A DNA stretch of 64,000 nucleotides, taken from NCBI GenBank assembly GCA_004322215.1, contig SCSM01000027.1, positions 1-64,000 of the forward strand, in the 5' to 3' direction. Position 1 is the stretch's first letter; the number at the start of each line of letters is the position of its first letter. The position numbers were made by a program, and so were the translations under genes. This document shows positions 1 to 64,000 of this stretch, piece after piece. This DNA is from Bacteroidota bacterium. GTDB taxonomy: Bacteria > Bacteroidota > Ignavibacteria > Kapaibacteriales > UBA2268. The notes under the pieces were generated by a model. That model saw nothing but the letters and a program-made list of their open reading frames with translations, ran no database searches and was not told where the DNA came from.

Positions 1-1171
1 CTGTCCCGTGCTGTTCTGCCGATGTAAACAGGTTCATCATACATACGACATCCAATGTCCAGTCCTCGTTTAGATTTGCAAATGGATAGCCGGGCTGACC
101 GAGTGCTATTGTCTGACCGGCTCCTGAATTAAGTACCGGGATATTAACAACTCCGGTAATATCTCCTGTGGCTGTTATTGATGAAACAAAAGCACCGGGG
201 AAAGGAACAATCACATAGCTCGGATTTGACCCGACTACATAATATGAAGCTCCTGTTGGAGTTAATGATGCCCCATAGCCGGTAGCTATAATCCTGTTGC
301 CATAAGTAGCACTTAATGTCTGTGTAGTATTCACAACTCCGAAGTGCTGAGTATGTACTGGCCTTGTAATTGAGCCAACTGTTGCCCCATTAATAGTAAC
401 ATCAACAATATGCTTGCCCGGGTCGGGTGTAACTGTATAATCTCTATTAACATCGAGACCAGGTTTGAAAGGTCCATAAGTTGTTCCGGGAGCAATTGTA
501 CCACCCGTAGTTTGAGTTACATAAATATAGCAGGGAAGCATATAGTAAATTTGGATTCTGCCAATTGGAAAATTACCATAACGATACATCCAGCCATAAT
601 AGCTCCAGCCATAATACATCTGAAATGGATTATATACATAGCCACCCCACAATGTAACAGGAGTACCTCCTATGTTTGAATTATAACCATAACCGTAATA
701 ACAAGCATGATAATAATTACCGATATTTCCTGTTAGCATGTAAGTAGTACCGGCGGTACAAAAGATATCCTGTACAGTACCGCTTGGATATGCAGTCCCT
801 TGACTAATTTGAATTGGTCCGGTGCCACCACTCCAGTTTCTACATGACCAAAGAGGTGTATACCAGGGACTATACGGTCCATAAATAGGGTTATCATACC
901 AAAATTGACCGGCATACGCAGGTACACCATTCATTCTGTAAATTTCAACGCTTTGATTACCGCTACCATAACCGCCAAGAGCATTTACTCTTACAATCCA
1001 AAAGTCTCGGGGTGCCGTTAAAATCTCAACGCCATAAATGTAATTATAGCTGCCTGTACCCCAATTGTAAGGACCAACAGGCATGGGAGTACCCTGTGAA
1101 TTTGCTCCTGAATATGACATCATCAGAAGCATAGCAATAGAAATTGCAAAATAAGTAAATTTCTTAAACAT
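1..1171 (-). CDS. Tyr/Gly/Trp-rich secreted protein (3' part missing)
   Basis: The frame is open from the ATG at 1171 to the window edge, giving 390 residues without a stop, so the C-terminus lies outside. A GGAGG box sits 7-8 bases before the ATG. The N-terminus (MFKKFTYFAISIAMLLMMSYSGANSQG) is a signal peptide. The mature part is extraordinarily rich in Tyr, Gly, Trp, Asn and Pro, for example the run YYGWSYYGWMYRYGN around residues 187-202, and low in charge. From about residue 230 it becomes more ordinary, with Thr/Val/Gly-rich beta-type sequence. I do not recognise a family; it is probably a surface or extracellular structural protein. Whether it ends in a T9SS domain cannot be seen. A shared upstream element lies at 1305-1332. 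Confidence 0.8.
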   Translation of the reverse strand, partial: MFKKFTYFAISIAMLLMMSYSGANSQGTPMPVGPYNWGTGSYNYIYGVEILTAPRDFWIVRVNALGGYGSGNQSVEIYRMNGVPAYAGQFWYDNPIYGPYSPWYTPLWSCRNWSGGTGPIQISQGTAYPSGTVQDIFCTAGTTYMLTGNIGNYYHACYYGYGYNSNIGGTPVTLWGGYVYNPFQMYYGWSYYGWMYRYGNFPIGRIQIYYMLPCYIYVTQTTGGTIAPGTTYGPFKPGLDVNRDYTVTPDPGKHIVDVTINGATVGSITRPVHTQHFGVVNTTQTLSATYGNRIIATGYGASLTPTGASYYVVGSNPSYVIVPFPGAFVSSITATGDITGVVNIPVLNSGAGQTIALGQPGYPFANLNEDWTLDVVCMMNLFTSAEQHGT

Positions 1172-1690
1172 AATTAAACCTCCATAATTTGTGATTGATA
1201 ATTTATTATGTAAAAATACTATTATCTTCAAAATTCCGCTTCTATCCCTGTGTTTCAGGTATTTTTACACTTAATTTCGGAAAAAGCGCACTTTCCCTTA
1301 ATTAAATGACACTTGAGAATAGAAAAAGTCTCAAAAAAAATTATTTTTTTTTCGAGTTGAAATAATAATTTGGCTTACTGAATTGCCTTTTGCCCCTTTC
1401 TGTGCCTCAGAAAAAGATATAAAACTAATAAATAGTATATTCCGAAACGTAAAATAATAAAAATTCGGATAAAAAAACAAGCAATTTTTTTATTTATCTA
1501 ATAAATTATTTTAAAAGGAAGTATATTAGTTAGTCTTCGGACTAAATCATATTAACATTATTGTTTACAGATATAAAATTGATAATTTATTGGTGTTGTA
1601 ACTATGTATAATTACCACAAAGCTTTGTTTAAATATCAAATTTTACAGGAAGGATAATTATTTGCTAATGTACTCAATATCCGAATTTTT
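1172..1690. other. Non-coding AT-rich gap
   Basis: This gap lies between the start of the partial secreted-protein gene and the stop of the next minus-strand gene. It holds the conserved upstream element at 1305-1332 and poly-A/T tracts around 1333-1352. No convincing ORF, tRNA or terminator was seen. Confidence 0.6.
1305..1332 (-). promoter_or_regulatory. Conserved upstream element, copy 1
   Basis: Read on the minus strand, this begins GAGACTTTTT and ends TCAAGTGTCATT. Nearly the same string, with one inserted and one deleted base and two substitutions, occurs at 33178-33205 on the plus strand. Both copies point toward a gene for a secreted protein and lie about 130-210 bases before its start. 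It could be a regulator site or a promoter part; the function is inferred only from position and similarity. Confidence 0.45.
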
Positions 1691-2551
1691 CTATGGTATA
1701 TTTTTTATTATATCCGGTTCAAGCATTTGATGAGGATAAATTGCATAAGCCCTTACGGGAATTGTACCGAGTTCTTTAACATGCATTGTGTTTTCATTTG
1801 CATAAGTCAGAGCTCCGATAATTGCTCCTATTGTTCCGAAAGTTAAAGTGAAGAATACTGCCGGCTGTATTTTTGTTTTAGAATTTAATAAATTTTGCAG
1901 GTCTTCCGGTGTCATTTTAAATAACATGGCATTAAATATATATCCGAACAAGCTCCCTACAACTAAACCTGAAATCACGTTATACCAAATTTTGTTATTT
2001 TTCTTTATTACTATAGTATTTATATCTTTTAATAGAACATTGTTAAAATCCTTAGTGTTTGTTAATAAATCCTTTTCGGTTTTAAAATTATTTTTTGATA
2101 TTAATATTGAACTGTCTCTTACTGAGATAATTTGAGATAATAATTCATCCCCATTATTAAAATTTATTACAACCTGGGAACCTTGTTCAGAGAACAAATC
2201 TCCGTTTTTCGAATTATAATATCTATCAATAAATGCCAAATAGTTCGAGAACATTTCAGGTGTATAATTTGTTTCAACATAGTATGTTGTGCTATCATTT
2301 ATTATAATTTTTGCATCTATTTTTCCACTCTGATTATTAAATAGCTGAGTATAGTTCATGTTTATTGCAAATGGGAATAATCCGTAATTATTTCTATCGA
2401 AATTTGTAAATACATTACCCGAGATTTCATTTATATTAAATGGAGATTGTAATTCTTGAGCAAAAACTTTAGGATTAAATAGAGTTGAAATTATAAACAT
2501 GAAAAATGGAATTAAATTGAATATTCGGATAAGAACCTGAAAAATTCTCAT
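1691..2551 (-). CDS. Hypothetical exported/membrane protein with two C-terminal TM segments
   Basis: The product is 286 aa. Residues 1-31 form a signal peptide-like segment (hydrophobic core IPFFMFIISTLF, then VFAQ). A polar, Asn/Asp-rich region of about 150 residues follows, with two hydrophobic helices near 189-211 and 231-251 carrying Gly spacing (GLVVGSLFGYIF; FGTIGAIIGALTYA). The paired Gly-rich helices resemble a small helical-hairpin membrane anchor. I do not recognise the family. It stands alone on the minus strand, about 80 bases downstream of aspS, and could share aspS transcription. Composition is AT-rich like the accessory genes. Confidence 0.7.
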   Translation of the reverse strand: MRIFQVLIRIFNLIPFFMFIISTLFNPKVFAQELQSPFNINEISGNVFTNFDRNNYGLFPFAINMNYTQLFNNQSGKIDAKIIINDSTTYYVETNYTPEMFSNYLAFIDRYYNSKNGDLFSEQGSQVVINFNNGDELLSQIISVRDSSILISKNNFKTEKDLLTNTKDFNNVLLKDINTIVIKKNNKIWYNVISGLVVGSLFGYIFNAMLFKMTPEDLQNLLNSKTKIQPAVFFTLTFGTIGAIIGALTYANENTMHVKELGTIPVRAYAIYPHQMLEPDIIKNIP

Positions 2552-2631
2552 AATTCACCAATTAATATTAATAAATTATACTTTAAACTAATATTTATGT
2601 TTAACTTATTAAGTTGAAATTTTCGTTAGGT

Positions 2632-4398
2632 TCATTCGACAATTCTCAAACCCAATTCCTTAAGTTGCAATTCATCCACATTCGACGGAGCACCATCCAT
2701 AAGGGAAAGACCGCTTGTTGTTTTCGGAAATGCTATCACATCGCGAATGTTTTCAGTACCGGTTAAGGTCATTATAGTTCTGTCCAAACCAAGTGCAATT
2801 CCGCCATGAGGGGGTGCGCCGTATTTCAATGCTTCGAGCAGAAATCCGAACTTCAACTCAGCTTCTTCATTACTCATACCAAGAAGCTTAAACATTTTCT
2901 CTTGTATTTCCCTGCTATGAATTCTTATGCTCCCTCCACCGACTTCTGCACCGTTAATGACAATATCATACGCTTTAGCTCTTGCTTTAGCCGGCTCAGT
3001 ATCGAGTAAATGTATATCCTCATCCATCGGAGATGTAAAAGGATGGTGCATTGCAACATACCTGCCTGATTCTTCATCGAAATCGAGCAAGGGAAAATCA
3101 AGCACCCAACTGAATGAGTATTTATCTTTTACAGAATCCATTATTCCGGTTTGCTTTGCAATTTCGAGCCGTAATGCACCGAGTATGGTACAAGCTCTGC
3201 TCCACTTGTCAGAAGAGAAGAGTAATAAATCGCCATTTTCCAGGTTTGTTATCTTTTTAATTTCACTTATTTCATTTTCATTCAGAAATTTCACTATCGG
3301 TGAGTTGATTTCACCATCAATTAATTTGAGCCAGGCAATTCCTTTTGCTCCGTACTTCTTAGCGAGTTCTGTTAATTCGTCAATTTTTTTACGTGAAAAT
3401 TCTGCACAATCTTTTGCATTGAGAACCTTAACTACCCCGCCACCATTCACAGTATCGGAAAAAACTTTAAAGCCGGAATTTTTAACGATGTCAGAAACAT
3501 CAGTTAATTCGAGACCGAATCTCAAATCGGGCTTATCGCTTCCGTAGCTGTTCATTGCATCATTGTAGCTCATTCTAAGGAATGGTGCCGGCACATCTAT
3601 TGCGAGTACTTCTTTCCACAACCTGGAATAAAATCCTTCTGTTATTGCGATTATATCTTCTCTCTCGATGAAAGACATTTCGAGGTCAATTTGAGTGAAT
3701 TCCGGCTGACGGTCTGAACGCAAATCTTCATCACGGAAACATTTTACAATCTGTACATAACGGTCGAAGCCGGACATCATCAGGATTTGTTTATATAATT
3801 GTGGTGACTGGGGAAGTGCGTAAAACCTTCCCTTATAAATCCTGCTCGGAACGAGATAATCCCTTGCACCTTCGGGTGTGGACTTCATCAGGAACGGAGT
3901 TTCCACTTCGAGAAAATTATTTTCATTGAAATATTTATGCACAACCTGGTAAACCTGGTTCCTCACGATAAAATACCTTTGCATCGAGTGGCGGCGTAAA
4001 TCGAGGTATCTGTATTTAAGTTTGATTTCCTCGTTAGTTCCGATTTCATCAATGATTTCAAAAGGAGGAAGTTCCGCTTTATTGATTATTCCGAAATCTT
4101 CGAGATGAACCTCGATTAATCCGGTCGGAATGTTAGGATTCGGATTTTCCCTCATTCTGACATCACCCTTTGCCCAAATCACAAATTCAGATTTTATTTC
4201 CTTAGACCTTTCCGCGAGTTCTGATTGTGTATCGGGATGAATGACAAGTTGTGTGATGCCATACCTGTCCCGCAGGTCAATGAAAATTAATCCCCCGAGG
4301 TCTCTGACAGTAGCAACCCATCCGTTAAGAATAACTTTTTTGCCGGCATCTTCCTTACGCAGCTCGCCGCATGTATTTGTTCTTTTCTGAAATTTCAT
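2632..4398 (-). CDS. aspS: Aspartyl-tRNA synthetase
   Basis: This 588-aa class II synthetase charges tRNA-Asp with aspartate in the cytoplasm. An N-terminal OB-fold anticodon-binding domain (about residues 1-110) is followed by the class II catalytic core with motif 2 (FRDEDLRSDRQPEFTQIDLE) and motif 3 (GGIALGLDR near the C-terminus). The bacterial-specific GAD insertion lies between them (about 290-420). Length matches bacterial AspRS (about 590). The OB-fold loop reads RDLGGLIF; enzymes that also charge tRNA-Asn often have His where Leu stands, so a discriminating enzyme is likelier, though this is only inference. The ATG start at 4398 opens the normal N-terminus. It is apparently monocistronic. 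Confidence 0.97.
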   Translation of the reverse strand: MKFQKRTNTCGELRKEDAGKKVILNGWVATVRDLGGLIFIDLRDRYGITQLVIHPDTQSELAERSKEIKSEFVIWAKGDVRMRENPNPNIPTGLIEVHLEDFGIINKAELPPFEIIDEIGTNEEIKLKYRYLDLRRHSMQRYFIVRNQVYQVVHKYFNENNFLEVETPFLMKSTPEGARDYLVPSRIYKGRFYALPQSPQLYKQILMMSGFDRYVQIVKCFRDEDLRSDRQPEFTQIDLEMSFIEREDIIAITEGFYSRLWKEVLAIDVPAPFLRMSYNDAMNSYGSDKPDLRFGLELTDVSDIVKNSGFKVFSDTVNGGGVVKVLNAKDCAEFSRKKIDELTELAKKYGAKGIAWLKLIDGEINSPIVKFLNENEISEIKKITNLENGDLLLFSSDKWSRACTILGALRLEIAKQTGIMDSVKDKYSFSWVLDFPLLDFDEESGRYVAMHHPFTSPMDEDIHLLDTEPAKARAKAYDIVINGAEVGGGSIRIHSREIQEKMFKLLGMSNEEAELKFGFLLEALKYGAPPHGGIALGLDRTIMTLTGTENIRDVIAFPKTTSGLSLMDGAPSNVDELQLKELGLRIVE

Positions 4399-4577
4399 TT
4401 AATAATATTTCGGATAATATAATTATAAATATAGTAACAAAGAGCATAGTCGAAGTCTGTCCATTTTATTAAAATAATAACTCCACTTTACTCAGAATAA
4501 CATAAACTTACTCGATTCATTTAAAATAAATAATGATTTACAAAAATAAGAAAATTTGTACTTTGAATTGAATTCTA

Positions 4578-5531
4578 TTATTTAAGAAATTCGTTCAATA
4601 TGTTTTTTATTACATTATTACTTATCGTTTCGATATCTGAATTTGGTGTAGAAGATTTGATAACATAAGCTATATCGCTTAACGGATAATATTTTTTTAT
4701 CTGTTCTTCATTGTTTATAAAAAAGCAAACGATTGGGAGATTAAAAGCCGATGCAATGTGAACAAGTGCAGTATCAACAGTTATTATTGCTTTTGCTATT
4801 TTTACAATTGAAATCACGTCGTGTATCGAACGCGAGGGGAATAAATTTAGAAAAGGTAATGCTGTTTTTAATACCTTTGCCTGATTATTCTCAGTTGGTG
4901 CAAATAATAAAACGATATTTTTAAATGAATCATAGTTTTGCAGAATTTCTATCCATTTTAATGAACTGAACATTCTTCCGCTCTTTGTTGCAGAAATATT
5001 TACCAGATTAACACTTTGCAAATTATTTGCATGCAAATAATATTGAACATAATCATCGGATTCCTTATAGGTATAAAGTTCCGGATTCGGAATTTTTAAT
5101 TCAATTGAAATTGACAATGGCTTAAGTGAATTGAAGAACCTTTGGGTACAGTGTAAATCTACGTTTTCCTTGTCAGATGGTATTGAAATGTCAAATGATT
5201 TATATTCATCGCCATTGAATCCTATTTTCTTTTCAGCTTTCACGATTTTTGAGAAAAGTCTGCTTTCACGGGAATAATGGTCTTTGGGGTCAATATAATA
5301 ATTGTAAAAAGTCTTCCTTATTTCCCTAATAGTATTAATGAATTTCAAAGGTGTTTTCTCATATACAATAATATTGTTCAGATGTGGATTATTCTGTATA
5401 ACACTATAATTTCTTCTGCTTGCAATAACATTAATTTCAACATCAGGAAACTTCTCTTTAACTGCCTTGAAAAGCGGTGTAAGAAGCACCATATCGCCGA
5501 TTCTTCCAAGTTGAATAAAAAGAAGTTTCAT
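4578..5531 (-). CDS. Glycosyltransferase family 9 (heptosyltransferase-like), first copy
   Basis: The 317-aa product begins MKLLFIQLGRIGDMVLLTPL, the hallmark nucleotide-sugar transferase start of GT9 (LPS heptosyltransferases). The C-terminal half has the family motif in ITVDTALVHIASAFNLPIV, where the Asp and His contact the sugar nucleotide. Family members add heptose or related sugars to lipopolysaccharide core on the cytoplasmic face of the inner membrane; the exact acceptor here is unknown. It follows the second GT9 gene by 6 bases and forms a three-gene minus-strand operon with it and the membrane glycosyltransferase at 6608-8122. Confidence 0.88.
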   Translation of the reverse strand: MKLLFIQLGRIGDMVLLTPLFKAVKEKFPDVEINVIASRRNYSVIQNNPHLNNIIVYEKTPLKFINTIREIRKTFYNYYIDPKDHYSRESRLFSKIVKAEKKIGFNGDEYKSFDISIPSDKENVDLHCTQRFFNSLKPLSISIELKIPNPELYTYKESDDYVQYYLHANNLQSVNLVNISATKSGRMFSSLKWIEILQNYDSFKNIVLLFAPTENNQAKVLKTALPFLNLFPSRSIHDVISIVKIAKAIITVDTALVHIASAFNLPIVCFFINNEEQIKKYYPLSDIAYVIKSSTPNSDIETISNNVIKNILNEFLK

Positions 5532-5537
5532 TTGGAA

Positions 5538-6611
5538 TTATTTATTTATCAATTTATTGAAAGCATTGACAACATCATCTACACTTATATTTGATAGATT
5601 ACCGCTTGCTGTTGTCAATTCAATATATGGTGATTTGTATGAAGACCAAAAGTTTGTGGCATCATCTTCAGATTTCCTATTGTAAAGTATTATACATGGA
5701 ATTCCGCAAGCAGCTGCGAAATGAACAGCAGATTTATAAGGAGTAATAATGATATCACAGGTTGAAAGCTGGCAGGCATATTCATGAATACTATTTGTTA
5801 TTTTTGCTAATTTAGCTCCTGTCTCTTTCATTATTTTTAATGCGACCGGCTTGTAGATGAGTGTTGTGAAGATATACACTTCGATGTCATTAAATTGTAA
5901 TTTTATTCTTTTGATGCAGTCAATGTAATTATTAATACCCCAGTATTTTGATTTCGATGAACCGGAAAGATTGATTCCAATCCTCTTCTTTAATTTTTCG
6001 CCGAGTTCTGATTCAACTTTTCGCCTATCGTCATCGGTAATTTGATATTCAAGTGATAAATTCAAATTCGATGTTTCAATTCCGAAAGCATTCATTAATT
6101 CTGCTGTTTTTTGTACGATATGCAGATTCCCTTTATTTGCTGTTTCAATAACATGAGTGTAAGAGTTACGGTTTTCTTTATCAAAACCAAGAACTATTGG
6201 GCATTGTGAATACTTAATCAAATATGATGAAGAAAGAGATGGTTTGGTTAAGAAATCAACAATAACAGAATAATTCTCTTTTCTTATTTGCCTGACAAGC
6301 CGGCACATCGAAATTATTTCCTTATCATAAATCCAAATTTTATCAACATATTTTCTTACAGAGTTTGAAATTCCATGATTCCTTCTGCTAAGGACTAAAT
6401 CAATTTTTGCATTTGGGAATTTAGTCCTCAAACTTCTGATTGTTGGTATACTTATTAGCAAATCTCCAATCCTATCCTGCCTTAGAATAAGAATCTTACT
6501 GTTATCAGGTAAATGAAAGACATCTTCCGGCTTTGTTATAACAATTGGTATTCTGTTTAAGGATACAAATTTTTTTATTTTCCTTCTGATAAAGTTTTCT
6601 TTTTTTGTCAT
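5538..6611 (-). CDS. Glycosyltransferase family 9 (heptosyltransferase-like), second copy
   Basis: This 357-aa protein has the GT9 signature ILRQDRIGDLLISIPTI near residue 40 and a C-terminal sugar-nucleotide site (IITPYKSAVHFAAACGIPCI), where the usual Asp of the D-x-x-x-x-H motif is replaced (TPYKSAVH). The N-terminal 30 residues are basic (RRKIKKFVSLNR), suited to membrane-surface binding. The start overlaps the stop of the upstream gene by 4 bases (ATGA), a sign of translational coupling. It probably acts with its neighbour in surface-glycan or LPS-core assembly. The loss of the Asp may change donor use; the enzyme family is clear, the substrate is not. Confidence 0.87.
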   Translation of the reverse strand: MTKKENFIRRKIKKFVSLNRIPIVITKPEDVFHLPDNSKILILRQDRIGDLLISIPTIRSLRTKFPNAKIDLVLSRRNHGISNSVRKYVDKIWIYDKEIISMCRLVRQIRKENYSVIVDFLTKPSLSSSYLIKYSQCPIVLGFDKENRNSYTHVIETANKGNLHIVQKTAELMNAFGIETSNLNLSLEYQITDDDRRKVESELGEKLKKRIGINLSGSSKSKYWGINNYIDCIKRIKLQFNDIEVYIFTTLIYKPVALKIMKETGAKLAKITNSIHEYACQLSTCDIIITPYKSAVHFAAACGIPCIILYNRKSEDDATNFWSSYKSPYIELTTASGNLSNISVDDVVNAFNKLINK

Positions 6612-8122
6612 AGCTGTTTTTTTATAACATTGAAAATATATGCCGTTTGATTTTTATTACCTTTCGGGTTTAATTTAAACAGCAAATCATCCAATAGTCC
6701 GGGTGATATTTGCTGAACATATCTAAGTGATACTCCAAAATCTTTTTCAAAATTAGTTAATCTCGCATTAAAATTGTAATCGTCAAAAAATACTGCATAA
6801 TTCGGATATTTCGTCCCTGCATTATTTATTACTGTTTTTAAACTATCAGAATTATAATTCTCAAGTAAAGTGTAAATAGGAGAGTCGTAATTCATATAGT
6901 ATCTGGGCATCAAAATATGACCGAATCTGCCACAGACTACAAATAATCCGTTAACATTCCTGTTATGAAGATAAGTCATTGTTTCAACTCTTGTTCTTTT
7001 AGAATAAGATGTAGAGAATAATATTAGCAAAACAGAGTTTATCAGCCAGAACCATATTCTAAGTCCTTTTAATAATCTTTTTTTATTAGACCAGAATTTT
7101 GAATTTTCAACATAATTCTTCCATCCGGTTACACCAAGAATAATTATAAATGGCAACGCAGGAATAATAAATCTTTCCTGTTTGTTCGGGAAATATGAAT
7201 GAAAGATAAAAAATAATAGTGTTGGTAAGAATATAATGTAATATTTTTTCCAGGTTCTAAAGAATCCGAATATCAGGAAAAAGCTAATTGGAGGAATCAA
7301 CAAACCGATTATTAATAAAATATAATTATACCAGGGTCCTACAACATAATCATATCCGTGGGATGCATTGTATTTTACATAGTCAATAAAATATGCAAAC
7401 GGTTTACCCCATTTAATCCAGTCAGGTATCCCCAACAATAAAAATACCGTAATAACAAAACCAAAAAACAAGTAAAATAAATTAAGAACTATTTTATTAT
7501 CTTTTTTGATTATTGCTTCAATTATCAAGGATATTCCAAATCCTGCCATGAACATTGCAACCTGGAGTCTTATCGAAAAAGAAACTGCAAATAAGCATCC
7601 GATAAAAAAATAGTGAAGTAATTTTTTATTTTCTTTTATTGAAAGATAAAATCCTGCCATCAAAGGAGGAATGCAAACAATTTCCACCAAATTCCTTACA
7701 CTCAAAAAAGGTAATATCCAAAATAAAGCCAGAATAATCCCTACTTTATTTGCAGTTTGAACTCCGGCAAATCGTAATGTTATTTTATATCCGAAATAAA
7801 CTATAAGCAAGGAATACAATGCGTGAAATAGCCGGACAAAGAACATTTTTGTTTGCGGGTCATAAATTCCAACCGATTCGAGTGAATAAAATGTAAAATA
7901 TTGAACAGAAGGATAGATAATTTGCTGCGGTGAACCAGCTTTCTCCCAAACTAAATAATTGTTGACAACCTCCTGTGGGAATTCGACGGCAATGAACTGG
8001 TCATCATGCATTCCATAACCTTTTGAAAATACAACGGCAACAAGCCGAATAATCAGTGCAATCAGGGTTATTCCCAAAAGAGGATTGTTACTCAGGAAAA
8101 TTTTTATTTTCTTTAGCATCAT
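6608..8122 (-). CDS. Multi-pass GT-C glycosyltransferase, GT22/mannosyltransferase-like
   Basis: The 504-aa integral membrane protein has about nine to eleven hydrophobic helices. After the first helix comes the acidic pair of the GT-C fold (GMHDDQF, about residues 37-43). A later loop carries NKQERFIIPALPF, which matches the H-K-E-x-R-F / P motif of GT22 mannosyltransferases (the ALG9/PIG-B type). Such enzymes use polyprenyl-phosphate sugars on the outer face of the membrane. The C-terminal ~110 residues are soluble. It is the first gene of the minus-strand glycosyltransferase operon. An ArnT/PMT-like role is the alternative; the GT-C class is the firm part. Confidence 0.75.
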   Translation of the reverse strand: MMLKKIKIFLSNNPLLGITLIALIIRLVAVVFSKGYGMHDDQFIAVEFPQEVVNNYLVWEKAGSPQQIIYPSVQYFTFYSLESVGIYDPQTKMFFVRLFHALYSLLIVYFGYKITLRFAGVQTANKVGIILALFWILPFLSVRNLVEIVCIPPLMAGFYLSIKENKKLLHYFFIGCLFAVSFSIRLQVAMFMAGFGISLIIEAIIKKDNKIVLNLFYLFFGFVITVFLLLGIPDWIKWGKPFAYFIDYVKYNASHGYDYVVGPWYNYILLIIGLLIPPISFFLIFGFFRTWKKYYIIFLPTLLFFIFHSYFPNKQERFIIPALPFIIILGVTGWKNYVENSKFWSNKKRLLKGLRIWFWLINSVLLILFSTSYSKRTRVETMTYLHNRNVNGLFVVCGRFGHILMPRYYMNYDSPIYTLLENYNSDSLKTVINNAGTKYPNYAVFFDDYNFNARLTNFEKDFGVSLRYVQQISPGLLDDLLFKLNPKGNKNQTAYIFNVIKKQL

Positions 8123-8310
8123 TAAAATGATAAAAGTTGACGAAATTATGAATTAATTAAACCCTATTAATAATTACAAGTGTTTTGCTATATTTTCTAC
8201 CATTTGCTTAATCACCTTACAACATTCATACAATTTAAAATATTTTTTAAATTAATAAAACTTTTCTAAATTTATTTTCCGACAATGCATTACGAAATTA
8301 AAACAATACT

Positions 8311-9249
8311 ATGAACGGTACAGATAATAAAAAATGTGATATATCATTAATTATACTTAATTATAATTCGAGTGATTATACATTAAGCTGTATAAAATCA
8401 ATTTTTGATACAAGCTCAAATGACAATTATGAAATCATTATTGTTGACAACAATTCTCGTTTAGATGAATTTGAAAAAATAAGTTCTCTTGATTATAATA
8501 ATAATGTCAAAATTGTAAGAAGCAGAATTAATCTTGGATTTTCAGGCGGCAATATGTATGGATTCCAGTTTGCAAATAAAAATTCGAGATATATTTTATT
8601 TTTGAATAACGATTGTTTATTTATCAATGATGTAATTACGATTCTTTATAATTTCATGGAAGGAAATCGGGATGCATGTATGTGCACAGCTCAAATGTTT
8701 TCACCTGAAATGGAATTCAGACCATCTTTTACGTATTTGCCTAAATTATCTGTAAAAATATTCGGGCATTTGGCTGTAAGATTTTTTTCCCCGTCAAAAT
8801 ATCCGTTGAGAAGAAAAGAATATGATACTCCGGTTGATGTACCGGTCATAACAGGTAGTGCAATGTTTGTTCGGGTAAAGCATTTCATTGAAATAGGCGG
8901 ATTCGACACGAACTATTTTCTTTATTCGGAAGAAGAAGACCTGGGTATGAGATTTTCATTGAAAGGATATAAAATATATCTCGTGCCTTCTGCAAAATTT
9001 GTTCATATTAATGGAGGTAGTACTGATTACAACATCAATGTTTTAAAGGAATTTTATATTTCATTATTTTATTTTTACAGGAAATTTTACGGTTTCCCCA
9101 GACTATTTTTATTAAAGGTATATTTTGCCATAAAGAATCTGAGAAAATTCTATAAAAGCTGGGATTTTTTTAAAATCGGAATATTTGTAATTAAAGGTGC
9201 ACCCATGAAGGACAGTTTAAGATTTAAACAAAAAATCAGTTTGGACTAA
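8311..9249 (+). CDS. Glycosyltransferase family 2 (rhamnosyltransferase-like)
   Basis: The 312-aa product has an N-terminal GT-A fold: ISLIILNYNSSDYT, then IIIVDNNSRLDE and the metal-binding region FLNNDC, with the acceptor-side motif YSEEEDLGMRF near residue 210. This matches the WbbL/rhamnosyltransferase branch of GT2, cytoplasmic enzymes that extend O-antigen or similar polysaccharides from nucleotide sugars. It is transcribed divergently from the 6608-8122 operon, so the 188-base gap at 8123-8310 probably holds both promoters. The next gene begins 4 bases after its stop, implying a two-gene operon. Confidence 0.85.
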   Translation: MNGTDNKKCDISLIILNYNSSDYTLSCIKSIFDTSSNDNYEIIIVDNNSRLDEFEKISSLDYNNNVKIVRSRINLGFSGGNMYGFQFANKNSRYILFLNNDCLFINDVITILYNFMEGNRDACMCTAQMFSPEMEFRPSFTYLPKLSVKIFGHLAVRFFSPSKYPLRRKEYDTPVDVPVITGSAMFVRVKHFIEIGGFDTNYFLYSEEEDLGMRFSLKGYKIYLVPSAKFVHINGGSTDYNINVLKEFYISLFYFYRKFYGFPRLFLLKVYFAIKNLRKFYKSWDFFKIGIFVIKGAPMKDSLRFKQKISLD

Positions 9250-9253
9250 TTAT

Positions 9254-9991
9254 ATGGCTATAATTGATTTTGTAACAGTGGTAAATGAGCCGGAAATTTA
9301 TGAAAATAATTTTCTTAATAATATAAATATAAATAATAATAATCTTGTAATGTATGATAATAATAAAAATAATATTACAATAACTGAAAGGTACAATGAT
9401 TACATTAATAATAAAATGCAGGAAAATACCTGGGTGGTTTTTTGCCATCAGGATTTTGAAATACAGGAAAACGTTGACCAAAAATTAGAATTATTAGATA
9501 AAAATTGCATTTATGGACCTGTCGGAGCAGCGACAACAAAGAATTTTGTTTTTTTCTTGAGATTAAATGGATTAAAAATTGCAAAAAGCAGAATTGGTTC
9601 AGTAAAAAAGACTGTTATAAAAGGTCAAATTATCGAGAAAGGAAATAATAAACATATTATTGCCGGTCATCCAGCAAAGGACCTTGAAATAGTTGATACT
9701 CTCGATTGCTGTTGTTTTATTGTACATTCATCCACGATAAAAAAAATGAATTTCCTGTTTGATGAAAAATTAGACTGGCATTTGTATTCTGAAGATTTAT
9801 GTTTATTTGCAAAAACTAAACACAATATATATTCAAGAATTATTAATATTAAATCTACGCATTATAGTTCAGGTAACTTTAACAGTAATTTTTATTTATC
9901 GTTGGCATATCTAAAAGAGAAATATAAAGAGAACGATATTATATCAACTGTTTATGACGGTTCATATATGAGATTCCTCGAAAAACTATAA
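9254..9991 (+). CDS. StrF-like glycosyltransferase-family protein
   Basis: The 245-aa protein contains NTWVVFCHQDFEI (about 58-70) followed by YGPVGAATT, the pattern of the StrF-type glycosyltransferase-like domain (Pfam Glyco_tranf_2_5, from memory). The acidic tail motif WHLYSEDLCLFAK sits where GT2 enzymes carry the ED base. Residues 10-45 are strikingly Asn-rich (NNININNNNLVMYDNNKNN), reflecting extreme AT content. It lies 4 bases after the GT2 gene and should act in the same polysaccharide pathway. The exact reaction is unknown. Confidence 0.65.
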   Translation: MAIIDFVTVVNEPEIYENNFLNNININNNNLVMYDNNKNNITITERYNDYINNKMQENTWVVFCHQDFEIQENVDQKLELLDKNCIYGPVGAATTKNFVFFLRLNGLKIAKSRIGSVKKTVIKGQIIEKGNNKHIIAGHPAKDLEIVDTLDCCCFIVHSSTIKKMNFLFDEKLDWHLYSEDLCLFAKTKHNIYSRIINIKSTHYSSGNFNSNFYLSLAYLKEKYKENDIISTVYDGSYMRFLEKL

Positions 9992-10080
9992 TTAATGCAA
10001 CTGTTGAAATTTTAATTTTTGGAAATTGAAAAAAAGTTCTGTTATATCACAAATCTAAATTTTAAACAAATCGATAATCT

Positions 10081-10968
10081 TTATTTAACTTCGACAAAAT
10101 CCCTGAATTCACCAATTCTCCAACCGGTTGCCTTTTCTATTTTATCAGTCAATTTCATTAGAAAAGGTTTCTTTTTTAGTCTTGTCTGGTCGAATAATTT
10201 TGTCCATTCTCTGTCATTTTCAATCCTTGCGAGCATTATATTGGGATGTTTTAATTTAAATTCATTTAGTTCATAAGCTGAGTTATAATCAAACAATTTC
10301 TCAGCTTCTTTTGAGTTCAAATCGAATTTTACATGTATATTGTAATACATACCCGTGTATTTATTCTTGATATATTGTGTTTGAGGTGGCTTCACCCATC
10401 CATAATGATACACTCTTGCGTTTGTTTGCCTGGCTCTCAATTTCCTGATTTTACCGTTTTCATTAATTCTGAAACCTTGAGCATCTCCCCAGGAAATCAC
10501 TTTGCCTGAATTTTTGAAAGCACGAATTTCCCTGCGATACCATTGCCTTCCTGTTCCAATATAATCATACGAACCGTAGAAATGCAAATATCGGAATAGC
10601 AATCCATCTAATTCAGGACTTGAGTCTGCCGAATTTATTTCTTCAGTAATCAGTTCATAATCCTCTTCATTCAACACTTCATCCGCCTGTAAGTAAATGC
10701 ACCATTCCCCCTTGCACTCGTTTAATGCAATGTTAGTCTGTTGAGAATAAATCAATCCTCCTTCTCTCATAGATTGGTCCCACTCGGTTTCAATTAATTT
10801 GATTTTTTTGTTGTTGATACTTTTGAGATAAGAAATAGTATCGTCATCGGATTTACCGGCAGCGATAATCAACTCATCACATAAAGGAAGGAGTGAATGT
10901 AAGGATTCATAAATCGGGTAACCGAATAAAAGAGCATTTCTGACAAAAGTAAATCCCGATATTTTCAC
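10081..10968 (-). CDS. Glycosyltransferase family 2
   Basis: This is a cytoplasmic GT-A enzyme with an N-terminal KISGFTFVRNALLFGYP, then DELIIAAGKSDDDT and the catalytic-site stretch WCIYLQADEVLNEED. These are GT2 features of the branch acting on LPS core or related glycans. The frame could begin at a TTG at 10992, but that codon lies inside the T-run of the rplS terminator (10991-11025). The GTG at 10968, preceded by a GGGCGG stretch, directly opens the conserved fold, so I use it (295 aa). It is the last gene of the local glycosyltransferase group and is convergent with the 9254-9991 gene. Confidence 0.82.
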   Translation of the reverse strand: MKISGFTFVRNALLFGYPIYESLHSLLPLCDELIIAAGKSDDDTISYLKSINNKKIKLIETEWDQSMREGGLIYSQQTNIALNECKGEWCIYLQADEVLNEEDYELITEEINSADSSPELDGLLFRYLHFYGSYDYIGTGRQWYRREIRAFKNSGKVISWGDAQGFRINENGKIRKLRARQTNARVYHYGWVKPPQTQYIKNKYTGMYYNIHVKFDLNSKEAEKLFDYNSAYELNEFKLKHPNIMLARIENDREWTKLFDQTRLKKKPFLMKLTDKIEKATGWRIGEFRDFVEVK

Positions 10969-10990
10969 ATTACACCGCCCGGTTAAAGAC

Positions 10991-11025
10991 AAAAAAAACG
11001 GCGTACAACTTACTGCCGCCGTTTT
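10991..11025 (-). terminator. Rho-independent terminator of rplS
   Basis: Read on the minus strand, AAAACGGCG pairs perfectly with CGCCGTTTT (9 bp, 13-base loop) and is followed by more Ts, eight in all at 10998-10991. It lies 18 bases after the rplS stop. Confidence 0.88.
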
Positions 11026-11042
11026 AAAATATTAAATATTTA

Positions 11043-11423
11043 TTAGCTAAGTTTCTGCCTGATTTTGCGTTCTGACATTCCACGGAGATAATAAAGCTTA
11101 GCCCTTCGCACATCACCCTTACGGACAAGTTCGATACCTTGGAGCATAGGAGAATATAAAGGAAATACTCTTTCAACTCCGACACCATTAGATACTTTTC
11201 TCACGCGGAAAGTAGCACTTACACCACTTCCGTGCCTGCCGATAACAATTCCTTTGAAGTTCTGAATTCTTTCTTTTTCTCCTTCGACAACTCTTACGGC
11301 AACATTCACAGTGTCCCCAGGGCGAAAGTCAGGTACTTCAACGTAATTTTCTCCGTCTTTTTGCTTTCTGATGTCAACGGCACGCTCTTTTACCATTGAT
11401 TCTATTAATGTCATCTGGTTCAT
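11043..11423 (-). CDS. rplS: 50S ribosomal protein L19
   Basis: L19 sits at the 30S-50S interface of the ribosome. The 126-aa product has the family core [29 protein letters not shown] and the C-terminal [15 protein letters not shown]. The frame stays open to a TTG at 11453, but the ATG at 11423 is preceded by GAAGGA at a proper distance and gives the normal N-terminus MNQMTLIES. The gene is followed by a strong terminator. The usual trmD/rimM/rpsP neighbours are absent upstream, where the mutB gene diverges. Confidence 0.95.
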
Positions 11424-11525
11424 TTTTAATCCTTCAAATTTATAGAACTTCAAAAATACTGCTTTTTAATATTTTAACCAAAATATTTCATTAAAATCAT
11501 TGGAATAACTAAATTTATTTCATAA

Positions 11526-11624
11526 AGTTTCTTAATAAAAGAGAAGCTTTTTACAATAAGTTTCTTCTTTAAAGAGAAACTTTATAGAAACAGTTTCTCA
11601 AAATAAGAGAAACTTTAAGTTATT
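11526..11624. repeat. Three direct 33-bp repeats, each an inverted repeat
   Basis: Units begin at 11526, 11559 and 11592. In each, AGTTTCT is followed after 7 bases by AGAGAA(A/G)CTTT at exactly the same offset (11540, 11573, 11606). Each unit can form a stem of 7-9 bp; the third is a perfect AGTTTCTC/GAGAAACT. The array lies between divergent rplS and the methylmalonyl-CoA mutase gene. Helical phasing (33 bp is about three turns) suits repeated operator sites. Confidence 0.8.
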
Positions 11625-11672
11625 TAAATACATCAAATTCTAAAACTTTTCCATATTATTATATTATTTAAC

Positions 11673-11680
11673 TATTTTTG
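11673..11680 (+). promoter_or_regulatory. Possible TAnnTTTG -7 box for mutB
   Basis: TATTTTTG matches the Bacteroidota housekeeping -7 consensus TAnnTTTG, 35 bases before the TTG start at 11715. No clear TTG at -33 was seen, so this is tentative. Confidence 0.35.
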
Positions 11681-11714
11681 TAAACTATGTTTAACATAAT
11701 CGTTCGGTTGAGAA

Positions 11715-13913
11715 TTGACTGAAAAAATTAAAAATAAATTCCCTGATTTCACAAAAATCAAATATGAAGATGATTTACCTGTTTCCGATTTGAAAAAGTG
11801 GAAAAAAGAACTTGAAAAGAAATCGGGTAAGTCAATCAAGGAGCTTTCCCAAATGTCCCTCGAAAATATTCTTATTAAACCTTTATATACACAAGAAGAC
11901 CTTGAAGGGTTGGAACATCTTGATTTTGGTGCGGGTATTCCTCCGTTTCTGAGGGGACCCTATCCGACAATGTACATCACTAATCCCTGGACAATAAGAC
12001 AATATGCAGGTTTTTCAACTGCCGAAGAAAGCAATGCTTTTTACAGAAGAAATATAGCTGCAGGTCAGAAGGGATTGTCTGTTGCATTTGACCTTGCTAC
12101 TCACAGGGGATATGATTCAGACCATCCGCGTGTTGTCGGAGACGTCGGCAAAGCCGGTGTTGCAATTGATTCCATACTCGATATGAACATCCTTTTCAAT
12201 GAAATTCCGCTTGGCGAAATGTCCGTTTCGATGACAATGAACGGAGCCGTTTTACCGATTATGGCATTTTATATCGTTTCTGCTGAAGAGCAGGGAGTTA
12301 ATCAAAAACAGCTTCAAGGTACAATACAGAATGACATCCTTAAAGAATATATGGTGAGGAATACATATATTTATCCTCCTGAGCCATCAATGAGAATAAT
12401 TGCTGATATATTTGCATATACTTCCAAGAATATGCCTAAATTCAATTGTATCTCTGTTTCGGGATACCACATGCAGGAAGCCGGAGCTACTGCCGACCTC
12501 GAAATGGGATATACACTTGCAGACGGATTGGAATACGTCAGAACAGGATTGAAAGCAGGACTTAGCATTGATGATTTTGCTCCCCGAATTTCCTTTTTCT
12601 GGGGAATCGGTAAAAATTATTTCATGGAAATAGCAAAGCTCAGGGCTGCACGTATGTTATGGGCAAAATTAATAAAACAATTCAATCCCAAAGACACTCG
12701 TTCGATGGCTCTCAGGGCTCATTGCCAAACTTCCGGCTGGAGTCTTACTGAGCAAGACCCGTATAATAATGTAATCAGAACCTGCATTGAAGCAATGGCG
12801 GCAGTGATGGGACATACTCAATCACTGCACACAAATTCATTAGATGAAGCAATAGCTCTGCCGACTGATTTTTCAGCAAGGATTGCACGCAATACTCAAT
12901 TATATCTTCAGAAGGAAACAGGAATATGCAATGTTATTGACCCATGGGCTGGCTCATACTATGTGGAGTGGCTCACATACGAACTGATGCACAAGGGCTG
13001 GGGGCATATTCAGGAAGTCGAGTCCCTAGGTGGTATGACAAAAGCAATCGAGACAGGACTGCCGAAAATGAGGATTGAAGAGGCATCTGCACGCCGACAG
13101 GCAAGGATTGATTCTGGTAAGGAAGTAATTATTGGTGTCAATAAATATCAGCTTGAAACTGAAGACCCGATTGAAATTCTCGAAGTTGATAATACAGCTG
13201 TTCGTGAACAGCAATTAAAAAGATTGAAAGAATTGAGAGATTCAAGAGACGAAAATAAAGTGAAAGAATCACTTGATACATTAACAATATCAGCAAAAAC
13301 GGGCAAAGGCAATCTTCTTGATTTGTCAATCAAAGCCGCAAGAGCAAGAGCAACTCTCGGTGAAATATCATACTCGCTTGAAAAAGTTTTCGGAAGGCAC
13401 AAAGCAGTGATTCGCTCAATATCCGGAGTTTACAGTTCAGAATTTTCAGGTAAAGAAGAAATTCAAAAAGTCAGGAAACTGACAGACGAATTTGAGAAAG
13501 CTGAAGGAAGACGCCCGCGCATTCTCGTTGCAAAGATGGGACAGGATGGACATGACAGAGGTTCTAAGGTGATTTCAACTGCATTTGCCGACCTCGGATT
13601 TGATGTTGATATTGGTCCTCTGTTCCAGACACCGGATGAGACGGCACGACAGGCAATCGAGAATGACGTACATATTGTAGGTGCAAGCTCTCTTGCCGGA
13701 GGACACAAAACGCTTGTGCCTCAACTAATCACTGAACTGAAAAAGCTTGGAAGGGACGATATTATGGTTGTTGTTGGTGGCGTGATACCTCCTCAAGATT
13801 ATGATTATCTTTACAATACAGGTGTCTCAGCCATATTCGGTCCGGGAACTGTTATTCCCGTTGCAGCAGAGAAGGTGATGGAAGAGTTGTTTAACAAAGT
13901 GAATAATGAATAA
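11715..13913 (+). CDS. mutB: Methylmalonyl-CoA mutase, single-chain catalytic subunit
   Basis: The enzyme interconverts (R)-methylmalonyl-CoA and succinyl-CoA using adenosylcobalamin, linking propionyl-CoA and the TCA cycle. The 732-aa product has the catalytic TIM barrel (about 50-450, with [10 protein letters not shown] and [14 protein letters not shown]) and a C-terminal B12-binding domain whose DGHDRG motif places the cobalt-ligating His at residue 613. Length is that of homodimeric or large-subunit enzymes. The start is TTG at 11715, with no better ATG nearby. The partner chaperone gene meaB lies downstream, after a toxin-antitoxin pair and a kelch protein gene. No small mutase subunit or epimerase is seen in the window. 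Confidence 0.95.
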
Positions 13914-13989
13914 CGAATAGTGAATAATAAATATTCAATAGAATACGTTATAATAACATAAGAAAATCAATTAATTATATGGTGAGTAT

Positions 13990-14187
13990 ATGTTAGTCGA
14001 AGTAGAAGAAAAAAAGTTCTATGGCTTAATAAAAAAAGCAGTATCGGAAGTATTTGATGAGAAAATGCTCGATTTAAAACTAAGTTTAATACCACTTGCC
14101 GATGATGAGGATATGGAAGAAGTAAGAAACTTGTTCAATTCGCCTGATAAATACAAGGAACAGGAATATGTAAAGGTTGATATTTAA
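13990..14187 (+). CDS. Putative antitoxin of a RelE/ParE-type pair
   Basis: The 65-aa acidic protein (MLVEVEEKKFYGLIKKAVSEVFDEKMLDLKLSLIP...) sits directly before a RelE/ParE-like toxin. Its stop TAA shares one base with the toxin ATG at 14187, the tight coupling typical of type II modules. The N-terminal half is predicted helical, and the Glu/Asp-rich tail (ADDEDMEEVRNLF) would suit toxin binding. No HTH or ribbon-helix-helix is obvious. The call rests mostly on context. Confidence 0.65.
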   Translation: MLVEVEEKKFYGLIKKAVSEVFDEKMLDLKLSLIPLADDEDMEEVRNLFNSPDKYKEQEYVKVDI

Positions 14188-14456
14188 TGTGGGAAATACA
14201 TTTCAACCTGGATGCTCTTAAATTCTTTAACAAGCTTGATAATAAATTATCATTCCAGATTAAAGAAAAGCTGAATAACCTTAAACAATGGATAGTTAAG
14301 AATGAATCTGTAAATATAGATATAAAGAAATTAAAGGGAGAATGGGAAGGATTTTACAGATTAAGACATGGAAATATGAGAATAATTTTGAGTTTTGATA
14401 AAGAAAACCAAATCATTACAGTTCACGAAATCGCTTTGAGAGGTGATATATATTAA
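14187..14456 (+). CDS. RelE/ParE-family toxin
   Basis: The 89-aa protein has the ParE/RelE pattern: an N-terminal beta strand (WEIHFNLDALKFFNKL), helical hairpin, then LKGEWEGFYRLRHGNMRIILSFDKENQIITVHEIALRGDIY. The YRLRHGNMRII and closing I-x-x-R-GDIY stretches are family signatures. RelE-type members cleave mRNA on the ribosome and ParE-type members poison gyrase; which applies here cannot be told. It overlaps its antitoxin by one base. The module sits between mutB and meaB, splitting a usually tight pair. Confidence 0.82.
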   Translation: MWEIHFNLDALKFFNKLDNKLSFQIKEKLNNLKQWIVKNESVNIDIKKLKGEWEGFYRLRHGNMRIILSFDKENQIITVHEIALRGDIY

Positions 14457-14457
14457 A

Positions 14458-15735
14458 ATGTTATTTACCACAAAGAAATTCACTTACTTATCAATCTTCA
14501 TTTTGCTTTGCTCAAATTACTTCAGCTCTGCTCAAACAGGTATTTGGAAAGAATTAAAACCAACAAATCCACCATCTCCAAGATTAGCTTTTGGCATGGC
14601 AGAAATTGCTGAAGATAAAGTTATTATTTTTGGTGGTGATGATGGAACAAATTTATTAGATGATACATGGATATATGACTATCAAACAAATTCATGGGAT
14701 AAAGTTAATACCAACATACACCCAAGCAAAAGATTTGGCCATAGGTTGTCTAAAATTATAAAAAATAAAGTTTTATTATTTGGTGGCTGGAATCCTCCAA
14801 TGTTACTAAATGATACATGGATATTTGATTTAGATAGTCTATCATGGACAGAATTAAAACTTAATAATATTCCTACGGTGAGAAGAAATTTTGGATTTGC
14901 TCAATTAAAAGAAAATAAAATATTGTTGTTTGGGGGGGATGCATTGGGTTATGTTAATGATACTTGGATTTTCAATCTTGAAGACAGTAGTTGGACATTA
15001 ATAAATTCCGATTATTATTCAATACCTTCACCTTGTGAAGGAGTATTAATGTCTCAAATTGATACTGGTAAAGTAATATTATATGGAGGATGGCGATTTA
15101 TTCTATTAGATGAAACGTGGTTATATGATGATAATTTAAATAGTTGGTTTCAAATAATACCTAAAAATAACTCCATTCCAATTGTTAATTCATCTATGGC
15201 AAGAATCACAAATAATGAAGTTGTTTATTGTGGTGGAGATTCAAGGGATTCAAAAGGTAGTGGAAATTATGACGAATTATGGTTATTTAATTTAATTGAT
15301 TCATCATGGAGAATCATTCAGACTAGCATAAAACCAGATGGAAGATTTTCACACAATATTGTGAATTTTGGTAATAATAGAATTTTACTCTTTGGTGGAT
15401 ACAATAATACTGAATACAGATGGCATAACGACTCTTGGCTTTTTACATATCAACCGAATGATAAAAAAGACGAAGAAATTTTAACCTCAAAGGATTACTC
15501 AAAATCATACATTATTACTGACAATATTAAATTGAAAATAAAATTTAACGGTCTTGGTAAATTTGATTATCAATTTTTTGATATATTCGGAAATATTATT
15601 TCAAAAAAAGAAAATGTGATTGTAGAAAATAGTTATTTGGATGTTGATGTTAGTAGTTTGTTGAACGGATTGTATTTTTTCATAACACATCAAAACAATA
15701 TTGTTGAAGTATCAAAGGTTTTGATTAGCAGGTAA
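14458..15735 (+). CDS. Kelch-repeat secreted protein with T9SS type A sorting domain
   Basis: The start ATG at 14458 lies just after the toxin stop (14454-14456), with AGAGGTG 11 bases upstream. The 425-aa product opens with a signal peptide (LSIFILLCSNYFSSAQ). About six kelch blades follow, each with R..F or G..., then V/I-LLFGG and D-x-WI/L-F/Y-x-L/Y-x-x-x-x-W (for example KVIIFGGDDGTNLLDDTWIYDY). The last ~75 residues are a beta-sandwich ending DVSSLLNGLYFFITHQNNIVEVSKVLISR, the T9SS type A signal. It is likely exported and anchored at the cell surface; ligand unknown. Confidence 0.85.
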   Translation: MLFTTKKFTYLSIFILLCSNYFSSAQTGIWKELKPTNPPSPRLAFGMAEIAEDKVIIFGGDDGTNLLDDTWIYDYQTNSWDKVNTNIHPSKRFGHRLSKIIKNKVLLFGGWNPPMLLNDTWIFDLDSLSWTELKLNNIPTVRRNFGFAQLKENKILLFGGDALGYVNDTWIFNLEDSSWTLINSDYYSIPSPCEGVLMSQIDTGKVILYGGWRFILLDETWLYDDNLNSWFQIIPKNNSIPIVNSSMARITNNEVVYCGGDSRDSKGSGNYDELWLFNLIDSSWRIIQTSIKPDGRFSHNIVNFGNNRILLFGGYNNTEYRWHNDSWLFTYQPNDKKDEEILTSKDYSKSYIITDNIKLKIKFNGLGKFDYQFFDIFGNIISKKENVIVENSYLDVDVSSLLNGLYFFITHQNNIVEVSKVLISR

Positions 15736-15744
15736 GAATATTAA

Positions 15745-16857
15745 ATGTCAAAAAAGCAAAAAATAAAATCTCGCAAACCTGAATGGGCATCCGGAACCAA
15801 ATCCAAGGGATTTAACTCCACTGTTGTTGATGGTGTATTACAAACAAAGAAAAAATCCATATTGAAGAAAACCACTTCAAACAAATTATCTATTAATGAT
15901 TTTGTTAAGGGTGTGCTTAATGATAACAGGACAGTTCTCGCTCAGGCTATTACTCTAATCGAAAGCAATTCATCAAAACATATTGAAAAAGCTCAGGAAG
16001 TGCTTGGTAAAATTCTACACAAAACAGGGAAATCAATTAGAATAGGTATCACAGGTGCTCCCGGTGTCGGCAAAAGCACATTCATAGAATCATTCGGAAC
16101 TTATCTCTGCAACAAGGGGCATAAAGTTGCAGTTCTGGCAATAGACCCAAGCAGCAGCCGTTCCCGCGGCTCCATTCTTGGTGATAAAACGAGAATGGAA
16201 AAGCTATCACGTGAACCGAATGCATTCATTAGACCTTCACCTTCAGGCGGAACACTGGGTGGAGTTGCACACAAGACACGTGAATCAATAATGCTTTGCG
16301 AGGCGGCTGGTTTTGATATAATCATAGTTGAAACAATAGGCGTTGGACAAAGCGAAATCACAGTCCGTTCAATGGTTGACTTTTATATGCTTCTAATTTT
16401 ACCCGGTGGTGGCGATGAGTTGCAGGGCTTGAAAAAAGGTGCTGTCGAGCTTGCCGATGCTATCGCTATCAATAAAGCTGATGGCGATAATTTAAAAACC
16501 GCAAATTTTACAAAAGAACAGTACAAACAAGCAGTTCATTATCTACTTCCAGCAACCGAGGGCTGGGAGACAAAGGTTTTCACCTGTTCGGGATTAAATG
16601 AGCAGGGAATTAAAGAATTCTGGAATTTGATAATTGATTTTGAAAAAGATACGAAGAAATCAGGTGTATTTGAGGCAAGGCGTAAAGAACAGACACTCGA
16701 CTGGGTATATGCTATGGTCGAGGAATCCCTGAAAAACCAATTTTACGGTAATACAAAAGTCGAGAAAAAGAGAATTGAGATTGATAAGAAATTGCTTGAA
16801 GGAAAAATTACTCCGACTAACGCAGTGAATGAACTTATGAAAATGTATTTTGAATAA
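15745..16857 (+). CDS. meaB: Methylmalonyl-CoA mutase-associated GTPase MeaB (ArgK family)
   Basis: MeaB is a G3E GTPase that loads and protects the adenosylcobalamin cofactor of methylmalonyl-CoA mutase. The 370-aa product has the P-loop GAPGVGKST at residues 104-112, AIDPSSSRSRGSILGDKTRM as the switch region, DIIIVETIGVGQSE as the Walker B/switch II region, and AINKADGD as the base-recognition motif. A basic, Ser/Lys-rich N-terminal extension of about 45 residues precedes the usual start of the family. It lies 9 bases after the kelch gene, so it may be co-transcribed from mutB onward. A fold-back repeat begins 26 bases after its stop. Confidence 0.93.
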   Translation: MSKKQKIKSRKPEWASGTKSKGFNSTVVDGVLQTKKKSILKKTTSNKLSINDFVKGVLNDNRTVLAQAITLIESNSSKHIEKAQEVLGKILHKTGKSIRIGITGAPGVGKSTFIESFGTYLCNKGHKVAVLAIDPSSSRSRGSILGDKTRMEKLSREPNAFIRPSPSGGTLGGVAHKTRESIMLCEAAGFDIIIVETIGVGQSEITVRSMVDFYMLLILPGGGDELQGLKKGAVELADAIAINKADGDNLKTANFTKEQYKQAVHYLLPATEGWETKVFTCSGLNEQGIKEFWNLIIDFEKDTKKSGVFEARRKEQTLDWVYAMVEESLKNQFYGNTKVEKKRIEIDKKLLEGKITPTNAVNELMKMYFE

Positions 16858-16883
16858 AATATAATCGTTCTTTAATAATATTT

Positions 16884-17013
16884 TGAATAGCCACTATCTT
16901 TTGATATTGGAGTTTTGATGCCAGTTTTAGACTTTAATCACTCACTACAAGGGGATAAATCCAAATAGGATGTATTTTTATCCTCACCACTACTTAAAAG
17001 TAGTGGCTATTCA
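16884..17013. repeat. Fold-back repeat (MITE/REP-like), copy A
   Basis: The 130-bp element has perfect 13-bp terminal inverted repeats TGAATAGCCACTA / TAGTGGCTATTCA. Each end also forms its own hairpin (left CCACTATC...GATATTGG; right CCACTAC-TTAAAA-GTAGTGG). The middle carries AGACTTTAATC and GGGGATAAATCC. Related copies lie at 19363-19491 and 43411-43544. It contains no ORF. Subterminal hairpins resemble substrates of IS200/IS605-type or RAYT tyrosine transposases, but no transposase gene is in the window. Confidence 0.85.
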
Positions 17014-17032
17014 TACTTATAAAATATTAGAT

Positions 17033-17040
17033 TACTTTTG
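17033..17040 (+). promoter_or_regulatory. Possible TAnnTTTG -7 box for rdgB
   Basis: TACTTTTG lies 14 bases before the rdgB ATG at 17055 and just beyond fold-back repeat copy A. It would give a very short leader. No -33 TTG was identified. Confidence 0.3.
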
Positions 17041-17054
17041 AAATTTAATTAAAA

Positions 17055-17654
17055 ATGAAATTATTAATCGGAACAAATAATCAGTATAAAGTGAGAGAGA
17101 TTAAAGAAATCCTTGAAAGGGAATTTCCGGGTAAATTTGAAATTGTGACACCAGCCGATGTGTTAGATAATTCGATAGATATTGAGGAAACAGGGGAAAC
17201 ACTTGAAGAAAATGCCTATCTGAAATCATCGGAGTTTTATTCGTTAACTAAGATTCCCTCAATATCTGATGATACTGGATTAGAAATAGAGGCACTGAAT
17301 GGTGAGCCGGGTGTGAATTCTGCGAGGTATTCCGGTGAGCATGGCAATGATGCAGAAAACAGGAAGAAGGTGTTGAATCTGTTGAATGGTGTTCCTGAAG
17401 AAAAACGAAAAGCCCGGTTCAGAACTGTAATCTGCTATGTTGAAGAGGGAAGAACTGAGTATATAGAAGGTATATGTAGTGGCAGAATAATTAATGAAGA
17501 GCGAGGCAAAAAAGGTTTTGGTTATGATTCAATTTTTGCTCCCGATGGTTTCGACAAGACATTTGCCGAAATGACAGCAGAGGAAAAGAACAACCTGAGT
17601 CACAGGGGTAAGGCAATAAGAAATTTGGTGGAGTTTTTTAGGAATAAAACATAA
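17055..17654 (+). CDS. rdgB: dITP/XTP pyrophosphatase (Ham1/RdgB)
   Basis: This housecleaning enzyme hydrolyses non-canonical purine nucleoside triphosphates (ITP, dITP, XTP) to monophosphates. The 199-aa product has the Ham1 N-terminus LLIGTNNQYKVREIKEIL, the central SDDTGLEIEALNGEPGVNSARYSG and the C-terminal FAEMTAEEKNNLSHRGKAI, all family signatures. Length is typical. Its stop is 3 bases before the lpxB start, so it leads an operon with lpxB and the DUF374 gene, bracketed by two fold-back repeats. Confidence 0.95.
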   Translation: MKLLIGTNNQYKVREIKEILEREFPGKFEIVTPADVLDNSIDIEETGETLEENAYLKSSEFYSLTKIPSISDDTGLEIEALNGEPGVNSARYSGEHGNDAENRKKVLNLLNGVPEEKRKARFRTVICYVEEGRTEYIEGICSGRIINEERGKKGFGYDSIFAPDGFDKTFAEMTAEEKNNLSHRGKAIRNLVEFFRNKT

Positions 17655-17657
17655 ACA

Positions 17658-18767
17658 TTGAAAAAAATATTCATATCGGCAGGTGACCCTTCGGGTGATG
17701 CTCATGGAGCTCGGCTGATGGCTGAGATGAAGTCATTAGTACCCAATATTGAGTTTATCGGTATCGGTGGCAATGCCATGTGCAATGAAGGACTGAAGCC
17801 AATAGTCAGCTTGCAGCAGGTCTCTGTCGTAGGTTTCTGGGAGGTTGCAAAGAAGTATTTCTTTTTTAAAAAATTGCTAAAAAGGTGCTTCAACATTTTG
17901 AAAGATGAAAAAATAGATGCATTCATACCGATAGATTATCCCGGTTTCAATATACGTCTTGCTTCACATGCAAAGCAAATCTCAATACCTGTCATTTATT
18001 ACATAGCTCCTCAGCTTTGGGCATGGGGTGAAAACAGGGCAAAAAAGCTTGCAGAAGTTACAGATATACTTTTATCCGTTTTCCCTTTTGAAACTGATTT
18101 TTTCAGGAAGTTTGGCATTAGGACTGACTTCGTCGGTCATCCACTGCTCGATAATACTGACTTTTCAGTTATTCCTAATAATACAGACAGGAATAGAAAC
18201 CTTATTGCTTTTCTACCTGGGAGCAGAAAGCAGGAGATACAGAGGCATTTGCCTTTATTAAATTCAATTGCTAATATTTTGAGACGAACGAAACCTGAAC
18301 TGGAATTTGGATTATCATTATCATCAACAATTGATAAAAAAGAATATGAGCCATATTTGAATGATTTAAATATGTGGCAATTATGGGATGATTCAAAGTC
18401 ATTAATGAAGAAATCTTATGCAGGTGTTGTCAAAACAGGCACATCAACACTTGAGGCTGCCTTGTGCAATATGCCTTTTGCTATGATATTAAAAACATCT
18501 CCGATTTCTTATTCTCTCGGTAAACGGCTTGTAAAGCTCGATAATATTTCACTTGTTAATATACTCGCAGGAAAAAAAGTAATAAATGAATTTATCCAAT
18601 CAGATGCAAAACCTGAAATAATATCAAATGAAATTATTTCATTGCACAATAACAAAAACAGGTATGATGATATGCAAATGGATTTTTCTGTAATAAGACA
18701 TTTACTTGGTGAAAAGGGTGCTTCAAAAAGAGCCGCAGAACATATCATTAAAGAATTGAAATGGTAA
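17658..18767 (+). CDS. lpxB: Lipid-A-disaccharide synthase
   Basis: LpxB (GT19) condenses UDP-diacylglucosamine with lipid X to form the lipid A disaccharide at the inner membrane. The 369-aa product begins KKIFISAGDPSGDAHGARLM and contains PIVYYIAPQLWAWGENRAKK and the C-terminal nucleotide-site motif GVVKTGTSTLEAALCNMPFAMI. The start is TTG at 17658, three bases after the rdgB stop. The last codons overlap the next gene by 7 bases. With lpxK downstream this shows a Gram-negative envelope with lipid A. Confidence 0.95.
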   Translation: MKKIFISAGDPSGDAHGARLMAEMKSLVPNIEFIGIGGNAMCNEGLKPIVSLQQVSVVGFWEVAKKYFFFKKLLKRCFNILKDEKIDAFIPIDYPGFNIRLASHAKQISIPVIYYIAPQLWAWGENRAKKLAEVTDILLSVFPFETDFFRKFGIRTDFVGHPLLDNTDFSVIPNNTDRNRNLIAFLPGSRKQEIQRHLPLLNSIANILRRTKPELEFGLSLSSTIDKKEYEPYLNDLNMWQLWDDSKSLMKKSYAGVVKTGTSTLEAALCNMPFAMILKTSPISYSLGKRLVKLDNISLVNILAGKKVINEFIQSDAKPEIISNEIISLHNNKNRYDDMQMDFSVIRHLLGEKGASKRAAEHIIKELKW

Positions 18768-19369
18768 TGGGACTGAAATTATCACATAGATTCGGAATTT
18801 TTCTTTTAAGATTATTCAGTACAACCTGGAGATATGAAATTATTGGCAGAATTCCTGAAAAACCATTAATCATTGCTTTCTGGCATGGTTTGATGCTACC
18901 TGTATGGAAATATTTCAGCAAGCATGAGCCCACAGCAGTAGTCAGCTTAAGCAAGGATGGTGAAGTTTTATCTGAGATTTTAGAAAAATGGAATTATGAA
19001 CTGATAAGAGGTTCCTCATCAAAGGGTGGTAAAGAGGTCTTGGAATCAATTGTTGATATTGCGAACAGAGGATTTACACTTATTACACCAGATGGTCCTC
19101 AGGGACCAATATATGAATTTAAAGCCGGAGCGATTATTGCATCTCAGAGAAGTTCAGTACCCTTAGTTTTGTGTGGTGTGAAAATAAAATCAAAAATATT
19201 ATTTAAGAAAAGCTGGGATAGGTTTGAACTACCCTGCCCTTTTTCAAAAATAATATTAAATTTTTTCGAGCCAATGAAATTCGAAAAAGAATCAGATAAG
19301 GGAGAAATTGATAAATTGCTTAAATATTGTGAATTAAAACTAAAAGAATTATCGAATATTAATGAATAG
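18761..19369 (+). CDS. DUF374 lysophospholipid-acyltransferase-like protein
   Basis: The 202-aa membrane-associated protein has the DUF374 pattern: LIIAFWHGLMLPVWKYF (the catalytic-type His in an early hydrophobic segment), SKDGEVLSEILEKW, RGSSSKGGKEVL and TPDGPQGPIYEFKAGAI. DUF374 proteins are related to LPLAT acyltransferases and are often found beside lipid A genes. It overlaps lpxB by 7 bases and precedes lpxK, so a role in lipid A acylation or assembly is likely; the substrate is unproven. Its TAG stop (19367-19369) is supplied by the left end of fold-back repeat copy B, so the native C-terminus may have been altered by insertion. Confidence 0.82.
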   Translation: MVMGLKLSHRFGIFLLRLFSTTWRYEIIGRIPEKPLIIAFWHGLMLPVWKYFSKHEPTAVVSLSKDGEVLSEILEKWNYELIRGSSSKGGKEVLESIVDIANRGFTLITPDGPQGPIYEFKAGAIIASQRSSVPLVLCGVKIKSKILFKKSWDRFELPCPFSKIILNFFEPMKFEKESDKGEIDKLLKYCELKLKELSNINE

Positions 19370-19491
19370 CCACTATCTTTAGATAGTGGGTGATTTAAAT
19401 TTTGGCCTAGACTTTAGTCTCTTACTTTAAGTGGATAAATCCCTGTCTTTGGGGATATAATTTCCTACTACTTAAAAGTAGTGGCTATTCA
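19363..19491. repeat. Fold-back repeat (MITE/REP-like), copy B
   Basis: The 129-bp copy has the same perfect 13-bp terminal inverted repeats as copy A. The left hairpin is perfect here (CCACTATC-TTTA-GATAGTGG), and the right one is CTACTTAAAAGTAG. The interior shares AGACTTTAGTCT and GTGGATAAATCC with the other copies. It overlaps the last 7 bases of the DUF374 gene and ends 14 bases before lpxK, so it interrupts the lipid A operon. Confidence 0.86.
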
Positions 19492-19505
19492 AAAAAAATA
19501 GAATT

Positions 19506-20543
19506 ATGCTTCAATTATTATCAAAAATATATGGCAGTATAGTTAATGCCAGGAATAAGAAGTTTGATGAACATACTTCTGAAATTGTGAAATGTAATGT
19601 CCCTGTCATCAGCGTCGGCAATCTCACAACAGGTGGAACAGGCAAAACACCATTTGTAATCTTCTTGGCAAACATGTTACTCGAATCCGGTATCAGGCCT
19701 GTTATCATTGGCAGGGGTTATAAAAAGAAAAGGAAAGGATACGTTCTCGTTTCTGATGGGAAATATGTTATTGACAACCCTGACCTCGCCGGTGATGAAA
19801 TGTTTTTAATAGCAAAAAAAGTCAATGCTCCTGTCGTGGCTCATGAAAGTAAAAGTGAAGCAGCACAAATTGCTGAAAGACATATCAGTCCGGATGTAAT
19901 ATTAATTGACGATGGTTTTCAGCATCGCAGACTTCTCCGTGATATTGATATTCTATTAATTAATAATAAAACATTAACAGAGCAAAATCTCCTGCCTGCC
20001 GGACACCTTCGCGAACCCCTGAGTTCTGCATCAAGAGCAGATGTTATCATTGAAATAGGTACTATTGATGATGATACCGAATTAAGAATTTATTTACAAG
20101 GTAAACCGAAAATATTCAAAGCAAATATTGTATCGGATAACATAAAGAATTTGAATGGTGTAAAAGTAAATAATGATAATATCGATAAAATAAAACAAAA
20201 TTCAATTGCAGTTTCAGGAATAGCCAATCCTGAGAGATTTCTTCAATCATTGACAAATGATGGTTTTGAAATAATTAAACATATCACATTCCGCGACCAT
20301 AAAAGATATTCTCAACCTGACATTGATTTAATACTTACCGAGTGCAAAAAAGTAAATATTAATAATATAATAGTGACTGAAAAAGATGCGGTAAAATTAA
20401 CTAAGTTTAAAAGTATTTTTGAAAATAATAATGTCGGGTGTTATATTTATCCGATAGAAATAGAAATAACGGAAAATTTTAATGAATTCAGAAATTATAT
20501 TAAGTCAAAGATTCAGGAACTAAGAAAACATGAAAACATTTAA
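19506..20543 (+). CDS. lpxK: Tetraacyldisaccharide 4'-kinase
   Basis: LpxK phosphorylates the 4'-position of the lipid A disaccharide at the inner membrane, using ATP. The 345-aa product has the atypical P-loop SVGNLTTGGTGKTPFV (about residues 36-51), then IIGRGYKKKRKG, the metal-site region IDDGFQHRRLLRD and LPAGHLREPLSS, all LpxK signatures. It has an N-terminal hydrophobic stretch for membrane association. Its 3' end overlaps the next gene by 14 bases. It lies 14 bases after fold-back copy B. Confidence 0.94.
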   Translation: MLQLLSKIYGSIVNARNKKFDEHTSEIVKCNVPVISVGNLTTGGTGKTPFVIFLANMLLESGIRPVIIGRGYKKKRKGYVLVSDGKYVIDNPDLAGDEMFLIAKKVNAPVVAHESKSEAAQIAERHISPDVILIDDGFQHRRLLRDIDILLINNKTLTEQNLLPAGHLREPLSSASRADVIIEIGTIDDDTELRIYLQGKPKIFKANIVSDNIKNLNGVKVNNDNIDKIKQNSIAVSGIANPERFLQSLTNDGFEIIKHITFRDHKRYSQPDIDLILTECKKVNINNIIVTEKDAVKLTKFKSIFENNNVGCYIYPIEIEITENFNEFRNYIKSKIQELRKHENI

Positions 20544-21342
20544 TTTAATTAAATTCAAAAAGCATAGTCTGTTTTTATTATTACTATTTTATATAAGCTT
20601 CCTTCTTTTCGGTTGCAATATTTTTGGACGTGATGTAAAGATAGCACTTTCAAAAGGAAGCGAACATAAAGGATATGAAAAATATGCAGAATGGCTTAAA
20701 AAGATTGACAGCGATGTTGATTGCACAGATTTATACAACCTTAGTTTAAAAGATGCACTCGATGAACTCGACGATTGCGACGGACTTTTACTTACTGGTG
20801 GTCCCGATGTTCATCCGGCAAGATATGGCAAGGGTTGGGACACCCTGAGATGTGAGATAGATAAGCGAAGAGACACACTTGAGTTTTTATTAATTAAAAA
20901 AGCAATGGAAAAGAAAATTCCCATCCTTGGAATTTGCCGCGGAGAACAGATATTGAATGTTGCTTTAGGAGGAACTCTAATAGTAGATATACCACAGGAT
21001 TATGATACAATGATTGTACACAGGTGCGGCAATCCCGATACATGCTTTCATGAAGTTAAGGTTTTGGATGGCAGTTTATTGAAAAAATTAACTGGTACAT
21101 CAATTGCTATGGTAAACACTAACCATCACCAGGCAGTTGATAAAATTGCCGATGGACTTCTTGTTACAGCAAGAACCCGGGATGGTTTGATTGAAGCTTA
21201 TGAGTGGTCAAAGCCGGAAGGTAAATCATTCTTATTGGCTGTCCAATGGCATCCTGAACGGCTGGAGGATAATAATCCGATGTCCATGCCCATTGGTAAA
21301 TATTTTATCGGGCAGTCGAAAAAGTTTAAGAAAAGGAAATAA
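20530..21342 (+). CDS. Lipoprotein class I glutamine amidotransferase-like (peptidase C26)
   Basis: The 270-aa protein has the gamma-glutamyl-GABA hydrolase (PuuD/C26) fold: GLLLTGGPDVHPARYG, the nucleophile elbow GICRGEQILNVALGG with Cys136, and AVQWHPERLE near the C-terminus for the catalytic His-Glu. Unusually, the first 29 residues form a lipoprotein signal (LLLLFYISFLLFGC, lipobox Cys29), which would place it in the periplasm or outer membrane; the family is normally cytoplasmic. It overlaps lpxK by 14 bases. Possible roles are hydrolysis of gamma-glutamyl compounds or peptidoglycan peptides; the substrate is unknown. Confidence 0.85.
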   Translation: MKTFNLIKFKKHSLFLLLLFYISFLLFGCNIFGRDVKIALSKGSEHKGYEKYAEWLKKIDSDVDCTDLYNLSLKDALDELDDCDGLLLTGGPDVHPARYGKGWDTLRCEIDKRRDTLEFLLIKKAMEKKIPILGICRGEQILNVALGGTLIVDIPQDYDTMIVHRCGNPDTCFHEVKVLDGSLLKKLTGTSIAMVNTNHHQAVDKIADGLLVTARTRDGLIEAYEWSKPEGKSFLLAVQWHPERLEDNNPMSMPIGKYFIGQSKKFKKRK

Positions 21343-21545
21343 TATACTATTTATAAAATTGATAAAGTTGAATTAGTTGTTTTAATTACAATATTGTAGT
21401 AAAAATTTTGACACGATAAAAATAAATATAACTACAAAAAAAACAATGAAATCTCTACTTTAGGAAAATATCATTTATGATAAATTGTAAATGAATTAAA
21501 AAAAGAAAAAAAATTAATGAAACAATTTTAATTTTTTTGTGTTAT

Positions 21546-21553
21546 TACTTTTG
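21546..21553 (+). promoter_or_regulatory. Possible TAnnTTTG -7 box
   Basis: TACTTTTG lies 25 bases before the ATG of the M23 peptidase gene at 21579 and fits the Bacteroidota -7 consensus. No -33 partner is clear. Confidence 0.33.
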
Positions 21554-21578
21554 AAGAAAACAAAATTTATAAAAATAA

Positions 21579-22136
21579 ATGAAAGTTTGGCCAGTACCGG
21601 AAAGTTTTTCTAAGGAAATCCCGAAAAACGGGCAAATTGGTTCGTTTTGGGAAGACCGTGGAGACCGCCGTCATTGCGGCGTTGACATTCACGCACCTGA
21701 TGGTGCCGAAGTTCTCGCTATTGACGGTGGTAAAGTAATAGATTACGGAGTTTTCACATCTCCCGAAATGCATCCTTATTGGAGGAAAACTTATTATATT
21801 ATAATCAAGACATCACAGAACATTCTATTCAAATACGGTGAACTTAAAGAAGTGTTTATACATGTAGGTGAATTTGTTGAAACCGGTCAACCAATCGGAA
21901 AAGTGGGAACTGTTATATCCGAGAAGGACGTAACATACAAAGACCCGTATTATGTGCGTGAGCTGGCTGAAAAGGGTTCCATGTGCATGCTCCACCTCGA
22001 AGTGTATAAAGCACCGGTTACTGCTGTACATCCCTATTTAGCCGGAAGTTTCTTCGGTGAACATCTTCCCGAATCCCTTATTGACCCTGCTTTATTCCTA
22101 AACGGAATCTCAAAAAAAGAGAACGGGAACAACTAG
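21579..22136 (+). CDS. M23-family (LytM-like) metallopeptidase domain protein
   Basis: The 185-aa protein carries the M23 fold: HCGVDIHAPDGAEVLAIDGGKVIDYG holds the first zinc ligands (H-x-x-x-D), and MLHLEVYKAP the last His-containing strand. It differs from most family members in having no signal peptide and no extra binding domain, and the second H-x-H motif is reduced to LHLEV. It may therefore act in the cytoplasm, or be a non-peptidase relative. It stands alone in a 1-kb stretch between the lipid A genes and the UmuD-like gene. Confidence 0.72.
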   Translation: MKVWPVPESFSKEIPKNGQIGSFWEDRGDRRHCGVDIHAPDGAEVLAIDGGKVIDYGVFTSPEMHPYWRKTYYIIIKTSQNILFKYGELKEVFIHVGEFVETGQPIGKVGTVISEKDVTYKDPYYVRELAEKGSMCMLHLEVYKAPVTAVHPYLAGSFFGEHLPESLIDPALFLNGISKKENGNN

Positions 22137-22395
22137 TTAAAGTATTAAATTCTAAGATTTAAGTTTTAAGTTTTATGTTTTTGGTGTTAAGAATTAATTA
22201 GCTCCGTGGACTTTGCTGCTCATTGCAAACTTTACGCAAAGTGAATTTTATTGATGCGTGCTATAAACTATAGATTCAGTATCAAGAGTAGAATGACATT
22301 CTTCATAATCCTCACCTTTCCCCCATTCATAATTCGTAAATCATAATATTATAAGCTGGCACAAAAAATGCTTTTTATATAAATTATTTTTATGA

Positions 22396-22818
22396 ATGAG
22401 GATATTTCTGTTGGATAAGATAAAATTAAGAAGTTTGAACGGTAATAATTCTAATAAAAACGAATCAGTTTTAGAACCACTGAAAATTAATTTGAATAAA
22501 AACCACGCTGATTATAAAAAGATGTTCAGTTACAGTGCTGACAAATCATTCCTGATTAGAGTCAAAGGAGATTCCATGGTCAATGCGGGCATTTCTTCAG
22601 GTGATATAGTACTCGTGAATAAAACAACCGAAGCTGAAAATGGGGATATAATAATGGCTTCAGTCAACGAGCATCTTGTGATAAAGCGGTTACACAAATC
22701 AAATGGTATGGGGATTATATTAATCCCTGAAAATCCGGCTTATGAAATAATCAGGATAAAACCTGATGATAATTTTGAAATATGCGGTGTAGTAAAAACA
22801 GTAATTAAAAATATTTAG
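22396..22818 (+). CDS. UmuD-like S24 peptidase
   Basis: The 140-aa protein matches UmuD in size and layout. The catalytic Ser is in VKGDSMVNAGI and the Lys in HLVIKRL, at residues 60 and 97, the same numbers as in E. coli UmuD. UmuD self-cleaves at Cys24-Gly25; here that region reads NESVL and no Cys-Gly or Ala-Gly site is visible. The N-terminus lacks a LexA-type HTH. No umuC/dinB polymerase gene lies nearby. A role in the SOS response is plausible but unproven; it could cleave in trans or act as a non-cleaving subunit. Confidence 0.8.
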   Translation: MRIFLLDKIKLRSLNGNNSNKNESVLEPLKINLNKNHADYKKMFSYSADKSFLIRVKGDSMVNAGISSGDIVLVNKTTEAENGDIIMASVNEHLVIKRLHKSNGMGIILIPENPAYEIIRIKPDDNFEICGVVKTVIKNI

Positions 22819-22819
22819 A

Positions 22820-23116
22820 TTACTTAAGTAAATCCAGATTGAATTCAATACTAAGTTGAGTCAAGCCGTTTTTCTCCTTCTCTATGAAATCTCTAACGAC
22901 AGGTTTAATATAGACGTTATCAATAGCTCTTTCGGCAAGACTTTTTGCAACCAAGCTGGACATCGTTTCAAGAGTTGTTGCCTTATTAAGTACAATCATT
23001 TCCTTGCCATTTATTACACAATAACCACCACGGAAATTCCCTTTTTCTTTTTTTACAGTAATTCCAGCTTCCTGGGCAACATTAATCAGTTCATCAAATA
23101 TTTCTTTAAGTTTCAT
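22820..23116 (-). CDS. Conserved-looking small hypothetical protein
   Basis: The 98-aa protein runs MKLKEIFDELINVAQEAGITVKKEKGNFRGGYCVINGKEMIVLNK.... It has a helical N-terminus, a short beta hairpin with GGYCVINGKE, and a long helical C-terminus. The pattern suggests a small folded cytoplasmic protein, but I do not recognise a family. Its start overlaps the stop of the upstream membrane-protein gene by 4 bases, so the two are translationally coupled. It is convergent with the UmuD-like gene, with one base between the stops. Confidence 0.7.
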   Translation of the reverse strand: MKLKEIFDELINVAQEAGITVKKEKGNFRGGYCVINGKEMIVLNKATTLETMSSLVAKSLAERAIDNVYIKPVVRDFIEKEKNGLTQLSIEFNLDLLK

Positions 23117-23688
23117 TTTCCTCCCTCCAAATCGTTGAAATTTTCTGCTGCATCAACTTTTGGCTTGTCCAATGGACGCCAGATAACGAAAATAATTGCT
23201 GTAACATAGGCAAGGAATGACATTGTGGAAGGTATAACCATTTTTGAATATCTGAATATGAAGTAATCATTAATTATTTTATCGCTGAATTTTATTATTT
23301 CATTGCCATAATACAGTCCCATACTAAGTTTTATATCGAGGTATATCAATATCAGCTCAACAGGTGCCGAAATGAAAATGAGTATGAACGCCATAAAAAG
23401 CCAGCCGCGTTGTTTTAGGTTTTTTCTCCAATAAATAAATAAGAGAATTGTTGATAATAATGCAGCACAATATGAAATATCCGTATAAATAGCACCAATA
23501 TCAAATAATCTTACAGTATTGATTTTCTGTTCTTCAGAATAATAATTTTTCTGCGTTAGCTCAGTTGCCGGCACGAACAGGTCATACGCCACCGCTGACC
23601 TTATGATTGACCCACCGAACCAGATGAAATAGCCCATCGTAATCAATGTCAGTAAAAATTTTGATGTTTTCGTCTTATATAGCATCAA
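23113..23688 (-). CDS. Four-helix integral membrane protein of unknown function
   Basis: The 191-aa protein has four predicted membrane helices (about residues 10-32, 66-86, 94-114 and 150-170) with short loops. A ~30-residue polar tail ends DKPKVDAAENFNDLEGGK. The loop after helix 1 is the longest (VPATELTQKNYYSEEQKINTVRLFD). No transporter or enzyme motif is visible and I do not recognise it. It is the first gene of a two-gene minus-strand unit with the 98-aa protein and diverges from murF. Confidence 0.7.
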   Translation of the reverse strand: MMLYKTKTSKFLLTLITMGYFIWFGGSIIRSAVAYDLFVPATELTQKNYYSEEQKINTVRLFDIGAIYTDISYCAALLSTILLFIYWRKNLKQRGWLFMAFILIFISAPVELILIYLDIKLSMGLYYGNEIIKFSDKIINDYFIFRYSKMVIPSTMSFLAYVTAIIFVIWRPLDKPKVDAAENFNDLEGGK

Positions 23689-23827
23689 TTCTTCTTATTA
23701 TTATCCATACAAGGCAAAATTACAAAATCAATAATTTAACTTTTCCACATTTTAATTGAATTTAATAAATAAAACCAACGAAATTTTTTATTTTGGAATT
23801 TGTATTATTCACATTTTTATAAACAAA

Positions 23828-25216
23828 ATGCTTCCAAACAATGCAGGATTTGATAAATCTGATTTACTGACATTATTCGGCAATGACTTATTTGTGAATT
23901 TTCCCGATAATTTCCAATGCTCCGGAGTCTCGACAGATACGAGAACAATGAAAAAAGGTGAAATCTTTATAGCTTTAATCGGTGAATCAAGTGATGGGCA
24001 CACGAGAATAAACGACGCTATCTCACAAGGTGCTTCTGCTGCAATAGCAAGTAAAGATTGGTTTAATAAAAATAAAAGTATTTCCTATCCATTAATAGTA
24101 GTTCCGAATACTTTGATTGCCCTTGGTAAACTTGCTAATTATCACCGTAAAAGGTTTAATATTCCGGTAATTGCAATTGGCGGTTCGAATGGGAAGACTA
24201 CTACAAAAAATATTACTGCCCATCTGCTTTCTCAGAAATTCCGGCTTCTCAGCACGCATGAGAATTACAATAATCAAATAGGTGTACCACTTATGTTGTT
24301 GCAAATTACTCAATGGCATGAGTTGACTTTGCTCGAGATGGGAACAAACGAACCAGGTGAAATTTCGATTTTATCCTCAATAATGGAACCGACACACGGA
24401 TTATTGACAAATATTGGCAGAGAGCATCTTGAGAAGTTGATTGACATTGACGGAGTCGAACAAGAAGAAACTTCACTGTTCGGTTTTCTCGCTAAAAGAA
24501 ATAATACTGCATTCATAAATTTTGATGACCATAGATTAAAAAATTATTACCGGCTATTTGAGAATGTAATTTCATACGGTACAAGTGAAGATGCCGATGT
24601 AAAAGCAATTTTCGAACTTGATTCCGAATTAAATCCCTTTATGAAATTTTCGATTGGAGAAAGGAGATTTGAAGCGAAGCTCAATACTATCGGATATACA
24701 ACAGGATTAAACGCTTTGGCTGCAACATCTATTGCAGTTGGTTTCGGATTAAACGATGAGGAAATCATAACAGGACTACAAACTTACATACAACCTCCTG
24801 GGCATGGTTATGGAAGAATGTTCCTCGAGCAAGCAGGAAAATATACAATTATTAATGATTGTTATAATGCCAATCCTGATTCCATGGCTGCAGCTCTGAA
24901 AACATTGGATAGGTACAGTTCAAGAGGGAAAAAGTATGCTATTCTTGGAGATATGCGGGAACTCGGTGATTCTTCATTTACTGAACATTGCAATTTGCTT
25001 GAATCGGCAGAAAATGTTGCAGATGTAATAATGGTTACGGGTAACGAGATGAAGAAAGCAATAGATTCTGTAAAAACAAGTGCAGCAAAGTACTTTTTAT
25101 CTAAAGATGATTTATCTGCAGAATTAAAAAGTCGGATTAACGAAGGAGATGTAATACTGGTAAAAGGTTCACGCGGCATGGCAATGGAAAAAATTATCGA
25201 GGAATTAAAGAAATAA
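23828..25216 (+). CDS. murF: UDP-N-acetylmuramoyl-tripeptide--D-Ala-D-Ala ligase
   Basis: MurF adds D-Ala-D-Ala to UDP-MurNAc-tripeptide, the last cytoplasmic step of peptidoglycan precursor synthesis. The N-terminal domain has GVSTDTRTMKKGEIFIALIGE; the central ATPase has GGSNGKTTTKN as P-loop and the carbamylated-Lys region; the C-terminal domain has NDCYNANPDSMAAAL. The frame can be opened from a TTG at 23756, but the ATG at 23828 (462 aa) fits family length, and the extra 24 residues are an unlikely hydrophobic extension. mraY follows 114 bases later in the normal murF-mraY order. Confidence 0.93.
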   Translation: MLPNNAGFDKSDLLTLFGNDLFVNFPDNFQCSGVSTDTRTMKKGEIFIALIGESSDGHTRINDAISQGASAAIASKDWFNKNKSISYPLIVVPNTLIALGKLANYHRKRFNIPVIAIGGSNGKTTTKNITAHLLSQKFRLLSTHENYNNQIGVPLMLLQITQWHELTLLEMGTNEPGEISILSSIMEPTHGLLTNIGREHLEKLIDIDGVEQEETSLFGFLAKRNNTAFINFDDHRLKNYYRLFENVISYGTSEDADVKAIFELDSELNPFMKFSIGERRFEAKLNTIGYTTGLNALAATSIAVGFGLNDEEIITGLQTYIQPPGHGYGRMFLEQAGKYTIINDCYNANPDSMAAALKTLDRYSSRGKKYAILGDMRELGDSSFTEHCNLLESAENVADVIMVTGNEMKKAIDSVKTSAAKYFLSKDDLSAELKSRINEGDVILVKGSRGMAMEKIIEELKK

Positions 25217-25330
25217 GAATTTAAGTCATCGAAATTACGATATAGGTCCTCTACTCATATATTAATGGTATAAATATTGCATAATTAACATCAGAGTTAT
25301 AAAATTAAAAAAAGCTAATTGGATTTATAA

Positions 25331-26461
25331 ATGTTTTATTATCTTGCTTTATGGATTAGACAAACCTGGCATCTGCCGGGATTCGGCGTATTTCAATACA
25401 TTACTTTCAGAGCCGCAGCAGCAGCGATTACTGCACTGCTCATCAGCTTTATCTTTGGACCGAAAATCATCCGAGCTTTGAAAAAACGTCAAATCGGTGA
25501 GCAGGCAAAAACCGAATTAACAGACATTGGCAGCCATTCTCTCAAAGCGGGAACCCCTACAATGGGCGGCTTAATTGTCCTTCTCGCACTTTTATTACCG
25601 ACATTACTATGGGCTGATTTATTGAATATGTTCGTAATACTTATTATTCTCACAACTGCCTGGCTCGGAGCAGTCGGTTTTCTCGACGATTATTTAAAAG
25701 TGATTAAGAAATTACCAAACGGATTAATTGGGAAGTATAAGCTGGTTGGGCAGATAGCAATCGGATTAATAGTCGGTTCAGTGATATTCTTCTTTCCTGA
25801 ACTATTTTCAAAGAATTTTGAAAAATTCAATACTCTAACAACAATACCATTTGCCAAAGACTTCAACTTTGATTTCGGATGGTTTTACATTCCGATTGTT
25901 ATATTCATTATAACAGCAACATCCAATGCAGTTAATCTCACTGATGGATTGGACGGACTTGCAATGGGAACTGTGGGAATAGTAATACTTGCTCTTGGAA
26001 TAATAAGTTACGTCACAGGGAATGCAGTTTTTTCAGATTACCTGAATATAATGTATCTGAGAGGAACTGATGAGCTCGTAATTTTCTGTTCAGCATTAGT
26101 CGGGGCATCGCTGGGATTTTTATGGTTTAATGCCTATCCTGCCCAGGTATTCATGGGAGACACCGGTTCTCTTGCATTGGGTGGAGCAGTCGGATGCTTA
26201 TGTGTATTATTAAAAAAGGAATTTCTATTACCGATACTTGGTGGTATTTTCTTCGCTGAAACTGTTTCAGTTATACTACAAGTATCTTATTTCAAATACA
26301 CACGCAAACGCTATGGCGAGCCGCGCCGTTTATTTAAAATTGCTCCTTTGCACCATCATTTCGAGAAATCCGGCTGGCACGAATCCAAAATCGTTGTCCG
26401 ATTCTACATAATGGCGGTTATGCTTGCGATAATAGCAATGACCACGTTTAAGGTGAGGTGA
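25331..26461 (+). CDS. mraY: Phospho-N-acetylmuramoyl-pentapeptide transferase
   Basis: MraY moves phospho-MurNAc-pentapeptide onto undecaprenyl phosphate, making lipid I in the inner membrane. The 376-aa protein has about ten helices and the signatures GTPTMGGL, FLDDYLKV (Asp pair), NLTDGLDGLA, GASLGFLWFNAYPAQVFMGDTGSLALGG and APLHHHFEKSGW. The normal next gene murD is absent; instead a repeat-rich, apparently inserted region follows. The last 42 bases recur imperfectly at 27164-27205. Confidence 0.96.
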   Translation: MFYYLALWIRQTWHLPGFGVFQYITFRAAAAAITALLISFIFGPKIIRALKKRQIGEQAKTELTDIGSHSLKAGTPTMGGLIVLLALLLPTLLWADLLNMFVILIILTTAWLGAVGFLDDYLKVIKKLPNGLIGKYKLVGQIAIGLIVGSVIFFFPELFSKNFEKFNTLTTIPFAKDFNFDFGWFYIPIVIFIITATSNAVNLTDGLDGLAMGTVGIVILALGIISYVTGNAVFSDYLNIMYLRGTDELVIFCSALVGASLGFLWFNAYPAQVFMGDTGSLALGGAVGCLCVLLKKEFLLPILGGIFFAETVSVILQVSYFKYTRKRYGEPRRLFKIAPLHHHFEKSGWHESKIVVRFYIMAVMLAIIAMTTFKVR

Positions 26462-26735
26462 TTTACAAGTTGAAAATAGGTTATATGAAGCCAAAACGTG
26501 CTTTTCGTGCATCCGGAGCAGGTTTTACTAAATTTTGAATTTTGAGTTTTGAATTTTGAATTGAGGATATATAATTGAAATTTTCAATTATTAATTTGCA
26601 ATTTTCAATGAATATTCAATGAATAAATTTAGGAATGACACTTCGACAAGCTCGGTGTAATATTATACTGAATTGTGGTTAAGTATGTATAAATCCACTA
26701 AATACTCATTTTAAAAAAGTAAGGAAAATGGGAAA

Positions 26736-26899
26736 TGTCACATTTTGTCACAGTTTGCCTCACTTTTTTTTATTTTTGCATTGCTCTTCAGAAATAAAAT
26801 TGATTTGTAAGGGGTTAGAATATTACGGATATGGAATTTTTGTCACGTTTGTCACTGTTTGTCATAGTGATGTCACTTTTTGAGTGAAAAAAGGTGACA
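26736..26899. repeat. Two clusters of helically phased TGTCA(C) boxes
   Basis: TGTCA occurs at 26736 and 26746, with a degenerate TGCCTCAC at 26756. A second cluster has TGTCA at 26841, 26850, 26860 and 26871, and inverted GTGACA near 26894. Spacing is 9-11 bp, about one helical turn, which suits a protein binding one DNA face. Confidence 0.6.
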
Positions 26900-26958
26900 G
26901 TTTTAAGAAATTTTGAATGTTGAATGTTGAGTGTTGAATTATGGATATTCTATATTAA

Positions 26959-27004
26959 TAATCCCTCTTGATTTATAATCCCTCTTGATTTATAATCCCT
27001 CTTG
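26959..27004. repeat. 17-bp tandem repeat, three units
   Basis: TAATCCCTCTTG begins at 26959, 26976 and 26993, with a full period of 17 bp (TAATCCCTCTTGATTTA). The third unit runs into the palindrome at 27004. Confidence 0.8.
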
Positions 27005-27025
27005 GGGCAATTCGTGAATTGCCCC
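27004..27025. repeat. Palindrome GGGGCAATTC-GT-GAATTGCCCC, dispersed type
   Basis: This is a perfect 10-bp inverted repeat with a 2-base loop, followed by TACA. Read on the other strand it is TGTAGGGGC..., the same framing as the palindrome at 34865-34885 (TGTAGGGGCTGAACA...), so both may belong to one dispersed family. Confidence 0.7.
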
Positions 27026-27163
27026 TACATTTAGCGAATCTGGTTTATCAAAGAACAAAGCAGGGCAAAGATAATACCGGGAGATTGATATAAAAAGAAA
27101 AGGGTTTTAAAATGGTTTTAAAAAAATGTCTGAATTAGGATTTGAGGATTATAGGACTTTGAC

Positions 27164-27205
27164 ATGCTTGAGATTATAGCAATGGCAAAGTTTAAGGTGA
27201 GGTGA
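27164..27205 (+). pseudogene. Decayed duplicate of the mraY 3' end
   Basis: These 42 bases align without gaps to the last 42 bases of mraY (26420-26461), with 37 identities by eye including the final 16 (GTTTAAGGTGAGGTGA). Translated in the mraY frame it would read MLEIIAMAKFKVR-stop against MLAIIAMTTFKVR-stop. No other mraY-like sequence precedes it. It may be a relic of a duplication or an attachment-site-like repeat left by insertion of the intervening 700 bases. Confidence 0.7.
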
Positions 27206-27214
27206 AAAAAAGAT

Positions 27215-27385
27215 TTAATCAAAATCTTCAATAATTTCTTTTATGTCTTTGTAAGTATATTTCTCAATTACATTATTTTCTAACATAATTGTTAATTCCT
27301 CTCCGTCCCAATACCAGTCATCGAATGGTTCGGTAGTGTAATGAAGATATCTATCTATTAAATTTCCTTGTGTTTGAATGTCCAT
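27215..27385 (-). CDS. Small acidic hypothetical protein (56 aa)
   Basis: An ATG at 27385 opens 56 codons ending TAA at 27215. The protein starts MDIQTQGNLIDRYLHYTTEP, is rich in Asp/Glu/Tyr/Trp (FDDWYWDGEELTIMLENN) and ends KDIKEIIEDFD. The acidic, aromatic composition looks like a real small folded or partner-binding protein. No Shine-Dalgarno is obvious. It lies 90 bases downstream of the putative nuclease on the same strand and could be a third component, but I recognise no family. Confidence 0.5.
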   Translation of the reverse strand: MDIQTQGNLIDRYLHYTTEPFDDWYWDGEELTIMLENNVIEKYTYKDIKEIIEDFD

Positions 27386-27474
27386 TTATATAAAATCAAA
27401 AATTGCTTCTTAAATCACTTCGTTTCAAAAAAGTGGTTTTTATAAGGTTACCACAATTATTGCAAACATTGTTT

Positions 27475-28392
27475 TCATATTCCATAATATTTGCCTGTTA
27501 AATTATGATACCAATTATAAACATTAGTATAATCCAGAAAAGTTACTTTGTCAATTAATTTGTTTTGTTTGAAAGTTGGTCTATTAATTTCCTTACCAAA
27601 CTTACTCTCTCTTTCATTATTTGCAACTATATTAAAATTATCAGAACCTGATATTGTCAATAAAACATCATTAAATCTTAACAAACCAGAATAAATTGGT
27701 GTAGAATGCTCAACTTCATAGAAAGATATTGGTTTTGATTTGTCAAGCCAGATAACATCAATTTCAGAAATTATATGGTCAACTTCTTTGCTAAAAGTAG
27801 GTAATTTTTCAATAACTTTTGTATAATCAACAATAGCTGAGTCAATTTTTTGTTTATCACTTTCTGGATACCAAATATTATATCCTTTTTTTATTCCTAT
27901 TGAACCTATAATTGATTGAATTTGAGTATGTGATAATTCAGGAATAGATATTTTTGTTTTAGTAATATTTAATATATCCTCTAGACTAAAATAATTTTCT
28001 GCATTAAATTTTCCTATTCCAGCAAAATAAATTTCAGAGCCTGTCGGTTTAAATAAAGTTTGGGTTTTATATTGACCATCATTTGAAGGTGATGTTTCTA
28101 AGAAATAAGTTTCGAATTGTTGATAAGGTATAAATAGATTTTTTGTTTCATCATCAGTAACTAAACAAATAAAAGATTTCTTACTCTGCATTAATTTTAT
28201 ATCTTCATTTCGAAGGCCATAAAACGTTCTTAAAACATTTTTACTCACTTTTGAAATTTTAGAATATCTGAAATATACTATAGTATCAATTGATGGAATC
28301 AAATACAAAGAGTATCCATCACCAAGTCTTTTTAATTTTCCATGCTTTTCTTCTAAAGAAGTAATAACATTTCTTGTGAAAATATTTGCCAT
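27475..28392 (-). CDS. Putative PD-(D/E)XK restriction-like endonuclease
   Basis: This 305-aa protein has a C-terminal nuclease-like core: IDVIWLDKSKPISFYEVEHSTPIYSGLLRFNDVLLT. Asp212, Glu226 and Glu228 fit the D...(E)xE variant of the PD-(D/E)XK active site, followed by a helix with S/T and R as in many restriction enzymes. The N-terminal ~120 residues (GDGYSLYLIPSIDTIVYFRYS; YGLRNEDIKLMQSKKSFICLV) look like a separate domain, possibly for DNA or modified-base recognition. It is AT-rich, 53 bases downstream of the unknown 28446-29249 gene, and no methyltransferase adjoins. Restriction or anti-phage defence is inferred from motif and context. Confidence 0.6.
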   Translation of the reverse strand: MANIFTRNVITSLEEKHGKLKRLGDGYSLYLIPSIDTIVYFRYSKISKVSKNVLRTFYGLRNEDIKLMQSKKSFICLVTDDETKNLFIPYQQFETYFLETSPSNDGQYKTQTLFKPTGSEIYFAGIGKFNAENYFSLEDILNITKTKISIPELSHTQIQSIIGSIGIKKGYNIWYPESDKQKIDSAIVDYTKVIEKLPTFSKEVDHIISEIDVIWLDKSKPISFYEVEHSTPIYSGLLRFNDVLLTISGSDNFNIVANNERESKFGKEINRPTFKQNKLIDKVTFLDYTNVYNWYHNLTGKYYGI

Positions 28393-28445
28393 AATAACTG
28401 CATTGTTTTTAAATGAAAAAATTGTAAAAAAGATTTCTTTACTAA

Positions 28446-29249
28446 TTATTTAATTAAAAAAGGATTCAAATAGTTAATAAATTCTCTGTTTGTTGGTTTA
28501 TAAATTAAATTGTTATTTATTAACTTTCGTAAAGTTGATAAAATAAGATTTAGATTAAACTTATTAATATTAATTTTTAATATAAATTCATTAACCATAA
28601 TTGATTTCATTATTATGTTCATAATAGTATTGATTCTTCCTGTTTTTTTATTCTTAGAATCAAAATATGGTTTCCCATTAATAGTATGATATTTGACATC
28701 TTCATTCCAGCCAAGTAAATCAACAAAATGTAGAAATTCTAATAATCCAATTTCTTTTGTATTAAATTTATCTAAAAAACCATCTTTCAATCCAAATTCT
28801 ATTTTTTCAATATAATCCAATATAGATTTTGAAGGATGATATCTATACTTTCCGGGTTTGATTTCCAAATGGTCTAAAAGAAAACAATTTCTATATAAAA
28901 TGACTAATACTTTCTTAAAGGTTATTTGATTTATGATAGAAATTTTAATAAGATACTCCCATAAATTTTCGAAAGTCCAACCATCAACTTCATTTATTCC
29001 ATTATTCCATATTCCAGGAAACATATCATGAATATTTGGATTAGCTTTTCGAAAATATTCTTTTCCAGGTTTATAAAAGCAAACTTCCTTACTATCAAAT
29101 AGAGTTGTAATATGTGTTTTCTTTGGTTTATTCTTTGTACCTAACTTAAACAGAATTGCTTCTGATATTCTTACTTTTCTCTTTTCATGAAAATCCGGTA
29201 TCCTACCTTTTAAAATCTTTGTTTCAATTATTTTGTAGTCATTATCCAT
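28446..29249 (-). CDS. Unrecognised protein paired with the putative nuclease
   Basis: The frame opens at a TTG at 29258, but the ATG at 29249 (MDNDYKIIETK) is preferred, giving 267 aa. The sequence is Lys/Ile/Asn-rich and mainly helical after residue 90, with GWTFENLWEYLIKISIINQITFKKVLVILYRNCFLLDH and a C-terminal LILSTLRKLINNNLIYKP. The N-terminal third contains KKTHITTLFDSKEVCFYKPGKEYF. I see no signal peptide, membrane helix or catalytic motif I can name. It lies upstream of the nuclease gene on the same strand and would be its operon partner, perhaps a specificity or sensor subunit. Confidence 0.6.
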   Translation of the reverse strand: MDNDYKIIETKILKGRIPDFHEKRKVRISEAILFKLGTKNKPKKTHITTLFDSKEVCFYKPGKEYFRKANPNIHDMFPGIWNNGINEVDGWTFENLWEYLIKISIINQITFKKVLVILYRNCFLLDHLEIKPGKYRYHPSKSILDYIEKIEFGLKDGFLDKFNTKEIGLLEFLHFVDLLGWNEDVKYHTINGKPYFDSKNKKTGRINTIMNIIMKSIMVNEFILKININKFNLNLILSTLRKLINNNLIYKPTNREFINYLNPFLIK

Positions 29250-29431
29250 AAATTTCAATACTAAAAAATTAGATTAAATATATTTTCTTCATATTCTTTC
29301 ATATTTTTTCTGCAAATTTATATAATTCTAAAATATAGTTTATTTTTATTTCAAAAATCACAATAAGATAGCATACTCCAAAGGGATAATTTTCAACACT
29401 ACCCCAAATTTTTCATTTAAAAAAATAATCG

Positions 29432-29439
29432 TATTTTTG
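29432..29439 (+). promoter_or_regulatory. Possible TAnnTTTG -7 box
   Basis: TATTTTTG lies 38 bases before the nucleotidyltransferase ATG at 29478, in the divergent gap next to the accessory pair. It fits the -7 consensus of Bacteroidota; no -33 TTG was found. Confidence 0.35.
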
Positions 29440-29477
29440 AAGTTCTCTAAATTGTTAAAAAATATATTAGTAAACTG

Positions 29478-30455
29478 ATGAGAGCTATAATTCCTGTTGC
29501 AGGTGTCGGCACAAGATTGCGTCCGCATACATATACGCTTCCGAAGGTTCTGCTGAACGTCGGTGGTAAGCCGATTCTCGGGCATATCCTCGATGCACTG
29601 ATTGCTCAGGGTATAGAAAAAGCTACGATTGTTACCGGTTATATGCGGAAATTGGTGGAAGAATATGTCCGCTCTCATTATAAGATTGAAGTATCCTTCA
29701 CGAAACAGGATGAGTCTCTCGGACTTGGACACGCTATCTGGGTTGCAAGGAAAACTTTCGATTCAGAACCACTACTAATTATTTTGGGGGACACGATATT
29801 TGATGTTGACCTTTCTGTTTTGAAGAAATCCTCTATTTCGACAATTGGTGTAAAGGAAGTTGAAGACCCGCGAAGGTTTGGCGTTGTAGTTATGAATAAA
29901 AAAGGGAGAATCGAAAAGTTCGTCGAAAAGCCGCAGGACCACGTATCGAATCTCGCAATTGTCGGATTGTATTATATATCCCATCCTGAATTATTGAGAG
30001 GATGCCTGGAGGAATTATTAAAGAAAAACATCAAAACGCAGGGTGAATACCAGCTTACAGATGCATTGCAACTTATGAAGGACAAAGGCGAGGAGTTTTC
30101 TACTTTTCCGGTCGAGGGATGGTTCGATTGCGGAAAACCTGAAACATTGTTAAATACAAACAGGTATTTACTCGACAAGTATTCATCAAATATTTCTTTA
30201 AAAGAGGCGGTAGTCGTACCTCCAGTTTACATTGCGAAAAATGCAATTATTGAAAGGTCGGTGATCGGACCATATGCAACCGTTGCAGATGGAGCCACAG
30301 TTATTGACAGCGTTGTCAGGGATTCTATCATAAGCGATGGAGCAACAGTAACGAGTTCTTTGCTTGAATCGTCAATAATCGGAAATAATGCTTACGTGAG
30401 GGGCAACTTCAACCGTCTAAATGTAGGCAACTCAAGTGAAATAAATTACGGATAA
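29478..30455 (+). CDS. Sugar-phosphate nucleotidyltransferase with left-handed beta-helix tail
   Basis: The 325-aa product transfers a nucleotide to a sugar phosphate, supplying activated sugar for surface glycans. The N-terminal Rossmann-like domain has AIIPVAGVGTRLRPHTYTLPKVLLNVGGKPIL (the G-x-G-T-R-L-R-P signature), then IILGDTIFD and FVEKP. The C-terminal ~80 residues are hexapeptide repeats (IIERSVIGPYATVADGATVIDS...). This fits glucose-1-phosphate thymidylyltransferase or mannose-1-phosphate guanylyltransferase relatives; substrate unproven. It is followed 39 bases later by metK. Confidence 0.88.
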   Translation: MRAIIPVAGVGTRLRPHTYTLPKVLLNVGGKPILGHILDALIAQGIEKATIVTGYMRKLVEEYVRSHYKIEVSFTKQDESLGLGHAIWVARKTFDSEPLLIILGDTIFDVDLSVLKKSSISTIGVKEVEDPRRFGVVVMNKKGRIEKFVEKPQDHVSNLAIVGLYYISHPELLRGCLEELLKKNIKTQGEYQLTDALQLMKDKGEEFSTFPVEGWFDCGKPETLLNTNRYLLDKYSSNISLKEAVVVPPVYIAKNAIIERSVIGPYATVADGATVIDSVVRDSIISDGATVTSSLLESSIIGNNAYVRGNFNRLNVGNSSEINYG

Positions 30456-30494
30456 TGAAAATAAGTTTGTGGATTTTTTAATTGAATTATATTT

Positions 30495-31646
30495 ATGGGT
30501 AATAATAATAAAACATATTTATTTACATCAGAATCAGTCTCCGAGGGACATCCGGATAAAATTTGCGACCAAATATCCGATACTGTTCTCGATGCTATGC
30601 TCGAGAAGGACCCTTACAGCCGTGTAGCATGCGAATGTTTTGTCGCTACAGGAATGGTAATTATCGGGGGCGAAATCAAAACGAAAACTTATGTTGATTT
30701 ACATAGATTGGCAAGAAATGTCATTGCCGAAATCGGTTATAACAAAGCAGAATACAGGTTCGATGCAGAATCATGCAGTGTCATAAACGTGATTAATCCT
30801 CAATCTCCCGATATATCACAAGGTGTGGACAAAGGCGGTGCGGGTGACCAAGGGATGATGTTCGGATATGCCTGCAATGAAACTCCCGAACTGATGCCTG
30901 CTCCGATAATGTATGCTCACAGCATTGTAAAGAAGCTTGCCGATATTCGCAAGAAACAACCGAAGTTAATGGCTTATTTAAGACCGGATTCAAAGTCGCA
31001 GGTTACAGTTGAATATTCCGATAATAATGAGATTTTGAGAATTCATACTATCGTGATTTCCACACAGCATGAACCGGATGTTAAACAAGATAAAATAAAA
31101 GAAGATTTGATAAATCATGTCGTGAAAAAAATATTTCCGAAAAACCTGATTGATAAGAATACAAAATACCATGTGAATCCGACGGGCAGCTTTGTGATTG
31201 GAGGACCTCACGGAGATACAGGTTTGACAGGCAGGAAAATCATCGTTGATACTTACGGCGGAAGAGCTCCTCATGGGGGAGGATGCTTCTCAGGCAAGGA
31301 CCCAACGAAGGTTGACAGGTCAGGTGCTTATGCTGCACGTCATCTTGCTAAAAACATCGTTGCTGCGGGTTTAACTAATGAATGTACGATTCAGGTTTCG
31401 TACGCTATCGGTGTGAGAAAGCCAATTTCCATTTTCGTAAATCTTCATGGTTCAAAAACCGTCGGAAGGAGCGAACTGGAAAAATTCATTTTGAAAAATG
31501 TGGATTTGACGCCTGATGGGATAATAAAGAAATTCGATTTGAGACGACCGATTTACAGGCAGACAGCAGCTTACGGGCATTTCGGCAAACCGAATCTGCC
31601 ATGGGAGCAATTGGACTTAGTGAATATGTTTAAGAAAATGAAATAA
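30495..31646 (+). CDS. metK: S-adenosylmethionine synthetase
   Basis: MetK makes SAM from methionine and ATP in the cytoplasm. The 383-aa product has [24 protein letters not shown] at the N-terminus, the [12 protein letters not shown] loop, the P-loop-like [14 protein letters not shown] and the [22 protein letters not shown] motif, all canonical. Length matches the bacterial enzyme. No SAM riboswitch is seen in the 39-base upstream gap. It forms an operon with ahcY, 13 bases downstream, giving a SAM production and recycling unit. Confidence 0.97.
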
Positions 31647-31659
31647 TTATTGGAGAAAT

Positions 31660-32991
31660 ATGGCAAAGACAACAAATAAAACAAATCTGCCTTCAAAAAA
31701 GGCAAAAGGGAAATTTAGCGAAGTTAAGGGTAAATATTGTGTAAGAGATATAAAATTAGCAGATGAAGGGCGTAAGCTGATAGAATGGGCAGAATCGAGA
31801 ATGCCTGTATTAATGCACCTGCGTGAGATTTACAGCAAGACGAAGCCATTCAAAGGGTATAAAATTGCAGGATGTTTACACGTTACAAAAGAGACTGCAG
31901 TGCTTATCAAAACCTTCCAGCAAGCCGGAGCGGAATTATCGTGGTCGGGATGCAATCCTTTGTCAACTAACGATGCTGTCGCTGCTGCTCTTGCTAAAGA
32001 TGGATTATCAATTTATGCATGGCATGGAAACGGTCCGGATTTTTACTGGTGCATCGAAAGGACGATTGATGTTCCTCCACATCTCACATTGGATGACGGA
32101 TGCGACCTTATTAACACTGTCCACGAAAAGCACACAGACATGGCAAAGAATTATATTGTCGGTGGGACCGAAGAAACAACGACAGGTATCCAGAGATTGA
32201 GAGCCAGAGCCGAAGCAGGAAAGCTGTACTACCCTGTTTTTGCTGTTAATGACACCGAAACAAAATGGGATTTCGACAATGTTTATGGCACAGGGCAATC
32301 CACAATTGACGGTATAATCAGAGCAACTTCAGTACTTCTTGCCGGAAAGAATTTCGTAGTTGCAGGACATGGGCATTGCGGATCGGGTGTGGCGAAAAGG
32401 GCAAAAGGATTGGGTGCAAATACAATATGTACCGAAATCAAAGCAACTGCTTCGCTGAAAGCACTGCTCGAAGGTCATGAAGTTATGACAATGGATGAGG
32501 CAGCAAAAGTCGGGGATATATTTGTTACGGCAACAGGAGTGTGCGATATTATCCGCAAGAAGCATTACTTGTCAATGAAGAATGGTGCAGTGGTATGCAA
32601 CACCGGGCATTATGACGCAGAAATCAATATTCCAGAGCTTGAGGAAGTTTCAAAATCGAAGCGAACAATCAGGGACAACTGCGAGGAATATACTTTAAAG
32701 AATGGAAGGAAAATTTACCTGCTTGCAGAAGGGCGGCTTGTGAATTTAGCTGCTGCCGAAGGGCATCCGTCTGAGGTAATGGATATGTCGTTCGCAAATC
32801 AGTTTATGTCTCATCTGAAATTGGTCGAAGCACACAAGAAAGGGAAGAAACTTCCACTCGAAGTGATGGATTTACCGGTCGAACAGGACGAATTCATTGC
32901 GAACACCAAGCTGAAGATGATGGGAATAAAAATTGATAAGCTCACTAAAGAACAGGAAGCATATATCAAGAATTATAATGCAGGAACCTGA
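31660..32991 (+). CDS. ahcY: Adenosylhomocysteinase
   Basis: AhcY splits S-adenosylhomocysteine into adenosine and homocysteine, using bound NAD, and so relieves product inhibition of methyltransferases. The 443-aa protein has MPVLMHLREIYSKTKPFKGYKIAGCLHVTKETAVLI near residue 48, the NAD-binding VAGHGHCGSGVAKRAKGLGA and the C-terminal HPSEVMDMSFANQ. The G-H-C-G-S-G variant and absence of the long eukaryote/proteobacterial insertion suggest the shorter archaeal/thermophile-like branch. An N-terminal extension (MAKTTNKTNLPSKKAKGKF) is Lys/Thr-rich. It lies 13 bases after metK. Confidence 0.96.
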   Translation: MAKTTNKTNLPSKKAKGKFSEVKGKYCVRDIKLADEGRKLIEWAESRMPVLMHLREIYSKTKPFKGYKIAGCLHVTKETAVLIKTFQQAGAELSWSGCNPLSTNDAVAAALAKDGLSIYAWHGNGPDFYWCIERTIDVPPHLTLDDGCDLINTVHEKHTDMAKNYIVGGTEETTTGIQRLRARAEAGKLYYPVFAVNDTETKWDFDNVYGTGQSTIDGIIRATSVLLAGKNFVVAGHGHCGSGVAKRAKGLGANTICTEIKATASLKALLEGHEVMTMDEAAKVGDIFVTATGVCDIIRKKHYLSMKNGAVVCNTGHYDAEINIPELEEVSKSKRTIRDNCEEYTLKNGRKIYLLAEGRLVNLAAAEGHPSEVMDMSFANQFMSHLKLVEAHKKGKKLPLEVMDLPVEQDEFIANTKLKMMGIKIDKLTKEQEAYIKNYNAGT

Positions 32992-33414
32992 GAAGAATTT
33001 TCAATTATCAATTTTATAATTTTCATTGAATTTATAATATTATAATTATAAATTTTCAATTTTGTTTATTTGTCATAAACAGATAAATTACTCTTTAAAT
33101 AGAAAAAATATTTTTACACCCGCTGTAACATTTTCCGATTATTTTGGTTATTACAATTAATAATAGTTAAATTTCCTGAGACTTTTTTCGGTTTCAAGTG
33201 TCATTGTATATATGAATTGTGCATATTAGAATTAATTTAGTAAAGTAGGCAATTCGTTAATAGCTGTTTAGTAAGACGTATAGGGCAATGTAGGGCATTC
33301 GCATCATAGTTATGAGCAAGGAATATTTTTTACTATAATATATTTTTTATAAAATTATCAAAGGTAAAAATATGAAAATTAAATTATTTTCTTCGCCCTT
33401 TTATGGAGATGTTT
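32992..33414. other. Non-coding gap after ahcY
   Basis: About 420 bases of AT-rich sequence. It begins with ATTTTCAATT/TATAATTTTCA low-complexity DNA, then holds the conserved upstream element (33178-33205) and a decayed GTAGGGCATTCG-type string near 33290. A 36-codon hydrophobic frame at 33372-33482 is judged accidental. No stable terminator was identified after ahcY. Confidence 0.55.
33178..33205 (+). promoter_or_regulatory. Conserved upstream element, copy 2
   Basis: GAGACTTTTTTCGGTTTCAA followed by GTGTCATT closely matches the minus-strand element at 1305-1332. It lies about 210 bases before the 33415 start of a small exported protein, facing the same way relative to the gene as copy 1. 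Confidence 0.45.
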
Positions 33415-33585
33415 ATGAAATCAATATTATATATATTATTTTTATTTATTTTTTATACAATATCTTTATCTTTTTCAGGTAAAAGTTCCGGTACTTACTT
33501 GATTGCAGCAGAGTCTTCAAAAACAGACACTGCCGGTAAAATAATCAATGTCACCAATTCAAAATTAATAGTAATTGAAAAATAA
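33415..33585 (+). CDS. Small exported protein (56 aa)
   Basis: The ATG at 33415 has GGAG 8 bases upstream and opens MKSILYILFLFIFYTISLSFS, a strong signal peptide. It leaves only about 35 mature residues (GKSSGTYLIAAESSKTDTAGKIINVTNSKLIVIEK). An in-frame ATG at 33403 is less likely. There is no Cys lipobox. It lies 14 bases before the T9SS GLUG-type gene and is probably co-transcribed. It may be a true small secreted peptide or the remnant of a larger gene. Confidence 0.5.
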   Translation: MKSILYILFLFIFYTISLSFSGKSSGTYLIAAESSKTDTAGKIINVTNSKLIVIEK

Positions 33586-33599
33586 ATACGAGGTTACCC

Positions 33600-34814
33600 A
33601 TGAAATTTATTTATTTAAAAATTATTATTTTGTTATTATCATCAAATACAATAATAAAAGCAATTGATGGACAAGGGACAAAGGATAACCCATTTTTAAT
33701 AACTAATATATATGAAATGCAAGAGATAATAGAAGGTGATACTTTGCTATATTATAGGCTCATAAATGATATTGATGCTTCTGACACCAGAAATTGGAAT
33801 GTCGGTGACCATGATAGAAATCCAAATACACCGGATGAACCAATGGGTTTCAAGCCATTATACTTTTCAGGTCAAATTGATGGTAATGGTCATATTATTT
33901 TTAATTTATTTATTAATCGTCCATCAGAAGATTATGTTGGTTTAATAGGTCAACTCAAAGGAGATTATTTTACTATTAAGAAAGGTATTATATATCAGTT
34001 AGGTATAGAAAAATGTTATATCAAAGGAAGAAATTATGTAGGAAGTATTTGTGGTTATTTTTCTCTCATCGGTCTAATTCAAGAAAGTTACTCTAACGGG
34101 ATAATTTTTGCAAATAATAATAGTGGTGGTTTTTGTGGTTGGAATGGTAGTTTGGATGGAATAATAAATTGTTTTACATCTTGTACTATTTCTACAGATA
34201 ATTCATCAGATTTTTCTATTGCAACATTTTGTAATGGATTTAATTCATTTTGGTATGCAAATAAATGTTATACATCCGGCACGGCAATTAGCCAAAAAAA
34301 AGAGTCAAATTTTGGTATACTTGAATATGCTTCTAATTGCTTTTGGGATATCGAAACCACTGGCATAATAGACACAGGAGGGCATCAAGCAAAGGGATTA
34401 CCTTCTTCAGAAATGAAGAAAAAGGCAACATACATAAATGCGGGCTGGGACTTCGACAATGTCTGGTGCATAGACGAAGGCAAAGACTACCCAAAGCTGA
34501 GAGCTTTTGGCAAGTGTCCCCCTACTGATGTACCTGAGAAACCAATTGAAATAGAAAATAAACTCGATGCTTTTCCTAATCCCGCTTCTTCTTCGATTGA
34601 TGTTATGTTTAAGATTCAGCATGTAGGCACTGCACAAATAATAATAACAAACTCTTACGGACAGCAGGTATATAATGCAAATGTTAATTATATGAATGCT
34701 TCATACGAGCAAAAACATACAATAGACATAAGCAGTTTTTCCAGCGGATTGTATTTTGTTTCGCTGCGTTCGCCGGCGGTGGCAATGACTAAGGGAGTGG
34801 TGGTCGTTAAGTGA
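33600..34814 (+). CDS. GLUG-type secreted protein with T9SS type A sorting domain
   Basis: The 404-aa product has a signal peptide (FIYLKIIILLLSSNTIIKA) and a start with GAGG 10 bases upstream. Its body begins DGQGTKDNPFLITNIYEMQEI, the lead-in of GLUG/right-handed beta-helix proteins. Strands such as GQIDGNGHIIFNLFI, NYVGSICGYF and NNSGGFCGWNGSLDGIINCF follow, with a WDFDNVWCIDEGKDYPKLRAF closing unit. The last ~80 residues (LDAFPNPASSSIDVMF ... SSGLYFVSLRSPAVAMTKGVVVVK) form the T9SS type A domain. It is probably an adhesin-like surface protein. Confidence 0.85.
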   Translation: MKFIYLKIIILLLSSNTIIKAIDGQGTKDNPFLITNIYEMQEIIEGDTLLYYRLINDIDASDTRNWNVGDHDRNPNTPDEPMGFKPLYFSGQIDGNGHIIFNLFINRPSEDYVGLIGQLKGDYFTIKKGIIYQLGIEKCYIKGRNYVGSICGYFSLIGLIQESYSNGIIFANNNSGGFCGWNGSLDGIINCFTSCTISTDNSSDFSIATFCNGFNSFWYANKCYTSGTAISQKKESNFGILEYASNCFWDIETTGIIDTGGHQAKGLPSSEMKKKATYINAGWDFDNVWCIDEGKDYPKLRAFGKCPPTDVPEKPIEIENKLDAFPNPASSSIDVMFKIQHVGTAQIIITNSYGQQVYNANVNYMNASYEQKHTIDISSFSSGLYFVSLRSPAVAMTKGVVVVK

Positions 34815-34864
34815 TAAGTTTTGAGTTTTAAGTTTTGAATTTAAATTGAAAAGGCAATATGTAG

Positions 34865-34885
34865 GGGCTGAACATTGTTCAGCCC
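34865..34885. repeat. Palindrome GGGCTGAACA-T-TGTTCAGCCC
   Basis: This is a perfect 10-bp inverted repeat with a single-base loop, preceded by TGTAGG, 51 bases after the T9SS gene stop. It shares its flank with the 27004-27025 palindrome. It could serve as a hairpin in the 3' UTR, but has no T-run. Confidence 0.7.
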
Positions 34886-34983
34886 AATTATTTAAAAAAA
34901 ATTATATATTTTAATATTATAAATTTATTGAAAATTAGAAATTGAAAATTATTCCTTATTTAGGTAATTTCAAATATTAATAA

Positions 34984-35021
34984 AAAAACCGAGGGTAGAA
35001 TCAATACTATCCCCGGTTTTT
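34984..35021 (-). terminator. Rho-independent terminator (possibly bidirectional)
   Basis: Minus-strand AAAAACCGGGGATAG pairs with CTACCCTCGGTTTTT (one mismatch and one G-T) and continues into seven Ts. It lies 18 bases after the stop of the DUF1573 gene; the reverse strand also ends in Ts and could stop plus-strand transcripts. Confidence 0.83.
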
Positions 35022-35038
35022 TTCATTTAGAATAAAAT

Positions 35039-35773
35039 TTATTTAGGTTTTACCTGTTCTGTGGCAGCCGGATTCTTTGGTTTTTCCAGATTGATTGTAC
35101 CCCAGCCGGAAAGATTGACTTCGGGCATATCCGGGTGGTCGGTTTTAAATGTAAGCCGGCAAGAAAATGTCCCGACTTTTTCAGGTGTAGTAGTTGCAAT
35201 AATTTCAATTTCACCGTTTGGAGGAAGAATGTCCCCGTCTTCAATATTGACTTTGATATCTTTGGGTTGTACATCAATATCTTTGAGCATTATTTTCTGA
35301 TTTGTTTTGTTAATCATTTTTACCGAGCGTTTTGCTTCTTCCCCAACATACATTTGGCCGAAAGCAAAAAATTTGCTTGGATAAAAAGTAATGGGAACAT
35401 CTACTTCTGCCCTGAGATTAAGAACCGAATTAGGTTTTGATGGATCGTTCGTATTAATATTTATTGCTTTATGCATGGGTCCAGCGACATCCCCAATATT
35501 CAGTTTTATATCGAGTGTAGCCGAGTCGCCGGGAAGCAGAACATTTTTATCGAGTGGAGCTGTAGTGCATCCGCAAGTCGGCTTAACTGTTAAAATCTTT
35601 AATGAATCGGTTCCGACATTATATAATTTAACCTTCGCTTTCAAGGGTGAATCTTTTACTTTTACGTTTCCCCAGTTGTAAGTGTCGCCGCCTTCTATTT
35701 TGAGCTTTGGTTGTGAAAGCAGAATTCCGGTTAATAGAAAAAAGGTAATAATTAATATTGCGTTACTTTTCAT
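35039..35773 (-). CDS. DUF1573 secreted protein
   Basis: The ATG at 35773 has a strong GGAGGG box 6 bases upstream and opens a signal peptide (MKSNAILIITFFLLTGILLSQ), so the 9 codons available upstream are rejected. The 244-aa product contains the DUF1573 pattern FNWG-like YNWGNVKVKD, LKAKVKLYNVGTDSLKILTVKPTCGCTTA with its CGC motif, and a second Ig-like half (PEVNLSGWGTI). DUF1573 proteins are Bacteroidota periplasmic or surface Ig-like proteins of unknown role. It ends in a Lys/Pro/Asn/Glu-rich tail and a terminator. Confidence 0.87.
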   Translation of the reverse strand: MKSNAILIITFFLLTGILLSQPKLKIEGGDTYNWGNVKVKDSPLKAKVKLYNVGTDSLKILTVKPTCGCTTAPLDKNVLLPGDSATLDIKLNIGDVAGPMHKAININTNDPSKPNSVLNLRAEVDVPITFYPSKFFAFGQMYVGEEAKRSVKMINKTNQKIMLKDIDVQPKDIKVNIEDGDILPPNGEIEIIATTTPEKVGTFSCRLTFKTDHPDMPEVNLSGWGTINLEKPKNPAATEQVKPK

Positions 35774-35970
35774 TTTTCCCTCCAAATATGTCAATTCCAA
35801 TTCGTATTTTGTATTTGAAAATATTTTGCATTAATAATAAAACGATAAACAAATTTCATTTTTTAAATTGTACAAGGTATAATAACTATTAAATGGAGTT
35901 TTTATTACATACACCGATTTATAATTAAACTTTTGCAGGAATAAAATTTGAAATATAAATGAGGAAATAA

Positions 35971-37119
35971 ATGTTATCTTTTGATTATGATGAGATGCAG
36001 CTCCAGATAAAGGATGCAGCAAAAATATTCGCCGAAGAAGAAATACTTCCCGGCGTTATTGAGAGAGATATTAAAGCAGAATTCCCCCGCGAAATACTTA
36101 CAAAGCTTGGTGAACTGGGATTTCTTGGGATGATGGTATCCCCTGATTGGGGAGGCGCAGGACTCGATACAATCAGTTATGCACTTGCTATCGAGGAAAT
36201 TGCAAAAGTTGAAGCAGCGGTTACAATTGTACTATCAGTGCAAAATTCACTTGTTAATTGGCTTCTTGAACATTATGGGTCAGACGAGCAAAAAGATAAA
36301 TACCTGAGACCATTAGCCGAAGGAAAGAAAATAGGTGCCTTCTGCCTAAGCGAACCGGAAGCCGGCTCCGATGCGACAAAACAGCATACATTAGCTCAAA
36401 AGCAAGGAGATTTCTGGATTTTAAACGGTATGAAAAACTGGATTTCTACCGGCATAAACGCAGATTATTTCATCGTTTTTGCCCAAACCAATATGGAACT
36501 CCGCCATAAAGGTATTAGCTGCTTTCTCATTGAGAAAGGTACACCCGGATTTGAACCGGGAAAACCTGAAAACAAGATGGGAATGCGTTCGAGCGATACC
36601 TGTTCTATCGGCTTAACAAACGTCAAGGTGCCGGAGTCGCAAATGATTGGCACACCCGGAATGGGATTTAATATAGCAATGAAAAGTCTTAACGGCGGAA
36701 GAATCGGAATTGCAGCACAGGCGGTTGGAATTGCACAGGGTGCTTTCGAGCTTTCGATGAAATATGCAAGGCAGAGATTTGCTTTCGGAAAACCGATTTT
36801 CGAGCATCAGATGATTCAGCAAAAGCTTGCACAAATGGTTACTAAAATCGATGCTGCCCGGCTGCTGACTCACAAAGCAGCTTACCTGAAGGACAGCAAC
36901 AAGGATTACGTTCTCGCTTCTTCAGAAGCCAAGCTTTTTGCATCGGCAATAGCAAATGAAGTTACACGCGACGCAGTGCAGATTCACGGCGGTTACGGTT
37001 ATGTTCGGGAATATCATGTCGAAAGAATGATGCGGGATGCAAAGGTTACAGAAATTTACGAAGGCACATCCGAAGTTCAGCAAATAGTCATATTACGTGA
37101 ACTGATGAAGCTATTTTAA
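35971..37119 (+). CDS. Short-chain-type acyl-CoA dehydrogenase
   Basis: The 382-aa FAD enzyme introduces an alpha-beta double bond into acyl-CoA and passes electrons to ETF. N-terminal MLSFDYDEMQLQIKDAAKIFAEEEILP, the FAD/substrate motif GAFCLSEPEAGSDA, WISTGINADYFIVFAQT, and the C-terminal QIHGGYGYVREYHVERMMRDAKVTEIYEGTSEVQQ are standard. The catalytic Glu is that of IYEGTSE, in the butyryl/short-chain position. ETF genes are not in the window. A terminator follows. Confidence 0.94.
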   Translation: MLSFDYDEMQLQIKDAAKIFAEEEILPGVIERDIKAEFPREILTKLGELGFLGMMVSPDWGGAGLDTISYALAIEEIAKVEAAVTIVLSVQNSLVNWLLEHYGSDEQKDKYLRPLAEGKKIGAFCLSEPEAGSDATKQHTLAQKQGDFWILNGMKNWISTGINADYFIVFAQTNMELRHKGISCFLIEKGTPGFEPGKPENKMGMRSSDTCSIGLTNVKVPESQMIGTPGMGFNIAMKSLNGGRIGIAAQAVGIAQGAFELSMKYARQRFAFGKPIFEHQMIQQKLAQMVTKIDAARLLTHKAAYLKDSNKDYVLASSEAKLFASAIANEVTRDAVQIHGGYGYVREYHVERMMRDAKVTEIYEGTSEVQQIVILRELMKLF

Positions 37120-37160
37120 AAAGAATTTTATATAATGAATTTTGAATTAGGTAAAAAATA

Positions 37161-37185
37161 AGGGAATCGATTTGATTCCCTTTTT
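37161..37185 (+). terminator. Rho-independent terminator of the acyl-CoA dehydrogenase gene
   Basis: AGGGAATC pairs with GATTCCCT (5-base loop) and runs into TTTTT. It lies 41 bases after the stop and 18 before the stop of the convergent T9SS gene, so it may serve both. Confidence 0.8.
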
Positions 37186-37203
37186 CATATTATGTAAAAT
37201 TCT

Positions 37204-38442
37204 TTAATATATTATAACTGCTCTGACTAACGTGCAATTCGATGTAGTTAATCTTATATAATAAGTTCCTGCAGAATAATTTGATACGGGAATCGATATA
37301 TTATTGATTCCTCCGGATTTCATTTCATTATTGAAAATAAATTTACTGTTTCCTAAAACATCGGAAATAGATAAAGAAATTAAATCTACATAAGGTAGAT
37401 TGACTGTTAAGTGTAAAATTTCATTCGCCGGATTAGGATTAACCTGCATCAATTCCAAATCAGCATTTAAATCATTAACACCTGTTGTATCTTTTGGAAT
37501 TAAAGGCAGCCGCCAAAGGTTGCAATAACCCGATGCACCTTTAGAGCCAACAAAGAGATATTTATAATTAGATGCAAGCATAAGTTCATTACCCTGTACA
37601 TAAGCAGACAATCCGTCATCAGTTTGCATCCAGGTATTGCCATTATTATTAGTTACATATACACCGGTTGTTATACCTGCGGCAAAGACACTATCTCCTA
37701 CTGAAAGCAGGAAATATTTTGTCGAATGTGAAATATCCAGACCTGAATTAATTTTATCCCAGCTAATGCCGTTATCTGTAGAAATATGCAAACCGGTATT
37801 AACGCCGTCACCACTAATATATACATTATTATTATTAACAGCAATTGAAGATACAATCTCATGGAAATTTTTTGATGACCAGCTATCACCGTTATTTGAA
37901 GAAGCATAAACTCCGGCAGTAGTACCTGCAAATATTGTATTGCCGTTAATAGTTAATGCATTTACCGGCTCATATTCGGGTAATCCCTGATTTTTTGGAG
38001 TCCAATTATTTCCATTATTCGATGATACAAACACACCACCTGTAGTACCTGCATAAATATTATTACCGATTACTAAAAAGCTGTAAACCGATTCACTATT
38101 AATTCCATTATCACTTTCTATCCATGAATTTCCATTATCTGATGATGAATAAATACCATCCATAGTACCGACAAAATAGATATTACCCTTAAGACCCAAT
38201 GTATTAATTTCTAATTGGTCTTCCAATCCACTATTTTTCTTAGACCAGTTTTCTCCATTGTTGGATGATATATATATACCTTTTGGAGTTGCTGCTAATA
38301 TTGTGTTACCGTTAGTTAAAATTGCTAATATTGAAGTTGAATCAGGTAATTCTTTACCGCCGTTTGCTTTCTCCCACTGTGCATTTGAATTGATTGAAAA
38401 AAAATTAATTAAAACTGTAAATACAAATAACCACCTTAACAT
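37204..38442 (-). CDS. Beta-propeller (BNR/YCF48-like) secreted protein with T9SS domain
   Basis: The start is the ATG at 38442, after AGAGG; the longer frame's extra 9 residues are dropped (412 aa). A signal peptide (LRWLFVFTVLINFFSINSNAQ) is followed by about six repeats of the form NTIFAGTTAGVYASSNNGDSWS, each with S-x-D/N-N-G-x-x-W, the Asp-box of BNR/sialidase-type propellers. The C-terminus (MQVNPNPANEILHLTV ... SNYSAGTYYIRLTTSNCTLVRAVIIY) is a T9SS type A signal. It probably sits at the cell surface; no enzymatic residues are evident. Confidence 0.86.
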   Translation of the reverse strand: MLRWLFVFTVLINFFSINSNAQWEKANGGKELPDSTSILAILTNGNTILAATPKGIYISSNNGENWSKKNSGLEDQLEINTLGLKGNIYFVGTMDGIYSSSDNGNSWIESDNGINSESVYSFLVIGNNIYAGTTGGVFVSSNNGNNWTPKNQGLPEYEPVNALTINGNTIFAGTTAGVYASSNNGDSWSSKNFHEIVSSIAVNNNNVYISGDGVNTGLHISTDNGISWDKINSGLDISHSTKYFLLSVGDSVFAAGITTGVYVTNNNGNTWMQTDDGLSAYVQGNELMLASNYKYLFVGSKGASGYCNLWRLPLIPKDTTGVNDLNADLELMQVNPNPANEILHLTVNLPYVDLISLSISDVLGNSKFIFNNEMKSGGINNISIPVSNYSAGTYYIRLTTSNCTLVRAVIIY

Positions 38443-38631
38443 TTTAAACCTCTGATTTATGTTTGACAAATATGTTTTCGAAAGGGAGCATATAATTTTA
38501 TATTTATGTGTTTATTAATGAATTTAATTTGTGTGGAATCTATTTTGTATCATACTATATCAGGAAAATAATAAATAAATTTTAATTGTTTTAATATTAT
38601 ATTAATTAAACGTAAATCAAAAATTTATATT

Positions 38632-40713
38632 TTAAGAAAATTGATTTTTAAGTTTTTCAACATTATCTACAGGTTCAAGACAGACATTATTCCTACATAA
38701 ATAGACTGCCGGTTTATTATCGCGCATTGTTTTGTTTCTTGTCAGTTCTGAAATTTCATCAATCTCCGATTCATCTGACGGCTTATGCAAAATCACAGCT
38801 TCCGGCAGGTAAAACTCCCTGACAGTGCCGATAAGAGCTTTGGTTCTTTCATCCGCCAAACCACCAACGATGACGATTTCGACAGTAGAATTGACAAAGC
38901 AATCATAACCGCACAGAAATTGTGAATATGCAGTCGGTGCTTTGTTGAGTGATTCAGAGAAAGCTTTTGTAAGCAATTCTGCTCTTGTAAAATATTTTTC
39001 TTCCGCAGTCATTCTTCCAAGTACAATTAGATTCTGTAATTGAACCGAATTGCCTGAAGGAATAGCACCATCAAAAAATTCAATCTTCCTGGTAATCAGA
39101 TTTTCCGAATCACTCGCAGTATGATAAAAGCAATTGTTTTCTTCCGACCAAAACAATTCAATGCATTTGTTCATTAATTCAATAGCAGTTTTCAAATAAC
39201 TTAGTTCGAATGATGACTGGTATAATTCGAGCAACCCCCAAATAAAAAAAGCATAATCATCCAGCAATCCATAAATTCCTGCAATGGCTTGTCTGTATCT
39301 ATGCAACAACTTTCCTTCGGAAGTTCTCATCTTATTAAGAAAAAATGCGGCAGTGGTTTTTGCTATTTTAATATACATTTCATCCCCAAATACGGCACCG
39401 GCTCTTGCAAAAGCAGCGAGCATCAATCCGTTCCAGTCAGTTAAAATTTTATCATCGAGATGAGGATGAACTCTTTTCTCTCTTGCTTCAAATAATTTTT
39501 TCAAATCCTTTTCAATAACATTCAATAGCTCCAATTTATCAATTCCATTATACCCCTCAAGCAATTCGGTCGATGGCTTTAAATGAGGAATATTCATAAT
39601 TTTATCGGAAGAATTTGTTTCCTCGAAAAAAATACCTTCTTCTTTAATATTATAAATCGTTTTGAAAATTATACTATCAGTTCCAAGAACTTCATCTATT
39701 TCTTTACTCGTCCATAAATAAAATTTACCTTCTTCTCCTTCGCTGTCCGCATCTTCGGCAGAATAAAAAACACCTTCAGTTGACATCAGAACACGGCTAA
39801 CGTAATCGAGAATTTCGACAGTTATTTTCTTATACTCAATTTTTTTTGTTGCCTGATAAGCTTCAGTATAAACAATCGAAAGTAATGCCTGGTCGTAAAG
39901 CATTTTCTCAAAATGGGGCACGAGCCAATGTTCATCAGTCGAATAGCGGTGGAAACCGAATCCGATGTGGTCGAAAATACCTCCTTTTCTCATCTCCATC
40001 AGAGTTTTTTCTACCATTCTTAATGATTCATTGTCATCTTTTCTATTCCAGTACCTTAGAAGAAATAAAAGATTGGAAGGCATAGGGAATTTCGGTTTGC
40101 CGCCGAATCCACCGTGTACTTTATCATAAGTAAATGCTAATTCCTTAAAAGCTCTTTCGAAAATGCTGATATTGACAGGTTCATAACTATATATTTTATT
40201 TCTATTATTCAGTAATGCTAATATCTCATCGGTTGATTCAACGACTTGTTCTCTTTTATTATGCCAGTAATCGTTAATACGGTTAATAAGTTCGTCCATT
40301 CCGATTCGATTATGAATTGAATATTTCGGGAAGTATGTTCCGGCAAAGAACGGTTTTTTGTCCGGTGTCATAATAATTGTCAGGGGCCAGCCGCCGCCGC
40401 CTGTGTACATCTGGCAGACCTGCATATAAATCGAATCAATGTCTGGTCTTTCCTCCCTGTCAACTTTGATATTCACAAAGCTGACATTCATCATTTGTGC
40501 AATATTTTTATCCTCGAATGATTCATGAGCCATCACATGGCACCAATGACAAGTCGAGTATCCGATTGAAAGAAACACCGGCTTATCTTCTGACATCGCC
40601 TTATCAAATGCCTCATCGCACCATGGGAACCAATCCACAGGATTGTTTGCATGCTGAAGTAAGTAAGGACTGCTCTCGTATATTAATCTATTTTGTATTG
40701 GATTTAATTCCAT
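38632..40713 (-). CDS. DUF255 thioredoxin-like / glycosidase-fold protein (YyaL/SPATA20 family)
   Basis: The 693-aa cytoplasmic protein has an N-terminal thioredoxin-like domain (about 1-170) with [13 protein letters not shown] and a CHWC motif at residues 55-58 ([18 protein letters not shown]). An (alpha/alpha)6 barrel like those of glycoside hydrolases follows ([32 protein letters not shown]). This matches the conserved YyaL/SPATA20 family, whose substrate is unknown. Length is standard. It stands alone, convergent with nothing obvious, with a hairpin 126 bases upstream. Confidence 0.9.
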
Positions 40714-40838
40714 TTATAAATACTTATCAAATTATTCGTTATAATTTTGAATCAGGACAATTTAATCCGAATTTTATTATTAAATCCGATAAAGAAGAAA
40801 TACTCCGAAGTTAAATGAAATTAGATATTAAGAAAATC

Positions 40839-40878
40839 TTAGCCGCAAGTTTGCTCTCCCAAACGAACCTGCGGCTAA
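40839..40878. repeat. Imperfect palindrome TTAGCCGCA...TGCGGCTAA
   Basis: A 9-bp perfect outer stem (40839-40847 with 40870-40878) extends inward by AGTTTG/CAAAC with a bulge. It lies between the 3' end of the PIN toxin gene and the start of the DUF255 gene. There is no T-run on either strand, so it is not a standard terminator. Confidence 0.55.
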
Positions 40879-40951
40879 TTATTTGATGATTGCTTAGAGG
40901 ACTCATACACTTTTACGTAAGAATGAGAAAAAGGTTACAAGAAAAATTAAA

Positions 40952-41359
40952 TTATTTAAATGGATTTAAAACTTTAAGTTTTTTCTCAAAAAGTTCAGCA
41001 CCGCTTATGTCTTCAGTTAATAATAATTTGCATTCATTTTCAAGTGCTGAAGCAATAATCAGGCTATCCCAAAATGAAGAATTATATTTATCCCTAATAT
41101 TACAAGCTATACTAAGAGTTGAAAAATTAATATTATAAATAGTATAAATATCGTAAAAATTATTGATTAAATTTTTTATATCGAGATTATTATAGTCTGC
41201 TTTTTTATACAAATTGTAACATACTTCATTAACTACTTGTGTACTCAGAACAATTTCTTTATTGTTAATAATATCAGCTGAAATATTATGCTTCGAACTT
41301 TTGTCCGATATAAAAGCATAAAGCCAAATATTTGAGTCAACGAAAGTTTTATCTGCCAT
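40952..41359 (-). CDS. PIN-domain ribonuclease toxin (VapC-like)
   Basis: The 135-aa protein has the PIN active-site acids: Asp8 in TFVDSNIWLYAF, Glu in VNEVCYNL, Asp in SSFWDSLIIASAL and a further Asp in LLTEDIS. VapC-type toxins cleave tRNA or rRNA with Mg2+. Its start overlaps the 3' end of the upstream DUF2281-like antitoxin gene by 11 bases, the normal type II arrangement. It is AT-rich and located between housekeeping genes, suggesting transfer. Confidence 0.88.
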   Translation of the reverse strand: MADKTFVDSNIWLYAFISDKSSKHNISADIINNKEIVLSTQVVNEVCYNLYKKADYNNLDIKNLINNFYDIYTIYNINFSTLSIACNIRDKYNSSFWDSLIIASALENECKLLLTEDISGAELFEKKLKVLNPFK

Positions 41360-41555
41360 AAATCTCTTCTCTTATGAAAGGTTTAAAAGCCTTTACAGGT
41401 TTAGGAAGAAGCCGGTTTAGAATTTTCCCATTTTGTTGCTTTTTCTTCTTTAATCCATATTTATCGAATAAATATAGATAATAATCAACAAGCTTCTCTC
41501 TGGCAGAATCAGGGAGTAGATTTAAATCAATTGTTATGCTATTTTCTGTCTTCAT
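41349..41555 (-). CDS. DUF2281-like antitoxin
   Basis: The 68-aa protein (MKTENSITIDLNLLPDSAREKLVDYYLYLFDKYGL..., then PKPVKAFKPFIREEIYGR) matches the layout of DUF2281 antitoxins: a short helical N-terminus with L-P-x-x-x-x-x-x-x-x-D and a basic/aromatic tail binding the PIN toxin. It is upstream of and overlaps the VapC-like gene. It probably also represses the operon, but no DNA-binding motif is obvious. Confidence 0.78.
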   Translation of the reverse strand: MKTENSITIDLNLLPDSAREKLVDYYLYLFDKYGLKKKKQQNGKILNRLLPKPVKAFKPFIREEIYGR

Positions 41556-41660
41556 ATAAAATTCAACCTAGTTAATTTATCAAATAGACAAACAATAATA
41601 ATAAAAATTGTGATTATTATAAAATTTAAACAATATACTACTAAGTAATTAAATTAAATT

Positions 41661-41822
41661 TCACTTCACTACAGGGAACAATGTCCTGCTCAGAATCACA
41701 AGCACAGCTAATAAGAGCACTCCAAGCGATATGCTGTATATGATAAGCTTTTTTTCAATCGGCAAAAGAGGTTCGTATTCCATCTTTTGCATTTCATCAG
41801 CGAGTTTTGGTTTTTCTTCCAT
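41661..41822 (-). CDS. Small single-pass membrane protein (53 aa)
   Basis: An ATG at 41822 starts 53 residues ending TGA at 41661. The first 24 residues are polar (MEEKPKLADEMQKMEYEPLL), followed by one hydrophobic helix (LIIYSISLGVLLLAVLVIL) and the short tail SRTLFPVVK. It starts 28 bases after the YeiH-type transporter stop on the same strand, so it is probably co-transcribed and may be an accessory subunit. No known family is recognised. Confidence 0.65.
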   Translation of the reverse strand: MEEKPKLADEMQKMEYEPLLPIEKKLIIYSISLGVLLLAVLVILSRTLFPVVK

Positions 41823-41850
41823 TTAATTATCCTTTCATTTTAATATTCAA

Positions 41851-43290
41851 TTATGGCATCAGAGGGGGTTTTGCTCCGCTGAAAAACAGCCACGATATAA
41901 ACAATCCGATCCAGATTATAAAACCGAATAAGCAGAGAATATAGATTAATGCGAGCTTTCCAATTCCTTCTTCCCACAGCTTTTTGAAATTCGACACAAC
42001 ACCGATTGTGAAAAAAGTAAATACAAAAAACAGCTTCCTGAAAATATCCGCTTCATCGGTTACTTTTTTTGCCGAATCAATGATTTTTGGTTCGCTCAAG
42101 CAAACTGCAAGGAAGAGGATGAAAGTCAGCATATACCCAATCACAAATTTCGGGAATCTCTGCCAAATCTCAGAAGCACGAAGCTTATCCACTGCTTTTC
42201 TTTTCTCGATTTTTGCAGCCCAGACGATTGCAAGAATGAATGCCCAGATGCCGATGAAGACATCAATAAACACTTTTACTGTTGTCGAAGTCATCAGTAT
42301 CCAGCCCTCCTGGTATTTTACACCTTCCATAGCCATTGCTTTCGCCCTGATTAATCCGTCTGTAATTGCTCCACTTGCTATTGCGGCTCCGTCAGTCTTG
42401 ACAACGAGTCCCATCCATGCACCGGCAACGAGCGGTTCATTCCATAAAAATGTCTGAGCCAGGAACGGTAGCACAAGCAATTCCACTACGGCAAAAACCA
42501 CAACGAGTGATGATACCATAATCGGTATTATAGGTCTCGCCCTGATTGCACCTCCTGTGGCTATTGCCGCCGAAACACCGCAAATCGAAATCCCCGATGC
42601 AAGTGGTGCCGCCCACTCCCTGCTGAAGCGGAAAAACCGTCTCGCTATGAAATAAACCAAAGCCCAATAAATTAGATATGCACAAACAATAGCACACAAA
42701 CCGACAAACATAATCGTTGATGCCAGACCGGCTTTCTCTGCTGCCTTCAAGCCAAGTCCCGCTCCCATAATTACAATCGCAGTTTTAATGTAAAGCTCCG
42801 GCTTGATGGCTTCTTTGATTAAATCAGAAAATTTCGGGAAAAAGTTGCCTACAATCAATCCAACAATTAAGGCAATGATAAACCCGGCTTCACCTGTCAG
42901 GTTCAATGACCAACTCAATCCGAATTTTGCCCATTCGTCCTTCGTGGCGGCAATCCAAGCCCAGTGGCCTGCCAGCCAGCAAAGAAAAGAAATGAAAAAT
43001 ACAAATGTGAATCCTATGAAGAATTTTTTTAAATCTCCACCAAGAAGCTTGTTACCGATTCCGACAATGACCAGCATGAAAAGATATGTAATTAAAACAG
43101 AGAGTATTCCTGAAATACCCGAATAATTTTTTGAGACAGGAGAAAGAGATTTGGAAATGTCAGTCCAGACGCTTGTCTTAATGCCCCATCCGAGAAGGTC
43201 GAGACCGACTAAAACTCCGAGGGCAAACAGGAATATGACCAGTCCGAGCCAGAATGAAAGCCAGTCTTCGCTTAATACCTGCTTTTTCAT
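41851..43290 (-). CDS. YeiH/UPF0324-family putative sulfate exporter
   Basis: The 479-aa inner-membrane protein has about 12 helices. Typical family stretches are GFIIALIVGLIVGNFFP, IVIMGAGLGLKAAEKAG, SGISICGVSAAIATGGAIRARP and AGAWMGLVVKTDGAAIASGAITD. Members are annotated as putative sulfate exporters, but the true substrate is uncertain. An N-terminal ~115-residue region with extra helices makes it longer than E. coli YeiH (about 350 aa). The ATG is at 43290. A small membrane protein follows. Confidence 0.85.
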   Translation of the reverse strand: MKKQVLSEDWLSFWLGLVIFLFALGVLVGLDLLGWGIKTSVWTDISKSLSPVSKNYSGISGILSVLITYLFMLVIVGIGNKLLGGDLKKFFIGFTFVFFISFLCWLAGHWAWIAATKDEWAKFGLSWSLNLTGEAGFIIALIVGLIVGNFFPKFSDLIKEAIKPELYIKTAIVIMGAGLGLKAAEKAGLASTIMFVGLCAIVCAYLIYWALVYFIARRFFRFSREWAAPLASGISICGVSAAIATGGAIRARPIIPIMVSSLVVVFAVVELLVLPFLAQTFLWNEPLVAGAWMGLVVKTDGAAIASGAITDGLIRAKAMAMEGVKYQEGWILMTSTTVKVFIDVFIGIWAFILAIVWAAKIEKRKAVDKLRASEIWQRFPKFVIGYMLTFILFLAVCLSEPKIIDSAKKVTDEADIFRKLFFVFTFFTIGVVSNFKKLWEEGIGKLALIYILCLFGFIIWIGLFISWLFFSGAKPPLMP

Positions 43291-43410
43291 AATGCCGTCC
43301 CAATAATTTGTAAATAGTTTATTTACATTTTGTGTAATAATAAAATAAATAAATGAGAATAGGAAATGGAATTATTAATTTGAATTGTTAGTGTGTTTTT
43401 TAAACAAAAT

Positions 43411-43544
43411 TGAATAGCGACTATCTTTAGATGATGGTGCTTGTCCCACTTACCAAATAAAGACTTTAGTCATTTAATATTAGTGGATAAATCCTGATTT
43501 GTGTCGTTACATTAAGTCCACTACTAAAAAGTTGTGGTTATTCA
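43411..43544. repeat. Fold-back repeat (MITE/REP-like), copy C
   Basis: The 134-bp diverged copy has terminal repeats TGAATAGCGACTA and TTGTGGTTATTCA (the others have TAGTGGCTATTCA), with interior AGACTTTAGTC and GTGGATAAATCC as in copies A and B. It ends 7 bases before the prfA stop on the other strand. Substitutions weaken both hairpins, so it looks older. Confidence 0.8.
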
Positions 43545-43551
43545 TTCAATA

Positions 43552-44634
43552 TCACACAACCAAATCCTGCCTGAGAATTTCTGCTCTTTCAGCAAGTTTG
43601 AGGTTTTCTATAACCGGTTCCAGGTTCCCTTCAATTACTTCTTTCAAAGTATAATTTTTTGCATCGCCTTCGAGCCGGTGGTCTGTTACACGGTTTTGAG
43701 GGAAGTTGTAGGTACGGATTTTTTCGGAACGGTCACCCGATTTCACCATAGATTTGCGCGCAGAAGAAATCTTTTCCTGCTGTTTGGAAAGTTCAAGTTC
43801 ATAGAGACGTGAGCGAAGTACCTTCATAGCTTTGTCCCTGTTTTTCAACTGGGAACGTTCCTCCTGGCATTTTACGACAATACCCGTGGGAATATGGACA
43901 ATTCGAACAGCAGTTTCCACTTTATTAACGTTTTGCCCTCCCTTGCCGCCTGAACGGAAAATATCAATTCGCAAATCATTTTCATTAATGGCAATATCAA
44001 CTTCCTCGGCTTCAGGAAGTACAGCAACAGTTGAGGCAGATGTATGCAATCTTCCGCTTGCTTCGGTTTCCGGTACACGCTGGACTCGATGAACACCGCT
44101 TTCGAATTTCATCGTGCCGAATACCTCATCGCCAGCCATCGAGAAAGTTATTTCTTTGAAGCCACCGCGTTCGCTCTCGTTGAAGTCCAGCACTTCGATT
44201 TTGAAATTATTCCTTTCTGCATATCTCTGGTACATACGGAACAAATCGCCGGAGAAGAGTCCTGCTTCATCTCCTCCTGTTCCTGCACGGATTTCAACAA
44301 TACAGTTCTTCAAATCATTCGGGTCTTTGGGTATGAGCAAAATCCTTAACTCGTCATCTAATCTTTCTTTAACAACATTCAATTGGTTATTATCCTCGTA
44401 AGCCATGTCTCGAAGTTCCGGCTCTGTATCGGGTGAATTGATTATTTCCTTATTTGCCTCAATCGAGGAGCAGATTGTCATGTATTCCTTTGCTTTTTCA
44501 GCAATAGGAATAAGGTGTTTTTGCTCACGTGAAATCTGTGTATAGCGGTTCATATCGCTCACGACCTCGGGGTCATTGAGCATTTCAGTCAGGTTATTGA
44601 ATTTATCTAATATTGCTTTAAGCTTTTCTTCCAT
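43552..44634 (-). CDS. prfA: Peptide chain release factor 1
   Basis: RF1 recognises UAA and UAG and triggers peptide release. The 360-aa protein has the GGQ catalytic motif at 232-234 ([17 protein letters not shown]) and the stop-codon-reading PxT motif as PET at 188-190 in [20 protein letters not shown], which marks RF1 and not RF2. Length is typical. The usual downstream prmC (GGQ methylase) is absent. Copy C of the fold-back repeat lies immediately after its stop. Confidence 0.95.
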
Positions 44635-44799
44635 GTTTTAATGTTTTATAATTAAAAAAGAGTACAAAAATAAGGATAATAAGTTATTTATTAAATATTT
44701 ATAAAAGTGCTTTGATTGAAAAAATACAAAAAGCAATATTAAAAAAGTAATTTCGTTTAATTTTTTGGCAAGTGAAATTAATATGCTATTTCAAAATTT

Positions 44800-44994
44800 A
44801 TGCAAAATATATTTACATTCAAGATTGAACCGGATGAAGGAGAATTTCATGCCTGGATTCCCGAGCTTCCCGGCTGTCACACTCATGGCAAAACTGTAGC
44901 GGAAGCAACGCAAAATTTAAAAGATGCTATGCGGCTTTACTTAGAAGTCGAATTAGAAAAAAACATTGCCGAACAAGCCCTCGAATTTGCCTGA
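44800..44994 (+). CDS. hicB: HicB-family antitoxin
   Basis: The 64-aa protein has the HicB partial RNase H-like fold: FTFKIEPDEGEFHAWIPELPGCHTHGKTVAEATQNLKDAMRLYLE, the family's P-E-L-P-G-C-x-T-x-G signature. It lacks a C-terminal DNA-binding domain, so it is the short form. Its TGA stop overlaps the hicA ATG by one base (44994). HicB binds and blocks HicA. Here the antitoxin gene comes first, which is less common but known. Confidence 0.9.
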   Translation: MQNIFTFKIEPDEGEFHAWIPELPGCHTHGKTVAEATQNLKDAMRLYLEVELEKNIAEQALEFA

Positions 44995-45173
44995 TGAAAC
45001 CTAAGGAACTGATAAAGCTTTTAGAGAAAGCTGGTTTTATCTTTATCCGTCAATCCGGCAGTCATGCCATTTATAAGAAAAGTGACGGCACAATGGTTGT
45101 TGTACCTATCCATAATCGAGATATACCATCCGGCACACTTCATGGGATTATGAAAGATGCCGGTTTGAAATAG
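44994..45173 (+). CDS. hicA: HicA-family mRNA interferase toxin
   Basis: The 59-aa protein (MKPKELIKLLEKAGFIFIRQ, then SGSHAIYKKSDG, VVVPIHNRDIPSGTLHGIMKDAGL) is a complete HicA with a dsRBD-like fold. The catalytic His is in SGSHAIY, followed by the P-x-H-x-x-x-I-P-x-G-T-L stretch. HicA cuts mRNA and tmRNA independently of the ribosome. It overlaps hicB by one base. Confidence 0.9.
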   Translation: MKPKELIKLLEKAGFIFIRQSGSHAIYKKSDGTMVVVPIHNRDIPSGTLHGIMKDAGLK

Positions 45174-45252
45174 AAATATATTTTTCATATTTAAATTTAT
45201 TTCTTTAAATTAAGAACGAAAATACTCCTTTAATAAACAATAAAGGTGCAAA

Positions 45253-46626
45253 ATGAAAAAGGCATCGGTACTTGTGTTTGTGATTTTTATCATAGTCTCT
45301 CTTCAGACTGCATTCTCAGAATATTGGGAAAAAACAAGTATCCCATCAGTCGGAATTAAAGCATTAGCTCTTTGTGATAATGACTCTTATATGAGCAATA
45401 ATGCTTTAATAGCCATAACAATTGATAATAAAATTTATCGTTTGAGATATGGCAACGGTATTCCTAACCAAAATGCCGAGGAGTTAAATCCTTCAATAGA
45501 TTCAATTGAATACACATCTATTGCTGCTTTGGATTCGACTATCTATTTAGGTACAAACAAAAATGGTATTTATTACAGTTCGGATATGGGTAATTCCTGG
45601 AACAATATTAAACAGAATATTGGAGATGAATATATATCTTCTATCTCAGTAAATAAACATTATAGTTATCCAAATAATATCATGAAATATATTTTGGTCG
45701 GAACCAAAAATGACTTATTTGTCTCTTATGATAATTCAAATCAGTGGAATAAAATGGATAATGAATTAAATGGTAAAGATATATATAAAATTTTTACCTT
45801 TGATGATATTAATTATGTGAGTGAAATGTGTGTTTTTATATCTACTAATGAATCGGAGGTATATGTTACTAATGATATGAATTTTAAATTTGAGAAAACT
45901 AATTTTTCTGTAAATGAAAAAGAGAAAATAAATTCCATAAGCGTTGATAATGAAAATAATATATATTATGCAATTTCTGATAGTGTACTATATAAATATG
46001 ATGATAATAGTACCTGGCAAGTTGAATCAATTGATTCGCAACCAAAGTTGATGAATACTATACTATCATTTCAACATGTTATATTGTGCGGTATCATTAA
46101 AGAAAAATTAAATAATTATAAACCGGAGGATTTTCCAATACCTTCTGGTAATAACTTATTTGTAAGCTCTATTGATAAAGGTATAAAATTATATAGTGAA
46201 AGGCAATTTGAAAAGTATTGGTTAGATGCTAATGATAGTATTAAAAATAAAAGTACGACATCTATTGTAGCAAATTCTGATAGATTTCAAGGAATATTCT
46301 TTGCGGGTACTCAAAACGAAGGTGTATATAAACTCGAGATAATAATTGGTAGTGTTAATTTTTCAGACAATAATTTTGACTTAAACCTCATCAGCAGCAA
46401 CGACCAACTCGTAAAGTTGAAGCTGAATCTTATTTCCGATGATTATGTCACTCTTGAATTATATGATTTGCAGGGGAATAAAGTCAAAGAAATATATAAG
46501 GATTATCTTTCGGAAGGTGAACACAATCTCGACCTCGACATCAGCGATATGCAGTCAGGCATTTACTTCATCAAACTTCAGATGAATGGAAGAACGACAG
46601 TGAAGAAGATGCTGGTGGTGAGGTAA
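45253..46626 (+). CDS. Secreted propeller-like protein with T9SS type A sorting domain
   Basis: The 457-aa product has a signal peptide (VLVFVIFIIVSLQTAFS) and Shine-Dalgarno-like AAAGGTG before the ATG. The body has weak Asp-box/two-bladed repeats (NGIYYSSDMGNSWNNI; NDLFVSYDNSNQWNKM; VYVTNDMNFKFEK), as in BNR propellers but degenerate. The C-terminal ~80 residues (LISSNDQLVKLKLNLISDDYVTLELYDLQGNKV ... SDMQSGIYFIKLQMNGRTTVKKMLVVR) are a standard T9SS type A signal. It is likely surface-exposed. It is higher in AT than the T9SS domain, which keeps normal codon use. Confidence 0.82.
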   Translation: MKKASVLVFVIFIIVSLQTAFSEYWEKTSIPSVGIKALALCDNDSYMSNNALIAITIDNKIYRLRYGNGIPNQNAEELNPSIDSIEYTSIAALDSTIYLGTNKNGIYYSSDMGNSWNNIKQNIGDEYISSISVNKHYSYPNNIMKYILVGTKNDLFVSYDNSNQWNKMDNELNGKDIYKIFTFDDINYVSEMCVFISTNESEVYVTNDMNFKFEKTNFSVNEKEKINSISVDNENNIYYAISDSVLYKYDDNSTWQVESIDSQPKLMNTILSFQHVILCGIIKEKLNNYKPEDFPIPSGNNLFVSSIDKGIKLYSERQFEKYWLDANDSIKNKSTTSIVANSDRFQGIFFAGTQNEGVYKLEIIIGSVNFSDNNFDLNLISSNDQLVKLKLNLISDDYVTLELYDLQGNKVKEIYKDYLSEGEHNLDLDISDMQSGIYFIKLQMNGRTTVKKMLVVR

Positions 46627-46697
46627 AATTTTTAATAAATAAAACCCCCTGTATCCCCCTTTGAAAAATGGGGCAATTCTGTTGGCATTTTAATGAA

Positions 46698-46901
46698 CTA
46701 TACTGACAAGGTTTTAGATAATTTGATATTTTCTTTTATTATTGAATTTACAACATCCTGAACATCTTTATTCTTTTTTTCTGCGAGCTTTTCAACAAAA
46801 CTCTTTATATCGGGTTCGAGGTAAATGGGAATGTTAAAGACGGCATCCTTTCTATAAAATTTACCCCTTTCACCTTTCGAAAAATCATATTCTTTTTTCA
46901 T
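46698..46901 (-). CDS. Putative CopG/RHH-like antitoxin of a DUF2283 pair
   Basis: The 67-aa protein begins MKKEYDFSKGERGKFYRKDAVFNIPIYL, the D-F-S-K-G-x-R-G-K-F lead-in of a family of ribbon-helix-helix-type antitoxins. A helical part follows (EPDIKSFVEKLAEKKNKDVQDVVNSIIKENI) that fits an RHH dimer. It lies 27 bases downstream of the DUF2283-like ORF on the same strand. The pairing is a plausible toxin-antitoxin module, but which partner would be toxic is unclear. Confidence 0.65.
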   Translation of the reverse strand: MKKEYDFSKGERGKFYRKDAVFNIPIYLEPDIKSFVEKLAEKKNKDVQDVVNSIIKENIKLSKTLSV

Positions 46902-46928
46902 ATCATATCAAAAATAATCAGGCAATAG

Positions 46929-47117
46929 TTACTTGTTGAAAAGACAAATCGGAAACATTTGCAATTTTTTTGCATGCTCTAAAGTCATAGAGATTATGTT
47001 ACCGCTTTTATCAGGCTCATTCAGTTTGTTCTCATTCAGGTTTTTGGATTCAGCAATCTCATTATCATTAAAATTAAACAATAAAGTATCGCTATCCTGA
47101 AAATATTTTATTTGCAT
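46929..47117 (-). CDS. DUF2283-like small protein
   Basis: The 62-aa protein starts MQIKYFQDSDTLLFNFNDNEIAESKNLNEN, the DUF2283 pattern (Y-D-x-x-x-D-x-L-Y/F-x-x-F/L), and contains DKSGNIISMTLEHAKKL in place of the usual D-x-x-G-R-I-V-G-I-E. DUF2283 genes often sit next to toxin-antitoxin genes. The C-terminus (QMFPICLFNK) is short. It precedes the CopG-like gene on the minus strand and diverges from the siroheme genes. Confidence 0.65.
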   Translation of the reverse strand: MQIKYFQDSDTLLFNFNDNEIAESKNLNENKLNEPDKSGNIISMTLEHAKKLQMFPICLFNK

Positions 47118-47262
47118 TATTTTTTCTACTTAATTTATTAATTTTATTTGACGTCAGATAGTAATCTTAATTTTATATGAATTGTAATATTACGACTATT
47201 TATGATTACAGATTTATTATTGCCTTCTTGTATTTATTATATAAATCCTTAATTTTAAATAT

Positions 47263-47916
47263 ATGAAAGAGAAATCTGCAAAATATTTCCCTGTGCTTAT
47301 TGATTTGAGCCGCTATCCAGCACTGGTTATCGGTGGTGGTACTATAGCGTATCGAAAAGTAAAGAATCTGCTCGAATTCAATGGCAATATGACAGTAATA
47401 GCTCCGGAATTTTGCGATGAATTAATTAATCTCCTCAATGAAATGAAAATTGATGTTATAAAAAGGAAATATGAGAAAGGTGATATAAAAGGATGCAAAC
47501 TGGTTTTCGCAGCTACAGGAGATGAGGGGGTTGATAAACAAATATATGATGAGTGCATAGAGGAAGATGCTTTGCTAAATGTTGCTGATGTTCCCGAACT
47601 CTGCAATTTCATTATGCCTTCATTCATCAAAAAAGGAGATTTCACTGTTGCAGTCAGTTCGCAGGGAAAATCCCCTTTTTTCGTTAAGGCGATGAAGAAA
47701 AAGATTGAAGCTTCTCTTCCTGAAAATATTGAGCAAATTACTGAACTTGCTTCAGAATTCAGAAACCGGCTAATGAAGGAGAATCTATATTCGAATGAGC
47801 AATTAAGAAATAAATTAATTGACAAATTTCTCAAAACTGATTGGGATTCGATAATAAATGAGAATGGGATTGAAGCGGCTCGGCAGACTATGAATGAAAT
47901 TCTGATGGAAAGATAG
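47263..47916 (+). CDS. Precorrin-2 dehydrogenase / sirohydrochlorin ferrochelatase (CysG N-domain, Met8-like)
   Basis: The 217-aa protein uses NAD to oxidise precorrin-2 and inserts iron to give siroheme. The NAD-binding Rossmann start VIGGGTIAYRKVKNLLEFN lies at about 22-40. LVFAATGDEGVDKQIYDEC and NVADVPELCNFIMPSFIKKGDFTVAVSSQGKSPFFVKAMKKKIEASLP are the standard dimerisation and active-site segments. It ends directly before the CobA-HemD fusion, with no intergenic base, so the two are one operon. Confidence 0.92.
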   Translation: MKEKSAKYFPVLIDLSRYPALVIGGGTIAYRKVKNLLEFNGNMTVIAPEFCDELINLLNEMKIDVIKRKYEKGDIKGCKLVFAATGDEGVDKQIYDECIEEDALLNVADVPELCNFIMPSFIKKGDFTVAVSSQGKSPFFVKAMKKKIEASLPENIEQITELASEFRNRLMKENLYSNEQLRNKLIDKFLKTDWDSIINENGIEAARQTMNEILMER

Positions 47917-49473
47917 ATGAAAAAAAAAGGTATTGTATATTTAGTAGGTGCAGGTCCCGGTGACGCCGGATTGATTACAGTCAAAGGGTTGAACCGGCTT
48001 AGAGAAGCTGATGTTGTATTGCATGATAATCTCGCTAATTCAATTTTACTGACTGAATGTAAATCAGATTGTGAAAAAATATTTGTCGGAAAGGAAGCAG
48101 GACTTCACCATGTTACTCAGGACAAAACAACAGAGCTGTTAATCAATAAAGCAAAAAAGGGGAAAAAAGTTGTACGTCTCAAAGGTGGCGACCCTCTTAT
48201 ATTCGGCAGAGGTTCTGAGGAAGCAATTGCTCTTCAAAAAGCAGGTATTGATTTTGAAATCATTCCCGGTGTTACTGCCGCATCCGGAGCTTCGGCTTAT
48301 GCAGGAATACCTCTAACTCACAGGAATCTGGTTGCTCAAACCGTATTCGTTACAGCACATGAACAGTCGGATAAAACCGCACCCAAGGTTGATTGGCATT
48401 CACTTGCTAAAATGAAAAACACTACACTCGTCATTTATATGGGTGTTTCTCAGATTCAATCCGTTACCGAAAAGCTTATAACAGCAGGTATGTCAGAAAA
48501 CACTTCTGCATCTGTAATCGAGAACGCCACTCTCAATTCACAGAGAACTTTTGTTACAACAATTAAAGAACTGTCAAAGACAGTAGAATCGAATAACGTA
48601 AAACCACCCGCTATATTCATTATAGGACCAACGGGTGATAGCTATAAACAGATGGGTTGGTTTGAAAACAAACCTCTTCACGGAAAAAGAATTGTTTGCA
48701 CGAGAGCAGAAGACCAGAGCCAATCACTTTTCAACCTTCTTAATGAAAAAGGGACTGTGGTAGTGCCGTTCAGTACTATTAAAACAAAACTATCAATTCC
48801 AAAAATGAAAATTAAAACTTTATTTTTAAAACATAAATTCGACTGGATTGTATTTTCAAGTGAAAATGGTGTAAGATATTTCTATGAGTTATTAAGGAAT
48901 GAAATACTGGATTCCCGATTACTGAGCGGAATAAAAGTAGCGGCTATTGGCTCTGGTACAGGTAAAAAGCTGAATGAACATGGAATTCAACCCGATTTTG
49001 TACCAAAGAATTTTACTTCGGAATCGCTTGTAAAAGAATTATCAAAAAAAGTAAACCTGAAAGGAAAAAATATTCTTCGTGTTAAAGGTAATTTCCTGAA
49101 TGACCCTTTGACAGAAGGTTTATCAAGTTGTGGAGCTAAAGTAACTACTTATGAAGTATATAAAACATTCAAAGCAAAACCTGACAAGCATACAATCAAA
49201 GACCTGCTTAATAAGAAAGCCGATGCAGTATTGTTTACGAGTATGTCAACTGTAACAAACTTTTTTGATATACTCGGAAATAATAAATCACTTGCGTTAT
49301 TAAATAATTCCATTACACTTGCGATTGGACCTGTTACAGCAGAAGAATTGAATCGCAGAGGAGTTAAAAAAGTTTGTATTTCAAAGGTTCATACCATTGA
49401 TGGTATGGTGGAAGAGTTAGTGAGAATTATTACTTATTCCAAAGATAAACATAAATTGGTATTTAAAGATTGA
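47917..49473 (+). CDS. cobA/hemD: Uroporphyrinogen-III methyltransferase fused to uroporphyrinogen-III synthase
   Basis: This 518-aa fusion carries two consecutive steps. Residues about 1-250 are the SUMT/CobA domain (IVYLVGAGPGDAGLITVKGLNRLREADVVLHDNL; GGDPLIFGRGSEE; IPLTHR), which methylates uroporphyrinogen III with SAM to precorrin-2. Residues about 260-518 are a HemD domain (GKRIVCTRAEDQSQSLFNLL ... ILRVKGNFLNDPLTEGL ... VLFTSMSTVTNFF), which cyclises hydroxymethylbilane. With the preceding Met8-like gene this gives a route from hydroxymethylbilane to siroheme. hemA, hemB and hemC are not in the window. Siroheme serves sulfite or nitrite reductases. Confidence 0.93.
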   Translation: MKKKGIVYLVGAGPGDAGLITVKGLNRLREADVVLHDNLANSILLTECKSDCEKIFVGKEAGLHHVTQDKTTELLINKAKKGKKVVRLKGGDPLIFGRGSEEAIALQKAGIDFEIIPGVTAASGASAYAGIPLTHRNLVAQTVFVTAHEQSDKTAPKVDWHSLAKMKNTTLVIYMGVSQIQSVTEKLITAGMSENTSASVIENATLNSQRTFVTTIKELSKTVESNNVKPPAIFIIGPTGDSYKQMGWFENKPLHGKRIVCTRAEDQSQSLFNLLNEKGTVVVPFSTIKTKLSIPKMKIKTLFLKHKFDWIVFSSENGVRYFYELLRNEILDSRLLSGIKVAAIGSGTGKKLNEHGIQPDFVPKNFTSESLVKELSKKVNLKGKNILRVKGNFLNDPLTEGLSSCGAKVTTYEVYKTFKAKPDKHTIKDLLNKKADAVLFTSMSTVTNFFDILGNNKSLALLNNSITLAIGPVTAEELNRRGVKKVCISKVHTIDGMVEELVRIITYSKDKHKLVFKD

Positions 49474-49510
49474 TTTCTCAATTCAATTGTCTTAAAAATC
49501 ATTATTCTGA

Positions 49511-50371
49511 TTATTTTGTTTTTTTCTGGAGCTTAATAATGAAAATGTAGAGCCAGTATTTCCCTGTTACATAATAAACATCTTTTTCCGGATTATAAGC
49601 TATCCCGTTGAATACATCGACATTTTCATTTATTATAAATTTCCTCAAAAAAGAGAAGTCCAGGTATCCGATTACATTTCCTGTTATTGGGTCAATTCGA
49701 ACTATCCTGTCCTCAGTCCAGATATTGGCGAACAATTCTCCATTTATCATTTCGAGTTCATTCAGGTTTTCCACAGGTGTATTGCCATCATAAACACTGA
49801 CCTGGCGAACAATCTGAAAGTCATCCGGGTTTATGAATTTCAGAACATTAGAGCCATCGGACATCACAAGGAGGGAATTAAAATTAGTCAATCCCCAACC
49901 CTCGCCATTGTAATTGAAACTGCCTACCATATTGAATGATTCCAAATCATATACAAAGCACAAATTCGATAGCCATGTTAACTGATAAATCTTATTATTG
50001 AGGATTGTCATACCTTCTGCAAAATGTTCAGGTGCTACTGAAATTCTCTTCAAAACTTTTCCTGTTGCTGTATCGAGTTTCCTTAATGAAGATTCACCTC
50101 TCAATCCGGTGCTTTCGTACAAGTACCCTTTATAATAGTACAAACCTTGTGTAAAAGAACCTTCCTCGTGATTGATTTTTCCTATCAGCACCGGCTCATA
50201 AATTTTTGTTCTGTCTAAGTAATGAGCAAAAGTAATATTACGGGATGAATCGGTTGATACATTCATTGTTGTATCTTTCTTTTCTAATGTTTGTTCACCA
50301 TCTCTTTTAGTGCCGTTACATGAGAATGACAATAAAAGCATAGCAAAACTTATTATGATAATTAATTTCAT
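49511..50371 (-). CDS. Glutaminyl-peptide cyclotransferase, lipoprotein
   Basis: The 286-aa protein has the bacterial/plant-type glutamine cyclotransferase propeller: IGKINHEEGSFTQGLYYYKGYLYESTGLRGESSLRKLD, HFAEGMTILNNKIYQLTW, GWGLTNFNSLLVMSDGSNVLKFI and NGIAYNPEKDVYYVTGKYW, the family's signature strands. It makes N-terminal pyroglutamate from Gln. The N-terminus (MKLIIIISFAMLLLSFSCNG) is a lipoprotein signal with the Cys at 18. Pyroglutamate formation on exported proteins is common in Bacteroidota, where many mature T9SS cargos begin with Gln (compare the SAQ/NAQ/ASAQ cleavage sites nearby). Confidence 0.91.
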   Translation of the reverse strand: MKLIIIISFAMLLLSFSCNGTKRDGEQTLEKKDTTMNVSTDSSRNITFAHYLDRTKIYEPVLIGKINHEEGSFTQGLYYYKGYLYESTGLRGESSLRKLDTATGKVLKRISVAPEHFAEGMTILNNKIYQLTWLSNLCFVYDLESFNMVGSFNYNGEGWGLTNFNSLLVMSDGSNVLKFINPDDFQIVRQVSVYDGNTPVENLNELEMINGELFANIWTEDRIVRIDPITGNVIGYLDFSFLRKFIINENVDVFNGIAYNPEKDVYYVTGKYWLYIFIIKLQKKTK

Positions 50372-50474
50372 TTATTTCAATAGATAGATTATGTTTATTA
50401 AAATTGTACCTTTTTTAGATTGGCACAACAAAATGCAAACTTAAAAAAATTTCATTTTATAATTTGAAAATTTA

Positions 50475-50482
50475 TAATTTTG
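50475..50482 (+). promoter_or_regulatory. Possible TAnnTTTG -7 box for rsgA-mnmE
   Basis: TAATTTTG fits the -7 consensus, 28 bases before the rsgA ATG at 50511. No -33 TTG at the right spacing was found. Confidence 0.33.
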
Positions 50483-50510
50483 AATTCTTATTAATATAAT
50501 TTAATTAACT

Positions 50511-51548
50511 ATGCCGAGAATAACAGAAGAATTAGAACATCATGCTAAGAAGCAGTCTTTCAGGTATGACAAGCAAAGCCAATCGAAGCTCGTCAGACAG
50601 AGCGGAAAATTGCCCGAAGATACAGTAGAAGGTATTGTAGTCCAATCCATCGGCAAGGACTTTATTGTGAAATTAGTAAGTGATGAGAACGTTAATCAAA
50701 TCGTTGAATGTGTTACAGCGGGAAAAATCATATCTGAAAATGATAACTCATCCATGGTAGCAGTCGGAGACAGAGTCGGTGCTGTTATAACCAAAAAAGC
50801 AAATGATTTAAGTACCGGTAAAATTGTTCATGTTTATCCCAGGACAAATTGCTTTTCGCGAACTACTGTTTATAAGCAGAGCCGCGAAGATATTCTTGCA
50901 GCAAACATTGATAGAATACTTATTTTTTCCGCTACTGCCGACCCACAATACAACAGAAGATTCATTGACCGGCTCTTGATAACAGCCGAACTTAATCTTG
51001 TAGAACCAGCAATTTGCATTAATAAAATAGACCTCTTATATGATGATATGTTAAAAAATGATTTTGAAGTTTATAATAATCTTGGAATAAAAGTATTTTT
51101 TATTTCTGCATTGAAAGAAAAAGGACTTGAGCAAATTAAGGATTTTATAAAGGATGGTATAACGCTTTTATGCGGTGCATCCGGAACCGGGAAATCAACA
51201 TTGATAAACAGATTATCAGGAAACATTATTCAGAAAGTAACCGATATCAGCGACAAAACCAGTAAAGGTAAACACACAACCAGTGCAACAAGAATGCTCG
51301 AATATGAAAGTGGAGCTAAAATTATTGATACTCCCGGCTTGAGAGAGTTTGCTTTGTGGGGATTGACAAAAAACGAAGTTGCACTTTATTTCCATGAATT
51401 TGATTCATTAAGTCCCCATTGCCGTTATACACCATGCACTCATACTCACGAACCGGATTGTGCCGTTAAGGATGCGTATGAGAATGAATTAATTGATTCA
51501 CAGAGATATGAAAGCTATTTGAATATTTTTGATAGTTTGGATGAATAA
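50511..51548 (+). CDS. rsgA: Ribosome small-subunit-dependent GTPase RsgA
   Basis: RsgA is a circularly permuted GTPase that helps late 30S maturation. The 345-aa product has an N-terminal OB fold (about 35-115), then NKID (171-174), the P-loop GASGTGKST (222-230), DTPGLREFALWG and the zinc-binding motif HCRYTPCTHTHEPDC. The order NKxD, then P-loop, is the permuted arrangement. Its stop overlaps the mnmE start by 8 bases. Confidence 0.95.
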   Translation: MPRITEELEHHAKKQSFRYDKQSQSKLVRQSGKLPEDTVEGIVVQSIGKDFIVKLVSDENVNQIVECVTAGKIISENDNSSMVAVGDRVGAVITKKANDLSTGKIVHVYPRTNCFSRTTVYKQSREDILAANIDRILIFSATADPQYNRRFIDRLLITAELNLVEPAICINKIDLLYDDMLKNDFEVYNNLGIKVFFISALKEKGLEQIKDFIKDGITLLCGASGTGKSTLINRLSGNIIQKVTDISDKTSKGKHTTSATRMLEYESGAKIIDTPGLREFALWGLTKNEVALYFHEFDSLSPHCRYTPCTHTHEPDCAVKDAYENELIDSQRYESYLNIFDSLDE

Positions 51549-52905
51549 AACAATTACAGCATTGGCAACACCACCGGGTGTAGGAGGAATAGCAGTCTTA
51601 AGGGTTTCCGGCGATGAGGCAATTTCTATTGCCGATTCATGCTTCATCGGTAAAATACGTTTGAAAGATGCGAAATCCCACACTGTTCATTTTGGAAATA
51701 TTCAATTTAATAACAGAATAATTGATACTGTTACTGCCACAATATTTCGTTCACCAAAATCATACACGGGTGAGGATGTTGTAGAAATCTCCTGCCATGG
51801 GGGAATGGTGGTGGCATCCGAAATAATTGAAGTACTGATTTCATTGGGTGCGGTTCAGGCAGAGGCAGGTGAATTTACTAAACGTGCATTTTTAAATGGT
51901 AAGCTTGATTTGACACAGGTCGAAGCAGTCGCAGATATTATCCATTCTCTATCTGTCCCGGGATGTATGACTGCAGCAAGGCAATTGGCAGGAGAATTTA
52001 CTGCAAGATTAAAAGGATTGAGACAAAAACTGCTTGATATTGCATCACTTCTCGAACTCGAGCTAGACTTTTCAGAGGAAGACATTGAATTTACAAACCG
52101 TGAAAATATCAAATCTTTAATAATTGAGGCAAAAGATTACTGCAATGAATTGGCTGACTCATTCAAATCGGCAGAGATTCTTCGTTCGGGTTATTTTGTT
52201 GCTATTGCAGGATATCCGAATTCAGGAAAATCTACATTGTTCAACACACTTTTGCAAAGGAAGAGGGCTATCGTAAGCGAAATTCCCGGTACAACGAGGG
52301 ATTACCTCGAAGAAATGATTTATATTAACGGTATTGCGATACGCCTGACTGACACAGCCGGTTTGCGACCAACTGAAAATATAATTGAAATCGAAGGTAT
52401 TAAGCTTGTTGAAACCGTTCTCGAACAATCCGATTTGATTCTTATAATCAATGATATGTCAATATCACCCGACCATTCCGATAAGCTGCTTAACAGAATT
52501 AAATTAAAATATCCCAATTCGAAAGTATATCTATTACAGAATAAAATTGACAAGATAGATTCCGCCAAATTTGAATCAATTCCGAAAGAATACGAAAATG
52601 AAATAAGAATTTCGGCAAAGAAAGGGAATGGTATTGATTCCCTGAAAACCATTCTCGAAAATGAAGCGTCACAAAGCATTGACAGAACAAAAGATATCCT
52701 GGTCAATCAGCGTCATGCTCTACTTCTTCGGCAAGCATCCTCTGAACTTGATAATGCATTCTCATCACTCGATTCAAATCTTGAAAATGAAATTATTGCA
52801 ATTGACATCCGAAGTGCTGCCAAAACACTCGGGGATATAACCGGCGACACATGGAATGAAGACGTACTCAACAACATATTCTCCCGTTTTTGTATCGGGA
52901 AATAA
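51541..52905 (+). CDS. mnmE: tRNA modification GTPase MnmE
   Basis: MnmE works with MnmG to install the 5-carboxymethylaminomethyl group on U34 of several tRNAs. The ATG at 51541 (MNKTITALATPPGVGGIAVLRV) gives 454 aa, the family length; it overlaps the end of rsgA. The N-terminal tetrahydrofolate domain has GEFTKRAFLNGKLDLTQVEAVADII; the inserted G domain has GYPNSGKSTLFN and DTAGLRPTEN; and the C-terminus FSRFCIGK is the catalytic Cys motif. mnmG is not in the window. Confidence 0.96.
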   Translation: MNKTITALATPPGVGGIAVLRVSGDEAISIADSCFIGKIRLKDAKSHTVHFGNIQFNNRIIDTVTATIFRSPKSYTGEDVVEISCHGGMVVASEIIEVLISLGAVQAEAGEFTKRAFLNGKLDLTQVEAVADIIHSLSVPGCMTAARQLAGEFTARLKGLRQKLLDIASLLELELDFSEEDIEFTNRENIKSLIIEAKDYCNELADSFKSAEILRSGYFVAIAGYPNSGKSTLFNTLLQRKRAIVSEIPGTTRDYLEEMIYINGIAIRLTDTAGLRPTENIIEIEGIKLVETVLEQSDLILIINDMSISPDHSDKLLNRIKLKYPNSKVYLLQNKIDKIDSAKFESIPKEYENEIRISAKKGNGIDSLKTILENEASQSIDRTKDILVNQRHALLLRQASSELDNAFSSLDSNLENEIIAIDIRSAAKTLGDITGDTWNEDVLNNIFSRFCIGK

Positions 52906-53250
52906 TTAGAAGTAATTTTAAATTTTGATTTTTGAATTTTGAATTAAGGTAAAATATTAGGAAAATAGATAATAATATAGTAAAAACAGTAAGAATTATT
53001 CTTTAGCAATCTTTAAAATATATATTATAATCAATTCAAAATATATCCAAAATTCAAAATTAATAATTCAACATTAAAAATTGACTAAAATCAACCTTTT
53101 CCCAATTCCCCTCTCCCAAAATGCCGAATTATTTAATAATTCTTTGATAAAATAATAAAATTTACTAAATTTCGTTATCATTATATTTTTAAAGAGGCAA
53201 TAAATTGATATAATTTTGTTTAGAATTAATCATAAATATAGTGTGCAAAT
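52906..53250. other. AT-rich non-coding gap after mnmE
   Basis: 345 bases of low-complexity DNA. The TTTTGATTTTTGAATTTTGAATT string near 52923-52945 and its reverse-type copies (CAAAATTCAAAATT near 53053) recall stretches after mraY, the 34814 T9SS gene and the M23 gene. A TCCCCTCTCCC tract lies at about 53106-53116. No gene or terminator was seen. Confidence 0.55.
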
Positions 53251-53748
53251 TTGCCGGAACAGAAAAAAAATACAGACACTCAAAACATAGCTCAGCAATT
53301 GCTCAATTCAATTGGCAGGTCTCCTAATGCTAAGGATGTTCTTATTATAGATGATGACAAGTGGATTCACCGCATCGTCAGCAGTTGCCTGAAGAGCTGG
53401 GGATTCAATCCGATATCGGCTTACGACCCGGTCGAAGGATTGGCAGCAGCCATTCAAAGCCCTCCTTTAATAATCATTCTCGACATTTTGATGCCAATGA
53501 TGAACGGAGATGTTTTACTGAAAGTGCTGAAGAAACTCGATAATACAAGTCAGATACCTACTATAATAATGTCAGGAGCAATAAGCCGCGAAATATTCGG
53601 AGTAGCATTGAAGGACGGTGCTTCAGCATTCATATCCAAGCCGATTACACAGGAAAAACTTCTCGAAAAAATCAAAGAATCACTCGGATTAGCCGTTACT
53701 TACGACCCGAGCATCGGCAAAGCGTTTTTTACAGCAGAAACTAATTAA
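53251..53748 (+). CDS. Single-domain response regulator
   Basis: The 165-aa protein is one receiver domain (about residues 28-142). Acidic pocket D34-D35-D36 (LIIDDDKW), phospho-acceptor Asp78 (ILDILMPMMNG), Ser108 (MSGA) and Lys130 (SKP) are all present. There is a polar N-terminal tail and a short C-terminal extension (VTYDPSIGKAFFTAETN), but no output domain, so it likely acts by protein contact in a phosphorelay. No histidine kinase gene adjoins. The start is a TTG at 53251; no better in-frame ATG lies before the conserved core. Confidence 0.88.
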   Translation: MPEQKKNTDTQNIAQQLLNSIGRSPNAKDVLIIDDDKWIHRIVSSCLKSWGFNPISAYDPVEGLAAAIQSPPLIIILDILMPMMNGDVLLKVLKKLDNTSQIPTIIMSGAISREIFGVALKDGASAFISKPITQEKLLEKIKESLGLAVTYDPSIGKAFFTAETN

Positions 53749-53874
53749 ATATAAAATAAATTATTTTACATAATACAACGCGACATAAAGAATTCCCTCA
53801 TAAGCTAAAGGGTAAAAGTAGGGAATGTTATATATAATTTCGGATTATGAAATAAGATTTAAAGGGTTGTTAAA

Positions 53875-56007
53875 ATGAAAAGTATGTTTGTAAAATTTCT
53901 TTTTTTCTTATCTATTACTTGTACCATTCCTTCCTTATATGCATATGAACAGTTAATCTTGACTGCACCTGATGATTCACAGGTAATTATTGAAAGGGAT
54001 GATTACGGTGTTCCGCATATAAAGGCGGATAACGAATCGGCACTTTTCTTCGGCGAAGGATTTGCTGTGGCTCAGGACAGAATCATTCAGCTCGAAATTT
54101 ACCGCCGTACCTGCACAGGCACTATGTCGGAAATAGGTTTATTACTTGGGAGAGATTATACGAACCAGGATAAAAATACACTTCAGAATTTTTATACTGC
54201 CGCCGAAAGAACTGATATATACAATAATTTGAGCCAGGAGGCAAAAACCTTCTTCCAATCTTATTCTGACGGTATTAACAGATTTCTCGATTCTATGGAA
54301 GCTAATCCCACTAAATATAAGGACCAGATAATTGCTCAATTTGAATCAATCGGTATGCAGCTTGAACACTGGAAACCGGAACACAGCATAGCTATTGCAC
54401 AATACCTTATTCGTCAGTTCGGGCAGTTTGGTGGCTATGAATTAAACAATTTGTACGAACTCCAGAATTATGGTCAGGACTTGTTTGACATTATAAATCC
54501 CATTAATGATACACTTGCATTTACGACAATACCACCCGATATAACATTAATTAAAAAGATTGAAACCGGAACAAATTATTATAATATTAAAATTGATAAG
54601 AAAATTCTCGATGACATAAAACTCCGTAAAGAAGAATTAAACAAATTCAAAGACGAATTGGGTATCCCGAAAACATTCGGAAGTTTTGCTGTATTGGCAA
54701 GAAATGAAAAAACCGGTGAAAACTGCTCGATGCTTCTCGGATGCCCGCAAATGGGAGCTCCGGGCATCGATGATTATTCAATAGTATGGGAGGTTGAGCT
54801 TTACTGCCCGACCTTGCATGTAGGCGGAATGATTACACCCGGTTTACCAGGAATCATTATCGGCAGAACAGAAGATTTTTGCTGGACATTTACAAGCGGA
54901 ATGAGCGATAACACCGATATTTTCATCGACTCTACCAAAGATAATTCTTTTTCTCAATATTGGTATAATGGCAACTGGAATGATTTCACTGTCATTAATG
55001 ATACAATCAAAGAATTAACTATGAGCGGGTATAATTATATCCCATTTACTCATTACCGCACAGTTCATGGTCCGGTTACAAGTCAGCAACTGAATGACCA
55101 TTATGTTTACTCAGAAAAAATGACTTTCTGGAATGAGGAATTGGGAATGTTATCTATGCTTTTGAAAATATACAAAGCAAAAGACATTCAGGAGTTTGAA
55201 AATGCCTTAAAACTGAATACAATGTCATTCAATATATTTTATACAGGTAAATCCAATAATATAAAATTCTGGCATTGCGGTAAATACCAGGATAGAAAAG
55301 ATGGTGTTGACCCCCGGCTGCCTCACAAAGGTGACGGCACCCAGGAATGGCAGGGCTTTATTCACTTCGATGATTTACCCCAGGATGCCAATCCTGCGCA
55401 AAACTATTATGTTAATTGGAATAACAAGCCCGTCAAGTGGTGGAACAATGGTGATAATATTCCATGGACAACAACGAACCATTTTGGAACAGTTGTTCTC
55501 GATATAGAAAACTATGTAAACCCGGCTTCTCCATTTACATTCGACAATTTAAAAATGGTTCCGAGAGAAATCAATGACCATGGCACTTACCAACAGGCAT
55601 TAAAGTTTACTGGCGATAGTGTTATCAGCGAAAATATACTACCCCCCGGTGAATCATATTTCACGGATATTAACGGCAATCCAGATGTTCACAATACTGA
55701 CCAATGGGATATGTTCAATAACTGGCAATTCAAGAGAATGATTTTCGGGCAGTTTCCACTTTCATTCAATGACAATGATAATGATTCCAATAATTTTACT
55801 ATATACCCTAATCCAATAAATGATAAATTAATTATTAAAACAAATAAAACAATAAATTCAAATTATGTAAATATTGAAATCTATAATTTACTTGGATTGA
55901 AAGTATTAGAAAACGATTACAAACCTGAAATTGATGTTAGCAATTTAATTAGTGGTGTTTATTTTCTGAGAATAGGAAACGATTATATTAAATTTATAAA
56001 ATTGTAA
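53875..56007 (+). CDS. Penicillin acylase-family protein with T9SS sorting domain
   Basis: The 710-aa product has a signal peptide (LFFLSITCTIPSLYA) and a penicillin-amidase-type Ntn-hydrolase body. The A-chain start is VIIERDDYGVPHIKADNESALFFGEGFAVAQDR. Ser270 in KTFGSFAVLAR stands where the B-chain nucleophile Ser normally follows Gly, though the usual next Asn is Phe. GLPGIIIGRTEDFCWTFTSGMSDNTD supplies the oxyanion region. The last ~70 residues (IYPNPINDKLIIKT ... SNLISGVYFLRIGNDYIKFIKL) are a T9SS type A signal. Family members cleave amide bonds of beta-lactams, acyl-homoserine lactones or peptides; substrate unknown. Autocatalytic processing would be required. Confidence 0.87.
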   Translation: MKSMFVKFLFFLSITCTIPSLYAYEQLILTAPDDSQVIIERDDYGVPHIKADNESALFFGEGFAVAQDRIIQLEIYRRTCTGTMSEIGLLLGRDYTNQDKNTLQNFYTAAERTDIYNNLSQEAKTFFQSYSDGINRFLDSMEANPTKYKDQIIAQFESIGMQLEHWKPEHSIAIAQYLIRQFGQFGGYELNNLYELQNYGQDLFDIINPINDTLAFTTIPPDITLIKKIETGTNYYNIKIDKKILDDIKLRKEELNKFKDELGIPKTFGSFAVLARNEKTGENCSMLLGCPQMGAPGIDDYSIVWEVELYCPTLHVGGMITPGLPGIIIGRTEDFCWTFTSGMSDNTDIFIDSTKDNSFSQYWYNGNWNDFTVINDTIKELTMSGYNYIPFTHYRTVHGPVTSQQLNDHYVYSEKMTFWNEELGMLSMLLKIYKAKDIQEFENALKLNTMSFNIFYTGKSNNIKFWHCGKYQDRKDGVDPRLPHKGDGTQEWQGFIHFDDLPQDANPAQNYYVNWNNKPVKWWNNGDNIPWTTTNHFGTVVLDIENYVNPASPFTFDNLKMVPREINDHGTYQQALKFTGDSVISENILPPGESYFTDINGNPDVHNTDQWDMFNNWQFKRMIFGQFPLSFNDNDNDSNNFTIYPNPINDKLIIKTNKTINSNYVNIEIYNLLGLKVLENDYKPEIDVSNLISGVYFLRIGNDYIKFIKL

Positions 56008-56063
56008 TTTATGGATAATAATATATTTTATAATCTATGTATTTAGTATTTTTGTCATTGGCT

Positions 56064-56396
56064 ATGGAAGACAAAGATTATATTGAATCAATCAAACTAA
56101 TCAAACAATATTTGACCGGGGAGGGTATAAATATTTCACGGTTTTACCTGTTTGGTTCAAGAGCAAGAGGTGATAACAAACCCGATAGTGATTACGATAT
56201 CTTGATTGTTATAGATAAAGATTTTAAAAATGGCGAAAAACGAAAATTATTAAGCAATATTTATAAATTTTTGATTGCAAATAATTCTAATTTGAATATT
56301 GACATTGTAATAAAACCTAAAGAATTTTTTGAATGGGAATCACAAAATCTCGGCTTCTTATCCTATACTGTAAGCAATGAAGGCATATTAGTATGA
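56064..56396 (+). CDS. MNT-type nucleotidyltransferase (MntA-like antitoxin)
   Basis: The frame extends to 56037, but the ATG at 56064 (MEDKDYIESIKL) is the likelier start, giving 110 aa. The minimal nucleotidyltransferase motif is FGSRARGDNKPDSDYDILIV (G-S...D-x-D), with a later acidic strand (LNIDIVIKP). In characterised HEPN/MNT modules the MNT protein AMPylates the HEPN toxin. It overlaps the HEPN gene by 4 bases (56393-56396). Confidence 0.87.
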   Translation: MEDKDYIESIKLIKQYLTGEGINISRFYLFGSRARGDNKPDSDYDILIVIDKDFKNGEKRKLLSNIYKFLIANNSNLNIDIVIKPKEFFEWESQNLGFLSYTVSNEGILV

Positions 56397-56797
56397 GAAA
56401 AATGTTTGCCTTTGAGTTATTGATGAAAAAAGCAAATGCTGACCTTAGAACTTCTAAGAAATTATTATATGATGTTGATCCAGACTTTGATATCATTTGT
56501 TTCCACTTACAACAATTTATAGAAAAATACCTTAAAGCATTTCTAATTTATAACAATATCGAACCCAAAAAAGTGCATAGTATTGAAATTTTACTTAACG
56601 ATTGTGCATCATTAGACAGTAGTTTTCAGAAATATTATGAAAGCGATTTCCTTGCACTTACCGATTGCAGTGTATTAATAAGATATGATGAATTAGAAGA
56701 TGTTGACAGAAAGTTTCTAGAAGGTGCATTAGTTGTTATTGAAGAACTAAAGAGATTCATTGAATCGAAGATTAAAATTACAGAAGGTCTTTTTTAG
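56393..56797 (+). CDS. HEPN-domain protein (HepT-like toxin)
   Basis: The 134-aa all-helical protein has the HEPN pattern ICFHLQQFIEKYLKAFLIYNNIEPKKVHSIEILLNDC and, later, LIRYDELEDVD. HEPN proteins are RNases when they carry R-x4-6-H; here that motif is not clear, and RYDE stands in its place, so activity is uncertain. It overlaps the MNT gene by 4 bases, so it is the toxin partner of a type VII (HEPN/MNT) module. Confidence 0.83.
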   Translation: MRKMFAFELLMKKANADLRTSKKLLYDVDPDFDIICFHLQQFIEKYLKAFLIYNNIEPKKVHSIEILLNDCASLDSSFQKYYESDFLALTDCSVLIRYDELEDVDRKFLEGALVVIEELKRFIESKIKITEGLF

Positions 56798-57093
56798 TTA
56801 TTAACCTTTTTTTAGTTTTCTTCATTATTTAATACGACATCCAAAATTATCCTCAAGAAAGATAATTCGTTTTGTTGGTATTGGCAATGAATTCCTCATC
56901 AATCACATAATGACAACAAATATTTTATTATTAAGAAATCTTTGTAATATGGTTAAAACAGTTTAATCTGCAGTTCTGGCTTTATTATCCCATATTTTTT
57001 TACTTAATTTGAAACAAAATTGAAAAATTTGCATTTATTATCTTTAGTAGCAGGAGCTATTTGTAATTTTGATTGATATATTGAATAAATTTA

Positions 57094-57654
57094 ATGATTA
57101 ACAGCTATCAAAATACACCTGACTCTGAATTGTACAGATTACTCAGCGGCAGCAATCAGGAAAAGGAAATGTCATTCAGGGAAATTTATAAGCGTCATTC
57201 CCAAAATGTTTACGCTTATTGCAGAAGAGTGGTCGGGAACAAAGATGTAGCTGAGGATTTGTTCCAGGAAACTTTTCTGCGGCTCCTGCAAAGTGCCGAT
57301 GCAAATAAGGAAATGGTTAATCTTTCGGGATATATAATAAAAATTGCAAGAAATCTTTGCCTTAAACACAAATCCAGCCAGGAAGAATTTGTTTCGCTGG
57401 AAGATTTTGAGATAAAAGTAGAAGATAATACGCTCGAAAGAACCGAAATTACAAATGTTATCACTATGGCTCTCGAGCTTTTGGGCGATGAATACAGGGA
57501 AGCACTCGTTCTGCAAATATACAACGAGCTTTCATACAATGAAATTGCAGAGATTCAGGGTGTCCCTCTTACGACTGTCAGAAACCGGATTGTCAGGGCA
57601 AAACAAAAGCTCAGAGAGATAGTACAGCCCTATTTGGCTGATAATAAGAATTAA
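57094..57654 (+). CDS. ECF-type RNA polymerase sigma factor
   Basis: The 186-aa protein has sigma region 2 (EMSFREIYKRHSQNVYAYCRRVVGNKDVAEDLFQETFLRLLQ) and region 4 (LLGDEYREALVLQIYNELSYNEIAEIQGVPLTTVRNRIVRAKQKLREIV), without regions 1 and 3, as in ECF factors. It is followed 22 bases later by the anti-sigma-like gene, then by a lipoprotein and a T9SS surface protein, so it probably controls this envelope operon and perhaps itself. The 296 bases upstream hold no clear gene. Confidence 0.93.
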   Translation: MINSYQNTPDSELYRLLSGSNQEKEMSFREIYKRHSQNVYAYCRRVVGNKDVAEDLFQETFLRLLQSADANKEMVNLSGYIIKIARNLCLKHKSSQEEFVSLEDFEIKVEDNTLERTEITNVITMALELLGDEYREALVLQIYNELSYNEIAEIQGVPLTTVRNRIVRAKQKLREIVQPYLADNKN

Positions 57655-57676
57655 GAAAGCAATGGAGGATGATAAA

Positions 57677-58948
57677 ATGGAAACAATAAGCAATAATTCA
57701 CTCTCGGACCTGATATACCTTTTCCTCGATGGAGAAGCCGACAGCACACAACAGCAGGTGCTTTTCAAATCGCTTGCCGATAATCCCGAGCTGCAGTCGG
57801 AGTTTCAGGATGCGGTAACTCTTAATAAATCCTTGTCGGTTGATTCTAAGAATCTCGTACCGTCAAATGACCTTACTAATAATCTTATGGTAAGAGCAGG
57901 ATTTGAATCAGGAGCAGCCGGCTCGGGCGGAGCCGGTTTAGTTGCTGAACAGGCAAGGAACACTTTCCTTACCGGATTAATCGGTAAAATCAAGACCTCC
58001 ATCATTCCTGCGTCAATTGGCTCTATCATTACAGCAGCTTTGCTGACTACAGGGATGTATCTACTGGATATTGATTTCCATTCAGAAAGGGATGCGGCGT
58101 TGAATCAGGGAGGATTACAAAAACAAGCAGTTACACGTATAGAAAGTCAGGTACCTATCGTTAAATCAGAATCAGTTCAAAGCATCAATAAGTCAAGTCA
58201 TCCGGCAAATGTAGTAAGAAGAAATGTTATTCCAGTTTTTGCTGTCAATACACAGAAAGAGCAAATAAATAAAGTAGAATCCGTTTCAGAAAATACCATT
58301 GAACAGCAAGAAAATATACCTTTAATAATTATACCGGAAATACATCCCTCAGATTTGGTTCAAATGAAAGAAAAACCGGAACTGAAATACCAAACGAATG
58401 ATTTCACTCAATTAAATGTTCCGCCAAATGAAGGTTTTGGTGATTTGTCCATTCCTTCAAATCTTGGGTTTCTAATAGAAGCAAAAGGAATTAATAATAT
58501 TGCTTTTATGCATCCCAGGAAAATGGATGAATCGAAGGTATTCCTTAATAATGCTGCGATGGACTTATATTACAAATTATCTGATAATGATTATCTTGGA
58601 TTCTTTCTCAGTAATGAAACTTTCCAAATGTATAAAGTCATTTCTGATTCGGCAGGAACAAATTTCCTGAGTAATCCTAACCTCGTTTGTTATGGTATAA
58701 ATTACAAGAAAATTTCTGACAAGTTGGATTTCCTTGGTAATCTTCAGCTCTTTGGTGAATTTTCAGGAGCATATTCACAATGGGGACCTGTCGGAAAGGT
58801 TTTCATTGGCACATATTATAATCCGGAAGATAGATTTACTTTTGGTTTAGGTGTCGAAGGTACATTACTATATATATATGATACACCCGGAAATACAAGA
58901 TGGACAGGGAAAATGGCATTGGTTTATAGTTTCGGTTATAACTTCTGA
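57677..58948 (+). CDS. Anti-sigma-like membrane protein with long beta-rich C-domain
   Basis: The ATG at 57677 is chosen because GGAGG lies 7-8 bases upstream; the longer frame starts within that box. In the 423-aa product, residues 1-75 resemble the cytoplasmic anti-sigma helices (LSDLIYLFLDGEADSTQQQVLFKSLADNPELQSEF). One membrane helix follows (about 107-131, SIIPASIGSIITAALLTTGMYLL), then a ~120-residue polar linker. The final ~170 residues are beta-strand-like, ending FTFGLGVEGTLLYIYDT and MALVYSFGYNF with a terminal Phe, as in outer-membrane barrels. It would hold the ECF factor at the inner membrane; the outer domain is unexplained. Confidence 0.72.
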   Translation: METISNNSLSDLIYLFLDGEADSTQQQVLFKSLADNPELQSEFQDAVTLNKSLSVDSKNLVPSNDLTNNLMVRAGFESGAAGSGGAGLVAEQARNTFLTGLIGKIKTSIIPASIGSIITAALLTTGMYLLDIDFHSERDAALNQGGLQKQAVTRIESQVPIVKSESVQSINKSSHPANVVRRNVIPVFAVNTQKEQINKVESVSENTIEQQENIPLIIIPEIHPSDLVQMKEKPELKYQTNDFTQLNVPPNEGFGDLSIPSNLGFLIEAKGINNIAFMHPRKMDESKVFLNNAAMDLYYKLSDNDYLGFFLSNETFQMYKVISDSAGTNFLSNPNLVCYGINYKKISDKLDFLGNLQLFGEFSGAYSQWGPVGKVFIGTYYNPEDRFTFGLGVEGTLLYIYDTPGNTRWTGKMALVYSFGYNF

Positions 58949-58964
58949 AATAAGAAAGAAAAAA

Positions 58965-59669
58965 ATGAAAAAAATAGTAATTCTAACGGAAATATTTGTA
59001 CTGGTTGCCCTATCATATATGATACAATCATGTGAAAAGGGAATATTAAACCCATATATCCCCAAAGAGGCGACAAATAGCATAATTGATTCGGGTTATT
59101 ATCCAAATGTTCCGGGATGTTACTGGAGATATAATATAATACTCTCCGATTCAATTCCATTAGTAATTGATTCTGTCGAAGTAAGACTTGTTAAAAATGA
59201 AACTCTTCCGGATAGCGGCAAGTTTCTTACATATAATTATTATCATTTCAAGTTCGGTGATATTTATTCAACTTATGAAACATTAAAGAAAGATTCTGTT
59301 ATAAGATATAATAATCCCAGTATTCCTTATAAGTCATTCTTGTTGCTCCCTTTTAATCTCGGGCAAAATATCGTCGAAACATTTAATGATACTACATATA
59401 ATACTGAAAACATTACCATTCAGATGACTGTCGAAAGTTATGATAGTATATTTGTTAAGGCGGGAAGATTTAAGGCATACAAGGCAGTAACAACAATAAC
59501 CTACGAAAGGCAAGGTACAGCACCATACTATACCAGGGAGAATTTGTACTTTGTTCCTTATATAGGTTTCATAAAAATTGAAAATGAATTTTGGGACGAT
59601 AATTATCGCAAATATATTTCTAAGGAAGTTTGGGAAATGACGGACTATAAAATTCTTAAAAAAATATAA
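58965..59669 (+). CDS. Lipoprotein of unknown function
   Basis: The ATG at 58965 begins MKKIVILTEIFVLVALSYMIQSCEKG, a lipoprotein signal with Cys23; the 38 codons upstream lie inside the previous gene and are rejected. The 234-aa product has beta-sandwich-like sequence (SGYYPNVPGCYWRYNIILSDSIPLVIDSVEVRLV; TVESYDSIFVKAGRFKAYKAVTTITYER). The pattern W.Y....G....F.(A/T)YK suggests the lipocalin-like or DUF families of Bacteroidota lipoproteins. It is the third gene of the ECF operon, 16 bases after the anti-sigma gene. Confidence 0.77.
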   Translation: MKKIVILTEIFVLVALSYMIQSCEKGILNPYIPKEATNSIIDSGYYPNVPGCYWRYNIILSDSIPLVIDSVEVRLVKNETLPDSGKFLTYNYYHFKFGDIYSTYETLKKDSVIRYNNPSIPYKSFLLLPFNLGQNIVETFNDTTYNTENITIQMTVESYDSIFVKAGRFKAYKAVTTITYERQGTAPYYTRENLYFVPYIGFIKIENEFWDDNYRKYISKEVWEMTDYKILKKI

Positions 59670-59771
59670 TAATTATTGATTTTAAAAAATTGAATCCGGA
59701 TTTATAAATATATTTATAACAATTAGTAAAAATTTTGTATAATTTAATAACGATTTATTAAGGAGGAAGAA

Positions 59772-62300
59772 ATGAAGCATTTTACTAACAAAACAAGAGC
59801 AGTAATAGGTTTAGTGCTGTTCATGTTTATTCTGCCGCTAATTGCATCTGCACAAAACGGTCAGCATATTTACTTCAAAGAGCCGTATGTTGAACTAAAA
59901 GCAGTAGCAGGAGATTCTCTCTTCTACAAAGCAGAAGCAATGACAGATTATAACGACGAAATCAGGTACTCAATTGAGTTTGGTGACAAAGGAATGACTA
60001 TTGATGAGGTTACCGGCGAGTTCAGTTGGCTCAATACCCAACCTGGCTTGTACAGGGTAGCAATAAAGGCAAAACTCCTGAATCATCCAGAGGAAGAAGC
60101 TTACCTGAGCATGGTTATTATTATAATGGAAAAGGGAGCGGAACCATGTGCCTATATCAAAGGTACGGTGCTGCTCAAAAACGGTGACCCTTACGTCGGT
60201 GCTTATGTTTCTGTTATGCCGGTAAAGGATTCGTCTAACTATGGATACTATCCCGGAACAACAACTGACGACAACGGTTATTTCGAATTAAATCTGCCCA
60301 AGGGGAGTTATTATCTTGGTGTCGGGGGAATGAACGGCTCATATATTTGGTATCCCGGGACTCAGGACTTTAACCAGGCAACTATCATTACTCTCGAATG
60401 TGAACAAACGGAAACCATAACCTTTACAATTGATGAAGAGCTTTTCGATTATGTTTATTTTATGACTTATCCCGATTATATCGGTTTTCTAAATGAAAAA
60501 TATACTTATAAAGCAGAAGCCGTATCGATGATGGGAAAAGAAATGCGTTATAAGCTGGACGATGGTCCGCAAGGCATGACAATAGACAACACAACCGGTT
60601 TACTTGAATGGACTCCTACTGAAAAGGGTGAATTCAGTGTTTCCATCACTGCTTATGCTGTTGACAATGAGGAAGTGAATGCAAACCAGATGTGGACGAT
60701 TTATGTCGTTGATTCACTCGAAAAGCCATGTGCTTATATTAATGGCACAGTTAAAGACAAAGACGACAATCCTATCGAAGGTGCTTTTGTTTATGCTTAT
60801 GCTGCTTATGATTCTACCTGGGAGCGTAATGGTAAATTTAACTCATTCTTCGAGGGCTTTACAGATAAAGATGGGAATTATTCAATTAATCTTGTCAGTG
60901 GCGACTATTATGTAGTAGCACAGGGATATGATTTCAGTCCTGTTTACTATGAAAACACACAGGATTATAACCAGGCAAAAATTCTCACGGTAGAATGTAA
61001 CAATACTTATACAGTCAATTTTGAAGTAGAAAAATACAGACAACCGACATACTATACAGTTGAAGGAACTGTTACTTCTGAAAAAGACGGTTCCCCTGTT
61101 GATGCAATCGTACAGTTCATTCCCGAAGATGAATCATACAGGGATTCATTGTGGTGCCCGAACGGATATAAGTTTGAAACCTATACGGACTCTGAAGGCA
61201 AGTATCAAATTCAGCTTCCCGACAATATGAAATACTATGCAATGGCGGCAGCAATCAGCGATGAGTATCTGCCCGAATTCTATAACAATGTAAGAAGCAT
61301 AACCGATGCAACTAAGCTCGAATTGACAGATAACCTGACAGCCATAGACTTTACATTACCTGCAAGACCTGTGTTCAATAACGGTTTACACGGATTTGTG
61401 AGGGATTCTGCCGGTGATGCCGTAACTGCAATGGTTACTGCTTATCCGTTTGACAATCTCGACCCGTCGAATCTTATGCCAAGGTCGGTTATTACTGATT
61501 CAAGCAACCCCGGTAAATTCACAATTACCAATCTTGTTCCCGGGCGTTATGTACTATTCGCCATACCAATGGAGAAAAAGGTAGCCCCCGGATTCTATTT
61601 AGATGGTGATTTTGCTACCTGGGATTGGGAGAAAGCAACCAAGATTAATGTTCCAGCAGATGGTATGCTCGATTATGAGCATGTAATAATGCTTCAGAAT
61701 ATGGATTACCTTGTTTTTGGTGCTGCAAAACTCGATGGATATGTGTATGAGGAAGTTACTGGAGCAAAGAGAAATGGTCAGATTCAGGGTTCCAAACCGC
61801 TCTCCGGGGTGTCTATAACTGTTGTGGACAATAGCGGAAAGAGCCTGGACAATTCATTATCGGACCAAAACGGTTATTACAGTTTAGATAAAATCGGTGT
61901 CGGTGCATACAAGATTATTTACAGCAAAGTCGGCTATGGCACTTATGAGACAGAATTGAACTTTGATGCAAAAGAAAATTCACGCCAAAACAAGAACATT
62001 ACGCTGATGCCTAAAACCACGACAGGTGTTTATGATGTTATAGTTAATCCGTGGGATATCGAAGTATATCCTCAGCCGGCAACCGACAGAGTTGAACTCA
62101 GGTTCAGTGCTACGGAGGGCAATGCAACCGTTACAATAACCAATGTTCTCGGTGGATTGACAATGAGTAAACAATTCAGGGTTGAAGGAGGAAATTCGAA
62201 ATTAAATCTCGATGTTTCCACACTTGCTTCCGGTGCGTATTTCATTACCATCAATGGTAACGGAACACCGAAGCATGCATTACTGAATATAGCGAGATAA
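59772..62300 (+). CDS. Large surface protein: Ig-like and carboxypeptidase-regulatory-like domains, T9SS signal
   Basis: An AAGGAGG box ends 7 bases before the ATG. The 842-aa product has a signal peptide (IGLVLFMFILPLIASAQ). Two putative Ig (He_PIG-type) domains follow (GMTIDEVTGEFSWLNTQPGLYRVAI; GMTIDNTTGLLEWTPTEKGEFSVSI), interleaved with carboxypeptidase-regulatory/SdrD-like domains (CAYIKGTVLLKNGDPYVGAYVSV; CAYINGTVKDKDDNPIEGAFVYA; KPLSGVSITVVDNSGKSLDNSL). The C-terminus (VYPQPATDRVELRF ... STLASGAYFITINGNGTPKHALLNIAR) is a T9SS type A signal. It is the last gene of the ECF operon and ends in a terminator. Confidence 0.88.
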   Translation: MKHFTNKTRAVIGLVLFMFILPLIASAQNGQHIYFKEPYVELKAVAGDSLFYKAEAMTDYNDEIRYSIEFGDKGMTIDEVTGEFSWLNTQPGLYRVAIKAKLLNHPEEEAYLSMVIIIMEKGAEPCAYIKGTVLLKNGDPYVGAYVSVMPVKDSSNYGYYPGTTTDDNGYFELNLPKGSYYLGVGGMNGSYIWYPGTQDFNQATIITLECEQTETITFTIDEELFDYVYFMTYPDYIGFLNEKYTYKAEAVSMMGKEMRYKLDDGPQGMTIDNTTGLLEWTPTEKGEFSVSITAYAVDNEEVNANQMWTIYVVDSLEKPCAYINGTVKDKDDNPIEGAFVYAYAAYDSTWERNGKFNSFFEGFTDKDGNYSINLVSGDYYVVAQGYDFSPVYYENTQDYNQAKILTVECNNTYTVNFEVEKYRQPTYYTVEGTVTSEKDGSPVDAIVQFIPEDESYRDSLWCPNGYKFETYTDSEGKYQIQLPDNMKYYAMAAAISDEYLPEFYNNVRSITDATKLELTDNLTAIDFTLPARPVFNNGLHGFVRDSAGDAVTAMVTAYPFDNLDPSNLMPRSVITDSSNPGKFTITNLVPGRYVLFAIPMEKKVAPGFYLDGDFATWDWEKATKINVPADGMLDYEHVIMLQNMDYLVFGAAKLDGYVYEEVTGAKRNGQIQGSKPLSGVSITVVDNSGKSLDNSLSDQNGYYSLDKIGVGAYKIIYSKVGYGTYETELNFDAKENSRQNKNITLMPKTTTGVYDVIVNPWDIEVYPQPATDRVELRFSATEGNATVTITNVLGGLTMSKQFRVEGGNSKLNLDVSTLASGAYFITINGNGTPKHALLNIAR

Positions 62301-62324
62301 GAGTTGGAATAATTAATGATTAAG

Positions 62325-62352
62325 AGGCTGTCTTTTAGGCAGCCTTTTTTTA
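62325..62352 (+). terminator. Rho-independent terminator of the ECF operon
   Basis: AGGCTG pairs with CAGCCT (can extend with a G-T wobble) and is followed by eight Ts, 25 bases after the T9SS gene stop. Confidence 0.84.
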
Positions 62353-62424
62353 TTTTAAATATAAAGATAATTTGAATTAATTTTGCAATAATTTGTATTA
62401 TTTAATTTCCAATTATTATTTTTT

Positions 62425-64000
62425 ATGGTAATGAATCCAAAAGACCTCTTTAATGGTGTAGATATAGATAAAATCATTAACGACCCGGATTTCAAGGAAG
62501 ACAGTGTCAGAGAGGTTTTTGTATTGCCAATATTGAAAGAGTTAGGATATCATCAAAAGGATATAACCAGAAGCAAAACATTGAAACACCCTTTCTTAAA
62601 AGTAGGAACAAAGAAAATACCGATTACACAAGTCCCTGATTACCTAATAAAAGTTGAGAATAGCTATGCCTGGGTATTAGATGCAAAATCACCACGTGAA
62701 AGTGTTACCGAACCTGATAATATCGAACAGGTTTTTTCTTATGCCATGCATCCTGAAGTCAGAAGCACTTATTTTGCATTATGTAATGGGATAGAATTTG
62801 CACTATATCGAATTGGTTATTCAAATGAACCTGTTTTGCATTTTTCGATGGTTGAAATTGAACATTACTGGGAAAAATTAAAACAATTTTTATCACCTGA
62901 GAGTTTTCAGGTTGGAAAATTAATTACTTATGATACTACATCTGCAACAGCAAAACCGATAGGTTTTGATTACGGCACAAGGCCTCTACTCGAAGAAATT
63001 CCGGTAAGAAAACAAGCGGCAAAAAGACACTTTGGAGTTCATGGGTATTTTACAAAACAAAGTTGGAATGTTGTTGCAACATATATCAGGAACTTTTCAA
63101 AACCGGGAGATTTGGTATTGGACCCATTCGGCGGAAGCGGCATAACTGCTATCGAAGCGATGATGAATGACAGGAAAGCTATTCATATTGATATTAATCC
63201 ATTAACAGAGTTTATTATAAATTCTTTGATTTCACCGGTTGATTTTGAGGAATTAGGTATTGCATTCGATAAAGTAATTAAAGCCTTTGAAAAACAAAAG
63301 CCAAAAAATAAAACAGATTATTATGAAATATTAAGAAAATATAAATATCCTCAAAACATAACTTTGCCAAAAAGTTCAGATGTTGACAAATTAGAATTTT
63401 TATTTACAACAAAACAATTAGCACATTTAGCATTATTGAAAGCTATAATTAAAAAAGAAAAAAATAAAAGTATCAGAAACACTTTATTGTTGGCTTTTTC
63501 AAGCAGTTTAAATAAGTACAATAAAACTTTTCATTATACTAGGAGCGAAGGTGGTGGAGATAGCGGTCCTTTTAGATATTACAGGTATAGAATAGCTCCA
63601 AATCCTGGAAAATTAGAATTAGAGCGAATTTTTAAAATTAAATTTAATAAAATATTTTTTGCAAAAAAAGATGTTAAAATTAAGATAAATAAACATACCA
63701 TTGAAAATATTAAAGTTGTTAAAGGAACAGCTACTGATTTAAGCTGGATACCTTCCGAAAGTGTTGATTATATATATACAGACCCGCCTTATGGTAGTAA
63801 AATTCCATATTTGGACTTGTCAACCATGTGGAACTCTTGGCTTGATTTAGATGTTACTGATGAGGATTATAAACTCGAAGCAATCGAAGGCGGAGAACAT
63901 AATAAAACAAAATCAGATTATAATCATTTGATTTCGAAATCAATAGAAGAAATGTTCAGAGTTTTGAAATTCGACAGATGGATGTCATTTGTATTTGCAC
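62425..64000 (+). CDS. Putative nuclease-methyltransferase fusion (type IIG-like), 3' part missing
   Basis: An ATG at 62425 opens 525 codons without a stop to the window edge. The N-terminal domain looks like the HsdR-type nuclease: PDYLIKVENSYAWVLDAKSPRE places Asp72, Asp86 and Lys88 as a PD-(D/E)XK triad, followed by QVFSYAMHPEVRSTYFALCNGIEFALYRIG as in HSDR_N proteins. From about residue 220 it is an amino-methyltransferase: SAM motif I DPFGGSG (233-239) and catalytic motif IV TDPPYGS (Asp453). The long gap between motifs probably holds target recognition. Restriction and modification in one chain is the likely reading. Confidence 0.82.
   Translation, partial: MVMNPKDLFNGVDIDKIINDPDFKEDSVREVFVLPILKELGYHQKDITRSKTLKHPFLKVGTKKIPITQVPDYLIKVENSYAWVLDAKSPRESVTEPDNIEQVFSYAMHPEVRSTYFALCNGIEFALYRIGYSNEPVLHFSMVEIEHYWEKLKQFLSPESFQVGKLITYDTTSATAKPIGFDYGTRPLLEEIPVRKQAAKRHFGVHGYFTKQSWNVVATYIRNFSKPGDLVLDPFGGSGITAIEAMMNDRKAIHIDINPLTEFIINSLISPVDFEELGIAFDKVIKAFEKQKPKNKTDYYEILRKYKYPQNITLPKSSDVDKLEFLFTTKQLAHLALLKAIIKKEKNKSIRNTLLLAFSSSLNKYNKTFHYTRSEGGGDSGPFRYYRYRIAPNPGKLELERIFKIKFNKIFFAKKDVKIKINKHTIENIKVVKGTATDLSWIPSESVDYIYTDPPYGSKIPYLDLSTMWNSWLDLDVTDEDYKLEAIEGGEHNKTKSDYNHLISKSIEEMFRVLKFDRWMSFVFA

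Follow-up and report, generated by a model that had tools for sequence, protein, structure and literature searches.

The genes between mraY and the nucleotidyltransferase gene

The window (the whole stretch of 64,000 nucleotides analyzed here, which lies inside a 238-kb contig of a Bacteroidota genome) encodes three minus-strand genes in the interval between mraY and a nucleotidyltransferase gene (Table 1). The first-pass annotation had read them as three genes in a row, and the ORFs were confirmed where it had placed them, with products of 267 aa (gene 1), 305 aa (gene 2), and 56 aa. The length of gene 1 is counted from the ATG at 29249; the ORF list has a TTG start at 29258. Based on their translations, we take the genes before the interval to be murF and mraY, and those after it to be the nucleotidyltransferase gene, metK, and ahcY. 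The coding is AT-rich, as had been described, with about 21-27% G+C here versus 34-43% in the genes on either side. The relic of the mraY tail noticed next to these genes is real, and it is also present in the sister species. Estimates of dN/dS were 0.09 for gene 2 (against the copy in genome G015), about 0.2 for gene 1, and 0.08 for the 56-aa gene, the latter two with dS near saturation. All three genes are under constraint and are not random ORFs.

Table 1 Features of the locus, with the basis of each assignment
Feature	Position	Strand	Basis
mraY 3' end duplicate (relic)	27164-27205	+	88% over 42 nt to the mraY end, 26420-26461
56-aa acidic protein	27215-27385	-	Linked to DPDYN-type R-M operons
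MTase remnant: last ~6 codons and stop (IFDFI-stop)	27386-27405	-	L037 DNA alignment resumes, at L037:7700
29-codon ORF with CxxC zinc-ribbon start, overlapping the end of gene 2	27396-27485	-	Position, CxxCG motif
Replaced segment (place of the MTase, L037:6507-7699)	27406-28442	-	Flanks collinear with L037, 74-78%
Gene 2, 305 aa: unassigned N-terminal domain and C-terminal PD-(D/E)XK domain	27475-28392	-	PADLOC, conservation, AF2
Gene 1, 267 aa: orphan type II restriction endonuclease (probable) of an unnamed family, altered C-terminus	28446-29249	-	MTase-adjacent homologs

The suggestion that this position is a defense hot spot was borne out, since the content of the interval between mraY and the nucleotidyltransferase gene differs by species (G003, G002, and the window). 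In G002 (L125), the same slot displayed a different N6/N4 methyltransferase (MTase), a MutH-like endonuclease, and a toxin-antitoxin pair. In G015, mraY adjoins restriction-modification (R-M) debris, and the nucleotidyltransferase gene lies on a different contig, where it has no R-M neighbors, while in G001 the contig ends inside mraY. Elsewhere in the window, positions 62425-64000 (continuing to L028:4666) hold a 746-aa ORF that is nuclease-like at its N-terminus and carries a N6/N4 methylase motif region at its C-terminus. This ORF is probably a single-chain type IIG-like R-M enzyme.

Gene 1 and its C-terminal change

Gene 1 had initially been described as matching nothing known. This stands as far as family libraries are concerned, as no real match was found in Pfam, NCBIfam, PADLOC, or PHROGs, but the family does have a recognizable context. 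A scan of contigs from 84,980 species yielded 26 homologous loci, from Ignavibacteria, Planctomycetota, Nitrospirota, Nitrospinota, Bacteroidota, Bacillota, Archaea, and others, and at 24 of these 26 other loci the gene adjoins a DNA MTase. In 20 of the 26, the neighbor belongs to a N4/N6 MTase family with the motif GDPDYNVGINY or a close variant (hereafter DPDYN), which matched the PADLOC type II MTase model (MTase_II PDLC03337) with an E-value of 3e-119, and in 4 of the 26 it is a C5 MTase. At many loci, gene 1 is the only endonuclease candidate, with gene 1 and the MTase standing alone between housekeeping genes. By elimination, its genomic neighborhoods therefore make it almost certain that gene 1 encodes the endonuclease component of a type II R-M system.

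The family displayed 22 invariant residues, including those of KxGKE, NxxDMxP, and WNEDVKY, and the copy in the window keeps 22 of 22. No relatives were found in plasmids or viral contigs, and among 297 genomes of the phylum the gene matched only itself. The AlphaFold (AF2) model of gene 1 (pLDDT 90, pTM 0.90) had no Foldseek match in the PDB (best E=0.74), known PD-(D/E)XK nucleases included, and none among viral models. The family would accordingly represent restriction endonucleases that lie outside Pfam, NCBIfam, and PADLOC and have no fold match in the PDB.

The window copy of gene 1 is mosaic-looking: residues 1-60 are 88% identical to L037, while residues 121-170 are 46% identical to L037 versus 76% to L038 and L044. 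The homologs paired with C5 MTases (L046, L060, L061, and L062) are in some cases accompanied by a Vsr-like gene, so that one endonuclease family serves two methylation chemistries.

Three copies of gene 1, those of the window, L042, and L039, have no cognate MTase, and in the alignment all three displayed a five-residue gap near the C-terminus, from which an RG motif is missing. The adjoining HinfI-like MTase of L039 is unrelated and has its own endonuclease. The RG glycine is kept in all 22 other rows of the alignment and in L043, and the motif is present in every homolog with an adjacent cognate MTase. In a tree of residues 1-212, the three MTase-less copies do not group together. The association between RG and MTase loss is post hoc and comprises three cases, and the homolog of L058 retains the motif, yet displays no MTase before the contig ends.

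The sequence pattern suggests that the altered C-terminus leaves the enzyme disarmed or retuned, and gene 1 of the window is probably an orphaned and disarmed type II endonuclease. As a counterpoint, the preservation of all invariant residues together with a dN/dS near 0.2 fits poorly with a dead enzyme, unless the protein has taken up a new role. A change shared by three MTase-less lineages that do not form a clade offers a directly testable answer to how cells survive without the MTase.

Gene 2 and the place of the methyltransferase

By its active-site residues, gene 2 is a PD-(D/E)XK nuclease. The active site proposed from the sequence is well conserved, with D212 present in 17 of 17 relatives, E226 in 16 of 17, and E228 in 17 of 17; D212, V213, W215, E228, T231, Q159, and G166 are invariant among these 17. 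The protein matched the PADLOC model REase_II PDLC03534 (E=7.5e-11), and its residues 152-291 align to plasmid "type II restriction endonucleases". In the AF2 model, D212, E226, and E228 lie in a helix-strand-strand-helix-strand core with the expected order of elements. The best Foldseek match was a SPARDA nuclease (E=6e-3), followed by PvuII, I-Ssp6803I, and PspGI, with known PD-(D/E)XK nucleases among them; all are weak, with none at E<=0.001. No real match was obtained in Pfam, NCBIfam, or PHROGs.

The N-terminal 147 residues form a separate domain, as had been supposed from their distinct character. This domain belongs to no family: it matched no model in Pfam, PADLOC, or NCBIfam, and no modification-sensing domain was recognized in it. 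Some members of the gene 2 family, all of them distant relatives, carry a HARE-HTH domain in its place. Full-length gene 2 was not found in plasmids, phages, or viral contigs. The family is mostly stand-alone, without a neighboring MTase (G174, G173, G024, G070, and G078), and stand-alone copies are also encoded on plasmids of Sphingomonas, Novosphingobium, and Gluconobacter; the exceptions are members beside MTases in G018 and L055. The member at L055 (L055:5013-5750) is a HARE-HTH nuclease near a gene 1 R-M locus of Altarchaeum. By analogy with other stand-alone enzymes, gene 2 is possibly a modification-dependent nuclease.

A small zinc-ribbon gene stands directly after gene 2 in G174, G044, and G033, and at L106, L017, and L018 this gene is full-length. 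The 29-codon ORF of the window is a possible remnant of it, with a similarity that is too short to score. Further downstream, the 56-aa protein has a homolog directly after the MTase of L037 (67% identical) and another in L116 of G004 (42% identical), within a DPDYN R-M operon that has another endonuclease. This acidic FDDWxWDGEEL family (L116:3588-3764 and window 27215-27385) is found at DPDYN R-M operons with different endonucleases, and its members are possibly controllers or inhibitors.

The sister species G003, of the same genus, revealed what gene 2 has probably displaced. Its slot (L037), situated between mraY and the nucleotidyltransferase gene as in the window, encodes gene 1, an intact 401-aa MTase, and the 56-aa gene; L037 is identical to G003 at the MTase. 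The DNA of the window aligns to L037 at 78% through gene 1; the alignment then resumes, at 74%, with the ~6 final codons of the MTase and continues across the 56-aa gene. Gene 2 fills the gap left by the MTase exactly, and outside the replaced segment the window is collinear with L037. Hence, the earlier remark that no MTase is adjacent was accurate, as only those ~6 terminal codons are left, and a classical R-M system with an adjacent MTase is excluded.

Other genomes displayed comparable arrangements. In G015, a copy of gene 2 (86% DNA identity) lies between an N-terminal and a C-terminal piece of the MTase; this copy is frameshifted and stands beside MTase debris, with no gene 1. In L042, from Nitrospinota, gene 1 is followed by gene 2 and then by an MTase piece that begins at residue 264. 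The G044 copy of gene 2 has its end fused to the beginning of a DUF6996/6997-type endonuclease, a type that accompanies DPDYN MTases elsewhere in the family. In total, gene 2 meets pieces of DPDYN-type R-M systems in four genomes, and broken copies of gene 2 occur in G015, G044, and G033. An assembly chimera is excluded, since independent genomes also have gene 2 next to MTase pieces and the contig that contains the window extends over 238 kb. The MTase remnants suggest that the direction of change was from MTase to gene 2.

No close copy of the MTase was found in the window genome (G000), where the best match is 23% identical, and no close intact copy was found in the genomes of L042 and L039. 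The window genome is a 96.7%-complete draft, from which an MTase acting in trans could be missing. An anticorrelation between gene 2 and intact DPDYN MTases was also considered and set aside: 7 of 7 genomes fit, which is unremarkable for an MTase that is rare anyway (13 of 54 in the family).

Some features of these R-M systems deserve a separate mention. The MTase of L037 (6514-7719) has an extra N-terminal domain of ~120 residues that is missing from most relatives. The N-terminal MTase fragment of G015 (L016:3781-4020) is chimera-like, with a HinfI-like start joined to the DPDYN type at motif IV. The DUF6996/DUF6997 proteins (L110:5085-6731, L111, L116, L117, and L039:6615-7373) are, by appearance, endonuclease partners of MTases; those of L110 and L039 matched the Pfam models, and the MTase partner is of the DPDYN type, or HinfI-like in L039. 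The DPDYN MTase family is also paired with an unnamed 181-aa protein (L113 and L114).

Origin of the locus and comparison with known systems

We consider it reasonably probable that the locus is what remains of a type II R-M operon whose MTase was replaced by an autonomous PD-(D/E)XK nuclease, gene 2. Gene 1 would encode the restriction endonuclease of the former operon, the 56-aa gene would be an accessory of it, and gene 2 would act without needing a partner MTase. The proposal of the first-pass annotation that all three genes form one system does not agree with this picture: gene 1 and the 56-aa gene belong to an R-M operon that is complete in L037, while gene 2 takes the position of the MTase of that operon and its relatives are mostly found alone. 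The loss of the MTase would be survivable because the endonuclease has been disarmed or retuned by its C-terminal change. By analogy, gene 2 may provide defense by cutting foreign DNA with a modification or mark that is absent from the host. It has been argued that stand-alone nucleases should be expected to act on modified DNA, because they would otherwise be toxic (PMC11037411). If gene 2 reads the mark of the lost MTase, the two together would be lethal, and the repeated presence of gene 2 in broken MTase genes would follow from this. Conflict of this kind, of a methylase with a methyl-dependent nuclease, has been documented in the case of McrBC (PMC2614495), and an analogous conflict would explain why gene 2 and the MTase are not maintained side by side. 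The locus now most likely consists of an orphan endonuclease whose C-terminus is altered, together with an autonomous nuclease, at a hot spot of R-M turnover. An operon with a replaced methylase would illustrate how R-M systems can be rebuilt without being fatal to the cell.

Other explanations can be weighed against the same evidence. Co-occurrence of the two larger genes, to which the first-pass annotation had tied its proposal, was found in the Nitrospinota MAG of L042, where a homolog of gene 2 stands beside gene 1. Two phyla thus have the pair intact and side by side (54% and 61% identical). The MTase is missing from both genomes, the two gene 1 copies share the C-terminal change, and gene 1 and gene 2 are under purifying selection. 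All of this would suit a new MTase-independent restriction system of two proteins, composed of the C-terminal variant of gene 1 and gene 2, in which the former endonuclease works only with gene 2 as its partner. We regard this as possible, though unlikely: the pair occurs at just two loci, the variant gene 1 of L039 comes with no gene 2, gene 2 of G174 and G173 comes with no gene 1, and in G015 a frameshifted gene 2 lies beside MTase debris with no gene 1. It is equally doubtful that the C-terminal change is what made gene 1 a partner of gene 2, giving a two-nuclease, methylation-independent defense found in two phyla and involving a fold without a solved relative. Ordinary decay, in which the operon is being lost, gene 1 is dead or silent, and gene 2 is a chance neighbor caught in a snapshot of turnover, would fit with the different R-M sets that sister species carry in the same slot (L037 and L125) and with the broken gene 2 copies of G015, G044, and G033. 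However, both gene 1 and gene 2 have their full length, retain every conserved residue, and display low dN/dS, and gene 2 occupies exactly the position of the MTase and adjoins pieces of DPDYN-type R-M systems in four genomes, which makes simple decay quite unlikely.

It is improbable that the R-M system is merely separated, with another MTase of the genome protecting the sites of an active gene 1 and gene 2 serving as an extra defense. Separated systems are documented (PMC3488263), and the genome encodes at least seven full N6/N4 MTase domains, but none of these is close to the cognate one (best identity 23%), and the shared C-terminal change would be left unexplained. Highly improbable is a role of gene 2 as a selfish nuclease of the homing type that invades MTase genes by cutting them. 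It lies in or against MTase or R-M genes in 4 of the 7 genomes with close relatives, and one of its weak fold matches, I-Ssp6803I, is a PD-(D/E)XK homing endonuclease. Nevertheless, no two genomes share a junction (MTase residues 169|341, 264, and ~396), MTase sequence is deleted and not simply interrupted, and the copies of G174 and G173 are outside MTase genes. A homing endonuclease with a fixed site is excluded by the three different junctions.

Under the replacement reading, the nearest known systems are of several kinds. Type II R-M operons with a DPDYN N4/N6 MTase would be the source of gene 1 and the 56-aa gene, and unlike them the window has no MTase. The PADLOC REase_II PDLC03534 and Sphingomonas plasmid enzymes resemble gene 2 in their C-terminal PD-(D/E)XK domain with D...ExE and a glutamine in the first helix, and in being usually stand-alone, but they have a different N-terminal domain, that of gene 2 being recognized by no family model. 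The type IV wH fusion enzymes (PMC11037411) share with gene 2 the combination of a stand-alone nuclease, a second, possibly DNA-reading domain, and rare MTase neighbors, while the order of the domains and the N-terminal domain itself differ.

Solitary endonucleases beside broken MTase genes are known, with 74 cases described by Ershova et al. 2012 (PMC3488263), and for 116 of the 272 solitary endonucleases of that survey there was no firm explanation of how the cell survives with the enzyme but no protecting MTase. No description of an MTase replaced in place by a second nuclease was found in searches of open-access papers. Gene 1 resembles these solitary enzymes in being full-length, in having homologs with MTase neighbors, in lying by an MTase remnant, and in that no cognate MTase is linked to it or encoded elsewhere in the 96.7%-complete draft genome. 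It differs from them, as far as their descriptions allow the cases to be compared, in that the MTase of the window was probably replaced by an intact nuclease gene and not frameshifted or truncated, and in the C-terminal change that is common to the MTase-less copies of gene 1.
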